From Prosthecobacter sp. (lineage in GTDB: Bacteria; Verrucomicrobiota; Verrucomicrobiia; Verrucomicrobiales; Verrucomicrobiaceae): a stretch of DNA of 64,000 bases. The position numbers and the translations under genes are program-made. Below are positions 1-64,000 of this stretch, piece after piece. Location: positions 806,001-870,000 of the forward strand of contig NZ_JAXMIH010000006.1 in NCBI RefSeq assembly GCF_034366625.1, read 5' to 3'. Under the pieces are notes generated by a model. The model did not search any database. It saw nothing but the letters and a program-made list of their open reading frames with translations, and was not told where the DNA came from. The first letter of the stretch is position 1, and each line of letters begins with the position of its first letter.

Positions 1-2
1 CG

Positions 3-611
3 CCCGTGTGGACGGCATTGACGCGGATCGAGTCCTATCTGGAGTTCCGGTTGCAGCGTGAGATCCGGGTCCAGGTGCCGCCGGGGGCGTTCATCGGCGA
101 GGATGTGTTTATTGATGAAGGCACCACACTCGAACCCGGTGCGGTAATCAAAGGTCCGGCCTGGATTGGGCGGAACTGCCAGATCCGTGCCGGCTGCTAC
201 ATTCGCGAGAACGTGATCGTCGGCGACGGCTGCGTGCTGGGAAACTCGTGCGAGTTCAAGAACTGCGTGGTCTTCGACGGCTGTGAGATTCCGCACTACA
301 ACTATGTGGGCGACTCGATCCTCGGTCACAAGGCGCATCTGGCCGCCGGCGTGATCCTTTCCAACGTGCGGCTGGACCGGATGGAGGTCACCGTGAAGAC
401 GGACACCGACACAATCCCCACCGGCTTGCGGAAATTTGGCGCGATCATCGGCGATTACGCGGAAATCGGCTGCAACAGCGTGATCAGCCCCGGCAGCATC
501 ATCGGGCGGCGCAGCATCGTGTATCCGTTGACGCATTTCAGCGGCGTGCTTGATGCGGACCTTCTGTTGAAGACGCGGCAGACGCAGCAGGTGGTGAAGC
601 GGAAGAAGTAA
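3..611 (+). CDS. Left-handed beta-helix (hexapeptide repeat) transferase, 5' partial
   Basis: The frame is open to the window edge and the GTG at 6 looks internal, so the N-terminus is missing, probably by only a few residues. The visible ~200 residues are nearly all hexapeptide-repeat beta-helix (repeats of the AWIGRNC and VIVGDGC type from about residue 30 to 180). The segment HYNYVGDSILGHKAHLAAG matches the acetyltransferase half of the GlmU/UDP-N-acetylglucosamine diphosphorylase-like family. That family transfers acyl or nucleotidyl groups to sugar phosphates in the cytoplasm. No pyrophosphorylase domain is visible, and stand-alone versions occur in Verrucomicrobia and Chlamydiae. Substrate cannot be decided from sequence. 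The tail is basic (VVKRKK). Confidence 0.75.
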   Translation, partial: PVWTALTRIESYLEFRLQREIRVQVPPGAFIGEDVFIDEGTTLEPGAVIKGPAWIGRNCQIRAGCYIRENVIVGDGCVLGNSCEFKNCVVFDGCEIPHYNYVGDSILGHKAHLAAGVILSNVRLDRMEVTVKTDTDTIPTGLRKFGAIIGDYAEIGCNSVISPGSIIGRRSIVYPLTHFSGVLDADLLLKTRQTQQVVKRKK

Positions 612-667
612 CGGCCAGGGTTTGAATACATCCCGGGCTGAGGCGTCAGAGCAGCATCTCCACGTTC

Positions 668-3223
668 ATGAAAGCCCGGCTCCGCTCCCTTTTTGTCGTC
701 ACGGTCTTGGTTTCGTTCGCCAGTTGTGACAAGTCCACACCGCCCGCTGCCAGCATGGCTCCAGCGCCTGTCCCAAACACGGCGGAGACGGAAATCCAGC
801 TCGCCGAAGCACGGGATGCCTTGCAGCGGCAGGCCTTGGAGATCGATACGAAGACAGCGCTGATGGAAAAGCAGCTCGCCGAGATGGAACAGGCGCTCAA
901 GGACCGTGAAAACGCCGAGCTGCGCGTTTCGCTCGACGCTTTGAAGAAGCAGAACGACGACCTGCGAGTGCAGGCGGATGCGGCACGGCGTCAGAGCAAT
1001 GTGATCACGCAGCGCATCGACACCACCACGCCGCGTGTGAGTGTGCCGCCGCAGATTTCCGCCCCGCGTGATTACTCGCTCTTTTATGAACGTCTCGCGC
1101 CTTATGGCCGCTGGATGGATGTGGGCGGCTACGGCTACTGCTGGATGCCCACCATCACCACGGCACGCTGGCGGCCATATGTGGATGGCTGCTGGGTGTG
1201 GTCATCGCTGGGCTGGACATGGCAGTCGAACGAGCCTTTCGGCTGGGCGGTGTATCATTATGGCCGCTGGGTGAATCTGTCGCGCCACGGCTGGGTCTGG
1301 GTGCCGGGCAGCGAATGGGCGCCGGGCTGGGTCTCCTGGCGTCAGAGCCGCGACTACGTCGGCTGGGCACCGCTGCCGCCGGAAACCGGTGCCTGCCGTG
1401 AAGTGTACCGCGATTGCGATTCACAGTACAACCTCGGCCCGTCGAGCTACACCTTCATCACCACGAATCATTTCGTGCAGCCGAGCTACACCACGGTTTG
1501 CGCCCCGGTGACGTACAACACGACGATTTTTCAGAGCAGTGTGAACGTAACGCAGATCGTGCGTTGCGACGACCACTCTCGCCGCAACGTCTTCAAGCAT
1601 CATGGCGGCCCGCCACGGGCGCAGATGGAGCAAGTTTGCGCGCGTCCTGTGCCGCAGGTGCAGGTGAATGCCGTTCAGGCGGGTCAACTGTCACGGCCAC
1701 GTCCTGGACATCGCCAGCATGAAGCCGTGATTGCACCAGTCATCGTCGAACTCCCGGCCGTGAAAGCTGGCGCATTGCCCGCGAGGCCGAAAATGGCTGA
1801 TCGCATCGAAAAGCCGAAGGTGGTCAGCGGATTCGATGGCGTGCCGCAAAACGCGGCGGCGGAGATTCGTGAAACGATTGCCGAGGACAAAGCGACCGCC
1901 GTGGTGCAGCAGCCCGTGATCGTGACAACACCCGCCGTCATCCCGAGGCCTGCGGCAGAAAGTCACCCCAAACGGCATCGCGACCCTGCGGAGACCGCCC
2001 CGGTGCTCGAAACCGTGCGTCCTGCCATCGCCGTGAATAACCAAGCGCCTGCGGAAACCGTTTCAGCTCCCGTGGTCATGCCCCAGGCCACAGAAAAGAC
2101 GACACCTGCGGTTGTGATCGAAACCAAACCGTCCGCAGCCCCTGAAGCCGCTCCATCTGCGGTGATGCCAGCCGTTTCCAGCAGTCCACCTGAAACCAAG
2201 ATCGTGGAGAGTGGCGTTTCGGCCCCTGCCCTGCCTCAAACCGCCCCCATGGCTGTTCCTGCGGTCGAGCCGATGAAAACGGAGTCGCCCGTGACTGCCG
2301 CGGTTCCCGTTCCAGAGCCGGAAAAAGCACCACAGGTACCTGTGGCAGAAGTTCCGGCCGCCATGCCTCCTACGCAGGGGGTGGCAACACCGCAGCCGGT
2401 GGAAGTGGCCGTTACGCAGCAAGCAGCCGCCGAAAAGATGACCGCTGAGCAGGCTGCCATCGCCAATGCGGCCGCTGCGGCCGAGAAAATCCGGGTGCTC
2501 GTCGCTGAACAGCAAGCTCAAGCCAGCGCCATGCAGCAACGTCCGCAACAGGAGGCCCAGGAACGCCTGCTTGCCGAAAAAATAGCCGCTGAGCAGGCAA
2601 CTGCCGCCGCTGAAGCCGAAAAAACCCGCATGCAGGCTGCCACTGCCCAGCAACAGGAGGCGCTCGCCGCCCAACAGCGCATGGCCGCCGAACAGACCGC
2701 TGCTGAGAACGAAAAAGTACGTCAACAGGCCCAGGCCGCTGCGATGCAACAGCAGCAGGAACAACTTGCCGCGCAGCAGCGTATGGCTGCGGAACAGGCC
2801 GCTGCCGCCGCCATGCAGCGCCAGCAGGAGGAAGCGGCACGCCGTGTCGCCGAGGAGCAACAGATGCGCGCCCAACAAGAAGCCGAACGTCGAGCCCAGG
2901 AGATGGCGCAGCGCCAGGCGGAAGAAGCCGCCAGGCGTGCGCAGGAGGCTGAGATGCGCCGTGCCCAGGAAATGGCCCAGCGTCAGGCTGAGGAGCAGGC
3001 ACGCCGTGCCGCTGAAGAACAGATGCGCGCCCAGCAAGAGGCCGCGCAACGCGCTGCCCAAGAGATGGCTCAACGTCAGGCCGAGGAAGCCGCCCGTCGT
3101 GCCCAGGAAGAAGCCCAGCGTGCCGCTGCTGAAGCCGCGCAACGCGCTGCGGAAGAGGCCGCACGCCGCGCAGCCGAAGAAGCCGCGCGCAATCAGCCGC
3201 AGCCAGCGCCTCCAGGTCAGTAA
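668..3223 (+). CDS. DUF6600-type lipoprotein with long TolA-like coiled coil
   Basis: 851 residues. The N-terminus is a lipoprotein signal with lipobox SFASC near residues 17-21. A short coiled coil (about 40-115) precedes a Trp/Tyr/Gly-rich domain (about 135-260; YGRWMDVGGYGYCWMP, repeated W.PGW and GWAPLPP), which is the hallmark of the DUF6600 family of envelope proteins. A Pro/Val/Ala-rich linker (about 340-560) leads into an Ala/Gln/Glu/Arg helix of roughly 270 residues that resembles the periplasm-spanning helix of TolA. The architecture suggests an envelope-anchored protein reaching across the periplasm or binding the cell wall. Function is unknown. The low-complexity tail also makes antisense frames look open. 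Confidence 0.8.
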   Translation: MKARLRSLFVVTVLVSFASCDKSTPPAASMAPAPVPNTAETEIQLAEARDALQRQALEIDTKTALMEKQLAEMEQALKDRENAELRVSLDALKKQNDDLRVQADAARRQSNVITQRIDTTTPRVSVPPQISAPRDYSLFYERLAPYGRWMDVGGYGYCWMPTITTARWRPYVDGCWVWSSLGWTWQSNEPFGWAVYHYGRWVNLSRHGWVWVPGSEWAPGWVSWRQSRDYVGWAPLPPETGACREVYRDCDSQYNLGPSSYTFITTNHFVQPSYTTVCAPVTYNTTIFQSSVNVTQIVRCDDHSRRNVFKHHGGPPRAQMEQVCARPVPQVQVNAVQAGQLSRPRPGHRQHEAVIAPVIVELPAVKAGALPARPKMADRIEKPKVVSGFDGVPQNAAAEIRETIAEDKATAVVQQPVIVTTPAVIPRPAAESHPKRHRDPAETAPVLETVRPAIAVNNQAPAETVSAPVVMPQATEKTTPAVVIETKPSAAPEAAPSAVMPAVSSSPPETKIVESGVSAPALPQTAPMAVPAVEPMKTESPVTAAVPVPEPEKAPQVPVAEVPAAMPPTQGVATPQPVEVAVTQQAAAEKMTAEQAAIANAAAAAEKIRVLVAEQQAQASAMQQRPQQEAQERLLAEKIAAEQATAAAEAEKTRMQAATAQQQEALAAQQRMAAEQTAAENEKVRQQAQAAAMQQQQEQLAAQQRMAAEQAAAAAMQRQQEEAARRVAEEQQMRAQQEAERRAQEMAQRQAEEAARRAQEAEMRRAQEMAQRQAEEQARRAAEEQMRAQQEAAQRAAQEMAQRQAEEAARRAQEEAQRAAAEAAQRAAEEAARRAAEEAARNQPQPAPPGQ

Positions 3224-3245
3224 CCTTGGTGAACTTTCGCGCGGA

Positions 3246-4070
3246 TCACACCCGCAGCATGTCCTTCACCACCTGCCAGTAGAGGAAGACACAGCCGCGC
3301 CAGGAGTAGCGGAATTCGCCGTTGCCGGTGGGTTCGATGACGCCGGCGGTGATGTTGTGGTCGATCTGCACGCTCATGTCGCGTTCGATGTAGGCGTGCA
3401 GGAATTCGGTGTCCTGGAGTGCGAGGTCTTCGAGGCGGATGCCCTCGTGTTGGAGAAAGGCCTCATGCCGTTCCAGCAGATCCTCGAACGAGGCGGCGTG
3501 CGTGAAGCGGTTCAGCCGCTGCTTGGGCGAGTGCTTCATCGTGGCGGCGAAGGGATAGTTCGTCGTCGTGAAGGTGATGCCGCTGCTGGCCCGCGAGGTG
3601 AGGCTGACATACGAAAATCCAAAGTCGCCCTGCAGGGCAAGCGCGATGGCGGCCTGGGTGCGTTTTCCCTCATGGTAGAACAGGCGCATGAAGTGATCCG
3701 TCTGGCTCCATTGCCAGCCGGTGTCGCCGACTTCGGTGAATCCGGCATCTTCGGCCTCGCTGCTGAGGTCGCCGAGTTCGGGGAACACCTCGCGGGAAGG
3801 CGGGAAGCGGTGCTTGATCTCGCTTTTGATGGGGAAGCGCAACCGGCGCACACGGAAGATGATTTCCAGCCACGGCAGCATGAACCAGGCTGCGATAAAG
3901 ATGCCGCCGCCGGCATGCGTGCCGGTCAGGTAGTAGCCGCTGAGATACGAGGCTCCCAGCAGCGCGAGCCAGCCCAGCTTCTGGATGAACCGGTTGTCGA
4001 ACGACCGGCACGCGATGGCAAAGACGATGGCCGCCGCGACATACAGAATCTGCTGGAGTGTGGTGTCCAT
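3246..4070 (-). CDS. Hypothetical membrane protein
   Basis: 274 residues, not recognised as a named family. The first ~85 residues hold three hydrophobic segments (about 7-22, 32-47 and 55-72) followed by a basic stretch (RVRRLRFPIK), so an N-terminal membrane anchor with the rest in the cytoplasm is likely. The remaining ~190 residues are soluble, with no motif I recognise. It is convergent with the upstream DUF6600 gene, only 22 nt away, and lies downstream of the porin gene on the same strand, separated from it by a terminator-like hairpin. It is probably transcribed alone. Confidence 0.6.
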   Translation of the reverse strand: MDTTLQQILYVAAAIVFAIACRSFDNRFIQKLGWLALLGASYLSGYYLTGTHAGGGIFIAAWFMLPWLEIIFRVRRLRFPIKSEIKHRFPPSREVFPELGDLSSEAEDAGFTEVGDTGWQWSQTDHFMRLFYHEGKRTQAAIALALQGDFGFSYVSLTSRASSGITFTTTNYPFAATMKHSPKQRLNRFTHAASFEDLLERHEAFLQHEGIRLEDLALQDTEFLHAYIERDMSVQIDHNITAGVIEPTGNGEFRYSWRGCVFLYWQVVKDMLRV

Positions 4071-4160
4071 GAAGACCGCAGGGTTGAGTGCGGGGATTGA
4101 GGCTAAGGGAAAATTTCCGGCAAATCAACCCGGCATGTGACGGCCCGCCCGCACTTCAAA

Positions 4161-4197
4161 TAAAAAGGCCGGACACACCTCCCGATGCGCCCGGCCC
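4161..4197 (-). terminator. Rho-independent terminator of the porin gene
   Basis: Read on the minus strand, arms GGCCGG (4196-4191) and CCGGCC (4172-4167) are followed directly by a run of five T (complement of 4166-4162). The loop is long (18 nt). It sits about 50 nt after the porin stop codon, the expected place for a terminator. Confidence 0.6.
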
Positions 4198-4248
4198 TCT
4201 GGACCAACTTAACCACTAAAATGTCTGTATGATGACCTCACGCCGTCG

Positions 4249-5781
4249 TCAGAAATTGATCTGCGCCTGGATGCCGAGGTAACTGTAATCCACATCGCGG
4301 TAGCGCGGGCCTGCCACCGTCGGATTGTCCGTGGTGTTGGTGCGCGAGCCGCGTGCGTACATCAGGGTCAGCTCCAGTTCGGGATAGGGAATGTATTCCA
4401 GGCCGATGGCGATCTCATCGACGTTGTTTTTCGGCGCGTTGGCGGCGAATTTGCGGGCGCCGTCAAAATGCTGCCAGCGCACAAACGGAAGCAGCTCCGC
4501 TTGATTGGCGAAGACATGGCGATAAACCGCCTGCACAAAGCCGCCGCTCAGAGCCGCACTGCTGATGGTGCGCAGATCGTCGCTGAGCTGCGGGCCCTCG
4601 CCCCAAGTCCATTCGGCCTCCAGACCGAAGGGCTGCGGATAAAGAATGGCATTGATCGCCACGCGGCTGTCGCGAACGCCACCGCCACCGATGACGTTCG
4701 GCGTAACTGCCACCCCCGCAGGGGTGAAAGTCCCAGCGGTAGTTGGCACATAACGTCCGCTGTAATAGCTGGCACCGACTTCGAGGATCTGACCGTTGTC
4801 GAACTCGAACGGATAGGCCAGGCGGGCGATGTAGTGCATGTCGCCATTGCGGTCGGCGTTGTTGATGCCTTGGCCGCTGTACACGCCCACGTTCAACACT
4901 CCATAGTCGCCGGAACCGCGCAGACCCGCTTTCACGAGATCCTTGTAGCGGTTGCGGATGTGATAAGGCGCCCAGATGAAGTAAGCGCCGAGGTCGCGCT
5001 CACCCTCCACGGCGGAGTTCAGCGCGTCCGGGCGCTCCAGCGCGTAGCGATTCTGCGAGGATTGCAGGTTCGAGAAGCCGTACGGCACCTTCGAGAGACC
5101 CAGGCGCACGCGGAACTCACGGGCGGGGTCAAGGGACACGTCTGCGTACACATCACGGGCCTGCAGGGCGTTCACGCCGCCAACACCAGCCATGAAGTCG
5201 GTTTGCAGGTAAAGGTAGAGATGGTCGGTCACATCACCACTGAGCACGAGACGCCCGCGACGAATGCCAAGGCTTTGAGTGTCGCTGACGAAGGGATCGT
5301 TCGGCTGAACGACGCCCGGATTGTCTCCATCACCGATGAGGCCGATGAAGCGGGTCTGCACATACCCGCGCAGCTTGATGCGCTCATACCACTTGTCGGA
5401 GAGCAGGGCGTCGAGGTCCGTCTTGCTCATCGTGGAGGGGGAGGTGTTGTCGCTGACGCGCGAGATTTCCTCCACCTGGCCCTTGGTGCTCAAGAGGGTG
5501 GATTCGAGATTTTCGACCTTCGACTCCGCCTGGGTCAGGCGCTTTTCCAGTGCCGGAGCAGGAGTGGAAGCCTTCGGCGCTCCCTTTTCCTCATCCTTCA
5601 TCGTCTGAATAAGCAGATCGTATTCATCGGCGGTGATCGAGCCCTTCTGCTTCAGGATGTAGAACAATTTCTCCATCGCCGGGCTGGCGGCCAGCGGCAG
5701 GGAGGGTGGCAGGGCTATGGTGACCGCCGTGATGAGGGCGAGCAATCGGGCGAAAGCGCTGTGAGGTTTGGTCTTGAACAT
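4249..5781 (-). CDS. Phosphate-selective porin (OprO/OprP-like)
   Basis: 510 residues. An N-terminal signal peptide (hydrophobic to about residue 30) is followed by a Lys/Glu-rich coiled coil (about 35-115, ALEKRLTQAESKVENLESTLLS), typical of porins that form trimers or bind peptidoglycan. The rest is a beta-barrel with alternating aromatic strands and a C-terminal strand ending in aromatic/hydrophobic residues (YLGIQAQINF). It matches the porin O/P family, outer-membrane channels for phosphate and other anions. It is transcribed divergently from pstS across a ~245-nt region holding Pho-box-like repeats, which supports a role in phosphate uptake. Family assignment is good; ion specificity is inferred from context. 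Confidence 0.85.
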   Translation of the reverse strand: MFKTKPHSAFARLLALITAVTIALPPSLPLAASPAMEKLFYILKQKGSITADEYDLLIQTMKDEEKGAPKASTPAPALEKRLTQAESKVENLESTLLSTKGQVEEISRVSDNTSPSTMSKTDLDALLSDKWYERIKLRGYVQTRFIGLIGDGDNPGVVQPNDPFVSDTQSLGIRRGRLVLSGDVTDHLYLYLQTDFMAGVGGVNALQARDVYADVSLDPAREFRVRLGLSKVPYGFSNLQSSQNRYALERPDALNSAVEGERDLGAYFIWAPYHIRNRYKDLVKAGLRGSGDYGVLNVGVYSGQGINNADRNGDMHYIARLAYPFEFDNGQILEVGASYYSGRYVPTTAGTFTPAGVAVTPNVIGGGGVRDSRVAINAILYPQPFGLEAEWTWGEGPQLSDDLRTISSAALSGGFVQAVYRHVFANQAELLPFVRWQHFDGARKFAANAPKNNVDEIAIGLEYIPYPELELTLMYARGSRTNTTDNPTVAGPRYRDVDYSYLGIQAQINF

Positions 5782-5815
5782 GGGATGTGTCAGCTTGGTA
5801 AGATTGAGCGTTCTT

Positions 5816-5838
5816 CCGTCACACAGTCGGTGTGACGG
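5816..5838. promoter_or_regulatory. Perfect inverted repeat upstream of the porin gene
   Basis: Arms CCGTCACA (5816-5823) and TGTGACGG (5831-5838) are separated by 7 nt. It lies about 35 nt upstream of the porin start on the minus strand. The GTCA/TGAC content resembles PhoB half-sites, so it may be a regulator site of the porin promoter. No experimental basis. Confidence 0.4.
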
Positions 5839-5883
5839 CGGGCGCTTCTTAACCGAGCGGCGCCACTGCTGACGAGAGGTGCT

Positions 5884-5901
5884 GTGTTACATTTCCGTCA
5901 C
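5884..5901 (+). promoter_or_regulatory. Candidate Pho box
   Basis: TGTTAC (5885-5890) and CGTCAC (5896-5901) are repeated 11 bp apart with an AT-rich spacer, the geometry of PhoB boxes (TGTCAT-type repeats 11 bp apart). A second similar pair, TGTGAC at 5929-5934 and TTCAC at 5941-5945, follows about 44 bp downstream. Both lie between the divergent porin and pstS genes. The match to consensus is imperfect. Confidence 0.45.
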
Positions 5902-6025
5902 CGATTGAGACTTGGCCAGCCTGCCTATTGTGACGATTTCTTCACACGAGGCGTTTTGACCATCGGCAGTGTTCGGACACCCTCGCCGTGCCACATTACG
6001 GCATTCATCCAGAGCATACCCATCC

Positions 6026-6832
6026 ATGAAACTCGCCCTCTCCGTCCTTTTCATCACCCTTGCCTCGGCTTTGACCTCCCAAGCCCAGACCACGCTCCGC
6101 ATCCGTGGTTCCGACACGCTGGGTGCCAAGCTTGTCCCCGCCCTCGCTGAAGGCTTCAAGAAGCAGGGCGGCAAAGTCAGCTTCGACATCGCCGCCGAAG
6201 GCTCCTCCACCGCTTTCACCAATCTCGCCGCTGGCACCGCCGAAATCGGCATGTCCTCCCGCAAGATCAAGGCCGACGAGCGCACCCTCTGCCGCAGCAA
6301 GGGCATCGACATCAACGAAATCGAGATCGCCTGGGACATGATCACCGTCGTGGTGAACAAGAATAACCCCGTCGCCGACCTCAAAAAGAAGCAGGTCATG
6401 CAGATCTTTGCCGGTGACATCAAAGATTGGAGCGAGGTCGGCGGCACCCCCGGCCCGATCTCCGTGTACACCCGCAACACCTCCTCCGGCACCTACAAAG
6501 ACTTCATGACCATGGCCATGAAGGGCCGCGAATACGGCTCCAACAGCCAGAAAATGGCCGGCAACGAGCAGATCGTCTCCGAAGTGGCCTCCAACACCAA
6601 CGGCATCGGATACATTGGCTATGCCTACGCAGGCTCCAAGGGCATCAAAGTCGTCTCCATCGACGGCGCTTCGCCCAATCCGGCTGCGGTGAAGAGCTAC
6701 GTCCTCGCCCGCCCCACCTTCCTTTACACCGGCGGCGAGCCCTCCGGCACCGTCAAGGAGTTCATCGACTTCTGCCGCAGCCCCGCCGGTGCCGCCATTA
6801 TCACCAAGGCAGGCTTCGTGCTCGTCAATTGA
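6026..6832 (+). CDS. pstS: Phosphate ABC transporter, substrate-binding protein PstS
   Basis: 268 residues. The ATG at 6026 gives a clean signal peptide (MKLALSVLFITLASALTSQA, cleavage before QTT); a longer reading from 5969 would bury it. The mature protein begins with the family pattern LRIRGSDTLG and carries AAEGSSTAF, EIGMSSR, ITVVVNKNNP and YTRNTSSGTYKDF, the phosphate-coordinating and hinge segments of PstS-like binding proteins. It captures phosphate in the periplasm and delivers it to PstCA. It is the first gene of the pst operon, and a strong hairpin follows before pstC. Pho-box-like repeats lie upstream. Confidence 0.93.
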   Translation: MKLALSVLFITLASALTSQAQTTLRIRGSDTLGAKLVPALAEGFKKQGGKVSFDIAAEGSSTAFTNLAAGTAEIGMSSRKIKADERTLCRSKGIDINEIEIAWDMITVVVNKNNPVADLKKKQVMQIFAGDIKDWSEVGGTPGPISVYTRNTSSGTYKDFMTMAMKGREYGSNSQKMAGNEQIVSEVASNTNGIGYIGYAYAGSKGIKVVSIDGASPNPAAVKSYVLARPTFLYTGGEPSGTVKEFIDFCRSPAGAAIITKAGFVLVN

Positions 6833-6862
6833 GTGTGCGAATCGTTGGTTGACCCTTCTTAA

Positions 6863-6907
6863 AATCCGGCGATGGAGAAAATGGCTTCTCTTCGCCGGAT
6901 TCTTGTT
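6863..6907 (+). terminator. Hairpin between pstS and pstC (attenuator or partial terminator)
   Basis: Arms AATCCGGCGA (6863-6872) and TCGCCGGATT (6892-6901) pair perfectly, with an inner GAGAA/TTCTC pairing, followed by CTTGTTT. It would let the binding protein be made in excess over the membrane components, as is common in ABC operons. It could equally protect the pstS mRNA 3' end. Confidence 0.6.
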
Positions 6908-6928
6908 TAGAGGGCTGAAATAACCTGC

Positions 6929-8866
6929 ATGGACAGTTCTGAGTCACCCTCTCGGCCCCCGCTGCGCACCCTGCTCGTCAGGAACCGCAAACGCACCGTG
7001 CTGGGGATGGACCCTCAACAGGTCATCAAGTATTTCTTCGGCTTGAACGCCAGCACCGCCGTCATCGTGCTGGTGCTCATCATGCTCTTCCTCTTGCGCG
7101 AGGGCATCGACTTCCTGCCTACCTACCGCACCGAACTCGTCACTTACCGACGCGCCGGGCTGGAATTCTGCGACATCATCGACAAACCGCTCAAAGAGCA
7201 CCAGTCGCTCTCCAGCAGTCTGCGCCAGTCGGTGAGCGGTTCGCTCGACACCCTCGGCAAAACCGCCCGCGACCGCCGTGACACCGCCTTTTTGCTCAGA
7301 AACCAGGCCGAGGAAAAAGCCACGCAGCAACGCGAAACACTCGAACAAGCCTTGGAGCAAACACCACCGCCAGCGGCTGACAAACTCGACATCCTTCGCC
7401 GCGAGCAGCAAAAAGCCGCCGCAGATGCCGCTGCATCACTGGTTTACCCCGATCTCTTCACCGCAGCGGAGAAACAACAGCTTCAGACCGAGTTCGCCGC
7501 GCTGACTCCCGAAGTCACCGATCTCCCGCCCTTCCTGCAAACCCTCGCCGCCGCATTTACCGCCAAAGATCGCGAGGCCCGCACGAAATTCGAAGGGCTC
7601 GTCACCGCCCAGGAGGAATTCGAAGAGGCACCCGAAGGTCTTCAAGAAGTGCTCGATGAACTCAAGGAGCACGCCAAGGAGACCAAGAAGGCGGCTGACG
7701 CGTTCCACGCTCTCGAAACCAACCGCCAGCGCCTCCTCAAAGCCGCCGCCAAGGCCAAGGATGCGGATAAAAAAGCCAAACTCACCAAAGAGGCCGAAGC
7801 GTCCGTCGCCGAACCGGTGAATCTCGAAGAGCGTACCAAAGAACTCACCGCCCGTGCCGGAGAATTGCGCGAGCAGCTCGAAAACTACGTCAAAGACGCC
7901 GAAAAAGCCTCTGCTTCGCTGCCGCAGGAAGCCGGAACGCCCGCCGCCACCGCCATGCTCGCCGATGTGCGCGCCAAACTGCCCGTGCATGTGAAGGAAA
8001 TGCGCGATGCGGCGCTGCAACTTGATCAGTGGCGCTCCGACAAACCCGTTTCGATGATCAGCGTCATCGGCGCGTTCTTCTTCGGCTCGAAATGGATCAC
8101 CAACAGCTCCTGGCAGGATTTCTTCGGCTTCGTGCCGCTGCTCACCGGCTCTCTCGTCATCGCGCTCATCGCCATCCTCATCGCCACGCCGATCAGCGTC
8201 ATCGCCGCGATCTACACGAACCAGTTCGCCTCCGAACGCGAAAAAGAGATCATCAAGCCGATCATCGAGTTCATTCAGGCTATTCCATCGGTTGTGCTGG
8301 GCTTCATCGGCATCTCCCTCGTGGGGAATTTAATCAAGGACTTCAGCGAGGTGAGCTGGCTGCAATGGGTGCCCGGCTTCCCGATCCAGGAACGCCTGAA
8401 TATGTTCAACGCGGGCTGCCTGCTCGCCTTCATGGCCGTGCCCACGATGTTCAGCCTCTCCGAAGACGCACTGAATAATGTCCCACGCGCCTACATCGAC
8501 GCTTCGGATGCTCTCGGAGCCACGAAACTGCAAACCGTCTTCCGCGTGATCGTCCCCGCGGGCATCTCCGGCATTCTCTCCGCCATCCTGCTCGGTCTCG
8601 GCCGTGTGATTGGTGAAACGATGGTCGTGTTGCTCGTCGCGGGCAACCGCATCGCCATTCCCGACTTCAGCGCCGGTCCCGGCGTCATCTTCCAGCCCGC
8701 GCACACGCTCACCGGCATCATCGCGCAGGAACTGGGCGAGGTTTCACGCGGCAGTTCACATTGGCAGGCGCTATTCATGGTCGGCATCGTGCTGTTTGCC
8801 ATCTCGCTGCTCGTCAACTGGTGCGCCCGTGCCGTGGCCCGCCGCTTCGAACCCCACAAGGCATGA
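6929..8866 (+). CDS. pstC: Phosphate ABC transporter permease PstC with long coiled-coil insert
   Basis: 645 residues, about twice the usual PstC length. TM1 is near residues 40-58. It is followed by a ~300-residue Glu/Lys/Ala-rich coiled-coil segment (about 70-370) placed where PstC normally has a short periplasmic loop. The canonical permease core begins near residue 376 and includes the EAA-type loop (NNVPRAYIDASDALGATK) that docks to PstB, then GRVIGETM and a final TM. The protein forms the membrane channel with PstA. Its stop overlaps the pstA start (ATGA). The insert is the odd feature: real and in frame, function unknown. Confidence 0.9.
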   Translation: MDSSESPSRPPLRTLLVRNRKRTVLGMDPQQVIKYFFGLNASTAVIVLVLIMLFLLREGIDFLPTYRTELVTYRRAGLEFCDIIDKPLKEHQSLSSSLRQSVSGSLDTLGKTARDRRDTAFLLRNQAEEKATQQRETLEQALEQTPPPAADKLDILRREQQKAAADAAASLVYPDLFTAAEKQQLQTEFAALTPEVTDLPPFLQTLAAAFTAKDREARTKFEGLVTAQEEFEEAPEGLQEVLDELKEHAKETKKAADAFHALETNRQRLLKAAAKAKDADKKAKLTKEAEASVAEPVNLEERTKELTARAGELREQLENYVKDAEKASASLPQEAGTPAATAMLADVRAKLPVHVKEMRDAALQLDQWRSDKPVSMISVIGAFFFGSKWITNSSWQDFFGFVPLLTGSLVIALIAILIATPISVIAAIYTNQFASEREKEIIKPIIEFIQAIPSVVLGFIGISLVGNLIKDFSEVSWLQWVPGFPIQERLNMFNAGCLLAFMAVPTMFSLSEDALNNVPRAYIDASDALGATKLQTVFRVIVPAGISGILSAILLGLGRVIGETMVVLLVAGNRIAIPDFSAGPGVIFQPAHTLTGIIAQELGEVSRGSSHWQALFMVGIVLFAISLLVNWCARAVARRFEPHKA

Positions 8867-10044
8867 ACCCCGTCCCCACCGCCGAAAATCCCTTCGCTGG
8901 CGACAACTCCGGCATCCAGAAGCGCGAGACCGCCGCGCGCTGGGCCTTGCGCGTGGGCAGCTACATCGTGGTGATCATCACGCTGGCGATCATGCTGCAC
9001 ATCTTCATCAAAGGCGCGCCCGTCACGTTCCAGTCGAAGTGGCCCTTCGTGAACACGCAGTTCCTCACCGAGCTGCCGTCCCAGCTTCACGTCATCGAGG
9101 ACAAGCAGGGCAACCACTACGAGACCGGTGTGAACGGTGCCGACGCCATCAAGAAGCAGCTCGGCGACAACTTCCGCTCCGAAAAAACCATCGCCTACTC
9201 CGGCGGCGGCATCCTGGGGCCGATTGTCGGCACCGCGCTGCTCGTCATCGTCAGTGTCAGCGTCGCTTTGTTCCTCGGCGTCGCCTGCGCGATCTATCTG
9301 AGTGAGTATGCGAAGCACGGCAAATTCCTCGAACTCGTGCGCCTGGCCATTTTGAACCTCGCAGGCGTTCCCTCGGTCGTGTTCGGCCTCTTCGGCCTCG
9401 GTGCCTTCGTTTTGACCGCGCCGGTGTTTGTCGATGTGCCTGCGGATCGTTCCGTCTTCGCCATTCCACTCGGTTTCACCACGCTCAGCTTCGAAGGCTG
9501 GGACACCTGCGTGCTGTCCGGCGGTTTCACGCTCGCCTTCGTCATTCTGCCCGTCATCATCACCGCCAGCGAGCAGTGCCTTCAAGCGGTGCCGCAAGGA
9601 TTTCGCGAAACGTCGATGGCCCTCGGTGCCACGCGCTGGCAGACGATTCGCTACAGCGTGCTGCCCTTCGCCACGCCCGGCATTTTGACCTCCAGCATCC
9701 TCGGCATCGCCCGTGCGGCCGGTGAGACCGCGCCGATCATGTTCACCGCCGCGCTGGCCTTCAAAGACAAGCTGCCGTGGCAGAAAGATCTGCCGCCGCT
9801 GCCTGCTGACGCGTCCATCTTCGCGCATTGGGAGCAGAGCGTGTCGCGCTTCCTCGGCATCTTCACCGAGTCCGTTCAAGCGCTGCCGTATCACATCTAC
9901 ACCCTCGCCGCCAAGATTCCGCAGAACGAGTACTCCGAGCGCGCGCAATACGGCTCCGTCTTCGTCTTCCTCGTTCTCGTTGCCTCCCTGGCCGCCAGCT
10001 CGGTACTGCTGCGCAAACGTCTGCGGGCCAAGTACCGCTGGTAA
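8863..10044 (+). CDS. pstA: Phosphate ABC transporter permease PstA
   Basis: 393 residues from the ATG that overlaps the pstC stop by 4 nt. TM1 spans about 27-47. A ~55-residue hydrophilic loop (about 50-105) precedes the permease core. The core has [21 protein letters not shown], the EAA loop ([20 protein letters not shown]) and [17 protein letters not shown], all PstA hallmarks. It pairs with PstC in the inner membrane. The extra loop before the core is longer than in E. coli PstA, paralleling the enlarged PstC, so the two may form an unusual periplasmic extension together. Confidence 0.92.
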
Positions 10045-10058
10045 ACGCTTCTCCTCTC

Positions 10059-10847
10059 ATGTCCGCCGATTCCACCGCTCAGACCACGCCACCACCTGTT
10101 GTCCAGGTGCGTGACATGGATTTTTGCTACGGCACGAGTCCGGCGCTCTTTGACATCAACCTGAAGGTCAAATACCACCGCGTCACCGCGCTCATCGGCC
10201 CGTCCGGCTGTGGCAAAAGCACGCTGCTGCGCTGCATCAACCGCATGAACGACCGCGTGCCCAGCGCTCGCGTCACGAAGGGCGAGGTGCTGGTGAAAGG
10301 CAAAAACATCCACGACGCAGATGTCGATCTCACGCAATTGCGCAAGCAGGTCGGCATGGTCTTTCAGAAGTCGAATCCGTTCCCCAAGAGCATCTACGAG
10401 AACGTCGCTTACGGCCTGCGCATCCACGGCGAGAAGAACAAAAACGTGCTCGATGAGGCCGTCGAACGCTCGCTGCGTCACGCCGCGCTGTGGGAAGAAT
10501 TGAAGGATCGCCTCAGCGCCAACGCCCTCGCCCTCTCCGGAGGCCAGCAGCAGCGCCTATGCATCGCCCGCGCCATCGCCACGCTGCCGGATGTCCTGCT
10601 GATGGACGAGCCCTGCTCCGCGCTCGATCCCATCTCGACGCTGAAAATCGAGGAGCTGATGCACCAGCTCGCCAGCGAGTTCACCGTCGTCATCGTCACA
10701 CACAACATGCAGCAGGCCGTGCGTGTGTCCGATTACACCGCCTTCCTCCACCTCGGCAAGCTCGTCGAGTTCGCCCCCACCGAGGAACTCTTCACCAATC
10801 CCCGCGAAAAGCTGACGGAGGCCTATCTCCGCGGCACCTTCAGTTGA
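10059..10847 (+). CDS. pstB: Phosphate ABC transporter ATP-binding protein PstB, copy 1
   Basis: 262 residues from the ATG at 10059; the longer frame upstream overlaps pstA and lacks homology. Walker [10 protein letters not shown] is at 47-55, signature [10 protein letters not shown] near 157, Walker [14 protein letters not shown] near 175 and the switch His in [14 protein letters not shown] after Walker A and the [19 protein letters not shown]-loop are PstB-specific. It hydrolyses ATP to power PstCA. It is followed one base later by a second pstB. Confidence 0.93.
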
Positions 10848-10848
10848 A

Positions 10849-11637
10849 ATGGCCGCCGCAACTCCAGCCCCAAGCACCGAAGAGCCGCTCATCCAGGTGG
10901 AGAAGTTCAACTATGCTTATGGCGACCACCAAGTGCTATTCGACGTCGATTTGAACATGCACAGCAAAGACGTGATGGCGCTCATCGGCCCGTCCGGCTG
11001 CGGCAAGAGCACGTTGATCCGTTCGATCAATCGCATCAACGACCTCGTCGAGTCCGCCCGCGTCGTCAGTGGCAGCATCAAGATCGACGGCGTCGATTTG
11101 TATGCGCCCAACGTCGATGTCATCAACTTGCGCCGCAACGTGGGCATGGTGTTCCAGAAGTACAATCCCTTCCCGCGCTCCATCTTCGAAAACGCCGTCT
11201 ATGGCCTGCGTGTCGCCGGCATCAAGGATCGCCACGACCTCGAAGAAGCCGCCGAACGCAGCCTCAAGTCCGCCGCGCTGTGGGATGAGGTCAAAGACCG
11301 TCTCCATGAGATGGCCACCGGCCTTTCCGGCGGCCAGCAGCAGCGTTTGTGCATCGCCCGCGCCATCGCCTTGCAGCCGCGCATCCTGCTCATGGACGAG
11401 CCCTGCGCCGCGCTCGACCCCATCGCCACCGCGCGCATTGAGGAGCTGATCCTGCAACTGCGCGGCCAGTACACTTTCGTCATCGTCACGCACAACATGG
11501 AGCAGGCCAAGCGCATCGCCGACCGCACCGCGTTCTTTTACAAAGGCAAGCTGATCGAGGAGGACGATACGATGACGATCTTCCATCATCCCAACGATCC
11601 TCTGACCGAGGCATACATCACCGGGCGGTTGACTTGA
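10849..11637 (+). CDS. pstB: Phosphate ABC transporter ATP-binding protein PstB, copy 2
   Basis: 262 residues, same length as its neighbour and clearly paralogous. Walker [10 protein letters not shown] is again at 47-55, the Q-loop is [18 protein letters not shown], the signature LSGGQQQRL and Walker [13 protein letters not shown]. Both copies look catalytically complete, so a PstB heterodimer or condition-specific alternatives are possible. The start is one base after the stop of copy 1, showing co-translation. No phoU follows, which is unusual for a pst operon; phoU may lie elsewhere. Confidence 0.93.
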
Positions 11638-11706
11638 TCGGATAGTCCCAGCCTTTGGGGGCTGGAGCGGTTGAAAAAGTCGTTTTATGCCCCACCTTGG
11701 GCGCCC

Positions 11707-12441
11707 ATGAACCTCCGCCCGCTCATCTTCCTCGCCCTTTCCGCCGTCGCTGCCCACGCTGGCGTGGAAGTGGACATGGATGAATTTGGGAAAAGCCTTG
11801 GTGGCTGGAAGAAAGAGGACGGCAAGGCGGCGGAGTACAAGTTTTCCGAAAGCGACTACCGCACCTACAAGCCGGAGATCACCAAGTCACCTGACGGCGG
11901 CATTTTCATCTCCATGCGTGTCGATCATGTGCGCGGCATGTTCTCGGCGGACGATCACGCGAGCCTGGAAATGAACTTCGCCCCCGACGGAGCACTGCTC
12001 TCCGCGCAGGCCTACATTTCGATCCAGGACCGCCGCATCAGCAGCGACATGTTTCGCAGTGCTGGCAAGTCCGCGGCCAATGCCGCCGGTCAGGTGGTGA
12101 ACGGCCTCGCTGAAAAGGCCGCCAAGCTCGGCAGCGAGGTGTTTGCCAGTCTTGCGGGCAAACTGCTGCGCGAAAACGTCACCGAGCCGGGCCGCGTCGC
12201 CTTCCCCGCCGCGTTGCGTCACAACTACAACATGCTCTATCCCTGCGTGCAGGTGGTGAAGGATCCGCTCAAGGCCTTGCCGGTCGAAGAGGCTGTTGGC
12301 GCGGTCGCAACGGCACCGGTCAAAGTTCCGCAAACCGAACCGGCCAAGAAAGCTGCTCCTGAAGGCATGATCGAAGTCCGCACCTTTGGCGAAGCGCCGA
12401 AGGAAGAGCCGAAAAAGGAAGCTGAACCGGCCAAACCATGA
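11707..12441 (+). CDS. Secreted hypothetical protein
   Basis: 244 residues from the ATG at 11707, chosen because it starts a clean signal peptide (MNLRPLIFLALSAVAAHA). The mature part opens with VEVDMDEFGKSLGGWKKEDGK and continues with a mixed alpha/beta-looking region and an Ala-rich stretch (about 110-150), ending in a Pro/Glu/Lys tail. I recognise no family. The stop overlaps the coaX start by 4 nt (ATGA), so it is translationally coupled to coaX, but no functional link is evident. Confidence 0.65.
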   Translation: MNLRPLIFLALSAVAAHAGVEVDMDEFGKSLGGWKKEDGKAAEYKFSESDYRTYKPEITKSPDGGIFISMRVDHVRGMFSADDHASLEMNFAPDGALLSAQAYISIQDRRISSDMFRSAGKSAANAAGQVVNGLAEKAAKLGSEVFASLAGKLLRENVTEPGRVAFPAALRHNYNMLYPCVQVVKDPLKALPVEEAVGAVATAPVKVPQTEPAKKAAPEGMIEVRTFGEAPKEEPKKEAEPAKP

Positions 12442-13175
12442 GCCAGCGGTTGCTCATCGATGTCGGCAACGGTCGCACCAAATTCGGGCTCGCCACGCGT
12501 GACGCCATCCTCGACCGCCGCGAACATGCCACACGCGAGCTTTCGCCCGATGCCGTGCGCGAAGTCACCCGTGGCTGGGAATTCGAAAGCGCCGTGATTT
12601 GCAGTGTCGTGCCGAAGACCGTGCCAGCGTTTCGTGAGGTGTTTGGCGAAAATCTCCTCGAACTGCGCTACGGCACGCCGCTGGGCATCGGCATTCGCTA
12701 TCCGAAGCCCGACAGCATCGGTCCTGACCGCCTCGCGAATGCCGTGGCGCTCGCGCAGATGCACGGCGCCCCCGGCATCGTCATCGACTTCGGCACCGCC
12801 GTGACTTTCGACATCCTGAGCGCGGACAAGTTCTACATCGGCGGTGTCATCGCCCCCGGCTTGCGTCTGATGACGGATTACCTCCACGAACGCACCGCGT
12901 TGCTGCCGCGCGTCGATTTGCACGAGCCTGCCAGCGTCATCGGCCAGTCCACCGAGGCCGCGATCCTCGCTGGAGCTGCCTTTGGCTACCGTGGCATGGT
13001 CAAAGGCATCCTGGAGGCCCTGAAAAAGGAACTCGGCGGCAAGAACACCCATGTCGTCGCCACCGGCGGCGATGCGGAGTGGATCATCTCCGGGATGAGC
13101 GAACGCATCGTTGTGGACCCTGATTTGACCTTGCACGGACTGCGTTTGGTGGGCAATCTCCGCGCCCCGCTCTGA
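12438..13175 (+). CDS. coaX: Type III pantothenate kinase CoaX
   Basis: 245 residues, the usual length. It has the ASKHA-fold signatures of CoaX: N-terminal phosphate motif LLIDVGNGRTKFGL (4-17), ICSVVPKT near 55, GIRYPKPDSIGPDRLANAVAL near 92-112 (the GxDR pantothenate-binding segment) and VIDFGTAVTFDIL near 117-129. It phosphorylates pantothenate, the first step of CoA synthesis, is insensitive to CoA feedback and usually needs a monovalent cation. It follows the secreted protein with a 4-nt overlap and precedes a ROK kinase by 11 nt. Confidence 0.92.
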   Translation: MSQRLLIDVGNGRTKFGLATRDAILDRREHATRELSPDAVREVTRGWEFESAVICSVVPKTVPAFREVFGENLLELRYGTPLGIGIRYPKPDSIGPDRLANAVALAQMHGAPGIVIDFGTAVTFDILSADKFYIGGVIAPGLRLMTDYLHERTALLPRVDLHEPASVIGQSTEAAILAGAAFGYRGMVKGILEALKKELGGKNTHVVATGGDAEWIISGMSERIVVDPDLTLHGLRLVGNLRAPL

Positions 13176-13186
13176 GGCGGGTTGTT

Positions 13187-14125
13187 ATGGCTGACTCTGC
13201 AAAAACCTCCATCGGCATCGACTTCGGCGGCACCTCCGTGAAACTCGGCGTGTGCCGGGGCGATGAACTTCTCGTCACCGACGAACCCATCCCCACCGCC
13301 CAGTTCCACGGCCCGGCCGCGCTCATCGGCGAGATGGCCGCCCGCGTCGCGAAGCTGCAACAGAAATACCCGGACATCTGCGCCATCGGCGTCGGCGTGC
13401 CGGGCCTCGTTGATTTCGATCACGGCTTCGTGCATGAGCTGACGAACGTCCCCGGCTGGAAGCACGTGCCGCTCAAGGCCATCCTCAGCGAAAAGACCGG
13501 TCTTCCGGTGCTCGTCGAAAACGACGCCAACGCGATGGCCTATGCCGAGTTTCGTTACGGTGCCGCACGCGGCCTCAAAAACGTCATTGGCCTCACCATG
13601 GGCACCGGCATCGGTGGTGGTGTCGTGCTGGACGGCAAGATGTTCCGCGGCAGCGGCTTCGTGGCGGGCGAGATCGGCCAGATGAGCATTCATTTCGACG
13701 GTAAGCCCGGTCATTACGGCAATCTGGGTGCCTTGGAAAAATACACCGGCAACCAGCAGATCGCCGAGCACGCCGTGCAGCGCTACGCCGAGGCGGGCAT
13801 CGAAAAAGATATCGCTGACTGCACACCGAAGAAGATCGCCGATGCTGCGCAGGCCGGTGATGACATCGCGCGTCAAATCTGGGGCGAAGTGGCCGACTGG
13901 CTCGGCACCGCCATCGCCAGCATCGCCTGGCTGCTCAATCCCGATGCCTTCGTCATCGGCGGCGGCGTCGCGCAGGCAGGTGATCTGATCTTTGGGCCGC
14001 TCAAACGCAAAGTGCAGAGCATGCTCAGCACCGTGGTCTGGGAGCGCCTGCAAATCTTGCCCGCCCGCTTCAGCAATGAGGCCGGCATCATCGGTAATGC
14101 CGCGCTGGCGGCGGACGCGGTTTGA
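13187..14125 (+). CDS. ROK-family sugar kinase (glucokinase-like)
   Basis: 312 residues. The N-terminal phosphate loop GIDFGGTSVKLGV (9-21), IGVGVPGLVDFD, VLVENDANAMAYAE (the catalytic Asp region) and GLTMGTGIGGGVVLDGK are diagnostic for ROK kinases, which phosphorylate glucose or related hexoses with ATP. Unlike most ROK proteins, the zinc motif (His then CxCGxxGC) is not seen. The equivalent stretch reads GEIGQMSI then GHYGNLGALEKY, with Gln for the first His and no Cys. Substrate is therefore uncertain. It lies 11 nt after coaX and is probably in the same transcript. A two-hairpin repeat follows the stop. Confidence 0.85.
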   Translation: MADSAKTSIGIDFGGTSVKLGVCRGDELLVTDEPIPTAQFHGPAALIGEMAARVAKLQQKYPDICAIGVGVPGLVDFDHGFVHELTNVPGWKHVPLKAILSEKTGLPVLVENDANAMAYAEFRYGAARGLKNVIGLTMGTGIGGGVVLDGKMFRGSGFVAGEIGQMSIHFDGKPGHYGNLGALEKYTGNQQIAEHAVQRYAEAGIEKDIADCTPKKIADAAQAGDDIARQIWGEVADWLGTAIASIAWLLNPDAFVIGGGVAQAGDLIFGPLKRKVQSMLSTVVWERLQILPARFSNEAGIIGNAALAADAV

Positions 14126-14129
14126 TAGA

Positions 14130-14186
14130 TAGGGCGGGCTGTCCTCAGCCCACCGTCAGATGGCTCTTGCGGAGCAAGAGCCCTAC
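14130..14186. repeat. Two-hairpin intergenic element
   Basis: Hairpin 1 is GGGCTG/CAGCCC (14136-14141, 14146-14151). Hairpin 2 is GGCTCTTGC/GCAAGAGCC (14162-14170, 14174-14182). Outer bases TAGGG and CCCTA can close the pair. It lies between convergent genes and could act as a terminator. Its layout matches the element at 38189-38251. Confidence 0.5.
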
Positions 14187-14191
14187 CCACC

Positions 14192-15361
14192 TCACTTCTT
14201 CTTCGGCTCCCAGTCCTGGGCCTTGATGATGGCTTCGAGATCAGCCTTCGCTTTCAAATTGTCGGGGATGAACTTGAACTGCGTCAGGTAACGCAGCGCT
14301 TTCGTCACCTGCATGATCTCGCCTTTCTTGGATTCGATCTTGTCCGCCGCCGTGTTCTTCATGTCGGTGACAAAAGCACCGAGCATCAGTGTGGCGGTGT
14401 GGTTCGCATCTTCGTTCGGCTCGTAGCAGAGCGATTCGAAGAGGCGGAGCATCTTCGCATTGCCTTCGAGCTTCGTGGCGTCCTCACGGATGCCTTTGGC
14501 GATCTCGGCACGCTTCGCAGCGGTAGCTTCCTCGCTCATGCGACTGGCTTCGCCGCCTTCGACAGCACGTTTCGGAAGCGGGCGATACCAGATGTTGCGG
14601 AAGCGCACGGGATTGCCGTGGTCCTGGATTTTGAGCGGGCCTTGGTCTGGAAATGCCCTGGGTTTGGAGCGCTTCATGTGCCCGCCACCGCCTTCGAGCG
14701 GCGTGTGGTCCTGCGTGAGCACGCCATTCACGAACACCGTGATGTAACCGGGATCGATTTCCTTGCCGTCTTTGAAGATCGGGCGGCGGAAGACGATGTC
14801 GTAGGTCTGCCACTCGCCGGGAGCACGCAGCGGGTTCGCCAGCGGCGGATTGATGCCGTAGATGGATGACGCCATGCCGTCGGGGTAGCTGGGGTTGTTG
14901 TAATTGTCGAGCACCTGCACCTCGACCTGGCCCATGAGAAACACGCCGCTGTTGCCACGGCCCTGGCTGTTGCCTTCGACCTTGTTTGGCGCGCTCCACT
15001 CGATGTGAAGCTGGCAGTCGGAGAATTCTTCCTTCGTGCGGATGTAGCCGCTGCCTGGCACGCATTGCAGCACGTTGTCTTTGACGACCCACTTCGTCGG
15101 TTCGCCATTCTTGTCCGAGATCCATTTCTCGATCTCCTCCGGCTTCCCGCCGAACAGGATGACCGCGTCCGAAGGCGGCGTACCCGGCACTTCCTGCGAA
15201 CTGAACGTCCCGGGCTCCACACGCATCGGCTGCGGCCGGTTCATGTCATGAATCGCCCACGGATGCGTGGCGTCCGGTGGATCGCCGTAAAAGCCGCCCT
15301 CTGCGAGCACGGCGGTGGTGAAAAGAGAAAAAGCGAGCGTGGGGAGTGCGGAGCGTTTCAT
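14192..15361 (-). CDS. DUF1080 (3-keto-disaccharide hydrolase-type) secreted protein
   Basis: 389 residues from the ATG at 15361, chosen because it begins a signal peptide (MKRSALPTLAFSLFTTAVLA). The core (about 75-285) is the DUF1080 beta-sandwich: DAVILFGGKPEEIEKW, DNVLQCVPGSGYIRTKEEFSDCQLHIEW, GNSGVFLMGQVEVQVLDNY and the closing PLKIQDHGNPVRFRNIWYRPL. Members act on glycans or glycosides, some as 3-keto-glycoside hydrolases, and are abundant in Verrucomicrobia and Planctomycetes. A helical C-terminal extension (about 285-389) is extra. It follows the sulfatase gene by 53 nt on the same strand, suggesting joint degradation of a sulfated glycan. Confidence 0.88.
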   Translation of the reverse strand: MKRSALPTLAFSLFTTAVLAEGGFYGDPPDATHPWAIHDMNRPQPMRVEPGTFSSQEVPGTPPSDAVILFGGKPEEIEKWISDKNGEPTKWVVKDNVLQCVPGSGYIRTKEEFSDCQLHIEWSAPNKVEGNSQGRGNSGVFLMGQVEVQVLDNYNNPSYPDGMASSIYGINPPLANPLRAPGEWQTYDIVFRRPIFKDGKEIDPGYITVFVNGVLTQDHTPLEGGGGHMKRSKPRAFPDQGPLKIQDHGNPVRFRNIWYRPLPKRAVEGGEASRMSEEATAAKRAEIAKGIREDATKLEGNAKMLRLFESLCYEPNEDANHTATLMLGAFVTDMKNTAADKIESKKGEIMQVTKALRYLTQFKFIPDNLKAKADLEAIIKAQDWEPKKK

Positions 15362-15414
15362 GGTGAGCGAGTGATACGCAGAGTGTTGCTGCGGGCAATG
15401 TGTCATTCGTGCTT

Positions 15415-16764
15415 TCACCTCACCCAAACTTCCCGCTCACTCGCATCCATCTCGGCTTCCCACGCTTTCAGCTTGGCTTTGAGGTCTGCGAGGATGTCGG
15501 GGTGCTGGTAGCCGAGGTTCACGCGCTCGCTGATGTCGGCTTCGAGGTCGAAGAGGAGGTCCATGGTGTTGCCGTCGTTGATGTACTTCCATTTTCCGTG
15601 ACGGATCGCCTTCTGTTTGCGATTCGAGCGGTCAATGCGCCAGAAGAAGGTGCGTTCGACGGGTTGGGCATCGCCGGTGAGGAGCGGGATGAGATTGATG
15701 CCATCGAGCCGCTTTTCCGAAGGTGTTTTGGCTCCGGCAAGTTCAGTGAAGGTTGCGTGGAGGTCCATGGTGATGGCCATTTGTGCAGTGACCTTGCCTT
15801 TGGGCAGTTTCGCGGGCCAGCGCATCACGCAGGGCACGCGGATGCCGCCTTCCCAGACGGTGGCCTTATGATGGAAGAGAGGCAGATTGCGGCTGTAGCG
15901 CTCGCCGCCGTTGTCGCTGGAAAAAACGACGAGCGTGTTGTCGGCGAGGCCGTGTTTTTCGAGTTCGGCGAGCATCTGGCCAACGCCGAGGTCGATGCGC
16001 TCGACCATGGCCTTGTAAATGGCGCGGCTGCCGTGGTGCATGCTTTCTTTGGTCACCATCGGTGTCTCGGGCGCGTCAGGGGCTTCGAACGGCGCGTGAA
16101 CGGCTAGATGAGGCACATACATGAAGAAGGGTGCGGCTTTGTGATCTCGGATGAACTTCACGGCGCGTTCGTTGATGAGATCGGTGAAGTAGCCATCGCG
16201 CTTCACGGGCTCCAAGCCATCGCGCAGGGCGTAGGTGCCGTCGTAGTAGGTGTGCTTGTAGTAGTCCGCGTGGCCGAGCAGTTCGCCGAAATACTCATCG
16301 AAGCCGCGTTTGGTCGGATTGTACTCGTCTTTGAAGCCGAGATGCCATTTGCCGAAGGCCCCGGTGGTATAACCGGCCGCTTTGAACTTCTGCGCAATGG
16401 TGATTTCCGTCAAAGGCAGGCCGAGGGCGTGAATGTCGGGCTCGGGCACCCATGCGCCCTTCACGCGGCGGAACTGCTCCACCTGATAACCGAACGCGAA
16501 CTCGAGCCCACATCGCTGCTGCCAGCGTCCAGTCATGAAGCCGGTGCGCGTGGGCGTGCAGACGGGCGCGTTCGCGTAAAAGTCAGTGAACTTCACGCCT
16601 TCCGTCGCGAGACGGTCGATGTTCGGGGTCGAGATGTCCGTGCAGCCCATGCAGCCGAGATCGCCATAGCCGAAGTCATCCGCGAGGATGAAGATGATGT
16701 TGGGCGGTGCTGCGGCGAACAGCGACGAACCGAGGGCGAGGAGAACAAGAGTGAAGAAACGCAT
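15415..16764 (-). CDS. Type I sulfatase (formylglycine-dependent), secreted
   Basis: 449 residues from the ATG at 16764 (another ATG at 16773 is equally possible), giving signal peptide MRFFTLVLLALGSSLFAAA. NIIFILADDFGYGDLGCMG supplies the paired metal-binding Asp residues. CTPTR (69-73) is the Cys-type sulfatase signature whose Cys becomes formylglycine, followed by TGFMTGRW. GKWHLG and SSDNGGERY complete the active site. The enzyme hydrolyses sulfate esters, probably on polysaccharides, in the periplasm or outside the cell. No maturase is in the window. It is upstream of the DUF1080 gene on the same strand. Confidence 0.93.
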   Translation of the reverse strand: MRFFTLVLLALGSSLFAAAPPNIIFILADDFGYGDLGCMGCTDISTPNIDRLATEGVKFTDFYANAPVCTPTRTGFMTGRWQQRCGLEFAFGYQVEQFRRVKGAWVPEPDIHALGLPLTEITIAQKFKAAGYTTGAFGKWHLGFKDEYNPTKRGFDEYFGELLGHADYYKHTYYDGTYALRDGLEPVKRDGYFTDLINERAVKFIRDHKAAPFFMYVPHLAVHAPFEAPDAPETPMVTKESMHHGSRAIYKAMVERIDLGVGQMLAELEKHGLADNTLVVFSSDNGGERYSRNLPLFHHKATVWEGGIRVPCVMRWPAKLPKGKVTAQMAITMDLHATFTELAGAKTPSEKRLDGINLIPLLTGDAQPVERTFFWRIDRSNRKQKAIRHGKWKYINDGNTMDLLFDLEADISERVNLGYQHPDILADLKAKLKAWEAEMDASEREVWVR

Positions 16765-16906
16765 GGCGTGCATGGGAACGCAAAACGTGACCTGCGCTTG
16801 CATCCAATGGTCACGAGACTGGGGTGCCCCCGAGGACGTAGTTGAATTGCATGTCCCGGAACTCATCGTTGACTCAACTGAATCAAGTGACACCTCTTAA
16901 ACAGAT

Positions 16907-17212
16907 ATGAAACTTGAGTTGAGTAAGCGCAGCATCTGCATTCCAGAGGGAAAATTAAGCTGGGTGCAGAAAATGGAATGGACAAATCCTATCAATGACA
17001 ACTTCAGGCTCGCAGTCTTTGATGTCGCCACGGGAGATGAAGCCCAGACGACACATTCGTTTTCTGCGGTTCGATTTGTGAGTGGACCAGATGTTGGCAA
17101 GGTCATTATTTATACAAAGCAAGGCGGGAGGCCTTCCTACATGAGCGCGGACCTTGCTGCGAAGCTCGTGGCCGATGAAGCATGTGAAGGGCGTTGGCGA
17201 TTCCGCCAGTGA
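16907..17212 (+). CDS. Hypothetical protein
   Basis: 101 residues; no signal peptide or membrane segment and no motif I recognise. The nucleotide sequence is visibly AT-richer than the flanking genes and uses codons such as AAA, ATT and TTT more freely, suggesting recent acquisition or weak expression. It ends 8 nt before the tRNA-Leu gene, which is on the other strand, and starts 142 nt from the divergent sulfatase. Coding status rests on an uninterrupted frame with plausible protein composition. Confidence 0.5.
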   Translation: MKLELSKRSICIPEGKLSWVQKMEWTNPINDNFRLAVFDVATGDEAQTTHSFSAVRFVSGPDVGKVIIYTKQGGRPSYMSADLAAKLVADEACEGRWRFRQ

Positions 17213-17220
17213 AGCTCCAG

Positions 17221-17302
17221 TGCCCGGGACAGGACTCGAACCTGCACTTGTTGCCAAACCAGATCCTAAGTCTGGCGCGTCTACCAATTCCGCCACCCGG
17301 GC
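17221..17302 (-). tRNA. tRNA-Leu (anticodon UAG)
   Basis: Minus-strand cloverleaf. The acceptor stem GCCCGGG pairs with CCCGGGC and is followed by discriminator A. The D-loop region is GGCGGAATTGGTAGACGC. The anticodon stem CCAGA/TCTGG holds loop CTTAGGA, anticodon TAG. A long variable arm of about 13 nt marks a class II tRNA, and the T arm is GCAGG-TTCGAGT-CCTGT. The 3' CCA is not encoded (CTG follows). It reads CUA and, with wobble, other CUN leucine codons. Confidence 0.95.
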
Positions 17303-17405
17303 GAGGGGCTGCTGCGTGGGCATGATTCCGTGTCTGGGCAATCGCTGCAAATGATTTCATGTGAAGGGCTTGCAGTTAGGCAATTGAACGAGGTAAGCAT
17401 GCGGC

Positions 17406-17870
17406 ATGCCTTCGAGACCCAGCTTGCCATCATCATCAGCCTTTTGGATACTCTGTTCTGGTTATCGCGACGCAGGTGACTCGACTTTGGAAAAGATTCA
17501 CTCTTCTGGTTATGTGGGGTTTGCTGTCATGCCCTGCGTTTTCCTATTCTTTCGCAGCATCGAACTGGCTCTCAAGGTTGTTCTGGTTCATCACAATGTC
17601 TCCGAGCATGAAATCACCCGCGTGCTGGGTCACAAAATCTCGGCGCTGCTTTCGCGTGTGGAGTCATTTACTGCTCTTAGTAGCATCGGGATTGGCTCAG
17701 AGGACAAGGTGCTTCTGGATCGCTTTTCGGACGATTATGCCTACAAGTCTTTCGAATACTCAGACGACTGGTGGCACAATCCTCATCTCGAAAGCCTTCA
17801 GAGTCTTGCCCATCGCGTAGGTGATGCTGTTCGCTTCTATGGGCGCGCTAAGCCGAGCGACATTAGTTAG
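17406..17870 (+). CDS. Hypothetical protein, HEPN-like
   Basis: 154 residues. The middle, FLFFRSIELALKVVLVHHNV then VLGHKISALLSRV, resembles helical HEPN-domain proteins, which carry an N-terminal IELaLK helix and a GH(k/d)ixxLL turn. HEPN proteins include toxins and RNases, but the usual RxxxxH catalytic motif is not evident, so the call is tentative. The first ~40 residues look unlike the rest, and the true start may be internal. AT-richer than its neighbours, near tRNA-Leu. Its last 4 nt overlap the convergent CPBP gene's end. Confidence 0.45.
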   Translation: MPSRPSLPSSSAFWILCSGYRDAGDSTLEKIHSSGYVGFAVMPCVFLFFRSIELALKVVLVHHNVSEHEITRVLGHKISALLSRVESFTALSSIGIGSEDKVLLDRFSDDYAYKSFEYSDDWWHNPHLESLQSLAHRVGDAVRFYGRAKPSDIS

Positions 17871-18817
17871 CCAAATGAATTATCGGTGCGCAGCAGCCTG
17901 GAGGCGATCCAGCCGGTGAGGAGGACGGTGAGCAGCGGGGCGAGGCCGATTTTCAAGTTTGCGCCGATCCAGGGCAGCCAGCCGCCTGTGTGGGTGGTGA
18001 GGGCGCTGAAGTATTTCAAGCCGAAGACCCAGCCGCCGTGCAGGCCGATGCCGGCCCACAACGCGCCGGTCTGCAGGCGCACCTGCGCGAGTACCCAGCC
18101 GACGGCGAAGAGCGTGGCGAATTCGGCGAGGAGGAACTGCACGTTCCCGAAGCCGACGGCGATTTGCTTGAGCACGAGAAAACCGCTGCTCCAGGTGACG
18201 GCGGCATCGTCGATCTGCCAGCCCTCGGGGGGCTTGAGGAAGTGGACGAGGGCGAAGACAAACGTGCCGGCGATCAAGGCGGAGCGCGTGGACATGGTGC
18301 GGAGCAGCAGGCCGAGCAGCAGACCTCGGAAGAAAAACTCTTCGATGATGCTAGCGCCGAGCGCGGCGGTGATAGGCTCGCCGAATTTGAACCAGCGCGG
18401 CTGCGGATGGAGTTGATACGCGCCCATTTTGAAGAAAACGAAGCCAAGCACGAGGAGCAGGCCGCTGGCGAGTGCGAAGCCAAGCGCCCAGTGTTTGATG
18501 CCTGTGCTGATCGGCTTCCATGTCGGCAGCAGCGAGCGATCCAGCCGCACCCAGCGCAGGAAGGGCCAGATGAGCACGATGGCGCAAACGAGCACGGCGC
18601 GGTTGAAGTAGCGCGTGAAATGGGCGCGCTCGATTTCCTTCAGCAGCCAGGTGGCGAGGCCGGTGTCGCGCAACGAGGACGCGGAAAGCCAGGCGCGGCC
18701 TGCTTTGCCAAGATGAAACAGCGGCACGGCCAGCAGCGCACCGCCAATCATGACGGCGAGCAGGTACAACAGGAGTTTCGGCAGGGCAGAGGAACTGCCG
18801 GGGCTGGCGGCTTGCAT
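17867..18817 (-). CDS. CPBP-family intramembrane metalloprotease
   Basis: 316 residues with about eight hydrophobic segments. The three catalytic motifs of the CPBP (Abi/CAAX protease Rce1-like) family are present: EEFFFRG (about residues 158-164), FVFALVHFL (about 186-194) and GIGLHGGWVF (about 258-267). These Glu and His residues bind the metal inside the membrane. Family members cleave prenylated or small membrane proteins, and bacterial substrates are mostly unknown. Neighbours give no clue. The gene end is convergent with the HEPN-like gene. Confidence 0.85.
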   Translation of the reverse strand: MQAASPGSSSALPKLLLYLLAVMIGGALLAVPLFHLGKAGRAWLSASSLRDTGLATWLLKEIERAHFTRYFNRAVLVCAIVLIWPFLRWVRLDRSLLPTWKPISTGIKHWALGFALASGLLLVLGFVFFKMGAYQLHPQPRWFKFGEPITAALGASIIEEFFFRGLLLGLLLRTMSTRSALIAGTFVFALVHFLKPPEGWQIDDAAVTWSSGFLVLKQIAVGFGNVQFLLAEFATLFAVGWVLAQVRLQTGALWAGIGLHGGWVFGLKYFSALTTHTGGWLPWIGANLKIGLAPLLTVLLTGWIASRLLRTDNSFG

Positions 18818-18850
18818 GGGGGCGATACTAGCGCATCCTACACGCTCTCA

Positions 18851-19141
18851 ATGACCAAAAACCAAATCCACGAATGGCACGAACGTCTGGAAGACGGCCG
18901 CAAGCAGTACATCCGTGCGTACTGGGATTCCCGCGAATGGCTGTTTCGGGTCGCGCACCCGGACGGTGAGATGTGGATGCCACTGGAGAACCCGGAACCG
19001 GAGCGATGGCTGGAGCTGCGTGATCTGCTGTTCCGCAAGTATCAGCGCAAGAAATTGCCGTGGAAGTATGTGGAGCAGCTCGACAAGAAGCTGGAAGGCA
19101 TGGGGCTCAAGCCGGATGGCACCAAGTTGGGTGACGAATAA
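18851..19141 (+). CDS. Small conserved-looking hypothetical protein
   Basis: 96 residues from the ATG at 18851. A much longer frame upstream is the antisense shadow of the CPBP gene. The protein is charged, rich in Trp and Arg (EWHERLEDGRKQYIRAYWDSREW, then PEPERWLELRDLLFRKYQRKKLPWKYVEQLDKKL) and looks like a compact soluble helical protein. No family recognised. It starts 33 nt from the divergent CPBP gene and is convergent with the next gene. Confidence 0.6.
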   Translation: MTKNQIHEWHERLEDGRKQYIRAYWDSREWLFRVAHPDGEMWMPLENPEPERWLELRDLLFRKYQRKKLPWKYVEQLDKKLEGMGLKPDGTKLGDE

Positions 19142-19155
19142 GGCCTCGTGGCGGC

Positions 19156-19893
19156 TTATTGGGCCGAGACGTTCGTTTTGATCTCCGCAGTGACTCCACC
19201 GCCGTGAGCCGCGCCGAAACGCATGCCGACATGAACTTCAGGAAAGCGGAAGCGACGGCCTGCGCGCGCCCCCCTTCTGCGTGATGCGAAACCGAGCACG
19301 GCAGCGATGATGGCACCGCAGGCGAGCGTGATGAGAATGGCGAGCGCGAAACGCTTTTCACGCCGCTGAATCCAGAGCGATTGCTTGAGCCGCACGCTCT
19401 CCATGACACGCAGCCGGTCGATCCATGAGCGGGTGGCGAGCGCGAGGCGCTCGTCGAGCGTGAGCTTGGCATCGGTGAGGATGCGGCGCGTGTCCTGCAT
19501 GATCTCGACGAGTTCGGCGGATGGATAACGTTGCCAAAAATCGGGGGCGAAGGACATGGCGCTGCTGTTGCTGGCCCGATCATAGGCCATGAGCACGGCG
19601 GGGCGCTCCGCGCTCCATTCGCGACGCGTGATCTGAGCCTGACGCCGGACGGTGATGCCCGCCGGGGTGAAACTGGAGGCGGTGATCCAGGCGTCGCATT
19701 TCAAATCCTCACGGAACAGCTTCAGTTCATAGGCGAGCTGGCGGTGGGTTTCTTCAGTTAGCGCCCGGGTGTCGTCCTGGATGCCATCAGCGGGGGCGGC
19801 GGCATGAGCGATGCCCCCTGCAGCCCAAATCAGCCAGAAACCAGCCCATGCCGGGAGAAGCAGGCGTTGGTTGAGGCGGGAAACGGGTCGCAT
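19156..19893 (-). CDS. Membrane-anchored secreted hypothetical protein (possible TPM-like fold)
   Basis: 245 residues from the ATG at 19893, which gives a signal peptide ending near AAGGIAHAAA. A soluble extracytoplasmic domain (about 35-175; RALTEETHRQLAYELKLFRE, then RPAVLMAYDRASNSSAMSFA) is followed by one TM helix (about 185-208, ALAILITLACGAIIAAVLGFA) and a short basic tail. The layout and the region around VLMAYDR recall TPM-domain proteins (YgcG/Psb32-like), but similarity is weak. It is divergent from nuoD by about 180 nt. Confidence 0.55.
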   Translation of the reverse strand: MRPVSRLNQRLLLPAWAGFWLIWAAGGIAHAAAPADGIQDDTRALTEETHRQLAYELKLFREDLKCDAWITASSFTPAGITVRRQAQITRREWSAERPAVLMAYDRASNSSAMSFAPDFWQRYPSAELVEIMQDTRRILTDAKLTLDERLALATRSWIDRLRVMESVRLKQSLWIQRREKRFALAILITLACGAIIAAVLGFASRRRGARAGRRFRFPEVHVGMRFGAAHGGGVTAEIKTNVSAQ

Positions 19894-20072
19894 GGTCGGG
19901 ACAGTCTGTCTCAGACCGGGCCTGTGGGCAACTTTTCGGGAAACTGCCTTTATATAATGCAAAATGATGAGGGACTGAGGTGGCTTGTGAAATTTTTCAC
20001 AAAATCGCCTTGCCGCTCTTTGGGCAGCGTAGATAGATAGTCTTCACGCCCGAGACCAGACCCCTGCTTTTC

Positions 20073-21332
20073 ATGCCCACCGTCACCCGAGAATACGAGG
20101 CCCCGGATACCGCCGCCAAGGCAGCCCGGCAGCTCGAAACCGTGGAGGAAGCCACGACGGACATCGTGGGGGAGAAATTGGTGCTCAACATGGGGCCCAG
20201 CCATCCGGCCACCCACGGGGTGCTGCGGTTGATCCTGGAGCTGGACGGCGAAATCATCACCAAAGCTGATCCAGACGTCGGCTTCCTGCATCGTGGTGAC
20301 GAAAAGATCGCCGAGAACATGCACTACAACCAGTTCGTGCCTTACACGGACCGGCTGGATTATCTGGCGCCACTGGCGAACAACGTGGCGTACGCGCTCG
20401 CGGTTGAGAAACTCATGGGCTGGGAAGTTCCGGCACGTGGCCGGGCGATTCGTGTGATCTGCTGTGAACTGGCCCGCATCTCCGCGCATATGCTCGGTGT
20501 CGGAGTGTTTGCGATGGATGTCGGGGCGATGACGGTGTTCCTCTACACCTTCACCGAGCGCGAAAAGGTCTACAATCTTTGCGAGCAGCTCACAGGAGCG
20601 CGCTTTACCACCAGCTACACGCGTGTGGGCGGCCAGATCCGCGACCTGCCGAACGGCTTTGTCGGTGCGGTGAGGCAGTTCCTCGGCGAACTGGAACCTG
20701 TGATCGACGAGATCGACAAGCTGCTCTCCCGCAATCGCATCTTCATGGAGCGGACGCAGGACATCGGGGTGATTTCCAAAGAAGACGCCATCGGCTATGG
20801 CCTCACGGGTCCGAATCTGCGTGGTTCTGGCGTTGATCATGACATCCGCAAGGCGAAGCCTTATCTGGATTACGACAAGTACGAGTTTGATGTCCCGGTG
20901 GGAACGAAGGGGGACTGCTATGACCGCTACCTCGTGCGCATGGAGGAGATGAGGCAAAGCGTTCGCATCCTGAAACAGGTGTTCGCCAGTTTGCCTGAAG
21001 GTCCGATCAACGTGGCAGACGCCAAAGGGCTGCTGCCCAAGAAAGAAAAAGTGCTGATGAAGATGGAGGAGTTGATCCACCACTTCATTCTCGCCACCCA
21101 GGGCATTGATGCGCCCGCTGGAGAAGTTTATTTTGCCGCCGAGAACCCCAAGGGCGAGCTCGGCTTCTACATCAACAGCACTGGTGGCGGCGTGCCGCAT
21201 CGTCTGAAAATTCGCGCTCCCTCCTTCCTGAACCTCAGCATCATTTCCAAACTGATTCCCGGCCACATGCTCAGCGACATTCCCGCCGTGCTGGGCAGCC
21301 TGGACTTCGTCATGGGCGAGTGTGACCGCTGA
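20073..21332 (+). CDS. nuoD: NADH-quinone oxidoreductase subunit D
   Basis: 419 residues. LNMGPSHPATHGVLR (near 39-53), GFLHRGDEKIAE, NQFVPYTDRLDYL, RVGGQIRDLPNGF and the C-terminal KIRAPSFLNLSIISKLIPGHMLSDIPAVLGSLDFVMGECDR are signatures of NuoD, the 49-kDa quinone-site subunit of complex I, peripheral on the cytoplasmic face. The final Asp and Arg match the family end. Only nuoD and nuoE are here, so the rest of complex I must be encoded elsewhere. Confidence 0.96.
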   Translation: MPTVTREYEAPDTAAKAARQLETVEEATTDIVGEKLVLNMGPSHPATHGVLRLILELDGEIITKADPDVGFLHRGDEKIAENMHYNQFVPYTDRLDYLAPLANNVAYALAVEKLMGWEVPARGRAIRVICCELARISAHMLGVGVFAMDVGAMTVFLYTFTEREKVYNLCEQLTGARFTTSYTRVGGQIRDLPNGFVGAVRQFLGELEPVIDEIDKLLSRNRIFMERTQDIGVISKEDAIGYGLTGPNLRGSGVDHDIRKAKPYLDYDKYEFDVPVGTKGDCYDRYLVRMEEMRQSVRILKQVFASLPEGPINVADAKGLLPKKEKVLMKMEELIHHFILATQGIDAPAGEVYFAAENPKGELGFYINSTGGGVPHRLKIRAPSFLNLSIISKLIPGHMLSDIPAVLGSLDFVMGECDR

Positions 21333-21366
21333 TTTAACCCAACCTTTTCATCCGAGACACGCACGC

Positions 21367-21867
21367 ATGGCCTTTGAAGTTCCAGCCGAGTTGGAAAAAC
21401 GCATGGACGAGGCGATCTCGCATTATCCTGTCTCAAAACGCAGTGCTGTGCTGCCACTGCTACATCTGGTGCAGGAGCACTTTCGTTTCATCGGCGATGA
21501 GGCGGTGACCTGGGTGGCCGCCAAGCTGGGCTTGGAGCCGATTCAAGTGCTCGAAGTAGTGACTTTCTATCCGGGCTTCCGCCAAGCCGCTCCTGGCAAG
21601 TTTCACATCCGCGTCTGCCGCACGCTTTCGTGCGCGATGGCTGGCAGCTACGAACTGATGGATGCGCTCTGCAAGGCCGGGAACATGGACCGCTCCCACA
21701 CTGACCATCACCATCCCATCGCAGTCAGCCCCGATGGCAAGTACAGCATCGAGTTTGCCGAATGTCTTGCGAGCTGCGGTTTTGGTCCCGTGTGCATGGT
21801 TGAGGACGACTTTTATGAGAAGGTCGATCCGGCGACAGCGGGGACGTTATTGGCAAAGTACGCCTGA
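21367..21867 (+). CDS. nuoE: NADH-quinone oxidoreductase subunit E
   Basis: 166 residues from the ATG at 21367; a start at 21322 would add unrelated residues. It has a helical N-terminus and a thioredoxin-like [2Fe-2S] domain with four Cys at 84, 89, 133 and 137 (C-x4-C and C-x3-C), exactly the 24-kDa subunit pattern. A short His-rich insert (SHTDHHHP) lies at about 110-117 between the Cys pairs. The subunit belongs to the NADH dehydrogenase arm with NuoF. It follows nuoD by 34 nt, and a bidirectional-looking terminator follows. Confidence 0.94.
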   Translation: MAFEVPAELEKRMDEAISHYPVSKRSAVLPLLHLVQEHFRFIGDEAVTWVAAKLGLEPIQVLEVVTFYPGFRQAAPGKFHIRVCRTLSCAMAGSYELMDALCKAGNMDRSHTDHHHPIAVSPDGKYSIEFAECLASCGFGPVCMVEDDFYEKVDPATAGTLLAKYA

Positions 21868-21874
21868 TCCCGGA

Positions 21875-21907
21875 AAACAAAAGCGCAGCGGTCATTCCCG
21901 CTGCGCT
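21875..21907. terminator. Terminator between convergent nuoE and pseudopilin genes
   Basis: Perfect 10-bp arms AGCGCAGCGG (21882-21891) and CCGCTGCGCT (21898-21907). Read on the minus strand it is followed by TTTTGTTTT, so it terminates the pseudopilin transcript best; it may also serve nuoE. Confidence 0.75.
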
Positions 21908-21931
21908 CAAGATTCGATTCAAAGCCGGCTG

Positions 21932-22582
21932 TTACTTCGATCTCCAGGACACCACATCGTCCTTCGTCTGGGGCACGAGATCCTTACCATAGCTATAAAC
22001 GGCAACTTCCGTGGGCAGTTTTTGAGGAGGCGGGCTGGTCGGATTTTGCGCGATGGTGGGGTCGGAGCTGTTTAAATCGGGATTCATCACCTGTTTGTCG
22101 CCATTGGTGTCGAGCAGCACATAATAAGGCGACCCCCAAAGATCGACCAGTTTGTAAGGTGGCTGCTGGTTGACGAGACCAAATTTGCCGTTCTTGGCGA
22201 TCGGGAGATCAATGAACTTGATGTCCTTGGGGTTGAGGCTGGTGGAACCTGAATCATCCGAGGAAGAAGTGCTCATCAACGCGCTGACGAGACCGGTATT
22301 CTCATCTGTGGGCAAGGCTTGAATATCCTCGCCGTCGGATGCGCTGCTGAGCATGCTGGAATTGACCGGATAACGGTTGTATTCGACCTGGTAGCTTGAA
22401 ATGGCAATGCGCAGGTCTTTGATGACAGTCTGCACCTGCAGCTTTCGCGCATCTTCCATCATCTTCGATGCTTGAGACATCACCAGGCCGGCCAGGATGC
22501 CGATGATGGTGATCACCACCAGCAGTTCGATGAGTGTGAATCCCTGGCGCGCCGCAGGGTTGAAACGGGGTTTGATTTTCAT
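21932..22582 (-). CDS. Type II secretion pseudopilin-like protein (GspG-like)
   Basis: 216 residues from the ATG at 22582. Prepilin peptidase motif: short basic leader MKIKPRFNPAARQG, then FTLIELLVVITIIGILAGLV, with cleavage after Gly14 and the conserved Glu at +5. The soluble part (ARKLQVQTVIKDLRIAISSYQVEYNRYP, then VDLWGSPYYVLLDTNGDKQV) fits the major pseudopilin GspG, including a calcium-loop-like DTNGD. No other secretion gene is adjacent. Orphan pseudopilins with this leader are numerous in Verrucomicrobia, so it may serve a general type II system or be specialised. Confidence 0.85.
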   Translation of the reverse strand: MKIKPRFNPAARQGFTLIELLVVITIIGILAGLVMSQASKMMEDARKLQVQTVIKDLRIAISSYQVEYNRYPVNSSMLSSASDGEDIQALPTDENTGLVSALMSTSSSDDSGSTSLNPKDIKFIDLPIAKNGKFGLVNQQPPYKLVDLWGSPYYVLLDTNGDKQVMNPDLNSSDPTIAQNPTSPPPQKLPTEVAVYSYGKDLVPQTKDDVVSWRSK

Positions 22583-22909
22583 ATTCTTCGGTTGGGTGTG
22601 TGTTTGAAAAGGCAGGAGTCGACGCCTCTGAGCGAACGTCTCGGACTTCATGCGCTTCGATTAAATCGCTTTTGAATCTACGCGTCAATACTTGTCATGC
22701 GCATGCGAGAACTTCATGCGTTGTGGCACGGCGTGCATGGAATGCAGATGTGCAAAAGACCGCCAAGGCATGTTCATCGGCGCGGGCCTTCTGAACTTTT
22801 GATTGTCAACTAATGCTTGCATCATATGTTCAATCGCTATAAATCCGCGCCTCAATCCACACAGACACACACAACAACCACGATTCGCATCAGACGATCC
22901 GCAACATCT
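22583..22909. other. Divergent intergenic region upstream of ppdK
   Basis: This 327-nt gap separates the pseudopilin and ppdK genes. The only signal I see is a possible sigma-70 promoter for ppdK: TTGTCA (22803-22808), 16 nt, TATGTT (22825-22830). A frame from 22817 would extend PPDK by 31 residues without homology and is not used. No repeat or RNA structure was noticed. Confidence 0.4.
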
Positions 22910-25834
22910 ATGGCAAAGACAGCATCCAAGGGCAGCGCAGATAAAAAGAAGTACGTTTATTTTTTCGGAGCGGGAAAAGCAGACGGTGATGGTTCCATGA
23001 AGGCATTGCTGGGTGGCAAGGGTGCCAACCTCGCAGAGATGAGCCGCATTGGTCTTCCGGTGCCTCCCGGGTTCACCATCAGCACCGATGTGTGCACCTA
23101 CTTTTATCAAAACAAGAAGACCTACCCTGCTGCTCTCCAGACGCAGATGGAAAACGCCGTCAAGGGCATGGAGAAAATCATGGGTTACAAGTTTGGAGAT
23201 GCCAAAGGTTTCCCGCTGCTTGTTGCTGTTCGCTCCGGTGCGCGTGATTCGATGCCCGGCATGATGGACACGATCCTCAATCTGGGCCTGAACGACCAGA
23301 CGGTTCTTTCGCTCGTCGCCGCCACCAACAACGAACGCTTTGCCTGGGACTGCTACCGCCGTTTCGTCCAGATGTACGGCGACGTGGTGCTCGGCGTGCA
23401 GAAACTCGAAGGCGAAGATCATGAGCCGTTTGAAACGGTCATCGAGAAGTTCAAGCACGAAACATATCACAAGGACATCATCGACAGCGATCTTACCGCC
23501 GCCGACCAGCAGGAACTGGTGAAGCGCTTCAAGGCGCTCGTCAAAGAGCGTACCGGCAAAGTGTTCCCCTCCGACCCATGGGAACAGCTCCGTGGTGCCG
23601 CCGGTGCCGTCTTTGGAAGCTGGATGAATGACCGCGCGATCGTTTACCGCCGCAAATACAACATCCCGGCTGAATGGGGCACGGCTGTGAACGTGCAGGC
23701 GATGGTCTTCGGCAACACAGGCAACACCTCCGGTTCCGGCGTGGCCTTCACGCGCAACCCGGCCAACGGTGTCAACGAATTCTACGGTGAGTTCCTCATC
23801 AATGCCCAGGGTGAGGATGTCGTCGCCGGGGTGCGCACACCTGAGCCCGTCATTCAACTCGCGAAGGAGATGCCAAAATCCTACGCGGAGTTGCTCCTGG
23901 TTCGTCAGAAGCTCGAGAAGCACTTCAAGGATGTGCAGGACGTTGAGTTCACCATTCAGGAAGGCAAGCTGTTCATGCTGCAGACCCGCAATGGCAAACG
24001 CACCGCCGCTGCCGCGCTGAAGTTCTCCATGGACATGGTGAAGGAAAAGCTCATCGACTGGGAAACCGCCATCCTGCGCAATCCTGCCGATCAACTCGAC
24101 CAGTTGCTGGCCCCGATCTTTGATGTCGCCGACGTCAAGAGGGCGAAAGCCATTGCCTCCGGTCTGCCCGCCGGCCCGGGTGCCGCCTCCGGCAAAATTT
24201 ACCTCAATGCGGATCGTGCCGTCATCGCCGAGCAAAATGGCGAAAAGGTGCTTCTCGTCCGCAACGAGACCAGCCCTGAGGATCTTCGCGGCATGATTGC
24301 TGCTGAAGGCATTCTGACTGCTCGTGGTGGTGTCTCCTCACACGCGGCCCTCGTTGCCCGCCAGATGGGCAAAGTCTGCATCTGTGGTGCTGCCGCCCTC
24401 GAAATCGACTACGACAAGAAAACCGTCACAGTTGCCGGACAAACCTTCAAGGAGGGTGATTTCCTCTCCATCGATGGCACCAGTGGCATCGTTTATGGCG
24501 GACAGCTCAAGACTGCGCCGTCTGAAATCATCACCGGCATGATCCATGGTGATAAAGCGGCCCAAGCCACCGAGAAGTTCAAGAGCTTCCAGCAGTTGAT
24601 GGTATGGTGTGGCAAAGCCACGCGCCTTCAGGTGCGCACGAATGCCGACAATCCAGAACAGACTCAGAACGCCATCGCGTTCGGCGCGCAGGGCATTGGC
24701 CTTACCCGCACAGAGCACATGTTCTTCGAAGGAGACCGTATCGACGCTGTGCGTGAAATGATTCTGGCCGACAACGTGGCGGACCGCAAAAAAGCGCTCG
24801 CGAAGCTGCTTCCATACCAGCGTGAAGATTTCACTGGCATCTTTACCGCGCTCAAAGGACTGCCCGCCACCATTCGTCTGCTTGACCCGCCGCTTCACGA
24901 GTTTGTTCCTCATGAAGAAAAGGCGCAGGCCGAGCTGGCGAAGAAAATGGGCGTCTCGGTTGAGAAAGTCGCCGCACGTGTCCAAGCCCTTCACGAGTTC
25001 AACCCGATGCTTGGTCATCGTGGCTGCCGCCTGGGCATCGCTTATCCCGAGATCACCGAAATGCAGGCTCGCGCCATCTTTGAAGCCGCCGCAGATGTGG
25101 CGAAGAAGAAGATCAAGGTGAAGCCCGAGGTGATGATTCCGCTCGTCGGCTTCAAGAAAGAACTCGACCTTCAGGTCGAAATCGTGCATAAAGTGGCAAA
25201 AGAAGTGATGAGCGAGAAAAAAGTGAAGCTCGATTATCTGGTCGGCACCATGATTGAGGTGCCGCGTGGAGCACTCACGGCTGATGAGATCGCCGAGACG
25301 GCGGAGTTCTTCAGCTTCGGCACCAACGACCTCACTCAAACAGCGCTCGGCATCAGCCGTGATGACATGGGCAGCTTCCTGATGCCCTACACCGAGAACG
25401 AAATCTTCAAGAAGAACCCCTTTGCCACGCTGGATCAGACCGGTGTCGGACAGCTCATCCAGATCGCCATTGAAAAAGGCCGCAAGACCAAGCCTGACAT
25501 CAAGCTCGGCATCTGCGGCGAGCACGGTGGTGATCCTGACAGCGTCAAATTCTGCCACCGTGTGGGTCTCACATATGTGAGTTGCAGTCCTTTCCGAGTT
25601 CCCGTCGCACGCCTTGCCGCCGCGCAGGCTGCGATTGAAGAAAAACGCGCCGCCGCCAAGGCCGCCGCAGGAAAAAATGTCCGTGGAGGCAAGCCTGCCT
25701 CTGCGGCAAAACAAAACAACGCAACCAACAACAAACAGAGGATAAACACCATGGCTAAGAAAGCTGCAAAGAAAGCCGCCAAGAAGGCTCCCGCCAAGAA
25801 AGCCGCCAAAAAGGCCGCCAAGAAGAAGAAGTAA
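22910..25834 (+). CDS. ppdK: Pyruvate phosphate dikinase with basic C-terminal tail
   Basis: 974 residues from the ATG at 22910. The ATP-grasp domain begins [10 protein letters not shown] with [12 protein letters not shown]. The phosphohistidine domain has [13 protein letters not shown], with the phospho-accepting His near 478. The PEP/pyruvate barrel ends with [10 protein letters not shown] (catalytic Cys near 869) and [19 protein letters not shown]. It interconverts ATP, phosphate and pyruvate with AMP, PPi and PEP. The normal family end is near residue 905. Here about 65 more residues follow, ending in a Lys/Ala repeat ([20 protein letters not shown]) like histone-H1-type bacterial proteins. 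The tail may be translated separately from an internal start at 25751. Confidence 0.95.
25751..25834 (+). CDS. Possible internal start: 27-residue Lys/Ala-rich peptide
   Basis: An ATG in the ppdK frame at 25751 is preceded by AGAGGA about 7 nt upstream, a good ribosome-binding site. Translation from it would give a free 27-residue basic peptide ([20 protein letters not shown] and on), similar to nucleoid-binding H1-like tails. Whether it is made alone, only as the PPDK tail, or both cannot be told from sequence. Confidence 0.35.
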
Positions 25835-25838
25835 CGCG

Positions 25839-25916
25839 TTGACCTCCTTGTGAGGTCAATGTGGCGGAGCAATTCGCCATCAAAAGCCCTGTGGGGATCA
25901 CTCCTCACAGGGCTTT
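25839..25916 (+). terminator. Two hairpins after ppdK; the second a strong terminator
   Basis: Hairpin 1 has arms TTGACCTC/GAGGTCAA (25839-25846, 25852-25859). Hairpin 2 has perfect 11-bp arms AAAGCCCTGTG (25883-25893) and CACAGGGCTTT (25906-25916). The flanking A and T make the second usable on both strands, between convergent ppdK and the lipoprotein gene. Confidence 0.75.
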
Positions 25917-26001
25917 CTGGTTTAAAGCGCCTCCCCTCGCAGGGACACCGCATTTCAGTCGCTGCACATGGGCGGGAAATCCTGAGCCGCCCGAACGGAC
26001 C

Positions 26002-26553
26002 CTACCGCCGTACATTCTCATCATAGATGGAACCCGGAGGTGGTTGTGAGAGGTAGGTGCCACCTGCGGAGATCGCATCATTTCGAGTGGCTTGGGCATT
26101 GCCGAACTGCTCGTTGACGGCACGGATGCTGCCCATCCCGGCGGACCCGCTCTGTCCAGTGACCTGCCCAAAATTTTGATTTGAGGGACGATAGAATGAT
26201 TCCCCCTGCGTGGATCCCGGATTGAGTGCCACCGGCGCGTCTGGTGTGGGCACCCCGTCCGCCTTGCGTTCGGACTCGGCGAGGAAATGTTTATTCCATG
26301 CGGCGTCGTTCACTTGCTCGGCGACCTTGGCGTCGAGTTTGCCTTTTCGTTCTTCATACTCCGCCTTGCTGATAGCACCGCTGGCACGCTGTCGTTCGAT
26401 GGCATCATACTCGCCTTGGTATCTGGCATGGACCACCTTTTCATAGGCGGTCAGTTCCGCGAGAGTCGGCGTACTGTCCATCGTGGACGAGGCACAGGAG
26501 GCGAGCAGTCCGGAGAGCATGGCTGCTGCTAGAATGGTTGAAACGATCTTCAT
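26002..26553 (-). CDS. Hypothetical lipoprotein
   Basis: 183 residues with a lipoprotein signal: MKIVSTILAAAMLSGLLASC, lipobox LASC with Cys20. A predicted helical region (about 30-95, charged; SGAISKAEYEERKGKL resembles a SHOCT-like short motif) is followed by a Gly/Ser/Asn/Gln-rich disordered C-terminus. The ISKAEYEERKGKLD stretch is the only family-like feature. Likely membrane-anchored on the periplasmic side; function unknown. Convergent with ppdK. Confidence 0.7.
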   Translation of the reverse strand: MKIVSTILAAAMLSGLLASCASSTMDSTPTLAELTAYEKVVHARYQGEYDAIERQRASGAISKAEYEERKGKLDAKVAEQVNDAAWNKHFLAESERKADGVPTPDAPVALNPGSTQGESFYRPSNQNFGQVTGQSGSAGMGSIRAVNEQFGNAQATRNDAISAGGTYLSQPPPGSIYDENVRR

Positions 26554-26658
26554 GGCTGTAGATTATGACAACAGTCGCCCCTTTTCAATTCAAAGACCGT
26601 TGCATCCTGCGCCCTCCCTCCCACCCTATGACAGACATCGCCGCCGTTTTGGACCCCT

Positions 26659-26835
26659 ATGCATCATCTTTACGAAGCCGAAGGCGAACGCCAGCTTAGC
26701 ATGATTGCACCCGAGGAATGGCACCAACGCTGGATCGGCAGTTCTCGTCTCAATACTGACAGACGCTGGCAGATTAAAAAAACCGTCTCCAGCTTCAACA
26801 TCCGTAATCAGGGGCACCCCATCGTCACAAGCTGA
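26659..26835 (+). CDS. Small ORF translationally coupled to avtA
   Basis: 58 residues, starting MHHLYEAEGERQLSMIAPEE and ending GHPIVTS. The stop overlaps the avtA start (TGATG), typical of coupled genes. The composition (several Trp, His and Arg) looks protein-like rather than random, but no family is recognised and no clear ribosome-binding site precedes the ATG. It could be a leader gene or a degenerate remnant. Confidence 0.35.
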   Translation: MHHLYEAEGERQLSMIAPEEWHQRWIGSSRLNTDRRWQIKKTVSSFNIRNQGHPIVTS

Positions 26836-28085
26836 TGCAAACCACTTTCTCAGACATCGGCATGCGTCTCGCGGGCCCCAGTGGCATCCAGGAGCTCATG
26901 GATGACTGCGGGGCCGCGCTCACCACACATCCAGACATGCGCATGCTCGGCGGGGGCCAGCCTGCGGCGATTCCCCAGGTGCAGCAGCTCTGGCGCGAAC
27001 GCATGCAAGCGATGCTCGACGACGGCAGCATCGACCGCACGCTGCTCAACTACGACCCGCCCGGCGGCAATCCCATCTTCCGCGAAGCCTTCGCCGCCTT
27101 CCTTCAGCGTGAATGCGGTTGGAATGTCACGCAGGAGAACATCGCCGTGATGCCCAGCAGTCAGAGCGCGTTCTTTCTGCTGTTCAATCTCCTCGCAGGC
27201 CAGACCGGCTCTTCCAAACGCCGCATTCTCTTTCCGCTGCTGCCCGAATACATCGGTTACGCCAATCAGTCACTCACCGAAGGCCAGTTCACCGCCTGCC
27301 TGCCGCGCATCGTTGAAACCGCGCCGCACGAAATCAAATACCACGTCGATTTCGATCGCCTGCGCATCACGCCAGACGTCGCCGCCATGTGCGTGAGCTG
27401 TCCCACGAATCCCACCGGCAATGTCCTCACCCAAAACGAGTTCGACAGCCTCCATGCTCTCAGCGAAGCGCACGGGATCCCGCTCATCCTCGACAACGCC
27501 TACGGCCACCCGTTCCCCGGCGTCATCCACAACGGCTTCCAGCCGAAGTGGCAGCCCGGAATGATCTTCAGTATCAGCATGAGCAAGGTTGGCCTCCCCG
27601 GTGTGCGCACCGCCATGATCGTTGCCGATCCGCACATCGTGAAGGCTTTGTCGAACATGAACGCCATCGTCTCCCTCGCGAATGGCAATCTCGGTCAGGC
27701 GCTCCTCATGCCGCTGCTCAAAGACGACACGCTCATCAAGCTCGGCCCCGAAATCATCCGCCCCTTCTACCGCGATCGCTCCGACTTCGCCAAATCTGTT
27801 CTCGCCAACGCACTCGGTGACCGCGTCCCTTGGGCTTTGCATGCGCAGGAAGGCGCCTTCTTCCTCTGGCTTTGGATCAACGGTCTGCCCATCACCGCCG
27901 CCGAGCTGTATCGGCGGCTCAAAGAGCGCAAAGTGCTCGTCATCCCCGGCCACTACTTCGCCTACGGTATCGACCAAGAGTGGCGTCATCCGCACGAATG
28001 TCTGCGCCTTACCTACTCGCAGCCGCAGCACATCGTCCGCGAAGGCCTTGAAATCATCGCCGATGAAATCATCCGCAGCTTCTGA
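26835..28085 (+). CDS. avtA: Valine-pyruvate aminotransferase AvtA
   Basis: 416 residues, the length of E. coli AvtA. A fold-type I PLP aminotransferase: LGGGQPAAIPQVQQLW near 38-53, NYDPPGGNPIFREAFAAFL, SCPTNPTGNVL (substrate-binding Asn), LILDNAYGHPFPG (PLP Asp/Tyr) and SISMSKVGLPGVRTAMI, with the Schiff-base Lys in SMSKVGLPG. It interconverts valine and pyruvate with 2-ketoisovalerate and alanine. Its 3' end overlaps the methyltransferase gene that follows, so the two are coupled. Confidence 0.9.
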   Translation: MQTTFSDIGMRLAGPSGIQELMDDCGAALTTHPDMRMLGGGQPAAIPQVQQLWRERMQAMLDDGSIDRTLLNYDPPGGNPIFREAFAAFLQRECGWNVTQENIAVMPSSQSAFFLLFNLLAGQTGSSKRRILFPLLPEYIGYANQSLTEGQFTACLPRIVETAPHEIKYHVDFDRLRITPDVAAMCVSCPTNPTGNVLTQNEFDSLHALSEAHGIPLILDNAYGHPFPGVIHNGFQPKWQPGMIFSISMSKVGLPGVRTAMIVADPHIVKALSNMNAIVSLANGNLGQALLMPLLKDDTLIKLGPEIIRPFYRDRSDFAKSVLANALGDRVPWALHAQEGAFFLWLWINGLPITAAELYRRLKERKVLVIPGHYFAYGIDQEWRHPHECLRLTYSQPQHIVREGLEIIADEIIRSF

Positions 28086-29028
28086 GCCGTTCTCGGCTTT
28101 CATGGCCCGGGCACTGTTCGATCCCGAACGCGGCTACTACACGCGCCATATTCGCACCGTCGGCAGAAGCGGCGATTTTGCCACATCCTCCACGCTCTCG
28201 CCTAGCCTCGGCAGCGCTATCGCGGCCTGGTTCAAATCCGAATCGCGAATTCAGCCGCACATCCGCCACATCATCGAAATCGGAGCAGGTGATGGATCAC
28301 TCATGGCCTCCTTTCGCCAATCCCTCGGTTGGTGGAAACGTCGCCCCTACACCTTCCACATCGTCGAAACCTCGACCGTGCTCCGCGAACAGCAGCAGAA
28401 GCGTCTTGGAGGCAAAATCCACTGGCACAACGATCTCGAATCCGCTCTCGACCAAGCTCAGGGTCACGCCTTCATCTACCACAACGAGTTGCTCGACGCC
28501 TTTCCCGCCACGCTCGTGCAGTGGAACGCTGCGGAACAGCGCTGGCTCGAAGTCTGGGTGCCCGAAGCCCTTCATCAGCACCATCTCGACGCAGCGTTCT
28601 TCAGCGTCCTTCGTCATGCCACATTCAAAGACGGGCAGCGTTGTGAATTCCACCCCAGCATCAGAAACTGGCTTCGCCGCTGGACGCCGCATTGGAAAAG
28701 CGGAGCCATGCTCACCATCGACTACGGTGATGATTTCCCCCGTCTCTACCATCGTCGGCCACACGGCACGCTGCGTGCTTATCTCCTCCATCAAAGACTC
28801 ACCGGAACCGATATCTATGCCAATCCCGGCCGCCAGGACATCACCGCCGACATCAACTTCACCGACTACGCCGCCTGGCTGCGCGAACTCGGCCTCGAAC
28901 AAGCCTCCCGGCAAACCCTCGCCGAATTTCTCCGCCCACACGCGCCCCCAGCACAGCTCCTCGACCCTGACGGTGCCGGAAGCGCTTTCAAATGCCTCGT
29001 GCATCGCCGCCTGGCATGCGCATCATGA
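28063..29028 (+). CDS. SAM-dependent methyltransferase, MidA/NDUFAF7 family
   Basis: 321 residues from the ATG at 28063, which overlaps avtA by 23 nt. This start keeps the family N-terminus EPFSAFMARALFDPERGYYTR; the ATG at 28102 would remove PFSAF. IIEIGAGDGSLMASF is the SAM-binding glycine loop; NELLDAFPATLVQW and LTIDYGDDFPRLYHR are also family-specific. The eukaryotic member methylates an arginine of the complex I 49-kDa subunit (the NuoD homologue). A bacterial substrate is not established, but nuoD lies 7 kb upstream in this window. Confidence 0.85.
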   Translation: MKSSAASEPFSAFMARALFDPERGYYTRHIRTVGRSGDFATSSTLSPSLGSAIAAWFKSESRIQPHIRHIIEIGAGDGSLMASFRQSLGWWKRRPYTFHIVETSTVLREQQQKRLGGKIHWHNDLESALDQAQGHAFIYHNELLDAFPATLVQWNAAEQRWLEVWVPEALHQHHLDAAFFSVLRHATFKDGQRCEFHPSIRNWLRRWTPHWKSGAMLTIDYGDDFPRLYHRRPHGTLRAYLLHQRLTGTDIYANPGRQDITADINFTDYAAWLRELGLEQASRQTLAEFLRPHAPPAQLLDPDGAGSAFKCLVHRRLACAS

Positions 29029-29037
29029 TTCAACCGC

Positions 29038-30456
29038 ATGAATTCCGCCACCGACCGCCCCGGCACGCTTGAGAAAGCGCTCAAGATCAATCTCGCACAC
29101 ACCATCTACGGCACCTTCGCCGAGATCGGTGCCGGACAGGAGATCGCCAACTGGTTCTTCCGTGCCGGTGGAGCCTCAGGCACCGTCGCCAAGACCATGT
29201 CCGCCTACGACATGATCATCAGCGACGAGATCTACGGCAAATGCAGCCGTTACGTCTCGCGCAAGCGCATGTGCGACATGTTGGAGCACGAATACCCGAT
29301 GCTCATCCAGCGGTTGAACGCGAAGCGTTGCACCACCACCACCTTCTTCACGCTCGCCGACACCGTGCGCGCAAAGTCCTATCGTGACACCAAAGAAGAG
29401 TGCCATGGCTGGATCGGCCTCCGCTTTCAAACCGTACCCGGCGGTCCCAGCAACGACATTCAGATGCATGTGCGGCTCCTGGATGACTCGAACGCGCGTC
29501 AGTCCGATGCGCTCGGCAAACTTGGCGTCAATCTCCTCTACGCCGCCTTCCATCTGCGCGATGACCTGCCCGCCTTCCTCCAAAGCCTGCTCGATGACCT
29601 CACCCGCAAACGCGTCGAGATCGACATGATCGACTTCAGTGGCCCCGCCTTTACCGCGCATGAGTATCAGGACCGCCTCGTCGCGTTGAAACTCGTGCGC
29701 CTCGGCCTGGCTGATGCCGCCTTGTTCGGTGCCAACGGCGAAATCTGGCAGGCCTCCGATGTCCTGTGGAAAAAACCCGTCTTCCTCAAACGCGGCAGCT
29801 TCGATCCTATCACCAAGCTCAATCTCGACATGATCGAGCGCGGCCAAGCCGCCTTTCAGGCCGACTTCGGCGATGAAGCCCGCGACAACATCGAGATCCT
29901 CGAGATCACCATGCACAACCTCCTCGCCAGTGGAGCGGAAGTGCCGGACAGCGATTTCCTCGCTCGTGCCGACATCCTTCAGGCGCTCGGCAAAAACGTG
30001 CTCATCTCCAAATACCCCGAATTTCACCGCGTCAGCAGCTACCTCGCCCGCCACACGCAGTGCCCCATCGGCATCGTGCTCGGCCTGCCCTTGTTCCAAG
30101 AATTGTTCAACGAACGCTGGTGTACCGACCTCGAAGGCGGCCTGCTCGAAGCCTTTGGCCGCCTCTTCAAAAACCAGGTTCGCGTTTATGTCTATCCCAT
30201 GGGCAATCCCATGACCGGCCAGATCCTTGGTGTGAACGACGCCCGCGTCACCCCCGAGCAGAAGCATCTCCTGCGCTATCTCATCCAAACCCAATGCGTG
30301 CGCCCGTTGGAAGAGCCCAATCACGACTTCCTGTTCCATACCAGCGCCGAAGTCCGCAACATGATCCACTCACGCGATTCCCAGTGGCAATCCCTCGTCC
30401 CCGACATCGTCCTCAAGCAAGGTCCGTGGAAGGAAATTGCAGAGCCCGCGATGTAA
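29038..30456 (+). CDS. Conserved protein of unknown function
   Basis: 472 residues, soluble, no signal peptide. It belongs to a widespread uncharacterised family (seen in Bacteroidetes, Verrucomicrobia and others) recognisable by KINLAHTIYGTFAEIGAGQE at the N-terminus, KTMSAYDMIISDEIYG, CHGWIGLRFQT and LGVNLLYAAFHLRDD. Database names given to this family (adenylyltransferase, TonB receptor) are, to my knowledge, not supported by its sequence. It starts 9 nt after the methyltransferase stop and is probably in the same operon. No catalytic motif is obvious. Confidence 0.75.
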   Translation: MNSATDRPGTLEKALKINLAHTIYGTFAEIGAGQEIANWFFRAGGASGTVAKTMSAYDMIISDEIYGKCSRYVSRKRMCDMLEHEYPMLIQRLNAKRCTTTTFFTLADTVRAKSYRDTKEECHGWIGLRFQTVPGGPSNDIQMHVRLLDDSNARQSDALGKLGVNLLYAAFHLRDDLPAFLQSLLDDLTRKRVEIDMIDFSGPAFTAHEYQDRLVALKLVRLGLADAALFGANGEIWQASDVLWKKPVFLKRGSFDPITKLNLDMIERGQAAFQADFGDEARDNIEILEITMHNLLASGAEVPDSDFLARADILQALGKNVLISKYPEFHRVSSYLARHTQCPIGIVLGLPLFQELFNERWCTDLEGGLLEAFGRLFKNQVRVYVYPMGNPMTGQILGVNDARVTPEQKHLLRYLIQTQCVRPLEEPNHDFLFHTSAEVRNMIHSRDSQWQSLVPDIVLKQGPWKEIAEPAM

Positions 30457-30503
30457 CGGCTTCGTTCTTGACGATTTGCATGCTCTGCGGCCAAGCTGCC
30501 CGC

Positions 30504-31565
30504 ATGGAAGACACCCTCGCCAGCGATCTCGACCTGATCACGATCACGCAACTTAGGCAGGTCGCGAATCAAACGCCGCAGCCTTACCGGCTGCACTTGC
30601 AGATCGAATCGCGCCTGGAGAAGACCACGAGTTCCGGCAGCCCGTTTTTCGAGGTCAAACTCGTCGATGGCGGCGATTCATTCGTCTGGCGCGTTTTTGA
30701 CAATAACCCGCTGTTTCACGAAGCGGCCAAACTCACGCGCAACACCTTCATCCAGCTCGCCGGGCAGTGGGTGGACGGCAAGTACGGCCTCGAACCACGT
30801 CAGGTGCAATTGCGGCCGCTTTCGGGGGACGAAACAAGCACCTTGCTGCTCGGCGATCCTGATCTCGCCACACGCCAACAGGCGGATTACGCCGACATCG
30901 TGGCCTTCATCGAGTCCATTCGCGATCCACGGTTGCTGAAGCTCTGCTCGGCGTTTCTGGAGCGTCACGGAGAGCGTTTCCGCCGCACCGGTGCTGCGCG
31001 CCGGAACCACCACGCACGCCGTGGTGGCTTGGTGGAGCATGTGGCGCAAATGATGCGCTGTGCGATGGCGATTGCGGGGGTTTATCCGAACTTGAATCGC
31101 GATTTGATGATCGCTGGCGTGTTGTTTCACGATTGCGGCAAGCTTTGGGAGAATGCGTATGCCGAATCCGGCTTCACCATGCCCTACAACCTCACCGCCG
31201 AGATGCTCGGCCACATTCCGCTCGGTCTGGAGCTGGTGAACAAGATGTGGCGGGACATGCTGGACACACCAGCGGCGGCGGAATGGACCACGCTCGAACC
31301 CGCGTCCGAAACTGTGCGTCTGCACCTGTTGCACCTCATCGCCGCGCATCACGGAACCCATGAGTTCGGCTCCCCTGTGCTTCCCAAGACGCCCGAGGCG
31401 ATTGCGCTGCATCACGTCGATAACATCGACGCCAAGCTCGAAATGTTCCGCCGTGCCTATGAAGGCGGCAAAGAACTGGCCCCCGGCATCATCGAGAAAT
31501 TTGTGCCGTGGCCCGTGAACATCATCGCGCCGCTGCCACCGGTGCATCTGCCGATGCCGGAGTGA
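30504..31565 (+). CDS. HD-domain 3'-5' exoribonuclease, YhaM-like
   Basis: 353 residues from the ATG at 30504; the long frame upstream is a shadow of the preceding gene. The N-terminal ~90 residues form an OB-type nucleic-acid-binding domain (LHLQIESRLEKTTSSGSPFF, FEVKLVDGG). The HD domain follows: HHARRGGLVEHVAQMMRC, LFHDCGKLWE, HLLHLIAAHHG and HHVDNIDAKLEMF, giving the metal-binding His/His-Asp/Asp set. YhaM degrades RNA and single-stranded DNA from the 3' end. It lies 47 nt downstream of the unknown gene. Confidence 0.82.
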   Translation: MEDTLASDLDLITITQLRQVANQTPQPYRLHLQIESRLEKTTSSGSPFFEVKLVDGGDSFVWRVFDNNPLFHEAAKLTRNTFIQLAGQWVDGKYGLEPRQVQLRPLSGDETSTLLLGDPDLATRQQADYADIVAFIESIRDPRLLKLCSAFLERHGERFRRTGAARRNHHARRGGLVEHVAQMMRCAMAIAGVYPNLNRDLMIAGVLFHDCGKLWENAYAESGFTMPYNLTAEMLGHIPLGLELVNKMWRDMLDTPAAAEWTTLEPASETVRLHLLHLIAAHHGTHEFGSPVLPKTPEAIALHHVDNIDAKLEMFRRAYEGGKELAPGIIEKFVPWPVNIIAPLPPVHLPMPE

Positions 31566-31613
31566 AATCGCCGGCTCGGATGAGTGAATGAAGTGATCCA
31601 GGAGGGGCCATAT

Positions 31614-31997
31614 CTATTTTCTTCCACCCCTTCGGGAAGGTTTCTTCGCTTTTAATTGCTCCCTCGCCTTCTTCGGCAAAGCATCGAGTACGAGCTGATA
31701 CGAATGCTCGACCAACTCGCGCACGAGCTTCGGTGGCAGGCTGCCATCGAGCACGACGGTGTTCCAGTGGCGCTTGTTCATGTGCCAGCCGGGTTTGATG
31801 GCCTTGTGTTCGTCGCGCAGTTCGATGGCGCGTTCGGGATCGCACTTGAGATTGATGCGTGCGGGATAATCCTCCGGCACGGTGACGGCAAACATCTTGC
31901 CGCCGACTTTGTACACCAGCGCCTCGGGTCCAAAGGGCGTCGTTTCCTCCGCGCCGGGCAGACTGAGGCAATGGGCGATGACATCGGGCAGGTCCAT
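31614..31997 (-). CDS. MmcQ/YjbR family protein
   Basis: 127 residues from the ATG at 31997; a start at 32015 would add six residues (MLGHRI). CLSLPGAEETTPFGPEALVYKVGGKMFAV, then LKCDPERAIELRDEHKAIKPGWHMNKRHWNTV is the DUF419 (MmcQ/YjbR) fold, a CyaY-like domain often suggested to bind DNA. The C-terminus has a basic tail (KAKKPSRRGGRK), consistent with nucleic-acid binding. Function is unproven in the family. Convergent with the YhaM-like gene. Confidence 0.85.
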   Translation of the reverse strand: MDLPDVIAHCLSLPGAEETTPFGPEALVYKVGGKMFAVTVPEDYPARINLKCDPERAIELRDEHKAIKPGWHMNKRHWNTVVLDGSLPPKLVRELVEHSYQLVLDALPKKAREQLKAKKPSRRGGRK

Positions 31998-32075
31998 GAT
32001 GCGATGACCTAACATCCGCCCTGCCTTCCGATCAACAGTCTTGCCCCAACTTCGCCGTTCCGATAGTCTCGCGCC

Positions 32076-33083
32076 ATGAATGCCAAATTGAGCCGCCGGT
32101 CGTTTCTTCGTTCCACCGCATCATTGGCGGCTCTCACCGCAGCGCCGCGACCGTTGTTTGCCGCACCTGCAGCACCGGAGTCGGTCGTGAAGCTGCTCTA
32201 TGAATCCCTGAAGCCGGAGCAGAGGAAGGAAGTCTGCTTTGCGTGGGATTATGTGGACCCAAAGCGCGGCCTGCTGCGCACGCGCCTGGAAAACAACTGG
32301 CGCATCACCAAGCCGGCGATCAAGAGCGAGTTCTTCACCGCTGATCAGCAGGCGATGATCCGTACCATCTTCGAGGGCATCACGGCACCCGAATGGCACG
32401 AACGTTTCGACAAGCAGCTCGATGACGACATCGGCGGCTTCGGCAACAAGCAGGGCATCGCGATCTTCGGCGAACCGGGCAGCGGCAAGTTTGAGTTCGT
32501 GCTAAGCAGCCGGCACATGACGCTGCGTTGTGATGGCGACAGCTCCGAGCATGTGGCCTTTGGCGGCCCGATTCTCTATGCGCACGAAGGCGATGCGCTC
32601 TACGAGAAACCGAATCACCCGCACAACGTCTTCTGGCATCAGGCACTGGAGGCCAACAAGCTCTACCATGTGCTCGACGCGAAGCATCAGGCGCTCGCGC
32701 TCGTCACGCAGGGTATGCCGACCGAGGAACTCGTGGGATTCAAAGGCAAGGACGGCGGATTCCCCGGCTGTCCCGTGTCCGAGTTCGCTGCTGATCAGAA
32801 AGCGGAACTCCAGCGCATCCTCAACCACCTGCTGGAGCCGTTTCGCAAATCAGACCAAGACGAGGCGATGAAATGCCTCACCGCGCAGGGTGGACTCGAT
32901 CATTGCAGTCTCGCGTTTTACAAAGAGGGCGATCTCGGCGACGACGGTGTTTATGACAACTGGCGCATCGAAGGCCCGTCATTCGTCTGGTACTTCCGCG
33001 GTCGCCCACACGTGCATGTGTGGGTGAATGTGGCCGATGATGCGTCGGTGAAGCTAAACTCGTATCAGAACTCCATCATGTGA
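32076..33083 (+). CDS. DUF3500-like secreted protein
   Basis: 335 residues. The N-terminus has a twin-arginine signal (SRRSFLRSTASLAALTAAP). The mature protein includes FAWDYVDPKRGLLRTRLENNW, HMTLRCDGDSSEHVAFGGPI and the C-terminal NWRIEGPSFVWYFRGRPHVH then VWVNVAD. The C-terminal WRIEGPsfvWyfRG...HvHvwvn pattern is that of DUF3500, a family of uncharacterised secreted proteins common in Planctomycetes and Verrucomicrobia. Tat export suggests it folds, perhaps with a cofactor, before export. Convergent with the sulfatase. Confidence 0.78.
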   Translation: MNAKLSRRSFLRSTASLAALTAAPRPLFAAPAAPESVVKLLYESLKPEQRKEVCFAWDYVDPKRGLLRTRLENNWRITKPAIKSEFFTADQQAMIRTIFEGITAPEWHERFDKQLDDDIGGFGNKQGIAIFGEPGSGKFEFVLSSRHMTLRCDGDSSEHVAFGGPILYAHEGDALYEKPNHPHNVFWHQALEANKLYHVLDAKHQALALVTQGMPTEELVGFKGKDGGFPGCPVSEFAADQKAELQRILNHLLEPFRKSDQDEAMKCLTAQGGLDHCSLAFYKEGDLGDDGVYDNWRIEGPSFVWYFRGRPHVHVWVNVADDASVKLNSYQNSIM

Positions 33084-33095
33084 GAACTGCGAGCC

Positions 33096-34493
33096 TCATT
33101 CGGCCTGTCCCCAGACTCGCGGTGTTTTGAAATCCGCGGCCTTTGGCGCGCTTTTCGGCGGAACTGCCTGCGCGGCCAGTTCGTTTAGCTTCGCGCGTAG
33201 TTCAGCGGCTTTTTCGGTATTTGAAGATGCAAGGTTCGTCTTCTCGTGCGGATCGGTGGCAAGATTGAAGAGTTCCACGTTCGCAGCTTTGACTGCGGTT
33301 TTCTTTTTACCCTTCTTCGCCTTCGCTTCGCCGCCTTCTTCGCTGTCGGTGATGTTGCCGCCCATCACGAGTTTCCAGTCGCCCATGCGGATGGCACCGT
33401 TGTTCGGTGTGGTGTTCAGCAGGATGAACTCGTGCGGTGAAGCCGCCCCTTGCGTGATCGCCGGCCAGGCATCACGACCATCGAGCGGGAGTTTTTGTTC
33501 CAGCGATGCGCCGGCGAGTTTCAGCAGCGTGGGATACCAGTCCACCATGTGCAGCGCGGCGGTGACCTTGCTTTCGGGTTTGATCACACCGTCCCAGGTC
33601 GCGAAGGCCACGACGCGTGTGCCACCTTCGTAAAGCGTGCCTTTGCCGACACGCAGCGGGCCGTTGTCGGTGATCTGGCCGGGGCTGGGGCCGCCGTTGT
33701 CGCTGGAAAAGATGAAGAGCGTGTTCTTGCGCAGGCCTGCCTCATCAATCGCCGCCACGATCTGCCCCACGGCCTCGTCCATCGCGGCGAGCATGCCCGC
33801 GTATTTCTGGCGGTTGCCTTTGAGCTGAGCATACGGCTTCAAATACTCGTCCGGCACCTGATAAGGGCCATGCACAGCATTGAAGGGCACATAGAGAAAC
33901 AGCGGCTTCTTCGCATCGCGTTCACGAATCAACCGCACCGATTCCTTCGCGATGAGATGGGTCGAGTAGCCCTCGTCGCGATTCTCCTTGTCATCGCGAT
34001 GCCAGTCGAAGCCGTCGTCGCGGATGTGCGTGAAGTAATCGAGCGCACCGTTGTAGTGGCCGTATTGATGATCAAAGCCGCGCTGCGTTGGCAGATAATC
34101 CGGCTTGAAGGTGCCGAGATGCCATTTGCCAACGATGGCGGTTTGATAACCAGCCTCCTTCAGCGCTTGTGGCAGCGTACGCTCTTCCAATGGCAACCCG
34201 TACTCTGCCCAGGGCCGCACCACGCCGACTTGCAAGCCGTGGCGCATCGGGTAACGCCCGGTCATCAACGCCGCACGCGTCGGTGAGCACACGGGCTGCA
34301 CGTAGAATTGATCGAGAATCGCACCCGCCTTCGCGAGTTTGTCGAGATGCGGCGTTTGAATGTCCTTCCCGCCCATGAAACCGCAGTCCGCACGTCCGAG
34401 ATCGTCCGCGAGCAGGAAGACGATGTTGGGTCGCCCCGCATCAGAGGCAAAGGCGGAGGCGGCGAATAAAAGCGAGAGCAGCACGGTTTTCAT
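33096..34493 (-). CDS. Type I sulfatase (arylsulfatase family), secreted
   Basis: 465 residues with signal peptide MKTVLLSLLFAASAFA. NIVFLLADDLGRADCGFMGG supplies metal ligands. CSPTR (69-73) followed by AALMTGRYPMRHG is the formylglycine signature. GKWHLGTF and FSSDNGGPSPG are the remaining active-site segments. A C-terminal Lys-rich insertion (near 395, EAKAKKGKKKTA) is unusual. It hydrolyses sulfate esters outside the cytoplasm. It is distinct in sequence from the sulfatase at 15.4-16.8 kb, so the two probably differ in substrate. Confidence 0.93.
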   Translation of the reverse strand: MKTVLLSLLFAASAFASDAGRPNIVFLLADDLGRADCGFMGGKDIQTPHLDKLAKAGAILDQFYVQPVCSPTRAALMTGRYPMRHGLQVGVVRPWAEYGLPLEERTLPQALKEAGYQTAIVGKWHLGTFKPDYLPTQRGFDHQYGHYNGALDYFTHIRDDGFDWHRDDKENRDEGYSTHLIAKESVRLIRERDAKKPLFLYVPFNAVHGPYQVPDEYLKPYAQLKGNRQKYAGMLAAMDEAVGQIVAAIDEAGLRKNTLFIFSSDNGGPSPGQITDNGPLRVGKGTLYEGGTRVVAFATWDGVIKPESKVTAALHMVDWYPTLLKLAGASLEQKLPLDGRDAWPAITQGAASPHEFILLNTTPNNGAIRMGDWKLVMGGNITDSEEGGEAKAKKGKKKTAVKAANVELFNLATDPHEKTNLASSNTEKAAELRAKLNELAAQAVPPKSAPKAADFKTPRVWGQAE

Positions 34494-34537
34494 GGCCGCG
34501 CTGAAACGATCAGGACATCACCCGACTTGCGATTAAC

Positions 34538-35827
34538 TCACACCAGCATCAGCGCCGGATTTTCCAGCAGCTTGCGCATTTCGGCGAGGAAGGTGGCCGC
34601 GACGGCACCATCGACGACACGGTGATCGCCGCTGAGGCCGACCCACATGCGCTGACCGGCGACGACCTGGCCTTTGTCATTCACGACGGCGGCCTTGCGG
34701 ATGCTGCCGATGGCCACAATCGCGGCCTGAGGCGGATTGATGATGGCGGCGAACTGGTCGATGCCATACGCGCCGAGATTGGAGACAGTGATGGTGCCGC
34801 CAGCGAAGTCGTCGGGGCTGAGTTTTTTGTTCTTGGCCTTGCCGGCGAGGTCTTTGACGCTCTGGCTGATTTCGAGCAGCGTTTTCTTCTCCGCCTGCTT
34901 GATGACGGGCGTGACGAGACCATCGTCGATGGCGATGGCGACGCTGAGTCCGACGGATTTGAATTTCACGATGGCATCGCCATCCCAAGCGGCATTGATG
35001 GCGGGCTGGGCTTGCGCGGCACGCACGACGGCCTTGAGGATGAAATCGTTGACGGTGTACTTCACGCCGCCGGTTTTTTCATTGGCGGCGTTGAGGTGTG
35101 CACGGAACTCCATGAGCGGCGCGGCATCGACTTCCATCTGGAGGTAGAAATGCGGGATCTGCGTCTTCGACGCGAGCAGGCGCTCGGCGATGATGTTGCG
35201 CATGCTGCTGGTGGGCACGCGTTCGTCATCGGGGCCGATGACGGGGCGAATCGCCGGTGTGGCAGCAACACGAGCGCTGGAACCGCCGGCTGGTGCGTTC
35301 TCCACGTCTTCGCGGACGATGCGTCCGCCAGGGCCGGTGCCGATGAGGGCGTTGAGATCGATACCGCGTTCAGCGGCGATTTTTTTGGCAAGCGGGGAGG
35401 CTTTGACGCGAAGGTTGGCGTTTCCAGACGCAGCGCGGCTCTTGTGCTGCGGCGCAAGAGGCAGGCGCGGACCTACGCTGGCGGCCTTGGTGGCGGAAGC
35501 GGCGGGTTTTTTCTCCGCAGCGGGTGCTGGAGCCGCGGCGGCCTGGGCTTTGGCGATGAGTTCGTCGAGGTTGGCTGGTGCAGATTCGTCTTCTTCGAGA
35601 ATGACGGCGAGCGGCGCACCAAGCGGAACTTTGCCGCCGGGCAGCGCGATGAACTTGTGCAGCACGCCTTCAAACGGGCTGGCGTATTCCATGGTGGCCT
35701 TGTCGGTCTCGATGTCGGCGATGGCTTTGCCGACGGTGACTTTGTCCCCTTCCTTGACGGTCCATTTGGCGAGGGTGCCCTCGGTCATGGTGTCACTGAG
35801 CTTGGGCATTTCGATGAATTTGGGCAT
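34538..35827 (-). CDS. pdhC: Pyruvate dehydrogenase E2, dihydrolipoyl acetyltransferase
   Basis: 429 residues. The lipoyl domain is at 1-80, with lipoylated Lys43 in ETDKATMEY. An Ala/Pro linker follows, then an E3/E1-binding domain near 140-175 (ASPLAKKIAAERGIDLNALI, GTGPGGRIVREDV). The catalytic acetyltransferase domain ends with GDHRVVDG (His near 402, Asp near 406). The enzyme transfers acetyl groups from lipoamide to CoA and forms the core of the complex. It follows pdhB by 42 nt on the minus strand. A single lipoyl domain and the lack of an adjacent pdhA or lpd are noted. Confidence 0.93.
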   Translation of the reverse strand: MPKFIEMPKLSDTMTEGTLAKWTVKEGDKVTVGKAIADIETDKATMEYASPFEGVLHKFIALPGGKVPLGAPLAVILEEDESAPANLDELIAKAQAAAAPAPAAEKKPAASATKAASVGPRLPLAPQHKSRAASGNANLRVKASPLAKKIAAERGIDLNALIGTGPGGRIVREDVENAPAGGSSARVAATPAIRPVIGPDDERVPTSSMRNIIAERLLASKTQIPHFYLQMEVDAAPLMEFRAHLNAANEKTGGVKYTVNDFILKAVVRAAQAQPAINAAWDGDAIVKFKSVGLSVAIAIDDGLVTPVIKQAEKKTLLEISQSVKDLAGKAKNKKLSPDDFAGGTITVSNLGAYGIDQFAAIINPPQAAIVAIGSIRKAAVVNDKGQVVAGQRMWVGLSGDHRVVDGAVAATFLAEMRKLLENPALMLV

Positions 35828-35869
35828 GGCGAAATCAGGATTGAAAGTTGGAAGTGCGAAGGAGGCGGA

Positions 35870-36865
35870 TCAGAGAATGCTCAAGGCTTTGGCGACGACG
35901 ACATCGGCCGTCGGAATCTGCAGTGCTTCGAGCGGCGGACTGTAGATGGCGGGCGAATCGAGACTGCACACGCGCTGCACGGGGGCGTCGAGTTCGTCGA
36001 AGATGCGCTCCTGAATCATGTAGGCGATCTGGGCACCGATGCCGCAGTAGGGCTTGTTTTCTTCGACGTAGATGGCGCGGTGCGTTTTCGCGACGGATTC
36101 GAGGATGGTGTCTTCATCCAGCGGGCGGATGCTGCGGAGATCAACGACTTCGGCGCTGATGCCGTGTTCTTCTTCGAGGATGCGTGCGGCTTCGAGGCAA
36201 GTGATGACGGCGCGACCGTGGGCGATGAGGGAGATGTCGGTGCCTTCGCGTTTCACGTCGGCGAGGCCGAGTGGCACAAAGAGTTCGCCACCGGGGAGTT
36301 CGTCATTGGAAGGCACATCCCACTCGGCACCATAGAGGATGGTGCTCTCCATGAACATGACGGGGTCATTGTCGCGGATGGAGGCTTTCATGAGGCCCTT
36401 GGCATCGTAAGCGTTGCTGGGGCAGACGCATTTCATGCCGGGGAAGCTGGCCATGATGTTTTCCGGCGTGTGGCTGTGCGTGGCACCGACGCTGGTGCCG
36501 CCGTTGGCCGGGCCGCGGATGACGATGGGGACGTTGATCTTGCCGCCGCTCATGTAGCGGACCATCGCGCCGTTGTTCACGATTTGGTCCCAAGCAACGG
36601 TGTAGAAGCTCCAGAACATCAGTTCCATCACCGGGCGCACGCCGAGCATGGAGGCACCGATGCCCATGCCGATGAAGCCGGCCTCGCTGATGGGGGTGTC
36701 CACGAGGCGTTTGTCACCCCACTTGTCCCAGAGGCCCTGGGTGACTTTGTAAGCGCCGTTGTACTGGGCGACTTCCTCCCCCATGACCACGACCATGGGG
36801 TCGCGGGCGATTTCTTCATCGAGGGCTTCACGGATGGCGTCGCGGTAGGTGATTCGGCGGGGCAT
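35870..36865 (-). CDS. pdhB: Pyruvate dehydrogenase E1 component subunit beta
   Basis: 331 residues. ITYRDAIREALDEEIARDPM, VMGEEVAQYNGAYKVTQGLW, TPISEAGFIGMGIGASMLG and FWSFYTVAWDQIVNNGAMVRYM are characteristic of the E1-beta subunit, which pairs with E1-alpha to bind thiamine diphosphate and decarboxylate pyruvate. The C-terminal transketolase-like domain has DLRSIRPLDEDTI. It is the first gene of the two-gene pdhB-pdhC unit. E1-alpha is absent from the flanks, so it must be encoded elsewhere. Confidence 0.93.
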   Translation of the reverse strand: MPRRITYRDAIREALDEEIARDPMVVVMGEEVAQYNGAYKVTQGLWDKWGDKRLVDTPISEAGFIGMGIGASMLGVRPVMELMFWSFYTVAWDQIVNNGAMVRYMSGGKINVPIVIRGPANGGTSVGATHSHTPENIMASFPGMKCVCPSNAYDAKGLMKASIRDNDPVMFMESTILYGAEWDVPSNDELPGGELFVPLGLADVKREGTDISLIAHGRAVITCLEAARILEEEHGISAEVVDLRSIRPLDEDTILESVAKTHRAIYVEENKPYCGIGAQIAYMIQERIFDELDAPVQRVCSLDSPAIYSPPLEALQIPTADVVVAKALSIL

Positions 36866-37224
36866 GGCAGATTTTGAGGGGGCAGTAAGTCGGGGAAGGT
36901 GGGGGCGGTGTCAAGCGGGGGGCTCGGGACGGGGAAACAGGAGCAGAAAGCGGGAAAAATGCCGTGTTCAGGCCTATTTTGTTAGGAAATATTGATATTT
37001 TTTGGAAATGATGTTGACGCGGCCCTCAAACTTTAGTTGAACGGAGGCTGCAAATTCAATGCCTGTGCCACTTTCGCCCAGTTCATCCCCCCTTTCTGGC
37101 CGTAAACTTGCTCAAAAAAGACGAGCGAAGTCCGGATCGTCTGATATTATGACGACCCCCTGCGTCATGGCCGGGGGCAAAGACTTTGCGCTTTGCATCG
37201 TATTACCCACCTAGAACGCTCAAT
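36866..37224. other. Intergenic region between divergent pdhB and sigma factor genes
   Basis: This 359-nt region holds the promoters of both genes. A central AT-rich block (about 36975-37015) contrasts with the flanks. A TTGACG hexamer at 37014-37019 could be a -35 element, but I find no convincing -10 at the right distance. The leader before the sigma gene is then up to ~200 nt. No repeat or hairpin of note was seen. Confidence 0.4.
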
Positions 37225-38115
37225 ATGGAACTCGACGGAGGCATTAAGATTTACCTGCGTGAGATCGGCAAGACTGACTTGCTGACTCCCGACCAGGAGG
37301 TCGAGCTTGCCGAACGCATCAAACGTGGCGACCCCGAAGCCCGTTCGCACATGATTCGTGCGAACCTCCGCCTCGTGGTGAAGATCGCCCAAGATTACGC
37401 CAACTACGGCCTACCACTTCTCGACCTCATTTCCGAAGGTAACATCGGCCTGATGAAGGCCGTGGAACGCTTCGACCCGAACAAGGGTGGCAAGCTTTCA
37501 ACCTACGCCGCCTGGTGGATCAAACAATCCATCAAGCGCGCCCTCGCCAACCAGTCCAAGACCATCCGCCTTCCTGTCCACATGGTGGACAAGATCAGCA
37601 AGATGCGTCGTGTGGCCATGGCGATGTCCGAAGAACTCGGCCGCGAACCCACTGACGACGAACTCTCCGAAGAAATCGGCATTGATCGTGCCAAACTGAG
37701 CCAGCTCAAGGTCGCCTCCATGCGCCCTGCCTCGCTCGACGCCCCGATCAGCGACGACGACAGCACCGAGTTCGGCGAAATCGTCGGCGATGAAAACGCA
37801 CAGACGCCGTTCGACCTGCTCTCGCATAAGAACATGCACAGCCAGCTCGATGGCCTGCTGACTGTTCTCGACGAACGCGAACGCAAGATCATCGACGCCC
37901 GTTTCGGCCTCGCCGGCCAGAAGCCGCGCACGCTCGAAGAAGTCGGCCAGGAATTCGGCGTGACGCGCGAACGTATTCGTCAGCTTCAAAACATCGCGCT
38001 GCGCAAGCTGCGCCGTGCCCTTCAGAAAAAGGAAGACCCGATTCCGAAGGCGTTGCGCAATGCCGGTGGCAAGAAGAAGCGCAAAAAAGCCGCCGCCGAA
38101 GCTGTCGAGGATTAA
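37225..38115 (+). CDS. rpoD: RNA polymerase sigma factor, RpoD/SigA type without region 1.1
   Basis: 296 residues from the ATG at 37225; a TTG at 37186 would add 13 residues. Region 1.2 begins IKIYLREIGKTDLLTPDQEVELAERI. Region 2 has NLRLVVKIAQDYANYGLPLLDLISEGNIGLMKAV and the -10 recognition stretch STYAAWWIKQSIKRALANQS. Region 3 has KMRRVAMAMSEELGREPTDD. Region 4 ends with the helix-turn-helix TLEEVGQEFGVTRERIRQL, then LRKLRRAL. Length and lack of region 1.1 fit a short primary or group 2 sigma factor; which one cannot be settled from the window. A basic tail (KKKRKKAAAEA) is extra. A strong terminator follows. Confidence 0.9.
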   Translation: MELDGGIKIYLREIGKTDLLTPDQEVELAERIKRGDPEARSHMIRANLRLVVKIAQDYANYGLPLLDLISEGNIGLMKAVERFDPNKGGKLSTYAAWWIKQSIKRALANQSKTIRLPVHMVDKISKMRRVAMAMSEELGREPTDDELSEEIGIDRAKLSQLKVASMRPASLDAPISDDDSTEFGEIVGDENAQTPFDLLSHKNMHSQLDGLLTVLDERERKIIDARFGLAGQKPRTLEEVGQEFGVTRERIRQLQNIALRKLRRALQKKEDPIPKALRNAGGKKKRKKAAAEAVED

Positions 38116-38132
38116 AAATCCCATCAATTACG

Positions 38133-38162
38133 AAGCCGGAGTCTTGCGACTCCGGCTTTTTT
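38133..38162 (+). terminator. Rho-independent terminator of the sigma factor gene
   Basis: Perfect 11-bp arms AAGCCGGAGTC (38133-38143) and GACTCCGGCTT (38148-38158), loop TTGC, followed by an unbroken T run to 38162. It lies 17 nt after the stop codon. Confidence 0.92.
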
Positions 38163-38188
38163 ATTGAGCTGCGGCAGGCGCTGGCAAC

Positions 38189-38251
38189 GCAAAGTAGCCC
38201 TGTTCCTGCGGAACAGGGAGTCCTTGTTGCACCGCAACAAGGCTACTTTGC
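38189..38251. repeat. Two-hairpin element closed by an 11-bp outer stem
   Basis: Outer arms GCAAAGTAGCC (38189-38199) and GGCTACTTTGC (38241-38251) enclose two perfect hairpins: CCCTGTTCC/GGAACAGGG (38198-38206, 38210-38218) and CCTTGTTGC/GCAACAAGG (38222-38230, 38234-38242). The element overlaps the stop codon of the next minus-strand gene. The layout matches 14130-14186 and suggests an interspersed repeat family. Confidence 0.6.
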
Positions 38252-39454
38252 CACCGGCAGAAACTGCACCGCATCTGCAATGACCACCTTGTCCGGCTCT
38301 GTGCCTTCGTTCGACACCCGCACCCAACCGGCACGGCCTGCTTCAAATCGAAACGTGCCAAGTGTGCGGAACAGCCGCCCATGCTCCGGCTCCTGCTGCT
38401 GATTAATCACCACCTTCGTATCGCCATCAGCATGATGGATGGTCACCGGAGTCTTCGTGGAGCGTCTCACGTTGTAACAATGTGCGAGGCGAACCTCATA
38501 CCAGCCTGCTTTTGGCAACTCCGGTGTGAAGGTCACGTACTTCGCCCCTTTGCCCGCTTTCATGTCATGCAGGTAACCCAGCCCGACATACGGCGGCGTG
38601 TGCGTGGAATACTGCCACTCGCCCACCAGCTGCGCCGCCGTTTCATCCACCACAATGCCCGGCAGCGAAGCCGGATCAGTCACAATGAACTTCACCATCT
38701 CCGGCCGGTCCACTTCGCCCGGTCGATGGATGTTTGGAACGGCTTTGGGATGCGGCTTGAGCACCTCGGAGGCCATATGTTGAGTGGTGGAGCGAACTGA
38801 GCCGTCTTCGTTGTAGTGAGTCCAAGTCCCTACTTGCTCGCCATTGAGATAACGGCCTTGATACATGATGCGGCCTGATGGGAAATAACCGGCGTTTTCT
38901 CCAAATACACCAGAAGGTCCGTAGTGCTGGACGTACGCCGTCTTTCCGTTGGAGTGAAAGGCGGTGAAATCTCCCTCATACTTGCCACTGACGTAGTGGA
39001 TTTCGTGGCTTCTTTGACCGTTAACGAAATAGGTGGTCCAGACACCGGTAAATCCCGACTTTGGTGCAACCCAGATGTGACGCAAGCGCTCCACAAGGCT
39101 CGCCTTGAAGACAGTCTCGATAGCACCCGAGCGTAGGAACGTGCAGGACATCTGCCACAAATCGTCAAGGCGGTAAGATTCGTTCGATGATTGACCGCTT
39201 CCGTTGCCTTCCTCAGCTGTTGCGTTGAATGGGGCAAGAAGCTCAAGAACTTTTTCTTTTGTGATGCCGGGCCGCATTTTAGCGAGCAGTGGCTCCCAGC
39301 GGGTGCGCGCAGGCGGTTTATAGCTCTCTCTCAGAATTTTCGCTGCATCGTCCCTGACTTGCTGGGAAGACGAGCCAAGGTCGTCTCGTGGTGAGGCAGC
39401 TACAACTTGTGTCACGATACAGAGCAGAAAGGACAACAGAATTTGAGGGTTCAT
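38243..39454 (-). CDS. Secreted protein with MORN-like repeats and golvesin-like domain
   Basis: 403 residues from the ATG at 39454, which starts a signal peptide (MNPQILLSFLLCIVTQVVAA). A central region has MORN-like beta-hairpin repeats (GVWTTYFVNGQRSHEIHYVS, GDFTAFHSNGKTAYVQHYG, PSGRIMYQGRYLNGEQVGTW), as in the MORN_2 family. The C-terminal ~130 residues (GWYEVRLAHCYNVRRSTKTP, VTIHHADG, LGTFRFEAGRAGWVRVSNEG, VIADAVQFLPV) match the golvesin/xanthan-lyase-type beta-sandwich thought to bind carbohydrate. Function is unknown. Last gene of a long minus-strand run. Confidence 0.72.
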   Translation of the reverse strand: MNPQILLSFLLCIVTQVVAASPRDDLGSSSQQVRDDAAKILRESYKPPARTRWEPLLAKMRPGITKEKVLELLAPFNATAEEGNGSGQSSNESYRLDDLWQMSCTFLRSGAIETVFKASLVERLRHIWVAPKSGFTGVWTTYFVNGQRSHEIHYVSGKYEGDFTAFHSNGKTAYVQHYGPSGVFGENAGYFPSGRIMYQGRYLNGEQVGTWTHYNEDGSVRSTTQHMASEVLKPHPKAVPNIHRPGEVDRPEMVKFIVTDPASLPGIVVDETAAQLVGEWQYSTHTPPYVGLGYLHDMKAGKGAKYVTFTPELPKAGWYEVRLAHCYNVRRSTKTPVTIHHADGDTKVVINQQQEPEHGRLFRTLGTFRFEAGRAGWVRVSNEGTEPDKVVIADAVQFLPVAK

Positions 39455-39486
39455 GAGGGTATTTGGATCAAAGGCGTAAACACATC

Positions 39487-42321
39487 TCACTTCGCCGCCT
39501 TCTCGTTCAGCAGATACCCCAGCAGATCGATGAACGTCGCTTCATCGAGTGTCTGACCAAACGTCGGCGGCATGAGGGAGATGGGGGTGACCGAGGTCTT
39601 GGCGATGTCCTTCTTGGCGATGCGGTGCTCTTTGCCGGTGGCGTCGGCGAGGAGGTGGATTTGACCGAGCTCGGCTTTGAGGAATCCGCCAAAGATGCTG
39701 CCGTCGTTCATCGTGAGCGTATGGAGGTGGAAGTGGGCATCGACGTTGCGATTGGGGTCGAGGATGTCCTCGCATAGCCGTGCCGCTCCTCTCGCGCCGA
39801 TGCCATCGAGCTGCGGGCCGATCAAACCACCCTGACCACCGATTTGATGACAGACGGCACAGGTCATCGTGAAAACATTCTTCCCGACCGTCATGTCCGG
39901 TTTTGCTTTCGCAAAAGCCGCCACGCGTTGAGCGATGAGTGCATCGAGTTGCTTGCGCTGCTCTGGCGAGACAGGCAACGGCGGTGTTGCGGGACGTGGC
40001 GGCATATACACGGCGAGTTTCTCGCGAAGGGCGGCCGGGGCGCTGTGTTGGAGCATGACGGCGAGGGTTTTGAGGTTCTCGCGGGTGGTGTCGGCGCTTT
40101 GGAAATCGTTCACGCTGACCACGGCGGGCTCGATGCGGGTGATGCCGAGCCAAGCGTAGGCTTTGCCATCGTCGCCGTCGATGATTTCGAGGCGGACGGA
40201 CTTTCCGGCGTGCGCGGCGAGGTCGAATTCGGTGAATTTGGCGGTGTCGTTGCGCGGCGGGAAGGCGCGGGCGAGTTCGCGGCCAGTCTCGGCATCGATG
40301 ACGCGTACGAGGTTTTTTTCGTGTGCCTCAGCCTTCGGGAAGCCGCGATGGCCGTTGATCCAGAGCGTGAGTTTGGCGGGCGCGGGGAAAGTTTGAGATT
40401 TCAGCGTGCCCGTGCGGCTTTCCTCATCGCCACCGCCTTTGATGATGCTTTGCAGGACAGTGGTTTCGGTGTCGTCAGCGAGCTTGCGCGGCTGGAGGGA
40501 CCATTTCGCGCCGCCAAGTGTGGTCCAGGCGGGTGTGGGTTGTTTGGCGGTGGAATCGAGAAGCTGCGTGGCGAGTTCTTGCGCCCAGGCGAGGAGCCCG
40601 GGCGGTGGGGACATACTGCGCTCGCTGAGGCCGTCGTGGAGAGCTTGAACGAGGGGCAGTGGAGTGTTGGAGTGTTGGAGGGATGATTGCTTGGCGGTAG
40701 CAATGGCTTGAGTGAGCAGCGAGGAATCACCATTGCGGGCGATGTGAGCGAGGATGGTGGGCGTGATGGGAGCGCCGCTTTGCAAACGCTGGAACAGAAA
40801 AGCGGATGCCTCCGCAGTGGGCACAGCAATGGCGATGTCGGCGATTTGATCGTGAGCGGCGGTGTCGATTTGGCCGAAGGCGCCGGGGAGCTGGAGATGA
40901 TCGCGAACGGCGATTCGATAGGCGAGCGTGAGACTGGTGTCATCTGCTGGCGTCTTCTGCGCAGCTTCGATCAGCGAGGGCAGGGCGTCCAGATTGGCTT
41001 GGTCCTGAAGCTTGGCGAGGAGGACACGTTGAACAAAGGGCGATGGGTTTTGCACAGCGGAACGCCAATCGGTGATGTCGACCTGCGGCGGTGGCTGGCG
41101 TTTGGAGATGCCAGAGGTTTTGACGATGCGCCAGATCCTCCCGCGCTCTTTGTCACGTCCTGGATGCTCCAGTGGCACTTCGTAGTGGCCGATGATCTTG
41201 TTGTAGAAGTCGGCGATGTAGAGGGCGTTGTCGGGACCGAGTTGGAGATCGACGGGGCGGAACCAAGGGTCGTCGCTGGTGAGGAAGTCGGGCTGTTCGT
41301 TGGCCTTCGGCGTGGAGCCGATGAAGGTGACGTGGTCGTGGTTCACCTTCGAGGTGACGACGTTGCCGACGAAGGTGTGGTCGTCCCATTCCGGCCCCCA
41401 CACGCCGCCGTCGATGTAAACGATGCCGCAGATGCCGGTGCTACCGTGCGTGTGCTGGCACATCACCGGTGCGAATCCGAGACCATCGTGCGGTTTGCCG
41501 AAACTCGGATAATGCGCACCGCGAATGAGCTGGTAGATGGGCGAGCTGTGGCAGTCGGCGCTATAAAGATTGCCGTAGCGGTCCCAGGCGAGGCCGAAGG
41601 GATTGACCTGGCCGTGCGTCCAGGCTTCGACGCGTGAGCCGTCGGGTTTAAAACGGAAGACGTTGCCGCTGTGCAGTTCGAGGGTGCTGCCGTCTTTGGC
41701 TTTGAACTGCGAGGTGTTGTTAAACCCATGCGTCGCATACACCCAGCCATCGAGGCCGAGGCGGAAGCTGCTGCACATGCCGTGCGTGTCTTTTTCGTAG
41801 CCGAGCGGGCCGAAGAGGATCTCGCGGTGGTCGGCGATGTCATCGCCGTTGGTGTCGGCGAAGTACCAGATGTTCGGAATGCTCCAGGCGATGCAACCGG
41901 CTTTGTGCTCGGGCTTGTGCCAAGGGAGGACGCCGGTCGGGATGTTCAGTTCGTTGGCGAAGTCGGTGACTTTGTCGGCGTGGCCGTCGCCGTCGGTGTC
42001 TTCGAGGATCTTGATCGCATCGCGGCTGCCTTTGACGTGCGTGCCTTGCGGATCGGACCAGCGGCCTTTGTCGGCAGCGTAAGGATACTCGACGGTGGAG
42101 GAGACCCACAAGCGTCCACGAGCATCGAAGGCCATGTTGATCGGCTTGTTGATCTGCGGCTCGCTGGCGAAGAGCTGGACCTCAAAGCCGGGTGGGACGT
42201 GGAGCTTGGTTTGTTCTTCCGCAGGGGTTAGCGCTTCCGTTTCACGCACGAGCCGCGTGTCAGCGGCATGCAAGGCGGCGTTGAGACCTAAAACGAGGAG
42301 AGCGGCGCGTGAAAACGACAT
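39487..42321 (-). CDS. PVC-type heme-binding CxxCH dehydrogenase-like protein
   Basis: 944 residues from the ATG at 42321 with signal peptide MSFSRAALLVLGLNAALHAA. The first ~450 residues form a beta-propeller of the sorbosone/glucose-dehydrogenase type (VPPGFEVQLFASEPQINKPI, ILEDTDGDGHADKVTDFANE, LGLDGWVYATHGF). An alpha-solenoid (about 450-640) and a beta-sandwich (about 680-770; LTLWINGHRGFPK) follow. A C-terminal cytochrome c domain has CAVCH near residue 820 and LMPPTFGQ with a distal Met. This domain order is a signature of Planctomycetes and Verrucomicrobia. It probably oxidises a sugar in the periplasm; substrate unknown. Confidence 0.88.
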   Translation of the reverse strand: MSFSRAALLVLGLNAALHAADTRLVRETEALTPAEEQTKLHVPPGFEVQLFASEPQINKPINMAFDARGRLWVSSTVEYPYAADKGRWSDPQGTHVKGSRDAIKILEDTDGDGHADKVTDFANELNIPTGVLPWHKPEHKAGCIAWSIPNIWYFADTNGDDIADHREILFGPLGYEKDTHGMCSSFRLGLDGWVYATHGFNNTSQFKAKDGSTLELHSGNVFRFKPDGSRVEAWTHGQVNPFGLAWDRYGNLYSADCHSSPIYQLIRGAHYPSFGKPHDGLGFAPVMCQHTHGSTGICGIVYIDGGVWGPEWDDHTFVGNVVTSKVNHDHVTFIGSTPKANEQPDFLTSDDPWFRPVDLQLGPDNALYIADFYNKIIGHYEVPLEHPGRDKERGRIWRIVKTSGISKRQPPPQVDITDWRSAVQNPSPFVQRVLLAKLQDQANLDALPSLIEAAQKTPADDTSLTLAYRIAVRDHLQLPGAFGQIDTAAHDQIADIAIAVPTAEASAFLFQRLQSGAPITPTILAHIARNGDSSLLTQAIATAKQSSLQHSNTPLPLVQALHDGLSERSMSPPPGLLAWAQELATQLLDSTAKQPTPAWTTLGGAKWSLQPRKLADDTETTVLQSIIKGGGDEESRTGTLKSQTFPAPAKLTLWINGHRGFPKAEAHEKNLVRVIDAETGRELARAFPPRNDTAKFTEFDLAAHAGKSVRLEIIDGDDGKAYAWLGITRIEPAVVSVNDFQSADTTRENLKTLAVMLQHSAPAALREKLAVYMPPRPATPPLPVSPEQRKQLDALIAQRVAAFAKAKPDMTVGKNVFTMTCAVCHQIGGQGGLIGPQLDGIGARGAARLCEDILDPNRNVDAHFHLHTLTMNDGSIFGGFLKAELGQIHLLADATGKEHRIAKKDIAKTSVTPISLMPPTFGQTLDEATFIDLLGYLLNEKAAK

Positions 42322-42353
42322 GAGCGCATTACAGCTCAAACGACCGCCTTCGT

Positions 42354-42797
42354 TCAAGCCGCGTTTCGCGTTGGAACCGCACAAGCTCCATTTTCACAGG
42401 CCAACTCGGTCACTTGGACCCGCAGCGCATCATCGCTGCGCAAACGCAGCAGGTGCGAGAGGCTGATGCGGTTGGTGGAGATCCAATGCACCACGCGGCG
42501 GGCGATCTGCTGCATGCCGGGGCTGGCAAGCCGCAGCGACCACTCGCGATACTCGCGCAAGGCCCACAGGCACGTCACCCAGGCTCCCGCGCCCTGCCAG
42601 AGTGAGCCGTCATCACCCATGACGACGATTTCCTGGTCGACACGAAGGTTCGTGAGATCGGGGCAGCGATTCCGCGCCTGCTCGGAGTCGTAGGGCATGA
42701 AATCGAGGCGAACGTAAGCAGGCTGGTCGAGCATCCAGCGCCGAAAGCGCGAGCAGAGGCCGCAACGAGCGTCGTAGAAGATGGTGAGCGTGTTCAT
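42354..42797 (-). CDS. DCC-family (DUF393) thiol-disulfide oxidoreductase-like protein
   Basis: 147 residues. IFYDARCGLCSRFRRWMLDQ is the DxxCxxC motif of DUF393 (DCC), a thioredoxin-like family; YDSEQARNRCPDLTNLRVDQ, then VMGDDGSLWQGAGAWVTCLW fits the same family. Members are proposed to be redox proteins, but the reaction is unproven. The start overlaps the preceding membrane-protein gene by 4 nt, so it is translated with the lipid-operon genes. Confidence 0.85.
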   Translation of the reverse strand: MNTLTIFYDARCGLCSRFRRWMLDQPAYVRLDFMPYDSEQARNRCPDLTNLRVDQEIVVMGDDGSLWQGAGAWVTCLWALREYREWSLRLASPGMQQIARRVVHWISTNRISLSHLLRLRSDDALRVQVTELACENGACAVPTRNAA

Positions 42798-43249
42798 GAC
42801 ACAGTTCTAGACTTGGGTTGGTCCATCCGAGCGCGGACATAAGCGGCGACGGTGCCGGTAATAGCTGCTCCGAAAGCAAACGCGCTGTAAACGGACCAAG
42901 CCGCCTCATCCAAGGGAACCTGCGAGTTCGCTATCAACATCAAGCCGCCGACATACAAGAAGGCTGATGCCAAGCCTGTCAAAGCAGCGGTTTTTGGGCG
43001 TCTTAGTTTTGAAGTGTCTCGAACGATCAAATCCACGGGCAAAAAAATGATGATCCATGCTCCCGTGATACTCAGCCCCGTGAGTGCGAGAAAAATCAAT
43101 GTCACGTCCAACCTGTAAGCCTCAAAAAGAGGCTCCCCTCGAAAGAGCATAACCACTCCGTAAGCAATCCACATCGCGATGTTGCACGCGATCCAGCCGC
43201 ACAACATCGCGAGGAATGACAGCTTCAGTTTGCGCAGGAAGGTTTTCAC
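42794..43249 (-). CDS. Hypothetical four-TM membrane protein
   Basis: 151 residues. Four hydrophobic segments are visible: about 9-33 (LSFLAMLCGWIACNIAMWIAY), 48-72 (VTLIFLALTGLSITGAWIII), 88-107 (TAALTGLASAFLYVGGLML) and 118-138 (AWSVYSAFAFGAAITGTVAA). Basic residues flank both ends. No family recognised. Both ends overlap neighbours by 4 nt (ATGA), making it an integral member of the minus-strand operon. The coding sequence is slightly AT-richer than the desaturase. Confidence 0.65.
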   Translation of the reverse strand: MKTFLRKLKLSFLAMLCGWIACNIAMWIAYGVVMLFRGEPLFEAYRLDVTLIFLALTGLSITGAWIIIFLPVDLIVRDTSKLRRPKTAALTGLASAFLYVGGLMLIANSQVPLDEAAWSVYSAFAFGAAITGTVAAYVRARMDQPKSRTVS

Positions 43250-43662
43250 AGTGTGTCGAGGATGTCGTGAGCTTTGCTGACGCGATGCATCGGCGGAATC
43301 GGCGGCGGCAGGTTGGCGAGCGTGGCGCGACGGCGCATCTTGGTGAAGACGTAGAGGTTGAAGAAGTGCATCCCGCCGAGCACCAGCAGCACGACGCCCA
43401 TTTTGCCGCTGAGCGCCTCGAAGACGCCGCGCGCGCCGGCGATTTCATCCGCCGTTTTGAGATACAGCGACACGAAGCCGATGTTCATGAGGTAGAAGCC
43501 GACGAGCAGCAGGTGATTGACGCTGTCGGCGAGGTCCGTGTTCCCGTGGAAGCAATCGACGAGGAAGATCCGGCCGTTTTTGTGGAGTGTTCGTGCCACC
43601 CAGATGGTCAGGGTGACGGCGAGCACGAGGTAGAGAGTGTAGGTGATGACGGTTTCGTTCAT
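43246..43662 (-). CDS. Conserved small membrane protein
   Basis: 138 residues with three hydrophobic segments (about 8-24, 48-67 and 84-105). The pattern LVLAVTLTIWVARTLHKNGR, IFLVDCFHGNTDLADSVNHLLLVGFYLMNIGFVSLYLK looks like a conserved family with invariant-looking Asp, His and Asn residues at membrane edges (FHGNxxLADSxNHLL). I do not know a function for it. It is followed with a 4-nt overlap by the four-TM protein gene and preceded 39 nt away by the paralogue pair. Confidence 0.7.
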   Translation of the reverse strand: MNETVITYTLYLVLAVTLTIWVARTLHKNGRIFLVDCFHGNTDLADSVNHLLLVGFYLMNIGFVSLYLKTADEIAGARGVFEALSGKMGVVLLVLGGMHFFNLYVFTKMRRRATLANLPPPIPPMHRVSKAHDILDTL

Positions 43663-43701
43663 GGTGGTGTATGGGTTGAGTTGAGGATTGGAATGGTTTT
43701 A

Positions 43702-44118
43702 TCACCCCAGCACGGCTTTCAAATAAATCACGGCGAACGCGGAGTAGCTGAGGAAGACGATCCAATGAATCGCTGTGCGATCCGCGATGCCGCGCCAGTG
43801 AACCGAGCTATAGTGCGTCCATTGCATCACACAGCGCAGGCCCCAGAAGATGCCGACACCTGTGGAGAACCAGCGGAGAAACTCGTGTGTGCCGCCTGCG
43901 ATGTCGGGAGCGAACCGCCAAGTCAGCGTGCCGAGAATGAGAAGCGTGATGGAGATGAACCAGCCGTGGATTTGAAACACCTCGCGCACGAGCAGCGGCA
44001 TGTTCGAGATGGCCTCTTTCCAGTCGAGCATTCGCGCGAGAAAGAAACCGAGCACGGCAATAATGATCTGTCCGGCGGCGGCGAATTGGAGGGCGAGGAT
44101 GAGTGTGTCGGTGTTCAT
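43702..44118 (-). CDS. Small four-TM membrane protein, intact copy
   Basis: 138 residues from the ATG at 44118; a longer frame to 44202 has a non-hydrophobic, implausible N-terminus. Four hydrophobic segments. Motifs LDWKEAISNMP, REVFQIHGWFISITLLILGT and GVGIFWGLRCVMQW are echoed in the next upstream gene (LNWKANLASLPPFLR, GAFIVLTIAGLGMLT, AVFWSA), so the two arose by tandem duplication. No named family. Context with a desaturase and an acyltransferase suggests a membrane-lipid function (inference). Confidence 0.7.
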   Translation of the reverse strand: MNTDTLILALQFAAAGQIIIAVLGFFLARMLDWKEAISNMPLLVREVFQIHGWFISITLLILGTLTWRFAPDIAGGTHEFLRWFSTGVGIFWGLRCVMQWTHYSSVHWRGIADRTAIHWIVFLSYSAFAVIYLKAVLG

Positions 44119-44194
44119 GGTGTGGCGAAATTTTGCAAGGCGGTTTGCATTGTTGGGAATCGAAACTCGAATCCGCCTTCGACAGTTTTTGCTT

Positions 44195-44565
44195 TCAGGC
44201 ATGGTCCAAGAGAGGTTTGATCGCCGCGAAGATGTAAACCACGGCCTGGGCGATGAAGGCGATGGTCAGCGTGTGGTAGCCAATCTTGCGAGCAGTGCTG
44301 ACCAGAAGACGGCGATGAACGCTGCCAGCGACCGGGCAACCGGCTCGCCCGCAGCCATCGCCTTCGCATGCAGCAGGGTGAGCATGCCGAGGCCAGCAAT
44401 GGTCAGCACAATGAACGCGCCATAGACCCAGAACAACGTGCGCAGGAACGGCGGCAGAGAAGCGAGGTTGGCTTTCCAGTTGAGCGCCTTTGGCACCATG
44501 AAACTGGCGATCAGGATACCGAAGTGTCCGAGTCCAGCGAGAGTGAGCAGGGTTTCGAGGTTCAT
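44195..44565 (-). pseudogene. Frameshifted paralogue of the small four-TM protein
   Basis: From the ATG at 44565 the frame encodes MNLETLLTLAGLGHFGILIA and three TM segments through FIAVFWSALLARL, then stops at 44266. The conserved C-terminal helix (GYHTLTIAFIAQAVVYIFAA) continues in another frame to 44195. Compared with the intact paralogue, about 17 residues between the FW motif and the last helix are missing, so a deletion of roughly 50 nt, not a multiple of three, best explains the break. It may be a recent mutation, a sequencing error or a truncated functional protein. The start overlaps the acyltransferase stop by 4 nt. Confidence 0.65.
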
Positions 44566-45359
44566 GGCGTGGCTCCAATAGTTTTCAAAAAGGGCAGGAT
44601 CACCTGATGGATGAAGGGCGGGTGAAACAGCAGACCCACGGGCGCGATGAGGAAAGCGAAGGCCCACAACCGGCAGATGATGCCCTGCCGCAGACGAAGG
44701 CGACGGCTCAGTTCGATGCCGAGCGCTTGCAGGAGAAAGTAAGCAGTCGGTCCGCCCCAGCCTGCACCTACGGGCAGCGAGATTACAGCCTCATGCAGCA
44801 GGCCGGAGATCAGAAAGACCAGCCAGTGTGCTCCTTTCGCGTTCCATCGTGCAGCAACAGGCCGGAAGACGAGCAGGTTCATCGCATCACGGAAGGCGGT
44901 GTTCCATCTTCGTCCCCAGAAGTCGGCTAGTGACCCAGCGACGATGGGACTCTTCATGAGCGGCTCAGTGGCGCGGCCCATTTTCATCCAAAACGCTGTG
45001 ACGATGTGAAAGCAGCCGAAATGCAGCATGAACACGAGGCCCGCCATGCCGACCCAGGCCGCCACCATGGGCGTCTTTGCCAGCCATGGAACTGCGATCC
45101 ACAGAAGCGTCGCACCGAAGATGAGATTGACCAAGCCGGCGAAGGCGAGACGACGTGCATCACTTGGAGATGCCGCACACCTGCGCAGAAAGCCGGTGAG
45201 GTTGAGCGTTGGGCAAAACAGCAGCCAGGCAGTGATCTCTGAAGCGGGTGCGGAAGCCTTGGTCTTCACCAGCGTCAGCGCTTTGAGAGCGAAATAAAGG
45301 CATGCGGCCAGCAACCACATGACCAGCCATGAGGGGCAAGAGAGTGCGGCTTCTTTCAT
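44562..45359 (-). CDS. MBOAT-family acyltransferase (wax-synthase-like)
   Basis: 265 residues from the ATG at 45359, inside the 4-nt overlap with the desaturase stop. About seven hydrophobic segments. SLADFWGRRWNTAFRDAMNL is the wax-synthase/MBOAT FWgrRWH-like motif, and LISGLLHEAVISLPVGAGWG carries the conserved membrane His (SGLLHE). Such enzymes move acyl groups from acyl-CoA to alcohols, sterols or glycerolipids. Which acceptor is used here is unknown. Translational coupling to a desaturase points to lipid modification. Confidence 0.78.
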   Translation of the reverse strand: MKEAALSCPSWLVMWLLAACLYFALKALTLVKTKASAPASEITAWLLFCPTLNLTGFLRRCAASPSDARRLAFAGLVNLIFGATLLWIAVPWLAKTPMVAAWVGMAGLVFMLHFGCFHIVTAFWMKMGRATEPLMKSPIVAGSLADFWGRRWNTAFRDAMNLLVFRPVAARWNAKGAHWLVFLISGLLHEAVISLPVGAGWGGPTAYFLLQALGIELSRRLRLRQGIICRLWAFAFLIAPVGLLFHPPFIHQVILPFLKTIGATP

Positions 45360-46276
45360 GGCGTGTTGGGTTTGAGGGGAAGGAGTTCTGGCCGTGCTGG
45401 TAGATCGGCGGGCAGTTTGAGATGGGTGATCAAGCCGCAGAAGTTCAGCACACGCAGCGCCCACCAGCCGGGATCGTGCTGCGCTTGCTTGATGCCGAGT
45501 CTCGCGGAGTCGGGAAAGGCGTGATGGTTGTTGTGCCAGCACTCTCCCATCGTGATCAAACCGAGGTGCGGCAGGTTGTAGCCCTGCACCGCGTGGCCTT
45601 CGAGGTGCCAGTCACGCTCGCCGTGGTTATGCGCGAAGTAGCCGATCAACCAGTGACCGATGAGCGAGACGACGATGCGCACCGAGATGCCCCACACCAC
45701 CCAGCCGATGCCACCGAGCAGGTAAAACACGACCGCATACGGAAGCTGCTGCAGCATCCAGGTGCGTTGCAGGAAGCGGTAAAAGCGATCCTCGCGCACC
45801 TCGCGCTCGATCTCAAAGACCGGCGGGTGTTTGAGCTGCATCTCGCAGTGCAATTGCCACAGCGCATCGCGCCAGACGGGACGCTGGTCGATGAAGAACG
45901 GATGGCAGGCGCGATGCCGCTGCGCCCAGTCGCGGATGTCGTGCATGTGGAGCATGCGAAACGAGCCGCCCATGCCGACGACGATGCCGAGATGCACGAG
46001 CAGGTATTCCAGCCAGCGCGGACAGGCGAAGCTGCGGTGAATCAGCAGACGGTGTAGGCCGATGGTGTGGCCCAGGCAAAGCGTGAGCACCGTGAAGGCG
46101 AGCGACAGGCCGACTGCTCCCGGGCTGATTGTCCACCAGCCGCCGATGATCGCGATGAGCATGTGCGAGGTGAACCACAGCGACTTCACCGGACTCCACA
46201 CGACCACACCCTCAAGCGGATTCGTCAGCGCCGAAGCCGGGCGCATGCGGCGGACTTCGAGTGGCGTGTCATTCAT
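45356..46276 (-). CDS. Fatty-acid (acyl-CoA delta-9-like) desaturase
   Basis: 306 residues, four TM segments. The three His boxes are HRLLIH (75-80), HRACH (121-125, where delta-9 enzymes have HRxHH) and HNNHH (248-252), with another at HNHGE near 216. The arrangement is that of the membrane di-iron desaturases that insert a double bond into a long-chain acyl group using O2 and electrons from ferredoxin or cytochrome b5. The HRACH variant is a change from the canonical box. First structural gene of the operon; an inverted repeat lies 25 nt upstream. Confidence 0.88.
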   Translation of the reverse strand: MNDTPLEVRRMRPASALTNPLEGVVVWSPVKSLWFTSHMLIAIIGGWWTISPGAVGLSLAFTVLTLCLGHTIGLHRLLIHRSFACPRWLEYLLVHLGIVVGMGGSFRMLHMHDIRDWAQRHRACHPFFIDQRPVWRDALWQLHCEMQLKHPPVFEIEREVREDRFYRFLQRTWMLQQLPYAVVFYLLGGIGWVVWGISVRIVVSLIGHWLIGYFAHNHGERDWHLEGHAVQGYNLPHLGLITMGECWHNNHHAFPDSARLGIKQAQHDPGWWALRVLNFCGLITHLKLPADLPARPELLPLKPNTP

Positions 46277-46300
46277 AGTAGCGCGTTGGTTTATTCTGAA

Positions 46301-46320
46301 TTTTCAGTATTTAATGAAAC
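46301..46320 (-). promoter_or_regulatory. Candidate operator upstream of the desaturase gene
   Basis: Plus strand TTTTCAGTATTTAATGAAAC: arms TTTCA and TGAAA. It matches 46861-46880, in opposite orientation, at 18 of 20 positions. On the minus strand it overlaps an AT-rich ATTAAATACTG block that could be the -10 region, so binding there would repress. The bound regulator is inferred to be the adjacent GbsR-like protein. Confidence 0.6.
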
Positions 46321-46337
46321 ATATGAGTATGAAAAGA

Positions 46338-46859
46338 TCAGCCTAGGAGGCGCATGGCCCACTGAAGGGCGGAGGCGTGTTTCATGGAGATCACGGTGTC
46401 GCCGACTTTGACCCCGAAGCTGAGGAACTCGTCGAGATCCTTCATCTGCTGGTGGAAGTCGCGGCCAGGGCCAGCGGCCTCGTCCTTCGTCTGGGCGGCG
46501 CAATCGCGCAGCAGGCGGATGGCGGGCTCGATCTCGCGGCGTTTGCGCTCCTTCGAGATGGTGATGAAAATCTTCCACACATCCTTCTCCGCCTCGAAGT
46601 ACTCCTTGCGGTCGCCCTTGTGGGTGATGATGCGCACGAGATTCCAGCCGACGAGATCCTTGAGGTTGGTGTGGGCGTTGCCGCGGCTGATTTGCAGCTT
46701 CTCCATGACCTCGTCCGTGCACATTGGCTCCGGGGCGGTCATGAGCAGGGCGTGGATCTGCGCCATCGTTCGATTGATGCCCCACTGCGTGCCGAGCGAA
46801 CCCCACTGGGCCACGAATTCCTCGCGTGCCTTTTCCCAGGGTGGTAGTTCCTTGCTCAC
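46338..46859 (-). CDS. GbsR/MarR-family transcriptional regulator
   Basis: 173 residues from the GTG at 46859. A TTG at 46883 would extend the frame across the operator repeat, so the GTG is preferred. The winged helix-turn-helix lies at about 45-110: AQIHALLMTAPEPMCTDEVM, EKLQISRGNAHTNLKDLVGW, LVRIITHKGDRKEYFEAEKD. ISRGNAHTNL and GDRKEYF are typical of GbsR, which in Bacillus controls glycine-betaine synthesis from choline. The effector here is unknown. It lies 62 nt upstream of the desaturase and faces the same way, each with a copy of the same inverted repeat. Confidence 0.85.
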   Translation of the reverse strand: MSKELPPWEKAREEFVAQWGSLGTQWGINRTMAQIHALLMTAPEPMCTDEVMEKLQISRGNAHTNLKDLVGWNLVRIITHKGDRKEYFEAEKDVWKIFITISKERKRREIEPAIRLLRDCAAQTKDEAAGPGRDFHQQMKDLDEFLSFGVKVGDTVISMKHASALQWAMRLLG

Positions 46860-46860
46860 A

Positions 46861-46880
46861 GTTTCACTAAAAACTGAAAA
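46861..46880 (-). promoter_or_regulatory. Candidate autoregulatory operator of the GbsR-like gene
   Basis: Minus strand TTTTCAGTTTTTAGTGAAAC, differing at two positions from the copy at 46301-46320. It abuts the GTG start at 46859, so a protein bound here would block transcription or initiation. Near-identity of the two sites at both ends of one gene is the main evidence. Confidence 0.6.
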
Positions 46881-46917
46881 CAACGAAAGACAAGCTGGGA
46901 TTCCTGTTTTCTCGCGT

Positions 46918-47571
46918 TCACGGACTCAAGCGCACCTTCACCCACACGCCGCCCTCTTTGCGGTAGCGGATGCGGTCATGCAGACGGCTCACGCGGCCCT
47001 GCCAGAACTCGACTTCGTCCGGCAGCAGCGTATAACCACCCCAATGTGGCGGGCAGGGCACCTGGCCTTCGGGATACTTCGCCTTCAACTCGGCATCGCG
47101 CTGCTCCAGCCACTCGCGGCCGGGGATCACGACGCTTTGATCCGACACCCAGGCACCGATTTGATGCCCGTAGGGCCGACTGGCGAAATATTGCTGGGCA
47201 TCGGCGTGATCGAGCTTCGAAATCACGCCTTTGATGCAGACCTGATGATGGCGATCCGTCCACAGGAAGCAGGCGGCGGCGCGCGCATCGGCGGCGATCT
47301 CCTTGCCTTTCCGGCTCTCGTAGTTCGTGTAGAAATGAAAGCCGCGCTCGTCGATGCCCTTCAAAAGCACCGTTCGCACCGTGGGCGTGCCATCGAGACC
47401 GTTCGTGGCCAGGCTCATCGCGTTCGGCTCTGGCAGGTTGTGCGCGAGGGCGTCATTGATCCAATGCGTGAACAGCTCCACCGGATCGGCCGGGGCGCTG
47501 TGCTCGTCGAGTTCGCCCTGGTCGTAACTCACGCGCAGGTCGGGCAGGTTCGGTTTGTCAGTGGGATTCAT
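46918..47571 (-). CDS. pdxH: Pyridoxamine 5'-phosphate oxidase
   Basis: 217 residues, family length. LRVSYDQGELDEHSAPADPV opens the FMN-binding split-barrel. NAMSLATNGLDGTPTVRTVL and GFHFYTNYESRKGKEIAADA bind FMN and substrate, and the C-terminal FWQGRVSRLHDRIRYRKEGG is the PdxH signature. The enzyme oxidises pyridoxamine or pyridoxine phosphate to PLP with O2. It is divergent from hpt by 73 nt and ends 58 nt before the regulator start, so it is not obviously part of the lipid operon. Confidence 0.95.
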   Translation of the reverse strand: MNPTDKPNLPDLRVSYDQGELDEHSAPADPVELFTHWINDALAHNLPEPNAMSLATNGLDGTPTVRTVLLKGIDERGFHFYTNYESRKGKEIAADARAAACFLWTDRHHQVCIKGVISKLDHADAQQYFASRPYGHQIGAWVSDQSVVIPGREWLEQRDAELKAKYPEGQVPCPPHWGGYTLLPDEVEFWQGRVSRLHDRIRYRKEGGVWVKVRLSP

Positions 47572-47644
47572 TCGGGTTACAAGAAACGTGTGCCGCGCGG
47601 CCTCCGCTACGCCAGCTTTGGCCTTTTACGCCCTCTTTTGTCCC

Positions 47645-48202
47645 ATGTCATCCCCGGTCACCGGAGTCATCCACGATCTCGAACGCATCCTGCTCACACC
47701 GGATCAAATCCATGCCCGTGTGCGCGAGATGGCGGTGCGTTTGAATGCGGAGCTGGCAGGCAAGGTCGTCACCGTCGTGGCGCTGATGGACGGCGCGTTG
47801 TTCTTCGTGGCGGATCTGCTGCGCCAACTCGAACTGCCCGTGCGCATGTTCACGCTCAGCGCCAGCAGTTATCACGGCGGCACTGCCACCACCGGCGAAG
47901 TGAAGGTGAACTGGCCGCTCGACCTCGATTTCCACGACCAGGACGTGCTCCTGCTCGATGACATCCTCGACACCGGCCTCACGCTCAGCGTGATTTCCGA
48001 ACGCATCCTCGCCCAACAGCCCGCCTCGCTGCGCACCTGCGTCCTGCTCAGCAAACGCCGCCAGCGCCTGCGAGAGGTGGCGCTCGACGACGCCGGTTTC
48101 GAGATCGACGACGAGTTCGTCGTCGGCTACGGCATGGACTACCAGGGCCGCTTCCGCAATCTGCCCTGCATCGGCATTCTTAATCCCAACAAGCCGTCAT
48201 GA
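47645..48202 (+). CDS. hpt: Hypoxanthine phosphoribosyltransferase
   Basis: 185 residues from the ATG at 47645; the frame extends to 47555, but that part overlaps the divergent promoter and pdxH start. ILLTPDQIHARVREMA opens the fold. VTVVALMDGALFFVADLL and the PRPP loop VLLLDDILDTGLTLS are diagnostic, as is DEFVVGYGMDYQGRFRNLP at the C-terminus. It salvages hypoxanthine or guanine to nucleotides with PRPP. Its stop overlaps the moaD-like start by 4 nt. Confidence 0.93.
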   Translation: MSSPVTGVIHDLERILLTPDQIHARVREMAVRLNAELAGKVVTVVALMDGALFFVADLLRQLELPVRMFTLSASSYHGGTATTGEVKVNWPLDLDFHDQDVLLLDDILDTGLTLSVISERILAQQPASLRTCVLLSKRRQRLREVALDDAGFEIDDEFVVGYGMDYQGRFRNLPCIGILNPNKPS

Positions 48203-48444
48203 AGCTGCGCGTGCTTTTCTTCTCCGTCCTGCGCGACATCACCGGCAGCGATGAGATCGTGCTCGAACTGCCCGCAGGCAGCACGATGGGCGATCTGATG
48301 CTTCAAATCGAATCCCGCTGGCCCAAGCTGCGCGACTGGCAAAACAGCCTGCTCCTCGCCCTCGATCAGACCTATGTGAAGCGCGATGCGCTGCTGCACG
48401 ATGGCGGCGAAGTCGCCATCATGCCGCCGGTGCAGGGCGGGTAA
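48199..48444 (+). CDS. moaD: MoaD/ThiS-family sulfur carrier protein
   Basis: 81 residues, ubiquitin-like: MKLRVLFFSVLRDITGSDEI, then ELPAGSTMGDLMLQIESRWP, then GGEVAIMPPVQGG. The C-terminal Gly-Gly and the VAIMPPVxGG ending are MoaD features, the sulfur-donating small subunit of molybdopterin synthase. No other molybdenum-cofactor gene is in the window. It overlaps the hpt stop by 4 nt, so co-translation is likely but functionally unexplained. Confidence 0.82.
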   Translation: MKLRVLFFSVLRDITGSDEIVLELPAGSTMGDLMLQIESRWPKLRDWQNSLLLALDQTYVKRDALLHDGGEVAIMPPVQGG

Positions 48445-48499
48445 GATCCCCCTGCGCGACACATTCCGACCGGCTACCCTTTCTTCATGCCGGTGCGGT

Positions 48500-50929
48500 T
48501 CAGCGTTTCAGCAGTGCTCGATATGCGTTGCGGGCGAGCATGAGATGGGTCTTCACATGCTCCAAGTCGCCGGGCGGGATTTGATCGCGGCGTTTGAGGT
48601 CGGCTTCGAGGCGGTCGATCCATTTGAGGAAGTATTCGGCCTCGGCGCGGGCATCGGCCGGGTGGTCTTTGATTGCGAGATAAACGGGATTGGTGTGTGC
48701 GCGAATGCCGTAGTGGCTGGGCCAGCGATTCACCACAGGACCGGCGGTGCGCAGGGCAATCCAGCCGCTGCGCTCGATGGGAAGTTCGGCGTCGATGGCG
48801 GCGGTGAGTTTGTCCTCGGCCAGCGTGCCGTTCGCGATGACATTGCCATCCAGTACGATTTCGAGCTTTTCGAGCGGGAATTGCGAGCGCACACGGCCCT
48901 TAACGCGAATTTTGCCGGGTGAGTCGAGCGTGAGTGTGTCTCCGATGGCCTTGTCGTTGACGGTGAGTTCGATCATCGGGCCGTTGCTGATGAAGGAGCG
49001 CCCGGCACGCAGACCAGCGACCCACTTTTCATAGGTCAGGCCATCGGGCACATGCACATAGACGCGGCCCCAGCCGGGTGGCGAAGAGGGAACGCGATTG
49101 AGGAACACGTCAGTGCCAGCAGCCGCAGGAAGATGGAAGCCGCAGTTCAGCAGGCGATACCACAACGGCAGCGACGGGTCATAAACCCAGCCCATGACAT
49201 CGAGCATGTCGATGGTGCCGCTCACCACATCGACGGGCAGGCCTTTGGCGGCATAAGCGGCGGCGTAGGAGTCGAGCATGTTGCTGGCGGGATGCGTGTA
49301 GCTGGCGGTGCCGCCCTGCGAATGCGCACGCTGGGCGATCTGCGCATTTGTCGGCACATCCCAGGGATTCGTGGTGCTTTTGAAGCCGGTGAAGACCGGT
49401 TCCACCAGCGAATGCAGATGAAACAGCGTCATGTGCCCCCACATCGTGCTCCGAAACTCCTCGTTCCACCACAGCAGCGTGCGCGGCGTGGAGAGTGCAT
49501 CGAGACGACCGCGAAAATACTCGCGATCAAACACAGCATCGCTGTCCGAGTTCGCGGCGACGAGATTGGCGACGTTCAGATCCTCTCCCTCACATTGATC
49601 CAAGATGGTGCGCGGCGAGTTGTACCATGAACCGTAGCCGTAGTTGGCGTGGATGTGGTTTTCGCCGCTGAACCAGCCTTCTGCGGCCGCGTGCGTCCAG
49701 CGCTCGAGTTCGAGCCGCGCCGTGCCTTCAACTCCCTCCTTCACCTCGATGGCGAGCTGCTTCATGCGATACTCCGGGCCGCGAAAGGCGAGCAGTTCAT
49801 ACTTGCCCACGGGCAGATAGAGCGTCGCTGAATCGCGGCAGTAAAAATGACCGACACCTGCGGTGTGGCGGTGCATCGCGCCCACGGGAAAGTGAAACTT
49901 CCCGCCCTCCTGCCGCACGGACACACGCGCGACGGCCGGGTTGTCACTCGATTTGTCCACGATGCGGAGTTGCAGCGGACTCATGGGTTCGCCGAAGTTG
50001 ATGCTCTCGATGGAAAGCGTGCGACGATCGCCGGTTTTCAGATCGTAGCGCACGAGCGCGGTCGCGCCTTCCGCGTTGTCGCTGTAGATCATCACATCGC
50101 CGCTGCCGCTCACCGATGGCGCGTCCTCATCTGCCTGCCCGAAGGTGAGTTTGCGCGCGTCGCGCAGCGAATCGCTCAGCGGCACCTGCCACACGTCGTT
50201 GTGCGACACGCCGAGATCGGTGGCGAGGAAGACGCTCCCTGCATCCGCTGCCACGCACAGCCCATAAATACGCGCGGGCCATTCGCAGATCGTCTCCGGC
50301 GTGCCGCCTTCGGTCGGAAGGCGGCGCAGCAATGCCTGCGGGCCTTGATTGCCCGACTGCTCGCCTTCCGCATCGCGATGTTCGGCAAAGTAGATCCATT
50401 TGCCATCCGGCGAGAGCGCATGCACGCCGCGCAGCCGCATCGCCCACGATTCCGGCACGCCTGCGAGCGGTGTGAGCGTGCCGGTGGCCAGATCGCACCA
50501 CGCGATGCCGGTTTTGGCCTCGGGGAGGTTGAATTTCCCCAGCACACGCTTCCCGTCCGGCGCGAACCACAGCGGCCCGCTGCCGCGCACGGTCTGCGGC
50601 AGCGCGATGTTCGTGCCCGTGCTCGCATCAATCACGCGCAACGTGCCGCCGCCGAAACTTGGCGCGTTGATGAAGGCGATGCGACCGCTGTCGGGCGACC
50701 ACGCGGGCTCGATGTCGTAGCCCTCGCCACGGCTCAGCCGCCGCAACTGGCCGCCTCCTGCCGGCATGGTGCAGATCGTGCCATGATACGACAGCACGAT
50801 GCGTTGACCATCCGGCGAGACGCGCGGATGCAGGCCGCCAAAGGCACGCCGCGCGAAGGGATCGGGATCAGGCACCGCGAAGGCCGTGTGAAGGGCCGCG
50901 AACGAGAGGAGAATCCATGCCGCTTTCAT
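48500..50929 (-). CDS. TolB-like propeller fused to CehA/McbA PHP-type metallohydrolase
   Basis: 809 residues with signal peptide MKAAWILLSFAALHTAFA. The N-terminal ~290 residues are a PD40/WD40-like beta-propeller (HPRVSPDGQRIVLSYHGTIC, EPAWSPDSGRIAFIN, LSPDGKWIYFAEH). The C-terminal half has WFSGENHIHANYGYG, LNVANLVAANSDSD, GTASYTHPASNMLD and AAAGTDVFLN, the His/Asp pattern of the CehA/McbA family within PHP phosphoesterases. Members hydrolyse carbamates or unknown esters; here the substrate is unknown. Stand-alone gene; downstream hpt-moaD is convergent. Confidence 0.8.
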   Translation of the reverse strand: MKAAWILLSFAALHTAFAVPDPDPFARRAFGGLHPRVSPDGQRIVLSYHGTICTMPAGGGQLRRLSRGEGYDIEPAWSPDSGRIAFINAPSFGGGTLRVIDASTGTNIALPQTVRGSGPLWFAPDGKRVLGKFNLPEAKTGIAWCDLATGTLTPLAGVPESWAMRLRGVHALSPDGKWIYFAEHRDAEGEQSGNQGPQALLRRLPTEGGTPETICEWPARIYGLCVAADAGSVFLATDLGVSHNDVWQVPLSDSLRDARKLTFGQADEDAPSVSGSGDVMIYSDNAEGATALVRYDLKTGDRRTLSIESINFGEPMSPLQLRIVDKSSDNPAVARVSVRQEGGKFHFPVGAMHRHTAGVGHFYCRDSATLYLPVGKYELLAFRGPEYRMKQLAIEVKEGVEGTARLELERWTHAAAEGWFSGENHIHANYGYGSWYNSPRTILDQCEGEDLNVANLVAANSDSDAVFDREYFRGRLDALSTPRTLLWWNEEFRSTMWGHMTLFHLHSLVEPVFTGFKSTTNPWDVPTNAQIAQRAHSQGGTASYTHPASNMLDSYAAAYAAKGLPVDVVSGTIDMLDVMGWVYDPSLPLWYRLLNCGFHLPAAAGTDVFLNRVPSSPPGWGRVYVHVPDGLTYEKWVAGLRAGRSFISNGPMIELTVNDKAIGDTLTLDSPGKIRVKGRVRSQFPLEKLEIVLDGNVIANGTLAEDKLTAAIDAELPIERSGWIALRTAGPVVNRWPSHYGIRAHTNPVYLAIKDHPADARAEAEYFLKWIDRLEADLKRRDQIPPGDLEHVKTHLMLARNAYRALLKR

Positions 50930-51015
50930 GGCGGAGGTATCGGCACGGCGTGGGTGGGGCTTTCAGGTCCGGCCCGGATACATTGGCGCGAAGGACGACG
51001 TTTGAAGCCAATGCC

Positions 51016-51960
51016 ATGAAGACGCGCCTTCTTCTCTGCCTGCTGACCGTCGTGACGACCGCCAGCGCGGAGGAGGCCTTGGAAATCGTGAAACGCAGCC
51101 TGCCGTTCGTGAAGGAGAAGGGCGCGGCGTGGATTGCGGATCGTGGATGCGCGAGCTGCCATCAAGTTCCTTCGATGCTGTGGAGCCTGAACAGCGCCGC
51201 TCGAGCAGGGATCGACCCCGAGCGCAAGGAAACAACCGAATGGACGCCGTGGGCGGCAGACTGGCGGCATTGGAATCAGTCGAAGGACAAGGACGGCGTG
51301 GACAAGGTTTCCGCCGGCAACATCGACACGATGGTGTTCTTGCTGCTGGGCCGCGATGCCGTCGCTGATGCGAGTCAGACTTGGATCACGGGCTTTCGCG
51401 AACAGTTGCTCAAAAACCAGCAGCCCGACGGCTCCTGGAAGCCCGGCGGCCAACTGCCGCTGGCGAAGCGCCCGACTCGCGAGATGAGCGAAGTCACGAC
51501 GATGTGGACGTTGCTCGCGCTGAAATCGTATGGAGCCGAGGCGATGCCGCCCGAGGTACAAAAACGTGCCGAGGACTTTCTCGCCACCGCGCAGCCGGGC
51601 AAGAGCACCGAATGGCATGCCGCGCGGCTGTTGCTGCAACCGGACGATGCAACTCGTCGCAATGACTTGCTCAAACTCCAGCATCCCGACGGCAGTTGGG
51701 GCTGGCTGGCGAGTGATCCGGGCGATGCGCTCGGCACCGGCTTCGCGATGTATGCGCTGACGCGCAGCGGACTGCCGAACACGCATGAAGCGATGCAGCG
51801 AGCCGTGGCTTTCTTGAAGTCCTCGCAGAAGCCCGACGGCTCCTGGGCCGTGCCGAGCACTCGCGCCAAAGATAAGAACAAAGTCATCGCCACTTCCACC
51901 TACTGGGGCACATCGTGGGCCACGATCGGTCTGCTGGAGACTCTGGCGGTAACGAAATGA
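51016..51960 (+). CDS. CxxCH heme-motif protein fused to squalene-cyclase-like toroid
   Basis: 314 residues from the ATG at 51016, which gives signal peptide MKTRLLLCLLTVVTTASA. A CASCH motif at 45-49 (RGCASCHQVPSMLWSL) should bind one covalent heme c. The rest consists of QW-like repeats (LKNQQPDGSWKPGGQL, LKLQHPDGSWGWLAS, LKSSQKPDGSWAVPS), the alpha/alpha toroid seen in squalene-hopene cyclases and prenyltransferases. The usual DxDD cyclase acid is not seen, so it is probably not a cyclase but a binding or redox protein. Divergent from the PD40/CehA gene by about 86 nt. Confidence 0.78.
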   Translation: MKTRLLLCLLTVVTTASAEEALEIVKRSLPFVKEKGAAWIADRGCASCHQVPSMLWSLNSAARAGIDPERKETTEWTPWAADWRHWNQSKDKDGVDKVSAGNIDTMVFLLLGRDAVADASQTWITGFREQLLKNQQPDGSWKPGGQLPLAKRPTREMSEVTTMWTLLALKSYGAEAMPPEVQKRAEDFLATAQPGKSTEWHAARLLLQPDDATRRNDLLKLQHPDGSWGWLASDPGDALGTGFAMYALTRSGLPNTHEAMQRAVAFLKSSQKPDGSWAVPSTRAKDKNKVIATSTYWGTSWATIGLLETLAVTK

Positions 51961-52005
51961 AGAAGCGTTTGCGGCACCAAGTGTCTGCTCCATGCTCGCG
52001 GCGTC

Positions 52006-52737
52006 ATGCCATCCACGATCTGCATCATCGGCGGCTGTAACGGCGCCGGAAAGAGCACGCTGGCGCGTGAACTGTTGCCGCGCATGGGCATCGAGCGCTT
52101 CCTGAACGCGGATTTGATCGCGAAAGGCCTCTCGCCGGTGAATCCGTCGCTGGTGGCGTTTTCAGCAGGACGGCGATTGATTGAGGAAGCGCGCAGTTTG
52201 ATCGCAGCTGGCACGAGCTTTGCCATCGAATCGACTTTGAGCGGCAAAACGTATGTGAAGATGCTTCAGGAAGCGAAGGGGCGTGGTTATCACTTTGTAC
52301 TGCACTATGTAATGATCGACTCGGCCGCGCAGGCGGTAGAGCGCGTGAAGCTTCGCGTGCTGACGGGCGGCCATCATGTGCCGGAGGAAGATGTGCGGCG
52401 TAGATATGAGCGCAGCGTGCGGCACTTTTTGCACGACTACCTGCCGCTTGCGGATGAATGGGGTCTGTGGGAGAATGCGGTGCCGCCAGCAGTCAAGATC
52501 GCGGACGAAACGACGCACACGATTCAACAAATCCACGACATGATCACGTCCACCAAGCTCCAGGAAGCACCGCAGACGCCGAACACCGCGATGTCAGAGA
52601 TGGTGCTCGAAGCCAGCCGCGTGGCGACGGAGAAGATGCTCGATCTTTATGCGCGCATGGGCATCAAGGTGACGCCGCAGATGACGCTGGCACCAGATTC
52701 GCCAGAACCGGCGTTCAAGCCGTTCGGGCTGTGGTGA
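52006..52737 (+). CDS. Zeta-toxin-like P-loop kinase
   Basis: 243 residues. Walker A GGCNGAGKST at 9-18, then FLNADLIAKGLSP and TSFAIESTLSGKTYVKML, typical of the zeta toxin/AAA ATPase group, in which the enzyme phosphorylates UDP-N-acetylglucosamine or a related substrate. An Arg-rich helix (HHVPEEDVRRRYERSVRHF) can contribute catalytic Arg residues. No epsilon-type antitoxin gene is adjacent, so it may be a solitary chromosomal kinase rather than a toxin. The last ~60 residues extend beyond the core. Convergent with the DUF1501 gene. Confidence 0.75.
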   Translation: MPSTICIIGGCNGAGKSTLARELLPRMGIERFLNADLIAKGLSPVNPSLVAFSAGRRLIEEARSLIAAGTSFAIESTLSGKTYVKMLQEAKGRGYHFVLHYVMIDSAAQAVERVKLRVLTGGHHVPEEDVRRRYERSVRHFLHDYLPLADEWGLWENAVPPAVKIADETTHTIQQIHDMITSTKLQEAPQTPNTAMSEMVLEASRVATEKMLDLYARMGIKVTPQMTLAPDSPEPAFKPFGLW

Positions 52738-52746
52738 TCGGCAGTG

Positions 52747-54183
52747 TTACGCCAGCAAATCCTTCACCACATGCCCGTGAATGTCGGTCAGGCGATAGTC
52801 GCGGCCTTGGAAGCGGTAAGTGAGGCGTTCGTGATCGAAGCCGAGCAGGTGCATGACGGTGGCCTGGAAGTCATGCACATGGACTTTGTTCTCGGCGACG
52901 CTGAAACCGAGTTCGTCGGTGCTACCGTAGTCGAAGCCAGCCTTCACGCCACCGCCTGCCATGAACAGCGTGTAGCAATCGGGATAATGGTCACGGCCGA
53001 GGATCTTGCTCGCGGCGGTGCGACCTTCGCGGAAGGGCGTGCGGCCAAATTCACCACCCCAGATGACGAGCGTGTCGTCGAGCAGGCCGCGTTGTTTGAG
53101 GTCTTTGATCAAAGCGGCCACGGGCTTGTCCGTGGCGGCCATTTTCTTTGTGAGGCCGTCGGTGATGCCGGTGTCGGCGCCGGTGCCGTGAAAATCCCAG
53201 CCCCAGTCGAACAGGTTCACAAAACGCACGCCTTTTTCGATGAGACGACGCGCCAGCAGGCAGTTGTTGGCAAAGCTCGACTCGCCCGGCTTCGCGCCAT
53301 AGGCCTCGATGACGTTTTGCGGCTCCTTGGAGATGTCCATCACCTCCGGCACGCTCGTTTGCATGCGGAAGGCCAGTTCATACTGCGCGATGCGTGTGAC
53401 GGTCTCGGGATGACCAAACTCCGCGACCTGCTGCTGATTGAGCGCCTGGAGAGTATCGAGCGTCTTGCGGCGCATCTCGCGGTTCATGCCCGCCGGATCG
53501 CTCACGAACAAAACCGGATCGCCCTTGCTGCGACATTGCACGCCTTGATACACGCTTGGGATGAAGCCGCTGCCCCAGCAACCCTGCCCGCCGCTGGGCT
53601 GCGTGCCGCTGGAGATGAGGCTCACAAAGCCCGGCAGGTCCTGATTCTCCGTGCCGAGGCCATATGTCGCCCACGAGCCCATCGAGGGCCGCCCCTGCCG
53701 CGCATGACCGGTGAACAGCAGCAGTTCGGCCGGCGCGTGGTTGAACTGGTCCGTCGTCATCGAGCGGATCATGCACATCTCATCGGCAATCGTGTGGAAG
53801 TTCGGGCACGCATCACTCATCCACAGGCCACCTTTGCCGTATTGTGCAAAGGTGCGCGGCGTGCCCATCAGCTTCGGCACGCCAGTGGTGAAGGCAAAAC
53901 GCCGCCCTTTGAGGATCGAATCCGGGCAGTCTTGCCCGCTGCGCTTCACCAGTTCCGGCTTGTAATCAAACAGATCGAGATGCGGCGGCGCCCCCGACAT
54001 GTGCAGGTAGATCACACGCTTTGCCTTCGCCGCGTGGTGCCCGTGCTTCGGGATCATCGGATTCGCCGTCGCCTCCTGCTGCATCGCATGCATGGCGATG
54101 GCACCGAGGCTGAACTGGCCCGTCGCGCCGAGGAATTGGCGACGTGTGGTGAGCTGGAGTTGGTCGTGAAGGATGGGGTTCAT
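52747..54183 (-). CDS. DUF1501 domain protein
   Basis: 478 residues. The N-terminus TTRRQFLGATGQFSLGAIAM is a twin-arginine-type signal. YLHMSGAPPHLDLFDYKPEL, FAQYGKGGLWMSDACPNFHT, VIWGGEFGRTPFREGRTAAS, GRDHYPDCYTLFMAGGGVKA and HVHDFQATVMHLLGFDHERL are DUF1501 hallmarks, a sulfatase-like alkaline-phosphatase-superfamily domain. In PVC bacteria it is usually encoded directly after the DUF1549/DUF1553 gene and is thought to act in complex-glycan degradation. Here an ORF6N gene intervenes. Function unproven. Confidence 0.85.
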   Translation of the reverse strand: MNPILHDQLQLTTRRQFLGATGQFSLGAIAMHAMQQEATANPMIPKHGHHAAKAKRVIYLHMSGAPPHLDLFDYKPELVKRSGQDCPDSILKGRRFAFTTGVPKLMGTPRTFAQYGKGGLWMSDACPNFHTIADEMCMIRSMTTDQFNHAPAELLLFTGHARQGRPSMGSWATYGLGTENQDLPGFVSLISSGTQPSGGQGCWGSGFIPSVYQGVQCRSKGDPVLFVSDPAGMNREMRRKTLDTLQALNQQQVAEFGHPETVTRIAQYELAFRMQTSVPEVMDISKEPQNVIEAYGAKPGESSFANNCLLARRLIEKGVRFVNLFDWGWDFHGTGADTGITDGLTKKMAATDKPVAALIKDLKQRGLLDDTLVIWGGEFGRTPFREGRTAASKILGRDHYPDCYTLFMAGGGVKAGFDYGSTDELGFSVAENKVHVHDFQATVMHLLGFDHERLTYRFQGRDYRLTDIHGHVVKDLLA

Positions 54184-54198
54184 GGGGAAGTGCGGGTT

Positions 54199-54223
54199 TT
54201 GGTATTACAGATTGTGATACCAA
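54199..54223. repeat. Inverted repeat between ORF6N and DUF1501 genes
   Basis: Arms TTGGTATTACA and TGTGATACCAA around GAT (one mismatch). It shares 23 of 27 positions with the palindrome at 54538-54564 inside the ORF6N gene. It could be an operator for the DUF1501 gene, which starts at 54183, or part of a palindromic repeat. Confidence 0.55.
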
Positions 54224-54236
54224 GTTTGACGGGTGT

Positions 54237-54749
54237 TCAGGGATGGAATCCGATCTGTTTGCGGGGCGCTGACGGCGGCGGAGCCAGAAGGGGCATCAGC
54301 TTCTTGTAGATGTCACGCAGCGAGGCGTCGTGAATCAGCAGTGTGTTATCGATCTCGGCCAGACGTTTGAGGATCATGGCATTCGCGGCAATCTGCTCGC
54401 GGATTTCGATGAAGGCACGGATGACATAGACGCTCATGGAGTTGGCTCGGTCGCTGTTCAGCACCGAGGCGGCCATGAGGGCACCGTGTTCGGTGAAGAC
54501 GCGGGGTGGTTTTCGGCGGCCACCGCGCCCCTCCGGCTTTGATATCACAGATTGTGATATCAAAAGTAGAAACTCCTCGCGACTGACAACGAAGGAGAAG
54601 TCTTCCGGAAACCGCTTCAGGTTGCGTTTGACGGCCTGGTTAAAGGCCATCGTGCTTACGCCGTAAAGCGCAGCCAAATCAGAATCCAGCACGACCCGCT
54701 GGCCGCGTACGGTGTGGATGGGGATGTCGATGGATTTTTTGGCGGCCAT
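54237..54749 (-). CDS. ORF6N-domain DNA-binding-like protein
   Basis: 170 residues from the ATG at 54749. A GGAGGTGA ribosome-binding site lies upstream, formed by the end of the DUF1553 gene; a GTG at 54767 is a weaker option. The ORF6N domain (about 8-105) reads RGQRVVLDSDLAALYGVSTM, AFNQAVKRNLKRFPEDFSFV, GGRRKPPRVFTEHGALMAAS. ORF6N domains occur in phage and mobile-element proteins and are believed to bind DNA. The gene splits the usual DUF1553-DUF1501 pair, suggesting later insertion. A perfect palindrome lies inside it. Confidence 0.85.
   Translation of the reverse strand: MAAKKSIDIPIHTVRGQRVVLDSDLAALYGVSTMAFNQAVKRNLKRFPEDFSFVVSREEFLLLISQSVISKPEGRGGRRKPPRVFTEHGALMAASVLNSDRANSMSVYVIRAFIEIREQIAANAMILKRLAEIDNTLLIHDASLRDIYKKLMPLLAPPPSAPRKQIGFHP
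54538..54564. repeat. Perfect 12-bp-arm palindrome inside the ORF6N gene
   Basis: Arms TTTGATATCACA (54538-54549) and TGTGATATCAAA (54553-54564) around GAT. It encodes LISQSVISK in the protein, at the place where relatives have SQ.VTS. Its copy at 54199-54223 suggests a site for a DNA-binding protein, perhaps ORF6N itself. Confidence 0.65.
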
Positions 54750-54763
54750 GGCTTCGGATTGAA

Positions 54764-57700
54764 TCACCTCCGCATCAAAAACTCATCCAGGTTCATGACC
54801 ACATTCGCCACGGCGGTCCAGGCGGCGAGTTCGGCGATGTCAGAGCCAGCTTCGGCAGGTCCAAGCGGCTCGGTGGCCATCTTCGCCGCGGCGGCGGGGT
54901 CTTTTTGATACGCGGCAAGGCTCTCGGCGTGCAGTTGCGTCAGCGCGGTGACTTCATGTGCGATGGGTTCGCGGCTGAGGCAGAGTTTGAAGAGGTGGAT
55001 GAGGCGTTCCGACGTGGATTTGGCCTCACGCACAATCCGCCGCGCCATGGCCTGATGTGTTTCGATGAAGACGGGGTCGTTCAGCGTCACGAAGGCCTGC
55101 AGCGGCGTGTTCGTGCGGCTGCGGCGGATCATGCAGACCTCGCGGTTGCCGGCGTCGAAGGTGGTGAAGCTAGCGTAGGGCGAATTGCGCCGCACTTCGG
55201 TGTAGAGGCTGCGGCGGTGGGCGTCCTCGCCTTTGCTGACTTCCCAATCGTTGCTGCGGCCAAAGGCGGTGCTGAGGCCCATATTGGGTGTGACGGGACG
55301 CACGGGCACTCCGAACATTTTTTCGCTGAGCAGGCCGCTCACAGCGAGCGCTTGATCGCGCAGCAGTTCGCCGGTGGGACGGAAGCGCGGGCCGCGGGCG
55401 AGCAGGCGGTTGTCGGGATCGCGGTCGTTGAGTTCGGGCGTGGATTTGGAGCTTTGGCGATACGCCTCACTCGTGAGCATCAGCTTGAGCATGTGCTTGA
55501 TGTCCCAGCCGCTGTCCATCAACTCGGCGGCGAGCCAGTCGAGCAATTCGGGATGGAAGGGCAGATCGCCCTGGCTGCCGAACTCCTCGCTGCTGCGCAC
55601 GATGCCGGTGCCGAAGATGCTTTCCCACAGGCGGTTCACCGTGACGCGGGCGGTGAGCGGGTTGTCGCGGCTCACGAGCCACTGTGCCATCGTGAGTCGA
55701 TTGCGCGGCGCGTTGGCGGGCAGCGGATTGAAAACGGCGGGCGTGGCCTCGCTGACCTCGGCGTCGAGAGCCTGCCAGTTGCCGCGAAGTTGGATTTTGG
55801 TGACGCGGCGCTGCTTCGGATCGAGATCGCGCATGATCGGCACGGTCAGCGGCTTGATCGCGGCGAGCTCCTTGTTTGCAGCGGCGACGCGTGTGCGCTC
55901 AGTAGCAGATTCTTTGGCGACGTTGCGCACATAGTAATCCGTGACGGCTTTTTGCTGCTCGGGTGTGCGTTTGGCCTGCGCGACGAGTGCAGCGATGATG
56001 TTCTGCGGCACCTTGGTGACCTGTTGCACGCGGGCATCGCCAGTGAAACCGAGGCGGAAGCTGCCGAGGGTGTGCTGTTTGAACTCGCTGTTGTGCGCGA
56101 TGGTCACACGCAGCGTCGATCCAGGCGGCACCACAACGGGCGAAGGCGCGAGCAAGGTGAGCGCGTGCGGCTTGTCGGTGGCTCCGCCGATGCCCCAGCC
56201 TTGGTTGGTCTTGTCCTTCGACTTCAACACCGACGCTGCGGTGAATCCAGTCTGCTCATAGTCCGCAATCGCCGTGGTGAAGCTCACGGGCACGGGACCA
56301 GCGACGGCGAAAGTCTTGTCTTTGTCCGGACCGGGGGTGCTTGCACTTTTCCACACGATCTGGCGTTTGTCATCGAGCAGCACGACGTGAAAGCCATCGA
56401 GACGCTTGCCGACGCTGCCATCGGTGCGATTCCACACGACGATGCGATCAATCGCCTGCGCGGCCTTCAGATCGACTTCCCACCACGGATCGTTGTCGCT
56501 GCCGGAGGTATGCGCGACGCTGCCTTTGGCGTAGTTGCCCTCGGTGTTGCCATCATTGGCGCGTTTCGCGGCGGCATCGGTGTACAGGCTGCTCTGCGTC
56601 GCCACGCCTTTGAGCGCGATATTGTCTTTGCCGCTGAACGCCTGCACTTCAGCGAGTTGCAGCGTCTTCTTGTCGCCTGGCAGCTCGATGCGCACATAGC
56701 GCGCACTCGGCGCGGCCTTGGTGGCCGGCGGAACGACTTCGGCTTTGAGATCGGTGATGACGAAGTTGCCGAAACCGGTGGCGGGAATAGTTTCGAGCCG
56801 CAGCGCGCTGAGTTTATCGCCGGTGGCAGGGACTTCGACGGTGTAGATGTTCGTGTCGCTGTTCTTCGCGATCAAAACTGAGCCGTCGTCGCGAATGGTG
56901 GCGGCTTCATTCATCTTCGCGGTCGCTTTGACGGGCTTTGGCGTTTGCCAGCCGAGATCGCGGGCGAAGCCGGTGTCCCAAGCCGCGAGTCCGGCGAGCC
57001 ATGCGGCCTCGGGTGTCGTGAATTTTTTCTCCAGCGTGTCGATCTCGTTTTTGAGGCGCTCGCGTTGTTGTTTCAGCTCCGGCGTGTCGAAGCTGTGCAG
57101 CGGCACCTCGTCTTTTTTGTCGCTGTCGGCGCTTTGGTTGAGGAAGGCGTAGAACTGGAAGTACTCGTTGATGGTGATGGGGTCGTATTTGTGCGTATGG
57201 CACTGCGCGCAGGCCATCGTGGTGCCCATCCAGACGGCGAAGGTCGTGTTCACGCGGTCGATGACCGCCGCGTTGCGGAATTCCTCGTCGTCGGTGCCGC
57301 CTTCGTTCTGCGTCATCGTGTTGCGATGAAACGCGGTGGCAATGAGCTGGTCATCCGTCGGTTTCGGCAGCAAATCGCCGGCGTTTTGCTCGATGGTGAA
57401 CTGGTCGAAGGGCATGTTCGTGTTAAGCGCGCGGATCACCCAATCGCGGTAGGCCCAGATCTCACGCGGCTGATCGCTCGGGTAGCCGGAGCTGTCGGCG
57501 TAACGCGCGAGATCGAGCCACTGGCGGGCCCAGTGCTCGCCGTAGGCGGGTTTGTTGAGGTAGTGAGCGACGATCTTGTCGTGCGACTGTTTGGCTAGTG
57601 TGTTGAGTTCTTCGAGAGTCGGCGGCAGGCCGGTCAAATCGAGCGCCACGCGGCGGATCAGCGTTGCCACATCGGCTTCCGGCGAAAACTTCAGTCCTTC

Positions 57701-58177
57701 TTGGGTCAGTCGCTGCACGAGGAAAGCATCCACCGGATTCTTCGCACCTGCTGGCACTTGGGGGCGCACGACCTTTTCATAGCTCCAATGCTTCCCCCAC
57801 TTCGCGCCTTGTTTGATCCATTCTTTGAGCAAGGCGACCTGCACGGGCGAGATCGTCTTGTGCTGCTTCGGCGGCGGCATGACCTCGTCGGGGTCTTTCG
57901 ACACGATGCGCTCGATGAGGGCGCTTTTGTCGGGGTTTCCCGGCACCACGGCGATGACGCCGTCGTTGCTCTTCTTGGAGCTCGTTTCGTCATCAAGGCG
58001 CAGGCCAGCCTCGCGCTTCTTTTCATCCGGGCCGTGGCAGAAGTAACAATTCTCCGACAAAATCGGGCGGATTTCCTTGGAGAAGCTGATGGGACGCGAA
58101 GCAGGCTCCGCGAGGGCGGACGAAACGATGGCGAGAGTGATGAGTGGGCGAATCACGGAGTGTGATACGTCTGGCAA
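54764..58177 (-). CDS. PSD1 / planctomycete cytochrome C-type DUF1549-DUF1553 protein
   Basis: 1137 residues, signal peptide at 1-23. CYFCHGPDEKKREAGLRLDD (heme motif C44, C47, H48) is the planctomycete cytochrome c (PSCyt1) domain. PVDAFLVQRLTQEGLKFSPE, then RVALDLTGLPPTLEELN marks DUF1549. Two beta-sandwich segments (about 450-660; VQAFSGKDNIALKG, KRLDGFHVVLLDD) resemble discoidin or fucose-binding modules. RLTMAQWLVSRDNPLTARVT, then WESIFGTGIVRSSEEFGSQG is DUF1553. Such proteins are a PVC hallmark, probably surface glycan-binding or oxidising enzymes. The stop lies next to the ORF6N ribosome-binding site. Confidence 0.9.
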   Translation of the reverse strand: MPDVSHSVIRPLITLAIVSSALAEPASRPISFSKEIRPILSENCYFCHGPDEKKREAGLRLDDETSSKKSNDGVIAVVPGNPDKSALIERIVSKDPDEVMPPPKQHKTISPVQVALLKEWIKQGAKWGKHWSYEKVVRPQVPAGAKNPVDAFLVQRLTQEGLKFSPEADVATLIRRVALDLTGLPPTLEELNTLAKQSHDKIVAHYLNKPAYGEHWARQWLDLARYADSSGYPSDQPREIWAYRDWVIRALNTNMPFDQFTIEQNAGDLLPKPTDDQLIATAFHRNTMTQNEGGTDDEEFRNAAVIDRVNTTFAVWMGTTMACAQCHTHKYDPITINEYFQFYAFLNQSADSDKKDEVPLHSFDTPELKQQRERLKNEIDTLEKKFTTPEAAWLAGLAAWDTGFARDLGWQTPKPVKATAKMNEAATIRDDGSVLIAKNSDTNIYTVEVPATGDKLSALRLETIPATGFGNFVITDLKAEVVPPATKAAPSARYVRIELPGDKKTLQLAEVQAFSGKDNIALKGVATQSSLYTDAAAKRANDGNTEGNYAKGSVAHTSGSDNDPWWEVDLKAAQAIDRIVVWNRTDGSVGKRLDGFHVVLLDDKRQIVWKSASTPGPDKDKTFAVAGPVPVSFTTAIADYEQTGFTAASVLKSKDKTNQGWGIGGATDKPHALTLLAPSPVVVPPGSTLRVTIAHNSEFKQHTLGSFRLGFTGDARVQQVTKVPQNIIAALVAQAKRTPEQQKAVTDYYVRNVAKESATERTRVAAANKELAAIKPLTVPIMRDLDPKQRRVTKIQLRGNWQALDAEVSEATPAVFNPLPANAPRNRLTMAQWLVSRDNPLTARVTVNRLWESIFGTGIVRSSEEFGSQGDLPFHPELLDWLAAELMDSGWDIKHMLKLMLTSEAYRQSSKSTPELNDRDPDNRLLARGPRFRPTGELLRDQALAVSGLLSEKMFGVPVRPVTPNMGLSTAFGRSNDWEVSKGEDAHRRSLYTEVRRNSPYASFTTFDAGNREVCMIRRSRTNTPLQAFVTLNDPVFIETHQAMARRIVREAKSTSERLIHLFKLCLSREPIAHEVTALTQLHAESLAAYQKDPAAAAKMATEPLGPAEAGSDIAELAAWTAVANVVMNLDEFLMRR

Positions 58178-58232
58178 GGTTCAATCTTGAGTCGTGGCGG
58201 CATTCTCCATCAACCAAGTTGCCGCATTCGAT

Positions 58233-58646
58233 TCACGGGCTGCCGCTGCCATCCAGGCGATACTGCAATCCGGAGTCGTTCAGGGCCAGGAACCGCATCG
58301 CTCCTTTAACTTCTGGATCGTGCATAAAGGGGGCTTTGAAGATGCGGCCCTTGAAGATGCCATGGGTCGGCGTGTAGCCTTCGCGGAGGTTTTCAATGGT
58401 GGCCTTCTCATCACCTTCGACAATGAAGTCAGCCCCAGCGGCGAGGGCGGCGGCGGCCACACCGGCGATTTCTTGGGCGTTTCGCTTGTCCCGCACATCT
58501 ACAGCACCTTGACGGACACCGCCAAAAGCCATCATCGCAAGGCTGAACATGATGCCGATGATCATGATGGCCATCAGCAGCTCCACCAGGCTGAATCCAG
58601 AGGCGGACCTGCCAGACTTGGAGCCCTGATGGGGTGCGGTTTGCAT
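58233..58646 (-). CDS. Pseudopilin-like protein (prepilin leader)
   Basis: 137 residues from the ATG at 58646, with AAAGG upstream; a start at 58706 would give a 37-residue leader. The leader MQTAPHQGSKSGRSASG is cleaved before FSLVELLMAIMIIGIMFSLA, with the conserved Glu at +5. The soluble part is short (RQGAVDVRDKRNAQEIAGVA, TIENLREGYTPTHGIFKGR). It fits a minor pseudopilin of a type II secretion or related system. Like the first pseudopilin, it is an orphan. Divergent from alaS by about 250 nt. Confidence 0.8.
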   Translation of the reverse strand: MQTAPHQGSKSGRSASGFSLVELLMAIMIIGIMFSLAMMAFGGVRQGAVDVRDKRNAQEIAGVAAAALAAGADFIVEGDEKATIENLREGYTPTHGIFKGRIFKAPFMHDPEVKGAMRFLALNDSGLQYRLDGSGSP

Positions 58647-58893
58647 GCCAAGAACCTTTGTAATGGAATTCTTGGCCGCCACAATAGTTCGACCATTCAG
58701 TTTCATGTAAACAAGTATTGGCTGTGCGTAGGAGAGTGATAGCCAAGAGATCAAGCAGCCGAAAAGGTCAAGCAGCCGTCGAGACGGTCAAAACAGCCCC
58801 GCTTAGACCCCCCTGCCCTCCTGGCAGCGCAGCCTTGACCCGCCCTTGCCACCTTGCGCCTCCGCTCCATACTCCGCGCCCTCTTTCCAGCCC
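58647..58893. other. Intergenic region between divergent pseudopilin and alaS genes
   Basis: The region has an 11-bp direct repeat TCAAGCAGCCG (about 58753-58763 and 58770-58780) and a small CCGTCGAGACGG hairpin nearby. The repeats may be regulatory, but no family is recognised. Confidence 0.3.
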
Positions 58894-61917
<3,024 letters not shown>

Positions 61918-61918
61918 T

Positions 61919-61994
61919 GTAGTCCCGCCTTTAGGCGGTTCTGGGCGCGTGGTAAACGTGCGTCTCTTCCAGAACCGGCTGAAGCCGGGACTAC
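61919..61994. repeat. Pair of REP units upstream of the RAYT gene
   Basis: Unit 1 (61919-61944, + orientation) begins GTAGTCCCGCCTTTAGGCGG. Unit 2 (61969-61994) ends GGCTGAAGCCGGGACTAC and is its inverted relative, with core CCGGCT/AGCCGG in place of CCGCCT/AGGCGG. They face each other around a 24-nt spacer, the layout of a bacterial interspersed mosaic element. Unit 1 begins two bases after the alaS stop. Confidence 0.85.
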
Positions 61995-62038
61995 AGAACA
62001 GCCTTGCGTCATTCGCACGTCTGAGCTGAAATCCTGGC

Positions 62039-62638
62039 ATGTATGCGTGGCGAAAATGGACGCCTGAGATGCGCGAGGAGGTGCTGGTACGCCGGAAGTT
62101 GTTGAACCGTCCGTGGCACGGCCCGCCGCATTATACCGGACAGCAGACGAGCCAGTATCTCATCACCGGCACCTCTTACGAACACACTCCGATCCTCGGG
62201 GCCGCTCACGAGCGCATGGATGCATTCGTTCCGCTTTTACATCAGGCATTCGAAGAAGCTCATGCCGTCATCCACGCTTGGTGCATCCTTCCGAACCACT
62301 ACCATGTGCTGACGACAACCTCCGATCTTCCAGCGCTTCTTGCACGACTGGAAAAACTGCATGGCAGCACCTCCTTCACCTGGAACGGCGAGGACAATGC
62401 ACGAGGCCGCCAATGCTGGCATCGCGCCACTGACCGCGCGATGCGCAGTGAAGCTCATTTCTGGGCGACCGTGAACTACATCCACCACAACGCGGTGAAG
62501 CATGGTTACGTCGCCAAATGGACGGACTGGCCGTGGTCGAGTTCGCATGATTACTTGCGCGAGACGGGGCGAGATGAAGCGGCGCGTATTTGGAAGGCTT
62601 ACCCGCTGGGCGACTATGGTGCCGGGTGGGATGATTGA
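62039..62638 (+). CDS. REP-associated tyrosine transposase (RAYT, IS200/IS605 Y1 type)
   Basis: 199 residues. The HUH-type His pair lies in CILPNHYHVLTTTS (HYH). Upstream GQQTSQYLITGTSYEHTPIL forms the first strand. The helix WATVNYIHHNAVKHGYVAKW, then TDWPWSSSHDYL carries the family tyrosine region; the catalytic Tyr is probably the one in NYIHHNAVKHGY. RAYTs cut and join single-stranded DNA at REP sequences and spread them through a genome. The gene is bracketed on both sides by REP units of one family, so this is a complete REPtron-like unit. Confidence 0.9.
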   Translation: MYAWRKWTPEMREEVLVRRKLLNRPWHGPPHYTGQQTSQYLITGTSYEHTPILGAAHERMDAFVPLLHQAFEEAHAVIHAWCILPNHYHVLTTTSDLPALLARLEKLHGSTSFTWNGEDNARGRQCWHRATDRAMRSEAHFWATVNYIHHNAVKHGYVAKWTDWPWSSSHDYLRETGRDEAARIWKAYPLGDYGAGWDD

Positions 62639-62650
62639 CGTTTGAGCATT

Positions 62651-62758
62651 GTAGTCCCGGCTTTAGCCGGCTCTGGAAAAGGGTGCGCCTTCACCACACG
62701 CCCAGAACCGCCTGAAGGCGGAACTACAGTGCCCGGAACCGGCTGAAGCCGGGACTAC
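62651..62758. repeat. Three REP units downstream of the RAYT gene
   Basis: Unit 3 (62651-62676) begins GTAGTCCCGGCTTTAGCCGG. Unit 4 (62702-62727) is the inverted CCGCCT/AGGCGG type, ending GGAACTAC. Unit 5 (62733-62758) repeats the CCGGCT/AGCCGG inverted form. The unit cores match the upstream pair, so five copies of two core types surround the transposase gene. Confidence 0.85.
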
Positions 62759-62838
62759 AGTGCGAAGAAGACGCAGCGGACACATTTCCTGCATGACAGG
62801 ACACCTTGAGCATGGAGCATCCACACTTTCCCATCCCC

Positions 62839-63534
62839 ATGCGCCGTCTCGACCAACTGCTCGCCTCCCTCGGTTACTGTTCACGTCGCGAGGCCATGGC
62901 GTTCGTCAAAGAAGGCCGGGTGAAGCTGGGTGGCGTGGTTGTGAAGCGCTCGGATCAACGCGTCGATTCAGCGCTCATCACAGTCGATGACCAGCCGCTC
63001 GAAGCGCCGGAGGGATTGCTGGCCATGCTGCACAAGCCGGTGGGTTATGCCTGCACGCACAGTCAGGATGAAGGGCCAAATATTTATGAGCTGCTTCCCG
63101 CTCACTGGCCGGATCGCAACCCTGCGGTGACGAGCGTGGGGCGACTGGACAAGGACACGAGCGGCCTGCTGCTCGTCACCGACATCGGCAGCCTCGTGCA
63201 TCGTTTCACCTCGCCAAAAGCGGAGGTGGAGAAGGTCTATCTCGCCGAACTCGACCGCGAGCTCGATCCACACCTTGTGGACATCTTTGCCAAGGGCGAT
63301 CTCATGCTGCGTGGCGAGGACAAGCCGTGCCTGCCCGCCAAACTCGAGATTGTTTCATCGAAAACCGCCCGTCTCACGATCACGGAAGGCCGTTATCATC
63401 AGGTGCGGCGCATGTTCGCCAGCCAGGGCTGGCATGTGGAGGAGCTGCATCGCGAACGCTTTGGTCCGTATGAACTGGGCGATCTCACCGAAGGCGAGTG
63501 GCGGATGATTCCGGTGGAACAAGCGTCACGCTGA
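62839..63534 (+). CDS. rsuA: 16S rRNA pseudouridine synthase RsuA-like
   Basis: 231 residues from the ATG at 62839, which starts MRRLDQLLASLGYCSRREAM like family members; ATG 62812 would add nine residues. An N-terminal S4 RNA-binding domain (1-60) is followed by the catalytic domain with VTSVGRLDKDTSGLLLVTDI, where the Asp of GRLDKDTSG is catalytic, and the TEGRYHQVRRMFASQGWHVE motif. It makes pseudouridine 516 in 16S rRNA or a related site; the RsuA/RluE/RluF group cannot be fully separated here. Confidence 0.88.
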   Translation: MRRLDQLLASLGYCSRREAMAFVKEGRVKLGGVVVKRSDQRVDSALITVDDQPLEAPEGLLAMLHKPVGYACTHSQDEGPNIYELLPAHWPDRNPAVTSVGRLDKDTSGLLLVTDIGSLVHRFTSPKAEVEKVYLAELDRELDPHLVDIFAKGDLMLRGEDKPCLPAKLEIVSSKTARLTITEGRYHQVRRMFASQGWHVEELHRERFGPYELGDLTEGEWRMIPVEQASR

Positions 63535-63572
63535 CGACGCTACTGAGCCGGCAGCGCCTGAAGAGCACCCAA

Positions 63573-63603
63573 GCAGCGCCCAAGTAGAAACCTTGGGCGC
63601 TGC
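63573..63603. terminator. Hairpin between convergent rsuA and the partial gene
   Basis: Perfect 12-bp arms GCAGCGCCCAAG (63573-63584) and CTTGGGCGCTGC (63592-63603), about 40 nt after the rsuA stop. No T run follows, so termination is likely but weaker in prediction. Confidence 0.55.
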
Positions 63604-63633
63604 GTCTGAGTCCATTTTCAGACGGAACCTGCA

Positions 63634-64000
63634 TCAGTCTCGATCACGGTCATGACCGCGATGCCGCTGGCTTTTTCCCACGGAGGCACGAGTGGACGAG
63701 CCAATGTTGACGCTCGGTGAACGGAACGACGAGGAAGTGCGGTTGTTCAGAATGAACGGAGAGGAGCGGCTGCGATTTTGCCACGAACTCGAGGAGCCCG
63801 AGGAGCGTGACCAGGATCTACCATCGTTCCAGCGATTCCAATTGCTCACACCCACCGAGGAGTGGCGATGTTGATGGTGAGGGGAACTCCGAACGATGGG
63901 ACGAGAGTAATAATTCGTGGCCACTCCATAAGTTCTATACGGGTAGAAGGGCCTCGAATAGTTGCTCCCGTAATAAACGGGGCGGTTGTAGGCCGGGCGG
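63634..64000 (-). CDS. Tyr/Arg/Ser-rich low-complexity protein, 5' partial
   Basis: The frame is open to the window end on the minus strand, so only the C-terminal ~121 residues are seen; the GTG at 63924 looks internal. Upstream residues continue the same style (AYNRPVYYGSNYSRPFYPYR, TYGVATNYYSRP), followed by a Ser/Arg/Trp-rich part with SSSS runs and a basic His/Arg/Asp tail (HRGHDRDRD). Such YxRP-repeat proteins are typically secreted or surface-associated in Verrucomicrobia. Signal peptide and true start are outside the window. Confidence 0.55.
   Translation of the reverse strand, partial: RPAYNRPVYYGSNYSRPFYPYRTYGVATNYYSRPIVRSSPHHQHRHSSVGVSNWNRWNDGRSWSRSSGSSSSWQNRSRSSPFILNNRTSSSFRSPSVNIGSSTRASVGKSQRHRGHDRDRD

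What the first reader, a model, noticed from the sequence alone, without database searches (positions are those of the whole stretch)
42354..46276. Operon linking a desaturase, an MBOAT acyltransferase, tandem 4-TM proteins and a DCC protein
Seven minus-strand genes run with repeated 4-nt overlaps, so they are co-expressed. Known families cover only the desaturase, the wax-synthase-like MBOAT enzyme and DUF393. The other four are small membrane proteins without a name. Together with the GbsR-like regulator this may be an undescribed membrane-lipid remodelling system.
Basis: partly seen in the sequence, partly recalled or inferred. Interest (0 to 1): 0.65.

Follow-up and report, generated by a model that had tools for sequence, protein, structure and literature searches.

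The report
Repressor-controlled modular membrane-lipid operon in Verrucomicrobia
A bacterial operon carries its own on/off switch, a repressor gene with a matching DNA palindrome on each side, that controls an undescribed membrane-protein and thiol-protein pair plus interchangeable lipid enzymes, and related switch-and-payload units occur in several bacterial phyla, so its role can now be tested.

Summary
The seven-gene minus-strand operon is real: four of six junctions are 4-nt overlaps, and all genes are under purifying selection. One correction: the first of the two tandem 4-TM genes (tmA) is broken in this genome by a ~52-nt frameshifting deletion. Neighbourhood comparison splits the operon into parts. 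(1) A conserved core: GbsR-like regulator, the 3-helix membrane protein tmC (no Pfam/NCBIfam family) and the DCC/DUF393 protein; tmC-DCC recurs in Verrucomicrobiota, Planctomycetota, Acidobacteriota, Myxococcota and Streptomyces (65 of 80 loci). (2) Swappable lipid cargo: the desaturase, and an MBOAT-tmA(-tmB) cassette, together in 12 of 12 genomes. The new result is the switch: an 18-bp palindrome, consensus TTTCAGTAATTACTGAAA, lies just before gbsR and again between gbsR and the first structural gene (69/80 and 60/80 loci, <1 expected). It also lies upstream of an unlinked orthologue of the desaturase in another genome. Streptomyces and Acidobacteria put the same tmC-DCC core under an unrelated TetR with two copies of another palindrome. 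Biochemical function is unproven; probably an inducible membrane-adaptation operon.

The parts
46862..46879 (-). Operator 1: 18-bp inverted repeat TTTCAGTTTTTAGTGAAA, ending 2 nt upstream of the gbsR GTG start
   Evidence: site at this place in 69/80 loci with <=1 mismatch (shuffle mean 0.3); one of only 7 such sites in the 6.6-Mb genome
46338..46859 (-). GbsR/MarR-type regulator (173 aa from GTG; 181 aa if TTG 46883 is used)
   Evidence: MarR_2 below cut-off, CudC 7e-14; MJ223/1ku9, E 3e-11; only GbsR homologue in its genome
46302..46319 (-). Operator 2: TTTCATTAAATACTGAAA, between gbsR stop and desaturase start
   Evidence: site in 60/80 loci with <=1 mismatch (shuffle mean 0.5), most often 17-26 nt after the gbsR stop, whatever gene follows
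45356..46276 (-). Fatty acid desaturase-like membrane protein (306 aa); His boxes 1 and 3 intact, box 2 degenerate
   Evidence: PF00487 1e-8; SCD1 4e-6; box 2 variable in family
44562..45359 (-). MBOAT_2 acyltransferase, wax-synthase/DGAT-like (265 aa)
   Evidence: PF13813 3e-9; invariant DFW..RWN and SG.LHE; DGAT1, E 5e-4
44266..44565 (-). tmA: truncated 4-TM partner of MBOAT (99 aa; frameshifted by ~52-nt deletion, remnant to ~44195)
   Evidence: intact orthologue model pLDDT 95.5, four-helix bundle
43702..44118 (-). tmB: second member of the tmA family (138 aa, 4 TM)
43246..43662 (-). tmC: core membrane protein, three long helices (138 aa), no Pfam or NCBIfam family
   Evidence: at least 577 loci in genome contigs
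42794..43249 (-). tmD: fast-evolving membrane protein (151 aa, GTG start), found with this operon in relatives
42354..42797 (-). DCC / DUF393 thiol-disulfide oxidoreductase-like protein (147 aa, DARCGLC motif)
   Evidence: PF04134 3e-15; same run as tmC in 65/80 loci

Best explanation
This is an inducible membrane-adaptation operon under a dedicated local repressor. Shown by comparative sequence: a GbsR-type protein has two copies of an 18-bp palindrome (consensus TTTCAGTAATTACTGAAA), one at its own start and one in front of the first structural gene. The structural genes are a conserved core, tmC plus the thioredoxin-fold DCC protein (with tmD in this group), and a replaceable slot after the second operator that here holds a desaturase-like enzyme and an MBOAT-tmA-tmB cassette. 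Inferred: the GbsR protein binds both palindromes and represses itself and the operon; an unidentified ligand or membrane state releases it; the desaturase-like enzyme then alters acyl chains and the MBOAT enzyme transfers an acyl group to an unknown hydroxyl acceptor, helped by its 4-TM partner(s) (only tmB is intact here); tmC anchors or partners DCC as a membrane-side thiol redox pair. Estimates: operon and autoregulation by GbsR about 0.9; membrane or lipid adaptation as the physiological output about 0.45; the specific enzyme reactions lower.
For: Operators at both positions in 69/80 and 60/80 loci, both together in 57/80, against 0.3-0.5 per shuffled set. In G000 only 7 sites exist and two flank gbsR. 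Scanning 288 genomes for the palindrome found further modules: gbsR-SDR (TIGR01777), gbsR-DCC, gbsR-NmrA-type SDR, and a stand-alone desaturase orthologue (66% identity) with gbsR elsewhere in that genome. MBOAT and tmA adjacent in 12/12 genomes, usually behind a related GbsR with a variant palindrome. tmC with DCC in 65/80 loci; control: 104 flanking genes give 115 Pfam families, none in more than 4. Two distantly related FA_desaturases in the same slot. MBOAT catalytic Asn/His region aligned with DGAT1.
Against: No biochemical evidence for any reaction. Most tmC-DCC modules carry no lipid enzyme. The desaturase family lacks two of the three histidines of box 2 as conserved positions, so it may not be a classical desaturase. 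tmA is broken in this genome. tmC has only a moderate model (pLDDT 74) and no fold match.
Confidence: 0.5

Rival explanations
1. The operon is primarily a tmC-DCC membrane thiol-redox or stress module. Desaturase and MBOAT-tmA-tmB are lineage-specific passengers that gained its promoter; the core acts on membrane protein thiols, an electrophile or a toxic hydrophobic compound rather than on lipids.
For: tmC-DCC recurs across phyla mostly without lipid genes and under either of two unrelated repressors. In a 12-Mb Streptomyces genome the TetR palindrome occurs only twice, both upstream of tmC. A DCC-TetR fusion exists.
Against: Lipid-type genes recur under the same GbsR operator independently: an unlinked desaturase, MBOAT cassettes, an alternative desaturase in the same slot. 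Random passengers would not be of one kind.
Confidence: 0.3
2. A small biosynthetic operon for one acylated hydrophobic product (wax ester, sterol/hopanoid ester or acylated pigment): desaturase and SDR shape the chain or alcohol, MBOAT esterifies it.
For: MBOAT is of the wax-synthase/DGAT type; SDR TIGR01777 and DUF2071 (acetoacetate-decarboxylase-like) recur with it.
Against: No committed synthase or precursor enzyme in any version of the operon; cargo varies even between close relatives; the core has no biosynthetic enzyme.
Confidence: 0.12
3. An osmotic-stress or choline-responsive operon, as for Bacillus GbsR/OpuAR.
For: Regulator belongs to the GbsR-like group; GbsR and OpuAR respond to choline or betaines (PMC6207618).
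Against: CudC score 52 against a cut-off of 218; no Opu, Gbs or cyd genes near; the published survey says GbsR proteins outside the osmostress group lack the aromatic cage; CydE responds to sulfate (PMC6096048).
Confidence: 0.05
4. Chance cluster of unrelated genes.
For: Composition varies between relatives.
Against: Overlaps, selection, operators and cross-phylum recurrence.
Confidence: 0.01

Closest known systems
GbsR/OpuAR/OpcR/CydE local MarR-type repressors (PMC6207618, PMC7396694, PMC6096048)
   Same: MJ223-like GbsR-family regulator next to the genes it would control; A/T-rich inverted-repeat operator.
   Different: No osmolyte or cyd genes; operators present twice in conserved positions; the literature survey of 179 GbsR proteins describes no such gene context in its text.
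Bacterial acyl-CoA/acyl-lipid desaturases (PF00487; SCD1 fold)
   Same: Membrane desaturase family, His boxes 1 and 3, 4e-6 to SCD1.
   Different: Second His box degenerate ([HQ]-x-x-[CS]-H) across the family.
MBOAT_2 wax-synthase/DGAT-like acyltransferases (PF13813)
   Same: Pfam cut-off passed; Asn and His of the catalytic region conserved.
   Different: Always encoded with dedicated 4-TM tmA-family partner(s) that have no Pfam family.
DCC/DUF393 thiol-disulfide oxidoreductase-like proteins (PF04134)
   Same: Pfam cut-off passed, D-x-x-C-G-L-C motif.
   Different: Encoded with the unnamed membrane protein tmC and a dedicated repressor; one natural fusion to TetR.

Membership tests
GbsR-type regulators | MJ223-like winged-helix protein by sequence | tested here: met
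   phmmer to 1ku9 (MJ223) E 3.3e-11
GbsR-type regulators | CudC choline regulator equivalog score | tested here: not met
   51.9 bits against cut-off 218; so it is not filed as a choline regulator
GbsR-type regulators | Osmoprotectant or cytochrome bd gene neighbourhood (sub-group feature) | tested here: not met
   Neighbours are tmC, DCC, MBOAT, SDR, desaturase
GbsR-type regulators | Aromatic cage for choline (osmostress sub-group) | not tested
   No reference alignment of cage residues was built here
FA_desaturase (PF00487) | Pfam gathering score | tested here: met
   35.7 against 29.7 bits
FA_desaturase (PF00487), classical acyl-CoA desaturase | Complete set of histidine-box metal ligands | tested here: not met
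   Boxes 1 and 3 present; box 2 keeps only its last His across the family
MBOAT_2 (PF13813) | Pfam gathering score and conserved catalytic Asn/His | tested here: met
   37.4 against 25 bits; invariant DFW..RWN and SG.LHE aligned with DGAT1
MBOAT_2 (PF13813) | Acyl transfer activity | not testable with these tools
   Needs enzyme assay or lipidomics
DCC1-like (PF04134) | Pfam gathering score and CxxC | tested here: met
   57.9 against 27.8 bits; CGLC present

The most novel reading that the evidence does not exclude
tmC-DCC is an undescribed, cross-phylum, ligand-inducible membrane-redox module. It is kept under dedicated autorepression by either of two unrelated repressor families, GbsR-type (TTTCAGTAATTACTGAAA twice) or TetR-type (TTGAACNNGTTCAA twice), and bacteria load lineage-specific lipid enzymes onto its promoter. 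It would be a general envelope-stress response not yet on any list.
Probability: 0.45. Interest if true: 0.78.

Novelty: new variant of a known kind. Interest (0 to 1): 0.62.

Why it matters
At least two membrane protein families without any Pfam name (tmC with at least 577 loci, and the tmA/tmB partners of MBOAT) gain a defined genetic context, a predicted switch with exact operator sequences, and a regulon that can be tested. The same core under two unrelated repressors in Streptomyces, Acidobacteria, Planctomycetes and Verrucomicrobia points to a common inducing signal. Reporter screens in a Streptomyces laboratory strain could identify that signal directly, which would open the function of DUF393/DCC proteins and of these membrane families.

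Tried and rejected
Foldseek of the tmC model against PDB: nothing. VIA-align of tmA: only generic four-helix bundles, Z up to 10.8, below the helical background of about 13. tmC profile to a bacteriorhodopsin (5jsi), E 0.002 on helices only: taken as composition, not kinship. Literature for DUF393 or GbsR with lipid genes: nothing relevant; the heliorhodopsin and S. aureus linoleic-acid papers mention DUF393/DCC only incidentally. Pfam scan of genes flanking tmC for a hidden extra partner: none recurs. First gene tiling by longest ORFs gave wrong genes and was replaced by homology plus codon scoring. 'Seven genes as one lipid system' was rejected because tmC-DCC usually lacks lipid enzymes. 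Sigma-70 and terminator scans were uninformative.
Full report
Observation. Four of six junctions are exact 4-nt overlaps. Pfam and NCBIfam name only the desaturase, the MBOAT enzyme and DCC. All genes show purifying selection against relatives (dN/dS 0.07-0.31). tmA is damaged: relatives encode 136-141 aa, but the window copy lost about 52 nt in the third helix, shifts frame and stops at 99 aa. The window lies in a 6.6-Mb genome in 30 contigs whose nearest named relatives are Verrucomicrobiaceae/Prosthecobacter.

Modular anatomy. In the same genus the operon keeps gbsR, tmC, tmD (one or two copies) and DCC, while the genes between gbsR and tmC change: nothing, the desaturase alone, MBOAT-tmA alone, or both as here; in one genome MBOAT-tmA-tmB sits after DCC with a DUF2071-like gene. 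A scan of one genome per species found at least 577 tmC loci. Among the best 80, tmC shares a same-strand run with DCC in 65, a GbsR-like gene in 39, a TetR in 18, a TIGR01777 SDR in 13, MBOAT in 5, this desaturase in 5 and DUF2071 in 5. As a control, 104 flanking genes outside these labels hit 115 Pfam families, none in more than four. The sample is skewed to the window's relatives because it was ranked by similarity, and some family models were trained on these loci.

MBOAT cassette. In 288 genomes of the phylum, twelve hold a full MBOAT homologue (E below 1e-30) and all twelve have a tmA-family gene beside it. Most of these are separate GbsR-MBOAT-tmA-(tmB)-SDR/DUF2071 operons without tmC. 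Their GbsR proteins fall on a branch apart from most tmC-type GbsR proteins. In the window's family the other sampled genera keep such a separate operon, so the window's genus probably moved the cassette behind the tmC-type promoter (inference).

The switch. TTTCA-N8-TGAAA, close to the perfect palindrome TTTCAGTAATTACTGAAA, lies right before gbsR in 69 of 80 loci and between gbsR and the next gene in 60 of 80 (at most one mismatch; 0.3 and 0.5 in mononucleotide shuffles), at near-constant positions and whatever gene follows. The loci are related, but there are 41 and 45 distinct site sequences. In the window the sites are 46862-46879 and 46302-46319, two of only seven in the whole genome. MBOAT-only modules carry a variant half-site, TTTC[TG]GTAA. 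Used as a probe over 288 genomes, the palindrome found modules that the protein searches had not joined: gbsR-TIGR01777 SDR, gbsR-DCC, gbsR-NmrA-type SDR in small-genome relatives of the same order, and a stand-alone desaturase 66% identical to the window's, in a genome whose gbsR lies elsewhere. Several other hits of that scan had no such gene near and may be chance; the control pattern also had scattered hits.

A second switch on the same core. tmC-DCC-TetR modules of Streptomyces, Acidobacteria and Planctomycetes carry TTGAACNNGTTCAA twice, 44-80 nt apart, upstream of tmC in 19 of 21 cases and in none of 14 loci where neither regulator was found. In one 12-Mb Streptomyces genome these two sites are the only exact ones. 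One Acidobacteria locus encodes a single 506-aa ORF with DCC fused to TetR.

Mechanism. Shown by comparison: one operon, two operators, conserved core, swappable cargo. Inferred: repression by GbsR, release by an unknown ligand, acyl-chain and acyl-transfer chemistry by the cargo, and a membrane-thiol role for tmC-DCC. The MBOAT enzyme keeps its catalytic Asn and His. The desaturase keeps two of three histidine boxes, so the chemistry of its active site is open. The tmA fold is a confident four-helix bundle with no specific relative found; tmC is three long helices with moderate confidence.

Comparison with what is known. The GbsR family survey (PMC6207618) found osmolyte, transporter and cytochrome bd contexts and many unexplained ones, not this one. 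GbsR of Bacillus uses an A/T-rich inverted repeat (PMC7396694). TIGR01777 relatives include ThyD, a thylakoid protein involved in high-light acclimation (PMC12288457), a weak hint at membrane stress. I found no paper describing tmC-DCC or MBOAT-tmA in the library searched.

Verdict. The lipid reading holds for the cargo and is unproven for the core.

Noticed in passing
L118:7408-8928: Single 506-aa ORF with an N-terminal membrane segment, DCC domain and TetR domain: a natural fusion of the DCC protein with its usual repressor.
   Followed up: partly
window 44266-44195: Out-of-frame remnant of the tmA C-terminus after a ~52-nt deletion; real mutation or assembly error not decided.
   Followed up: partly
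window 42321-39487: PVC-type heme-binding CxxCH gene starts 32 nt after DCC, and this spacing is kept in many relatives of the genus; may be co-transcribed.
   Followed up: no
L243, L244, L245: Small-genome (2-3 Mb) members of the same order keep a minimal version, operator-gbsR-operator-SDR, with no tmC, DCC or lipid enzyme beside it.
   Followed up: partly
L043:10678-10749: Relic of a tmC C-terminus before a second tmD in genome G012: footprint of a tmC-tmD tandem duplication; the window tmD is 90% identical to that second copy but only about 46% to most others.
   Followed up: no
L088:6087-6953: A distantly related FA_desaturase (21% identity) sits in the slot between gbsR and tmC where relatives have the window-type desaturase.
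   Followed up: yes
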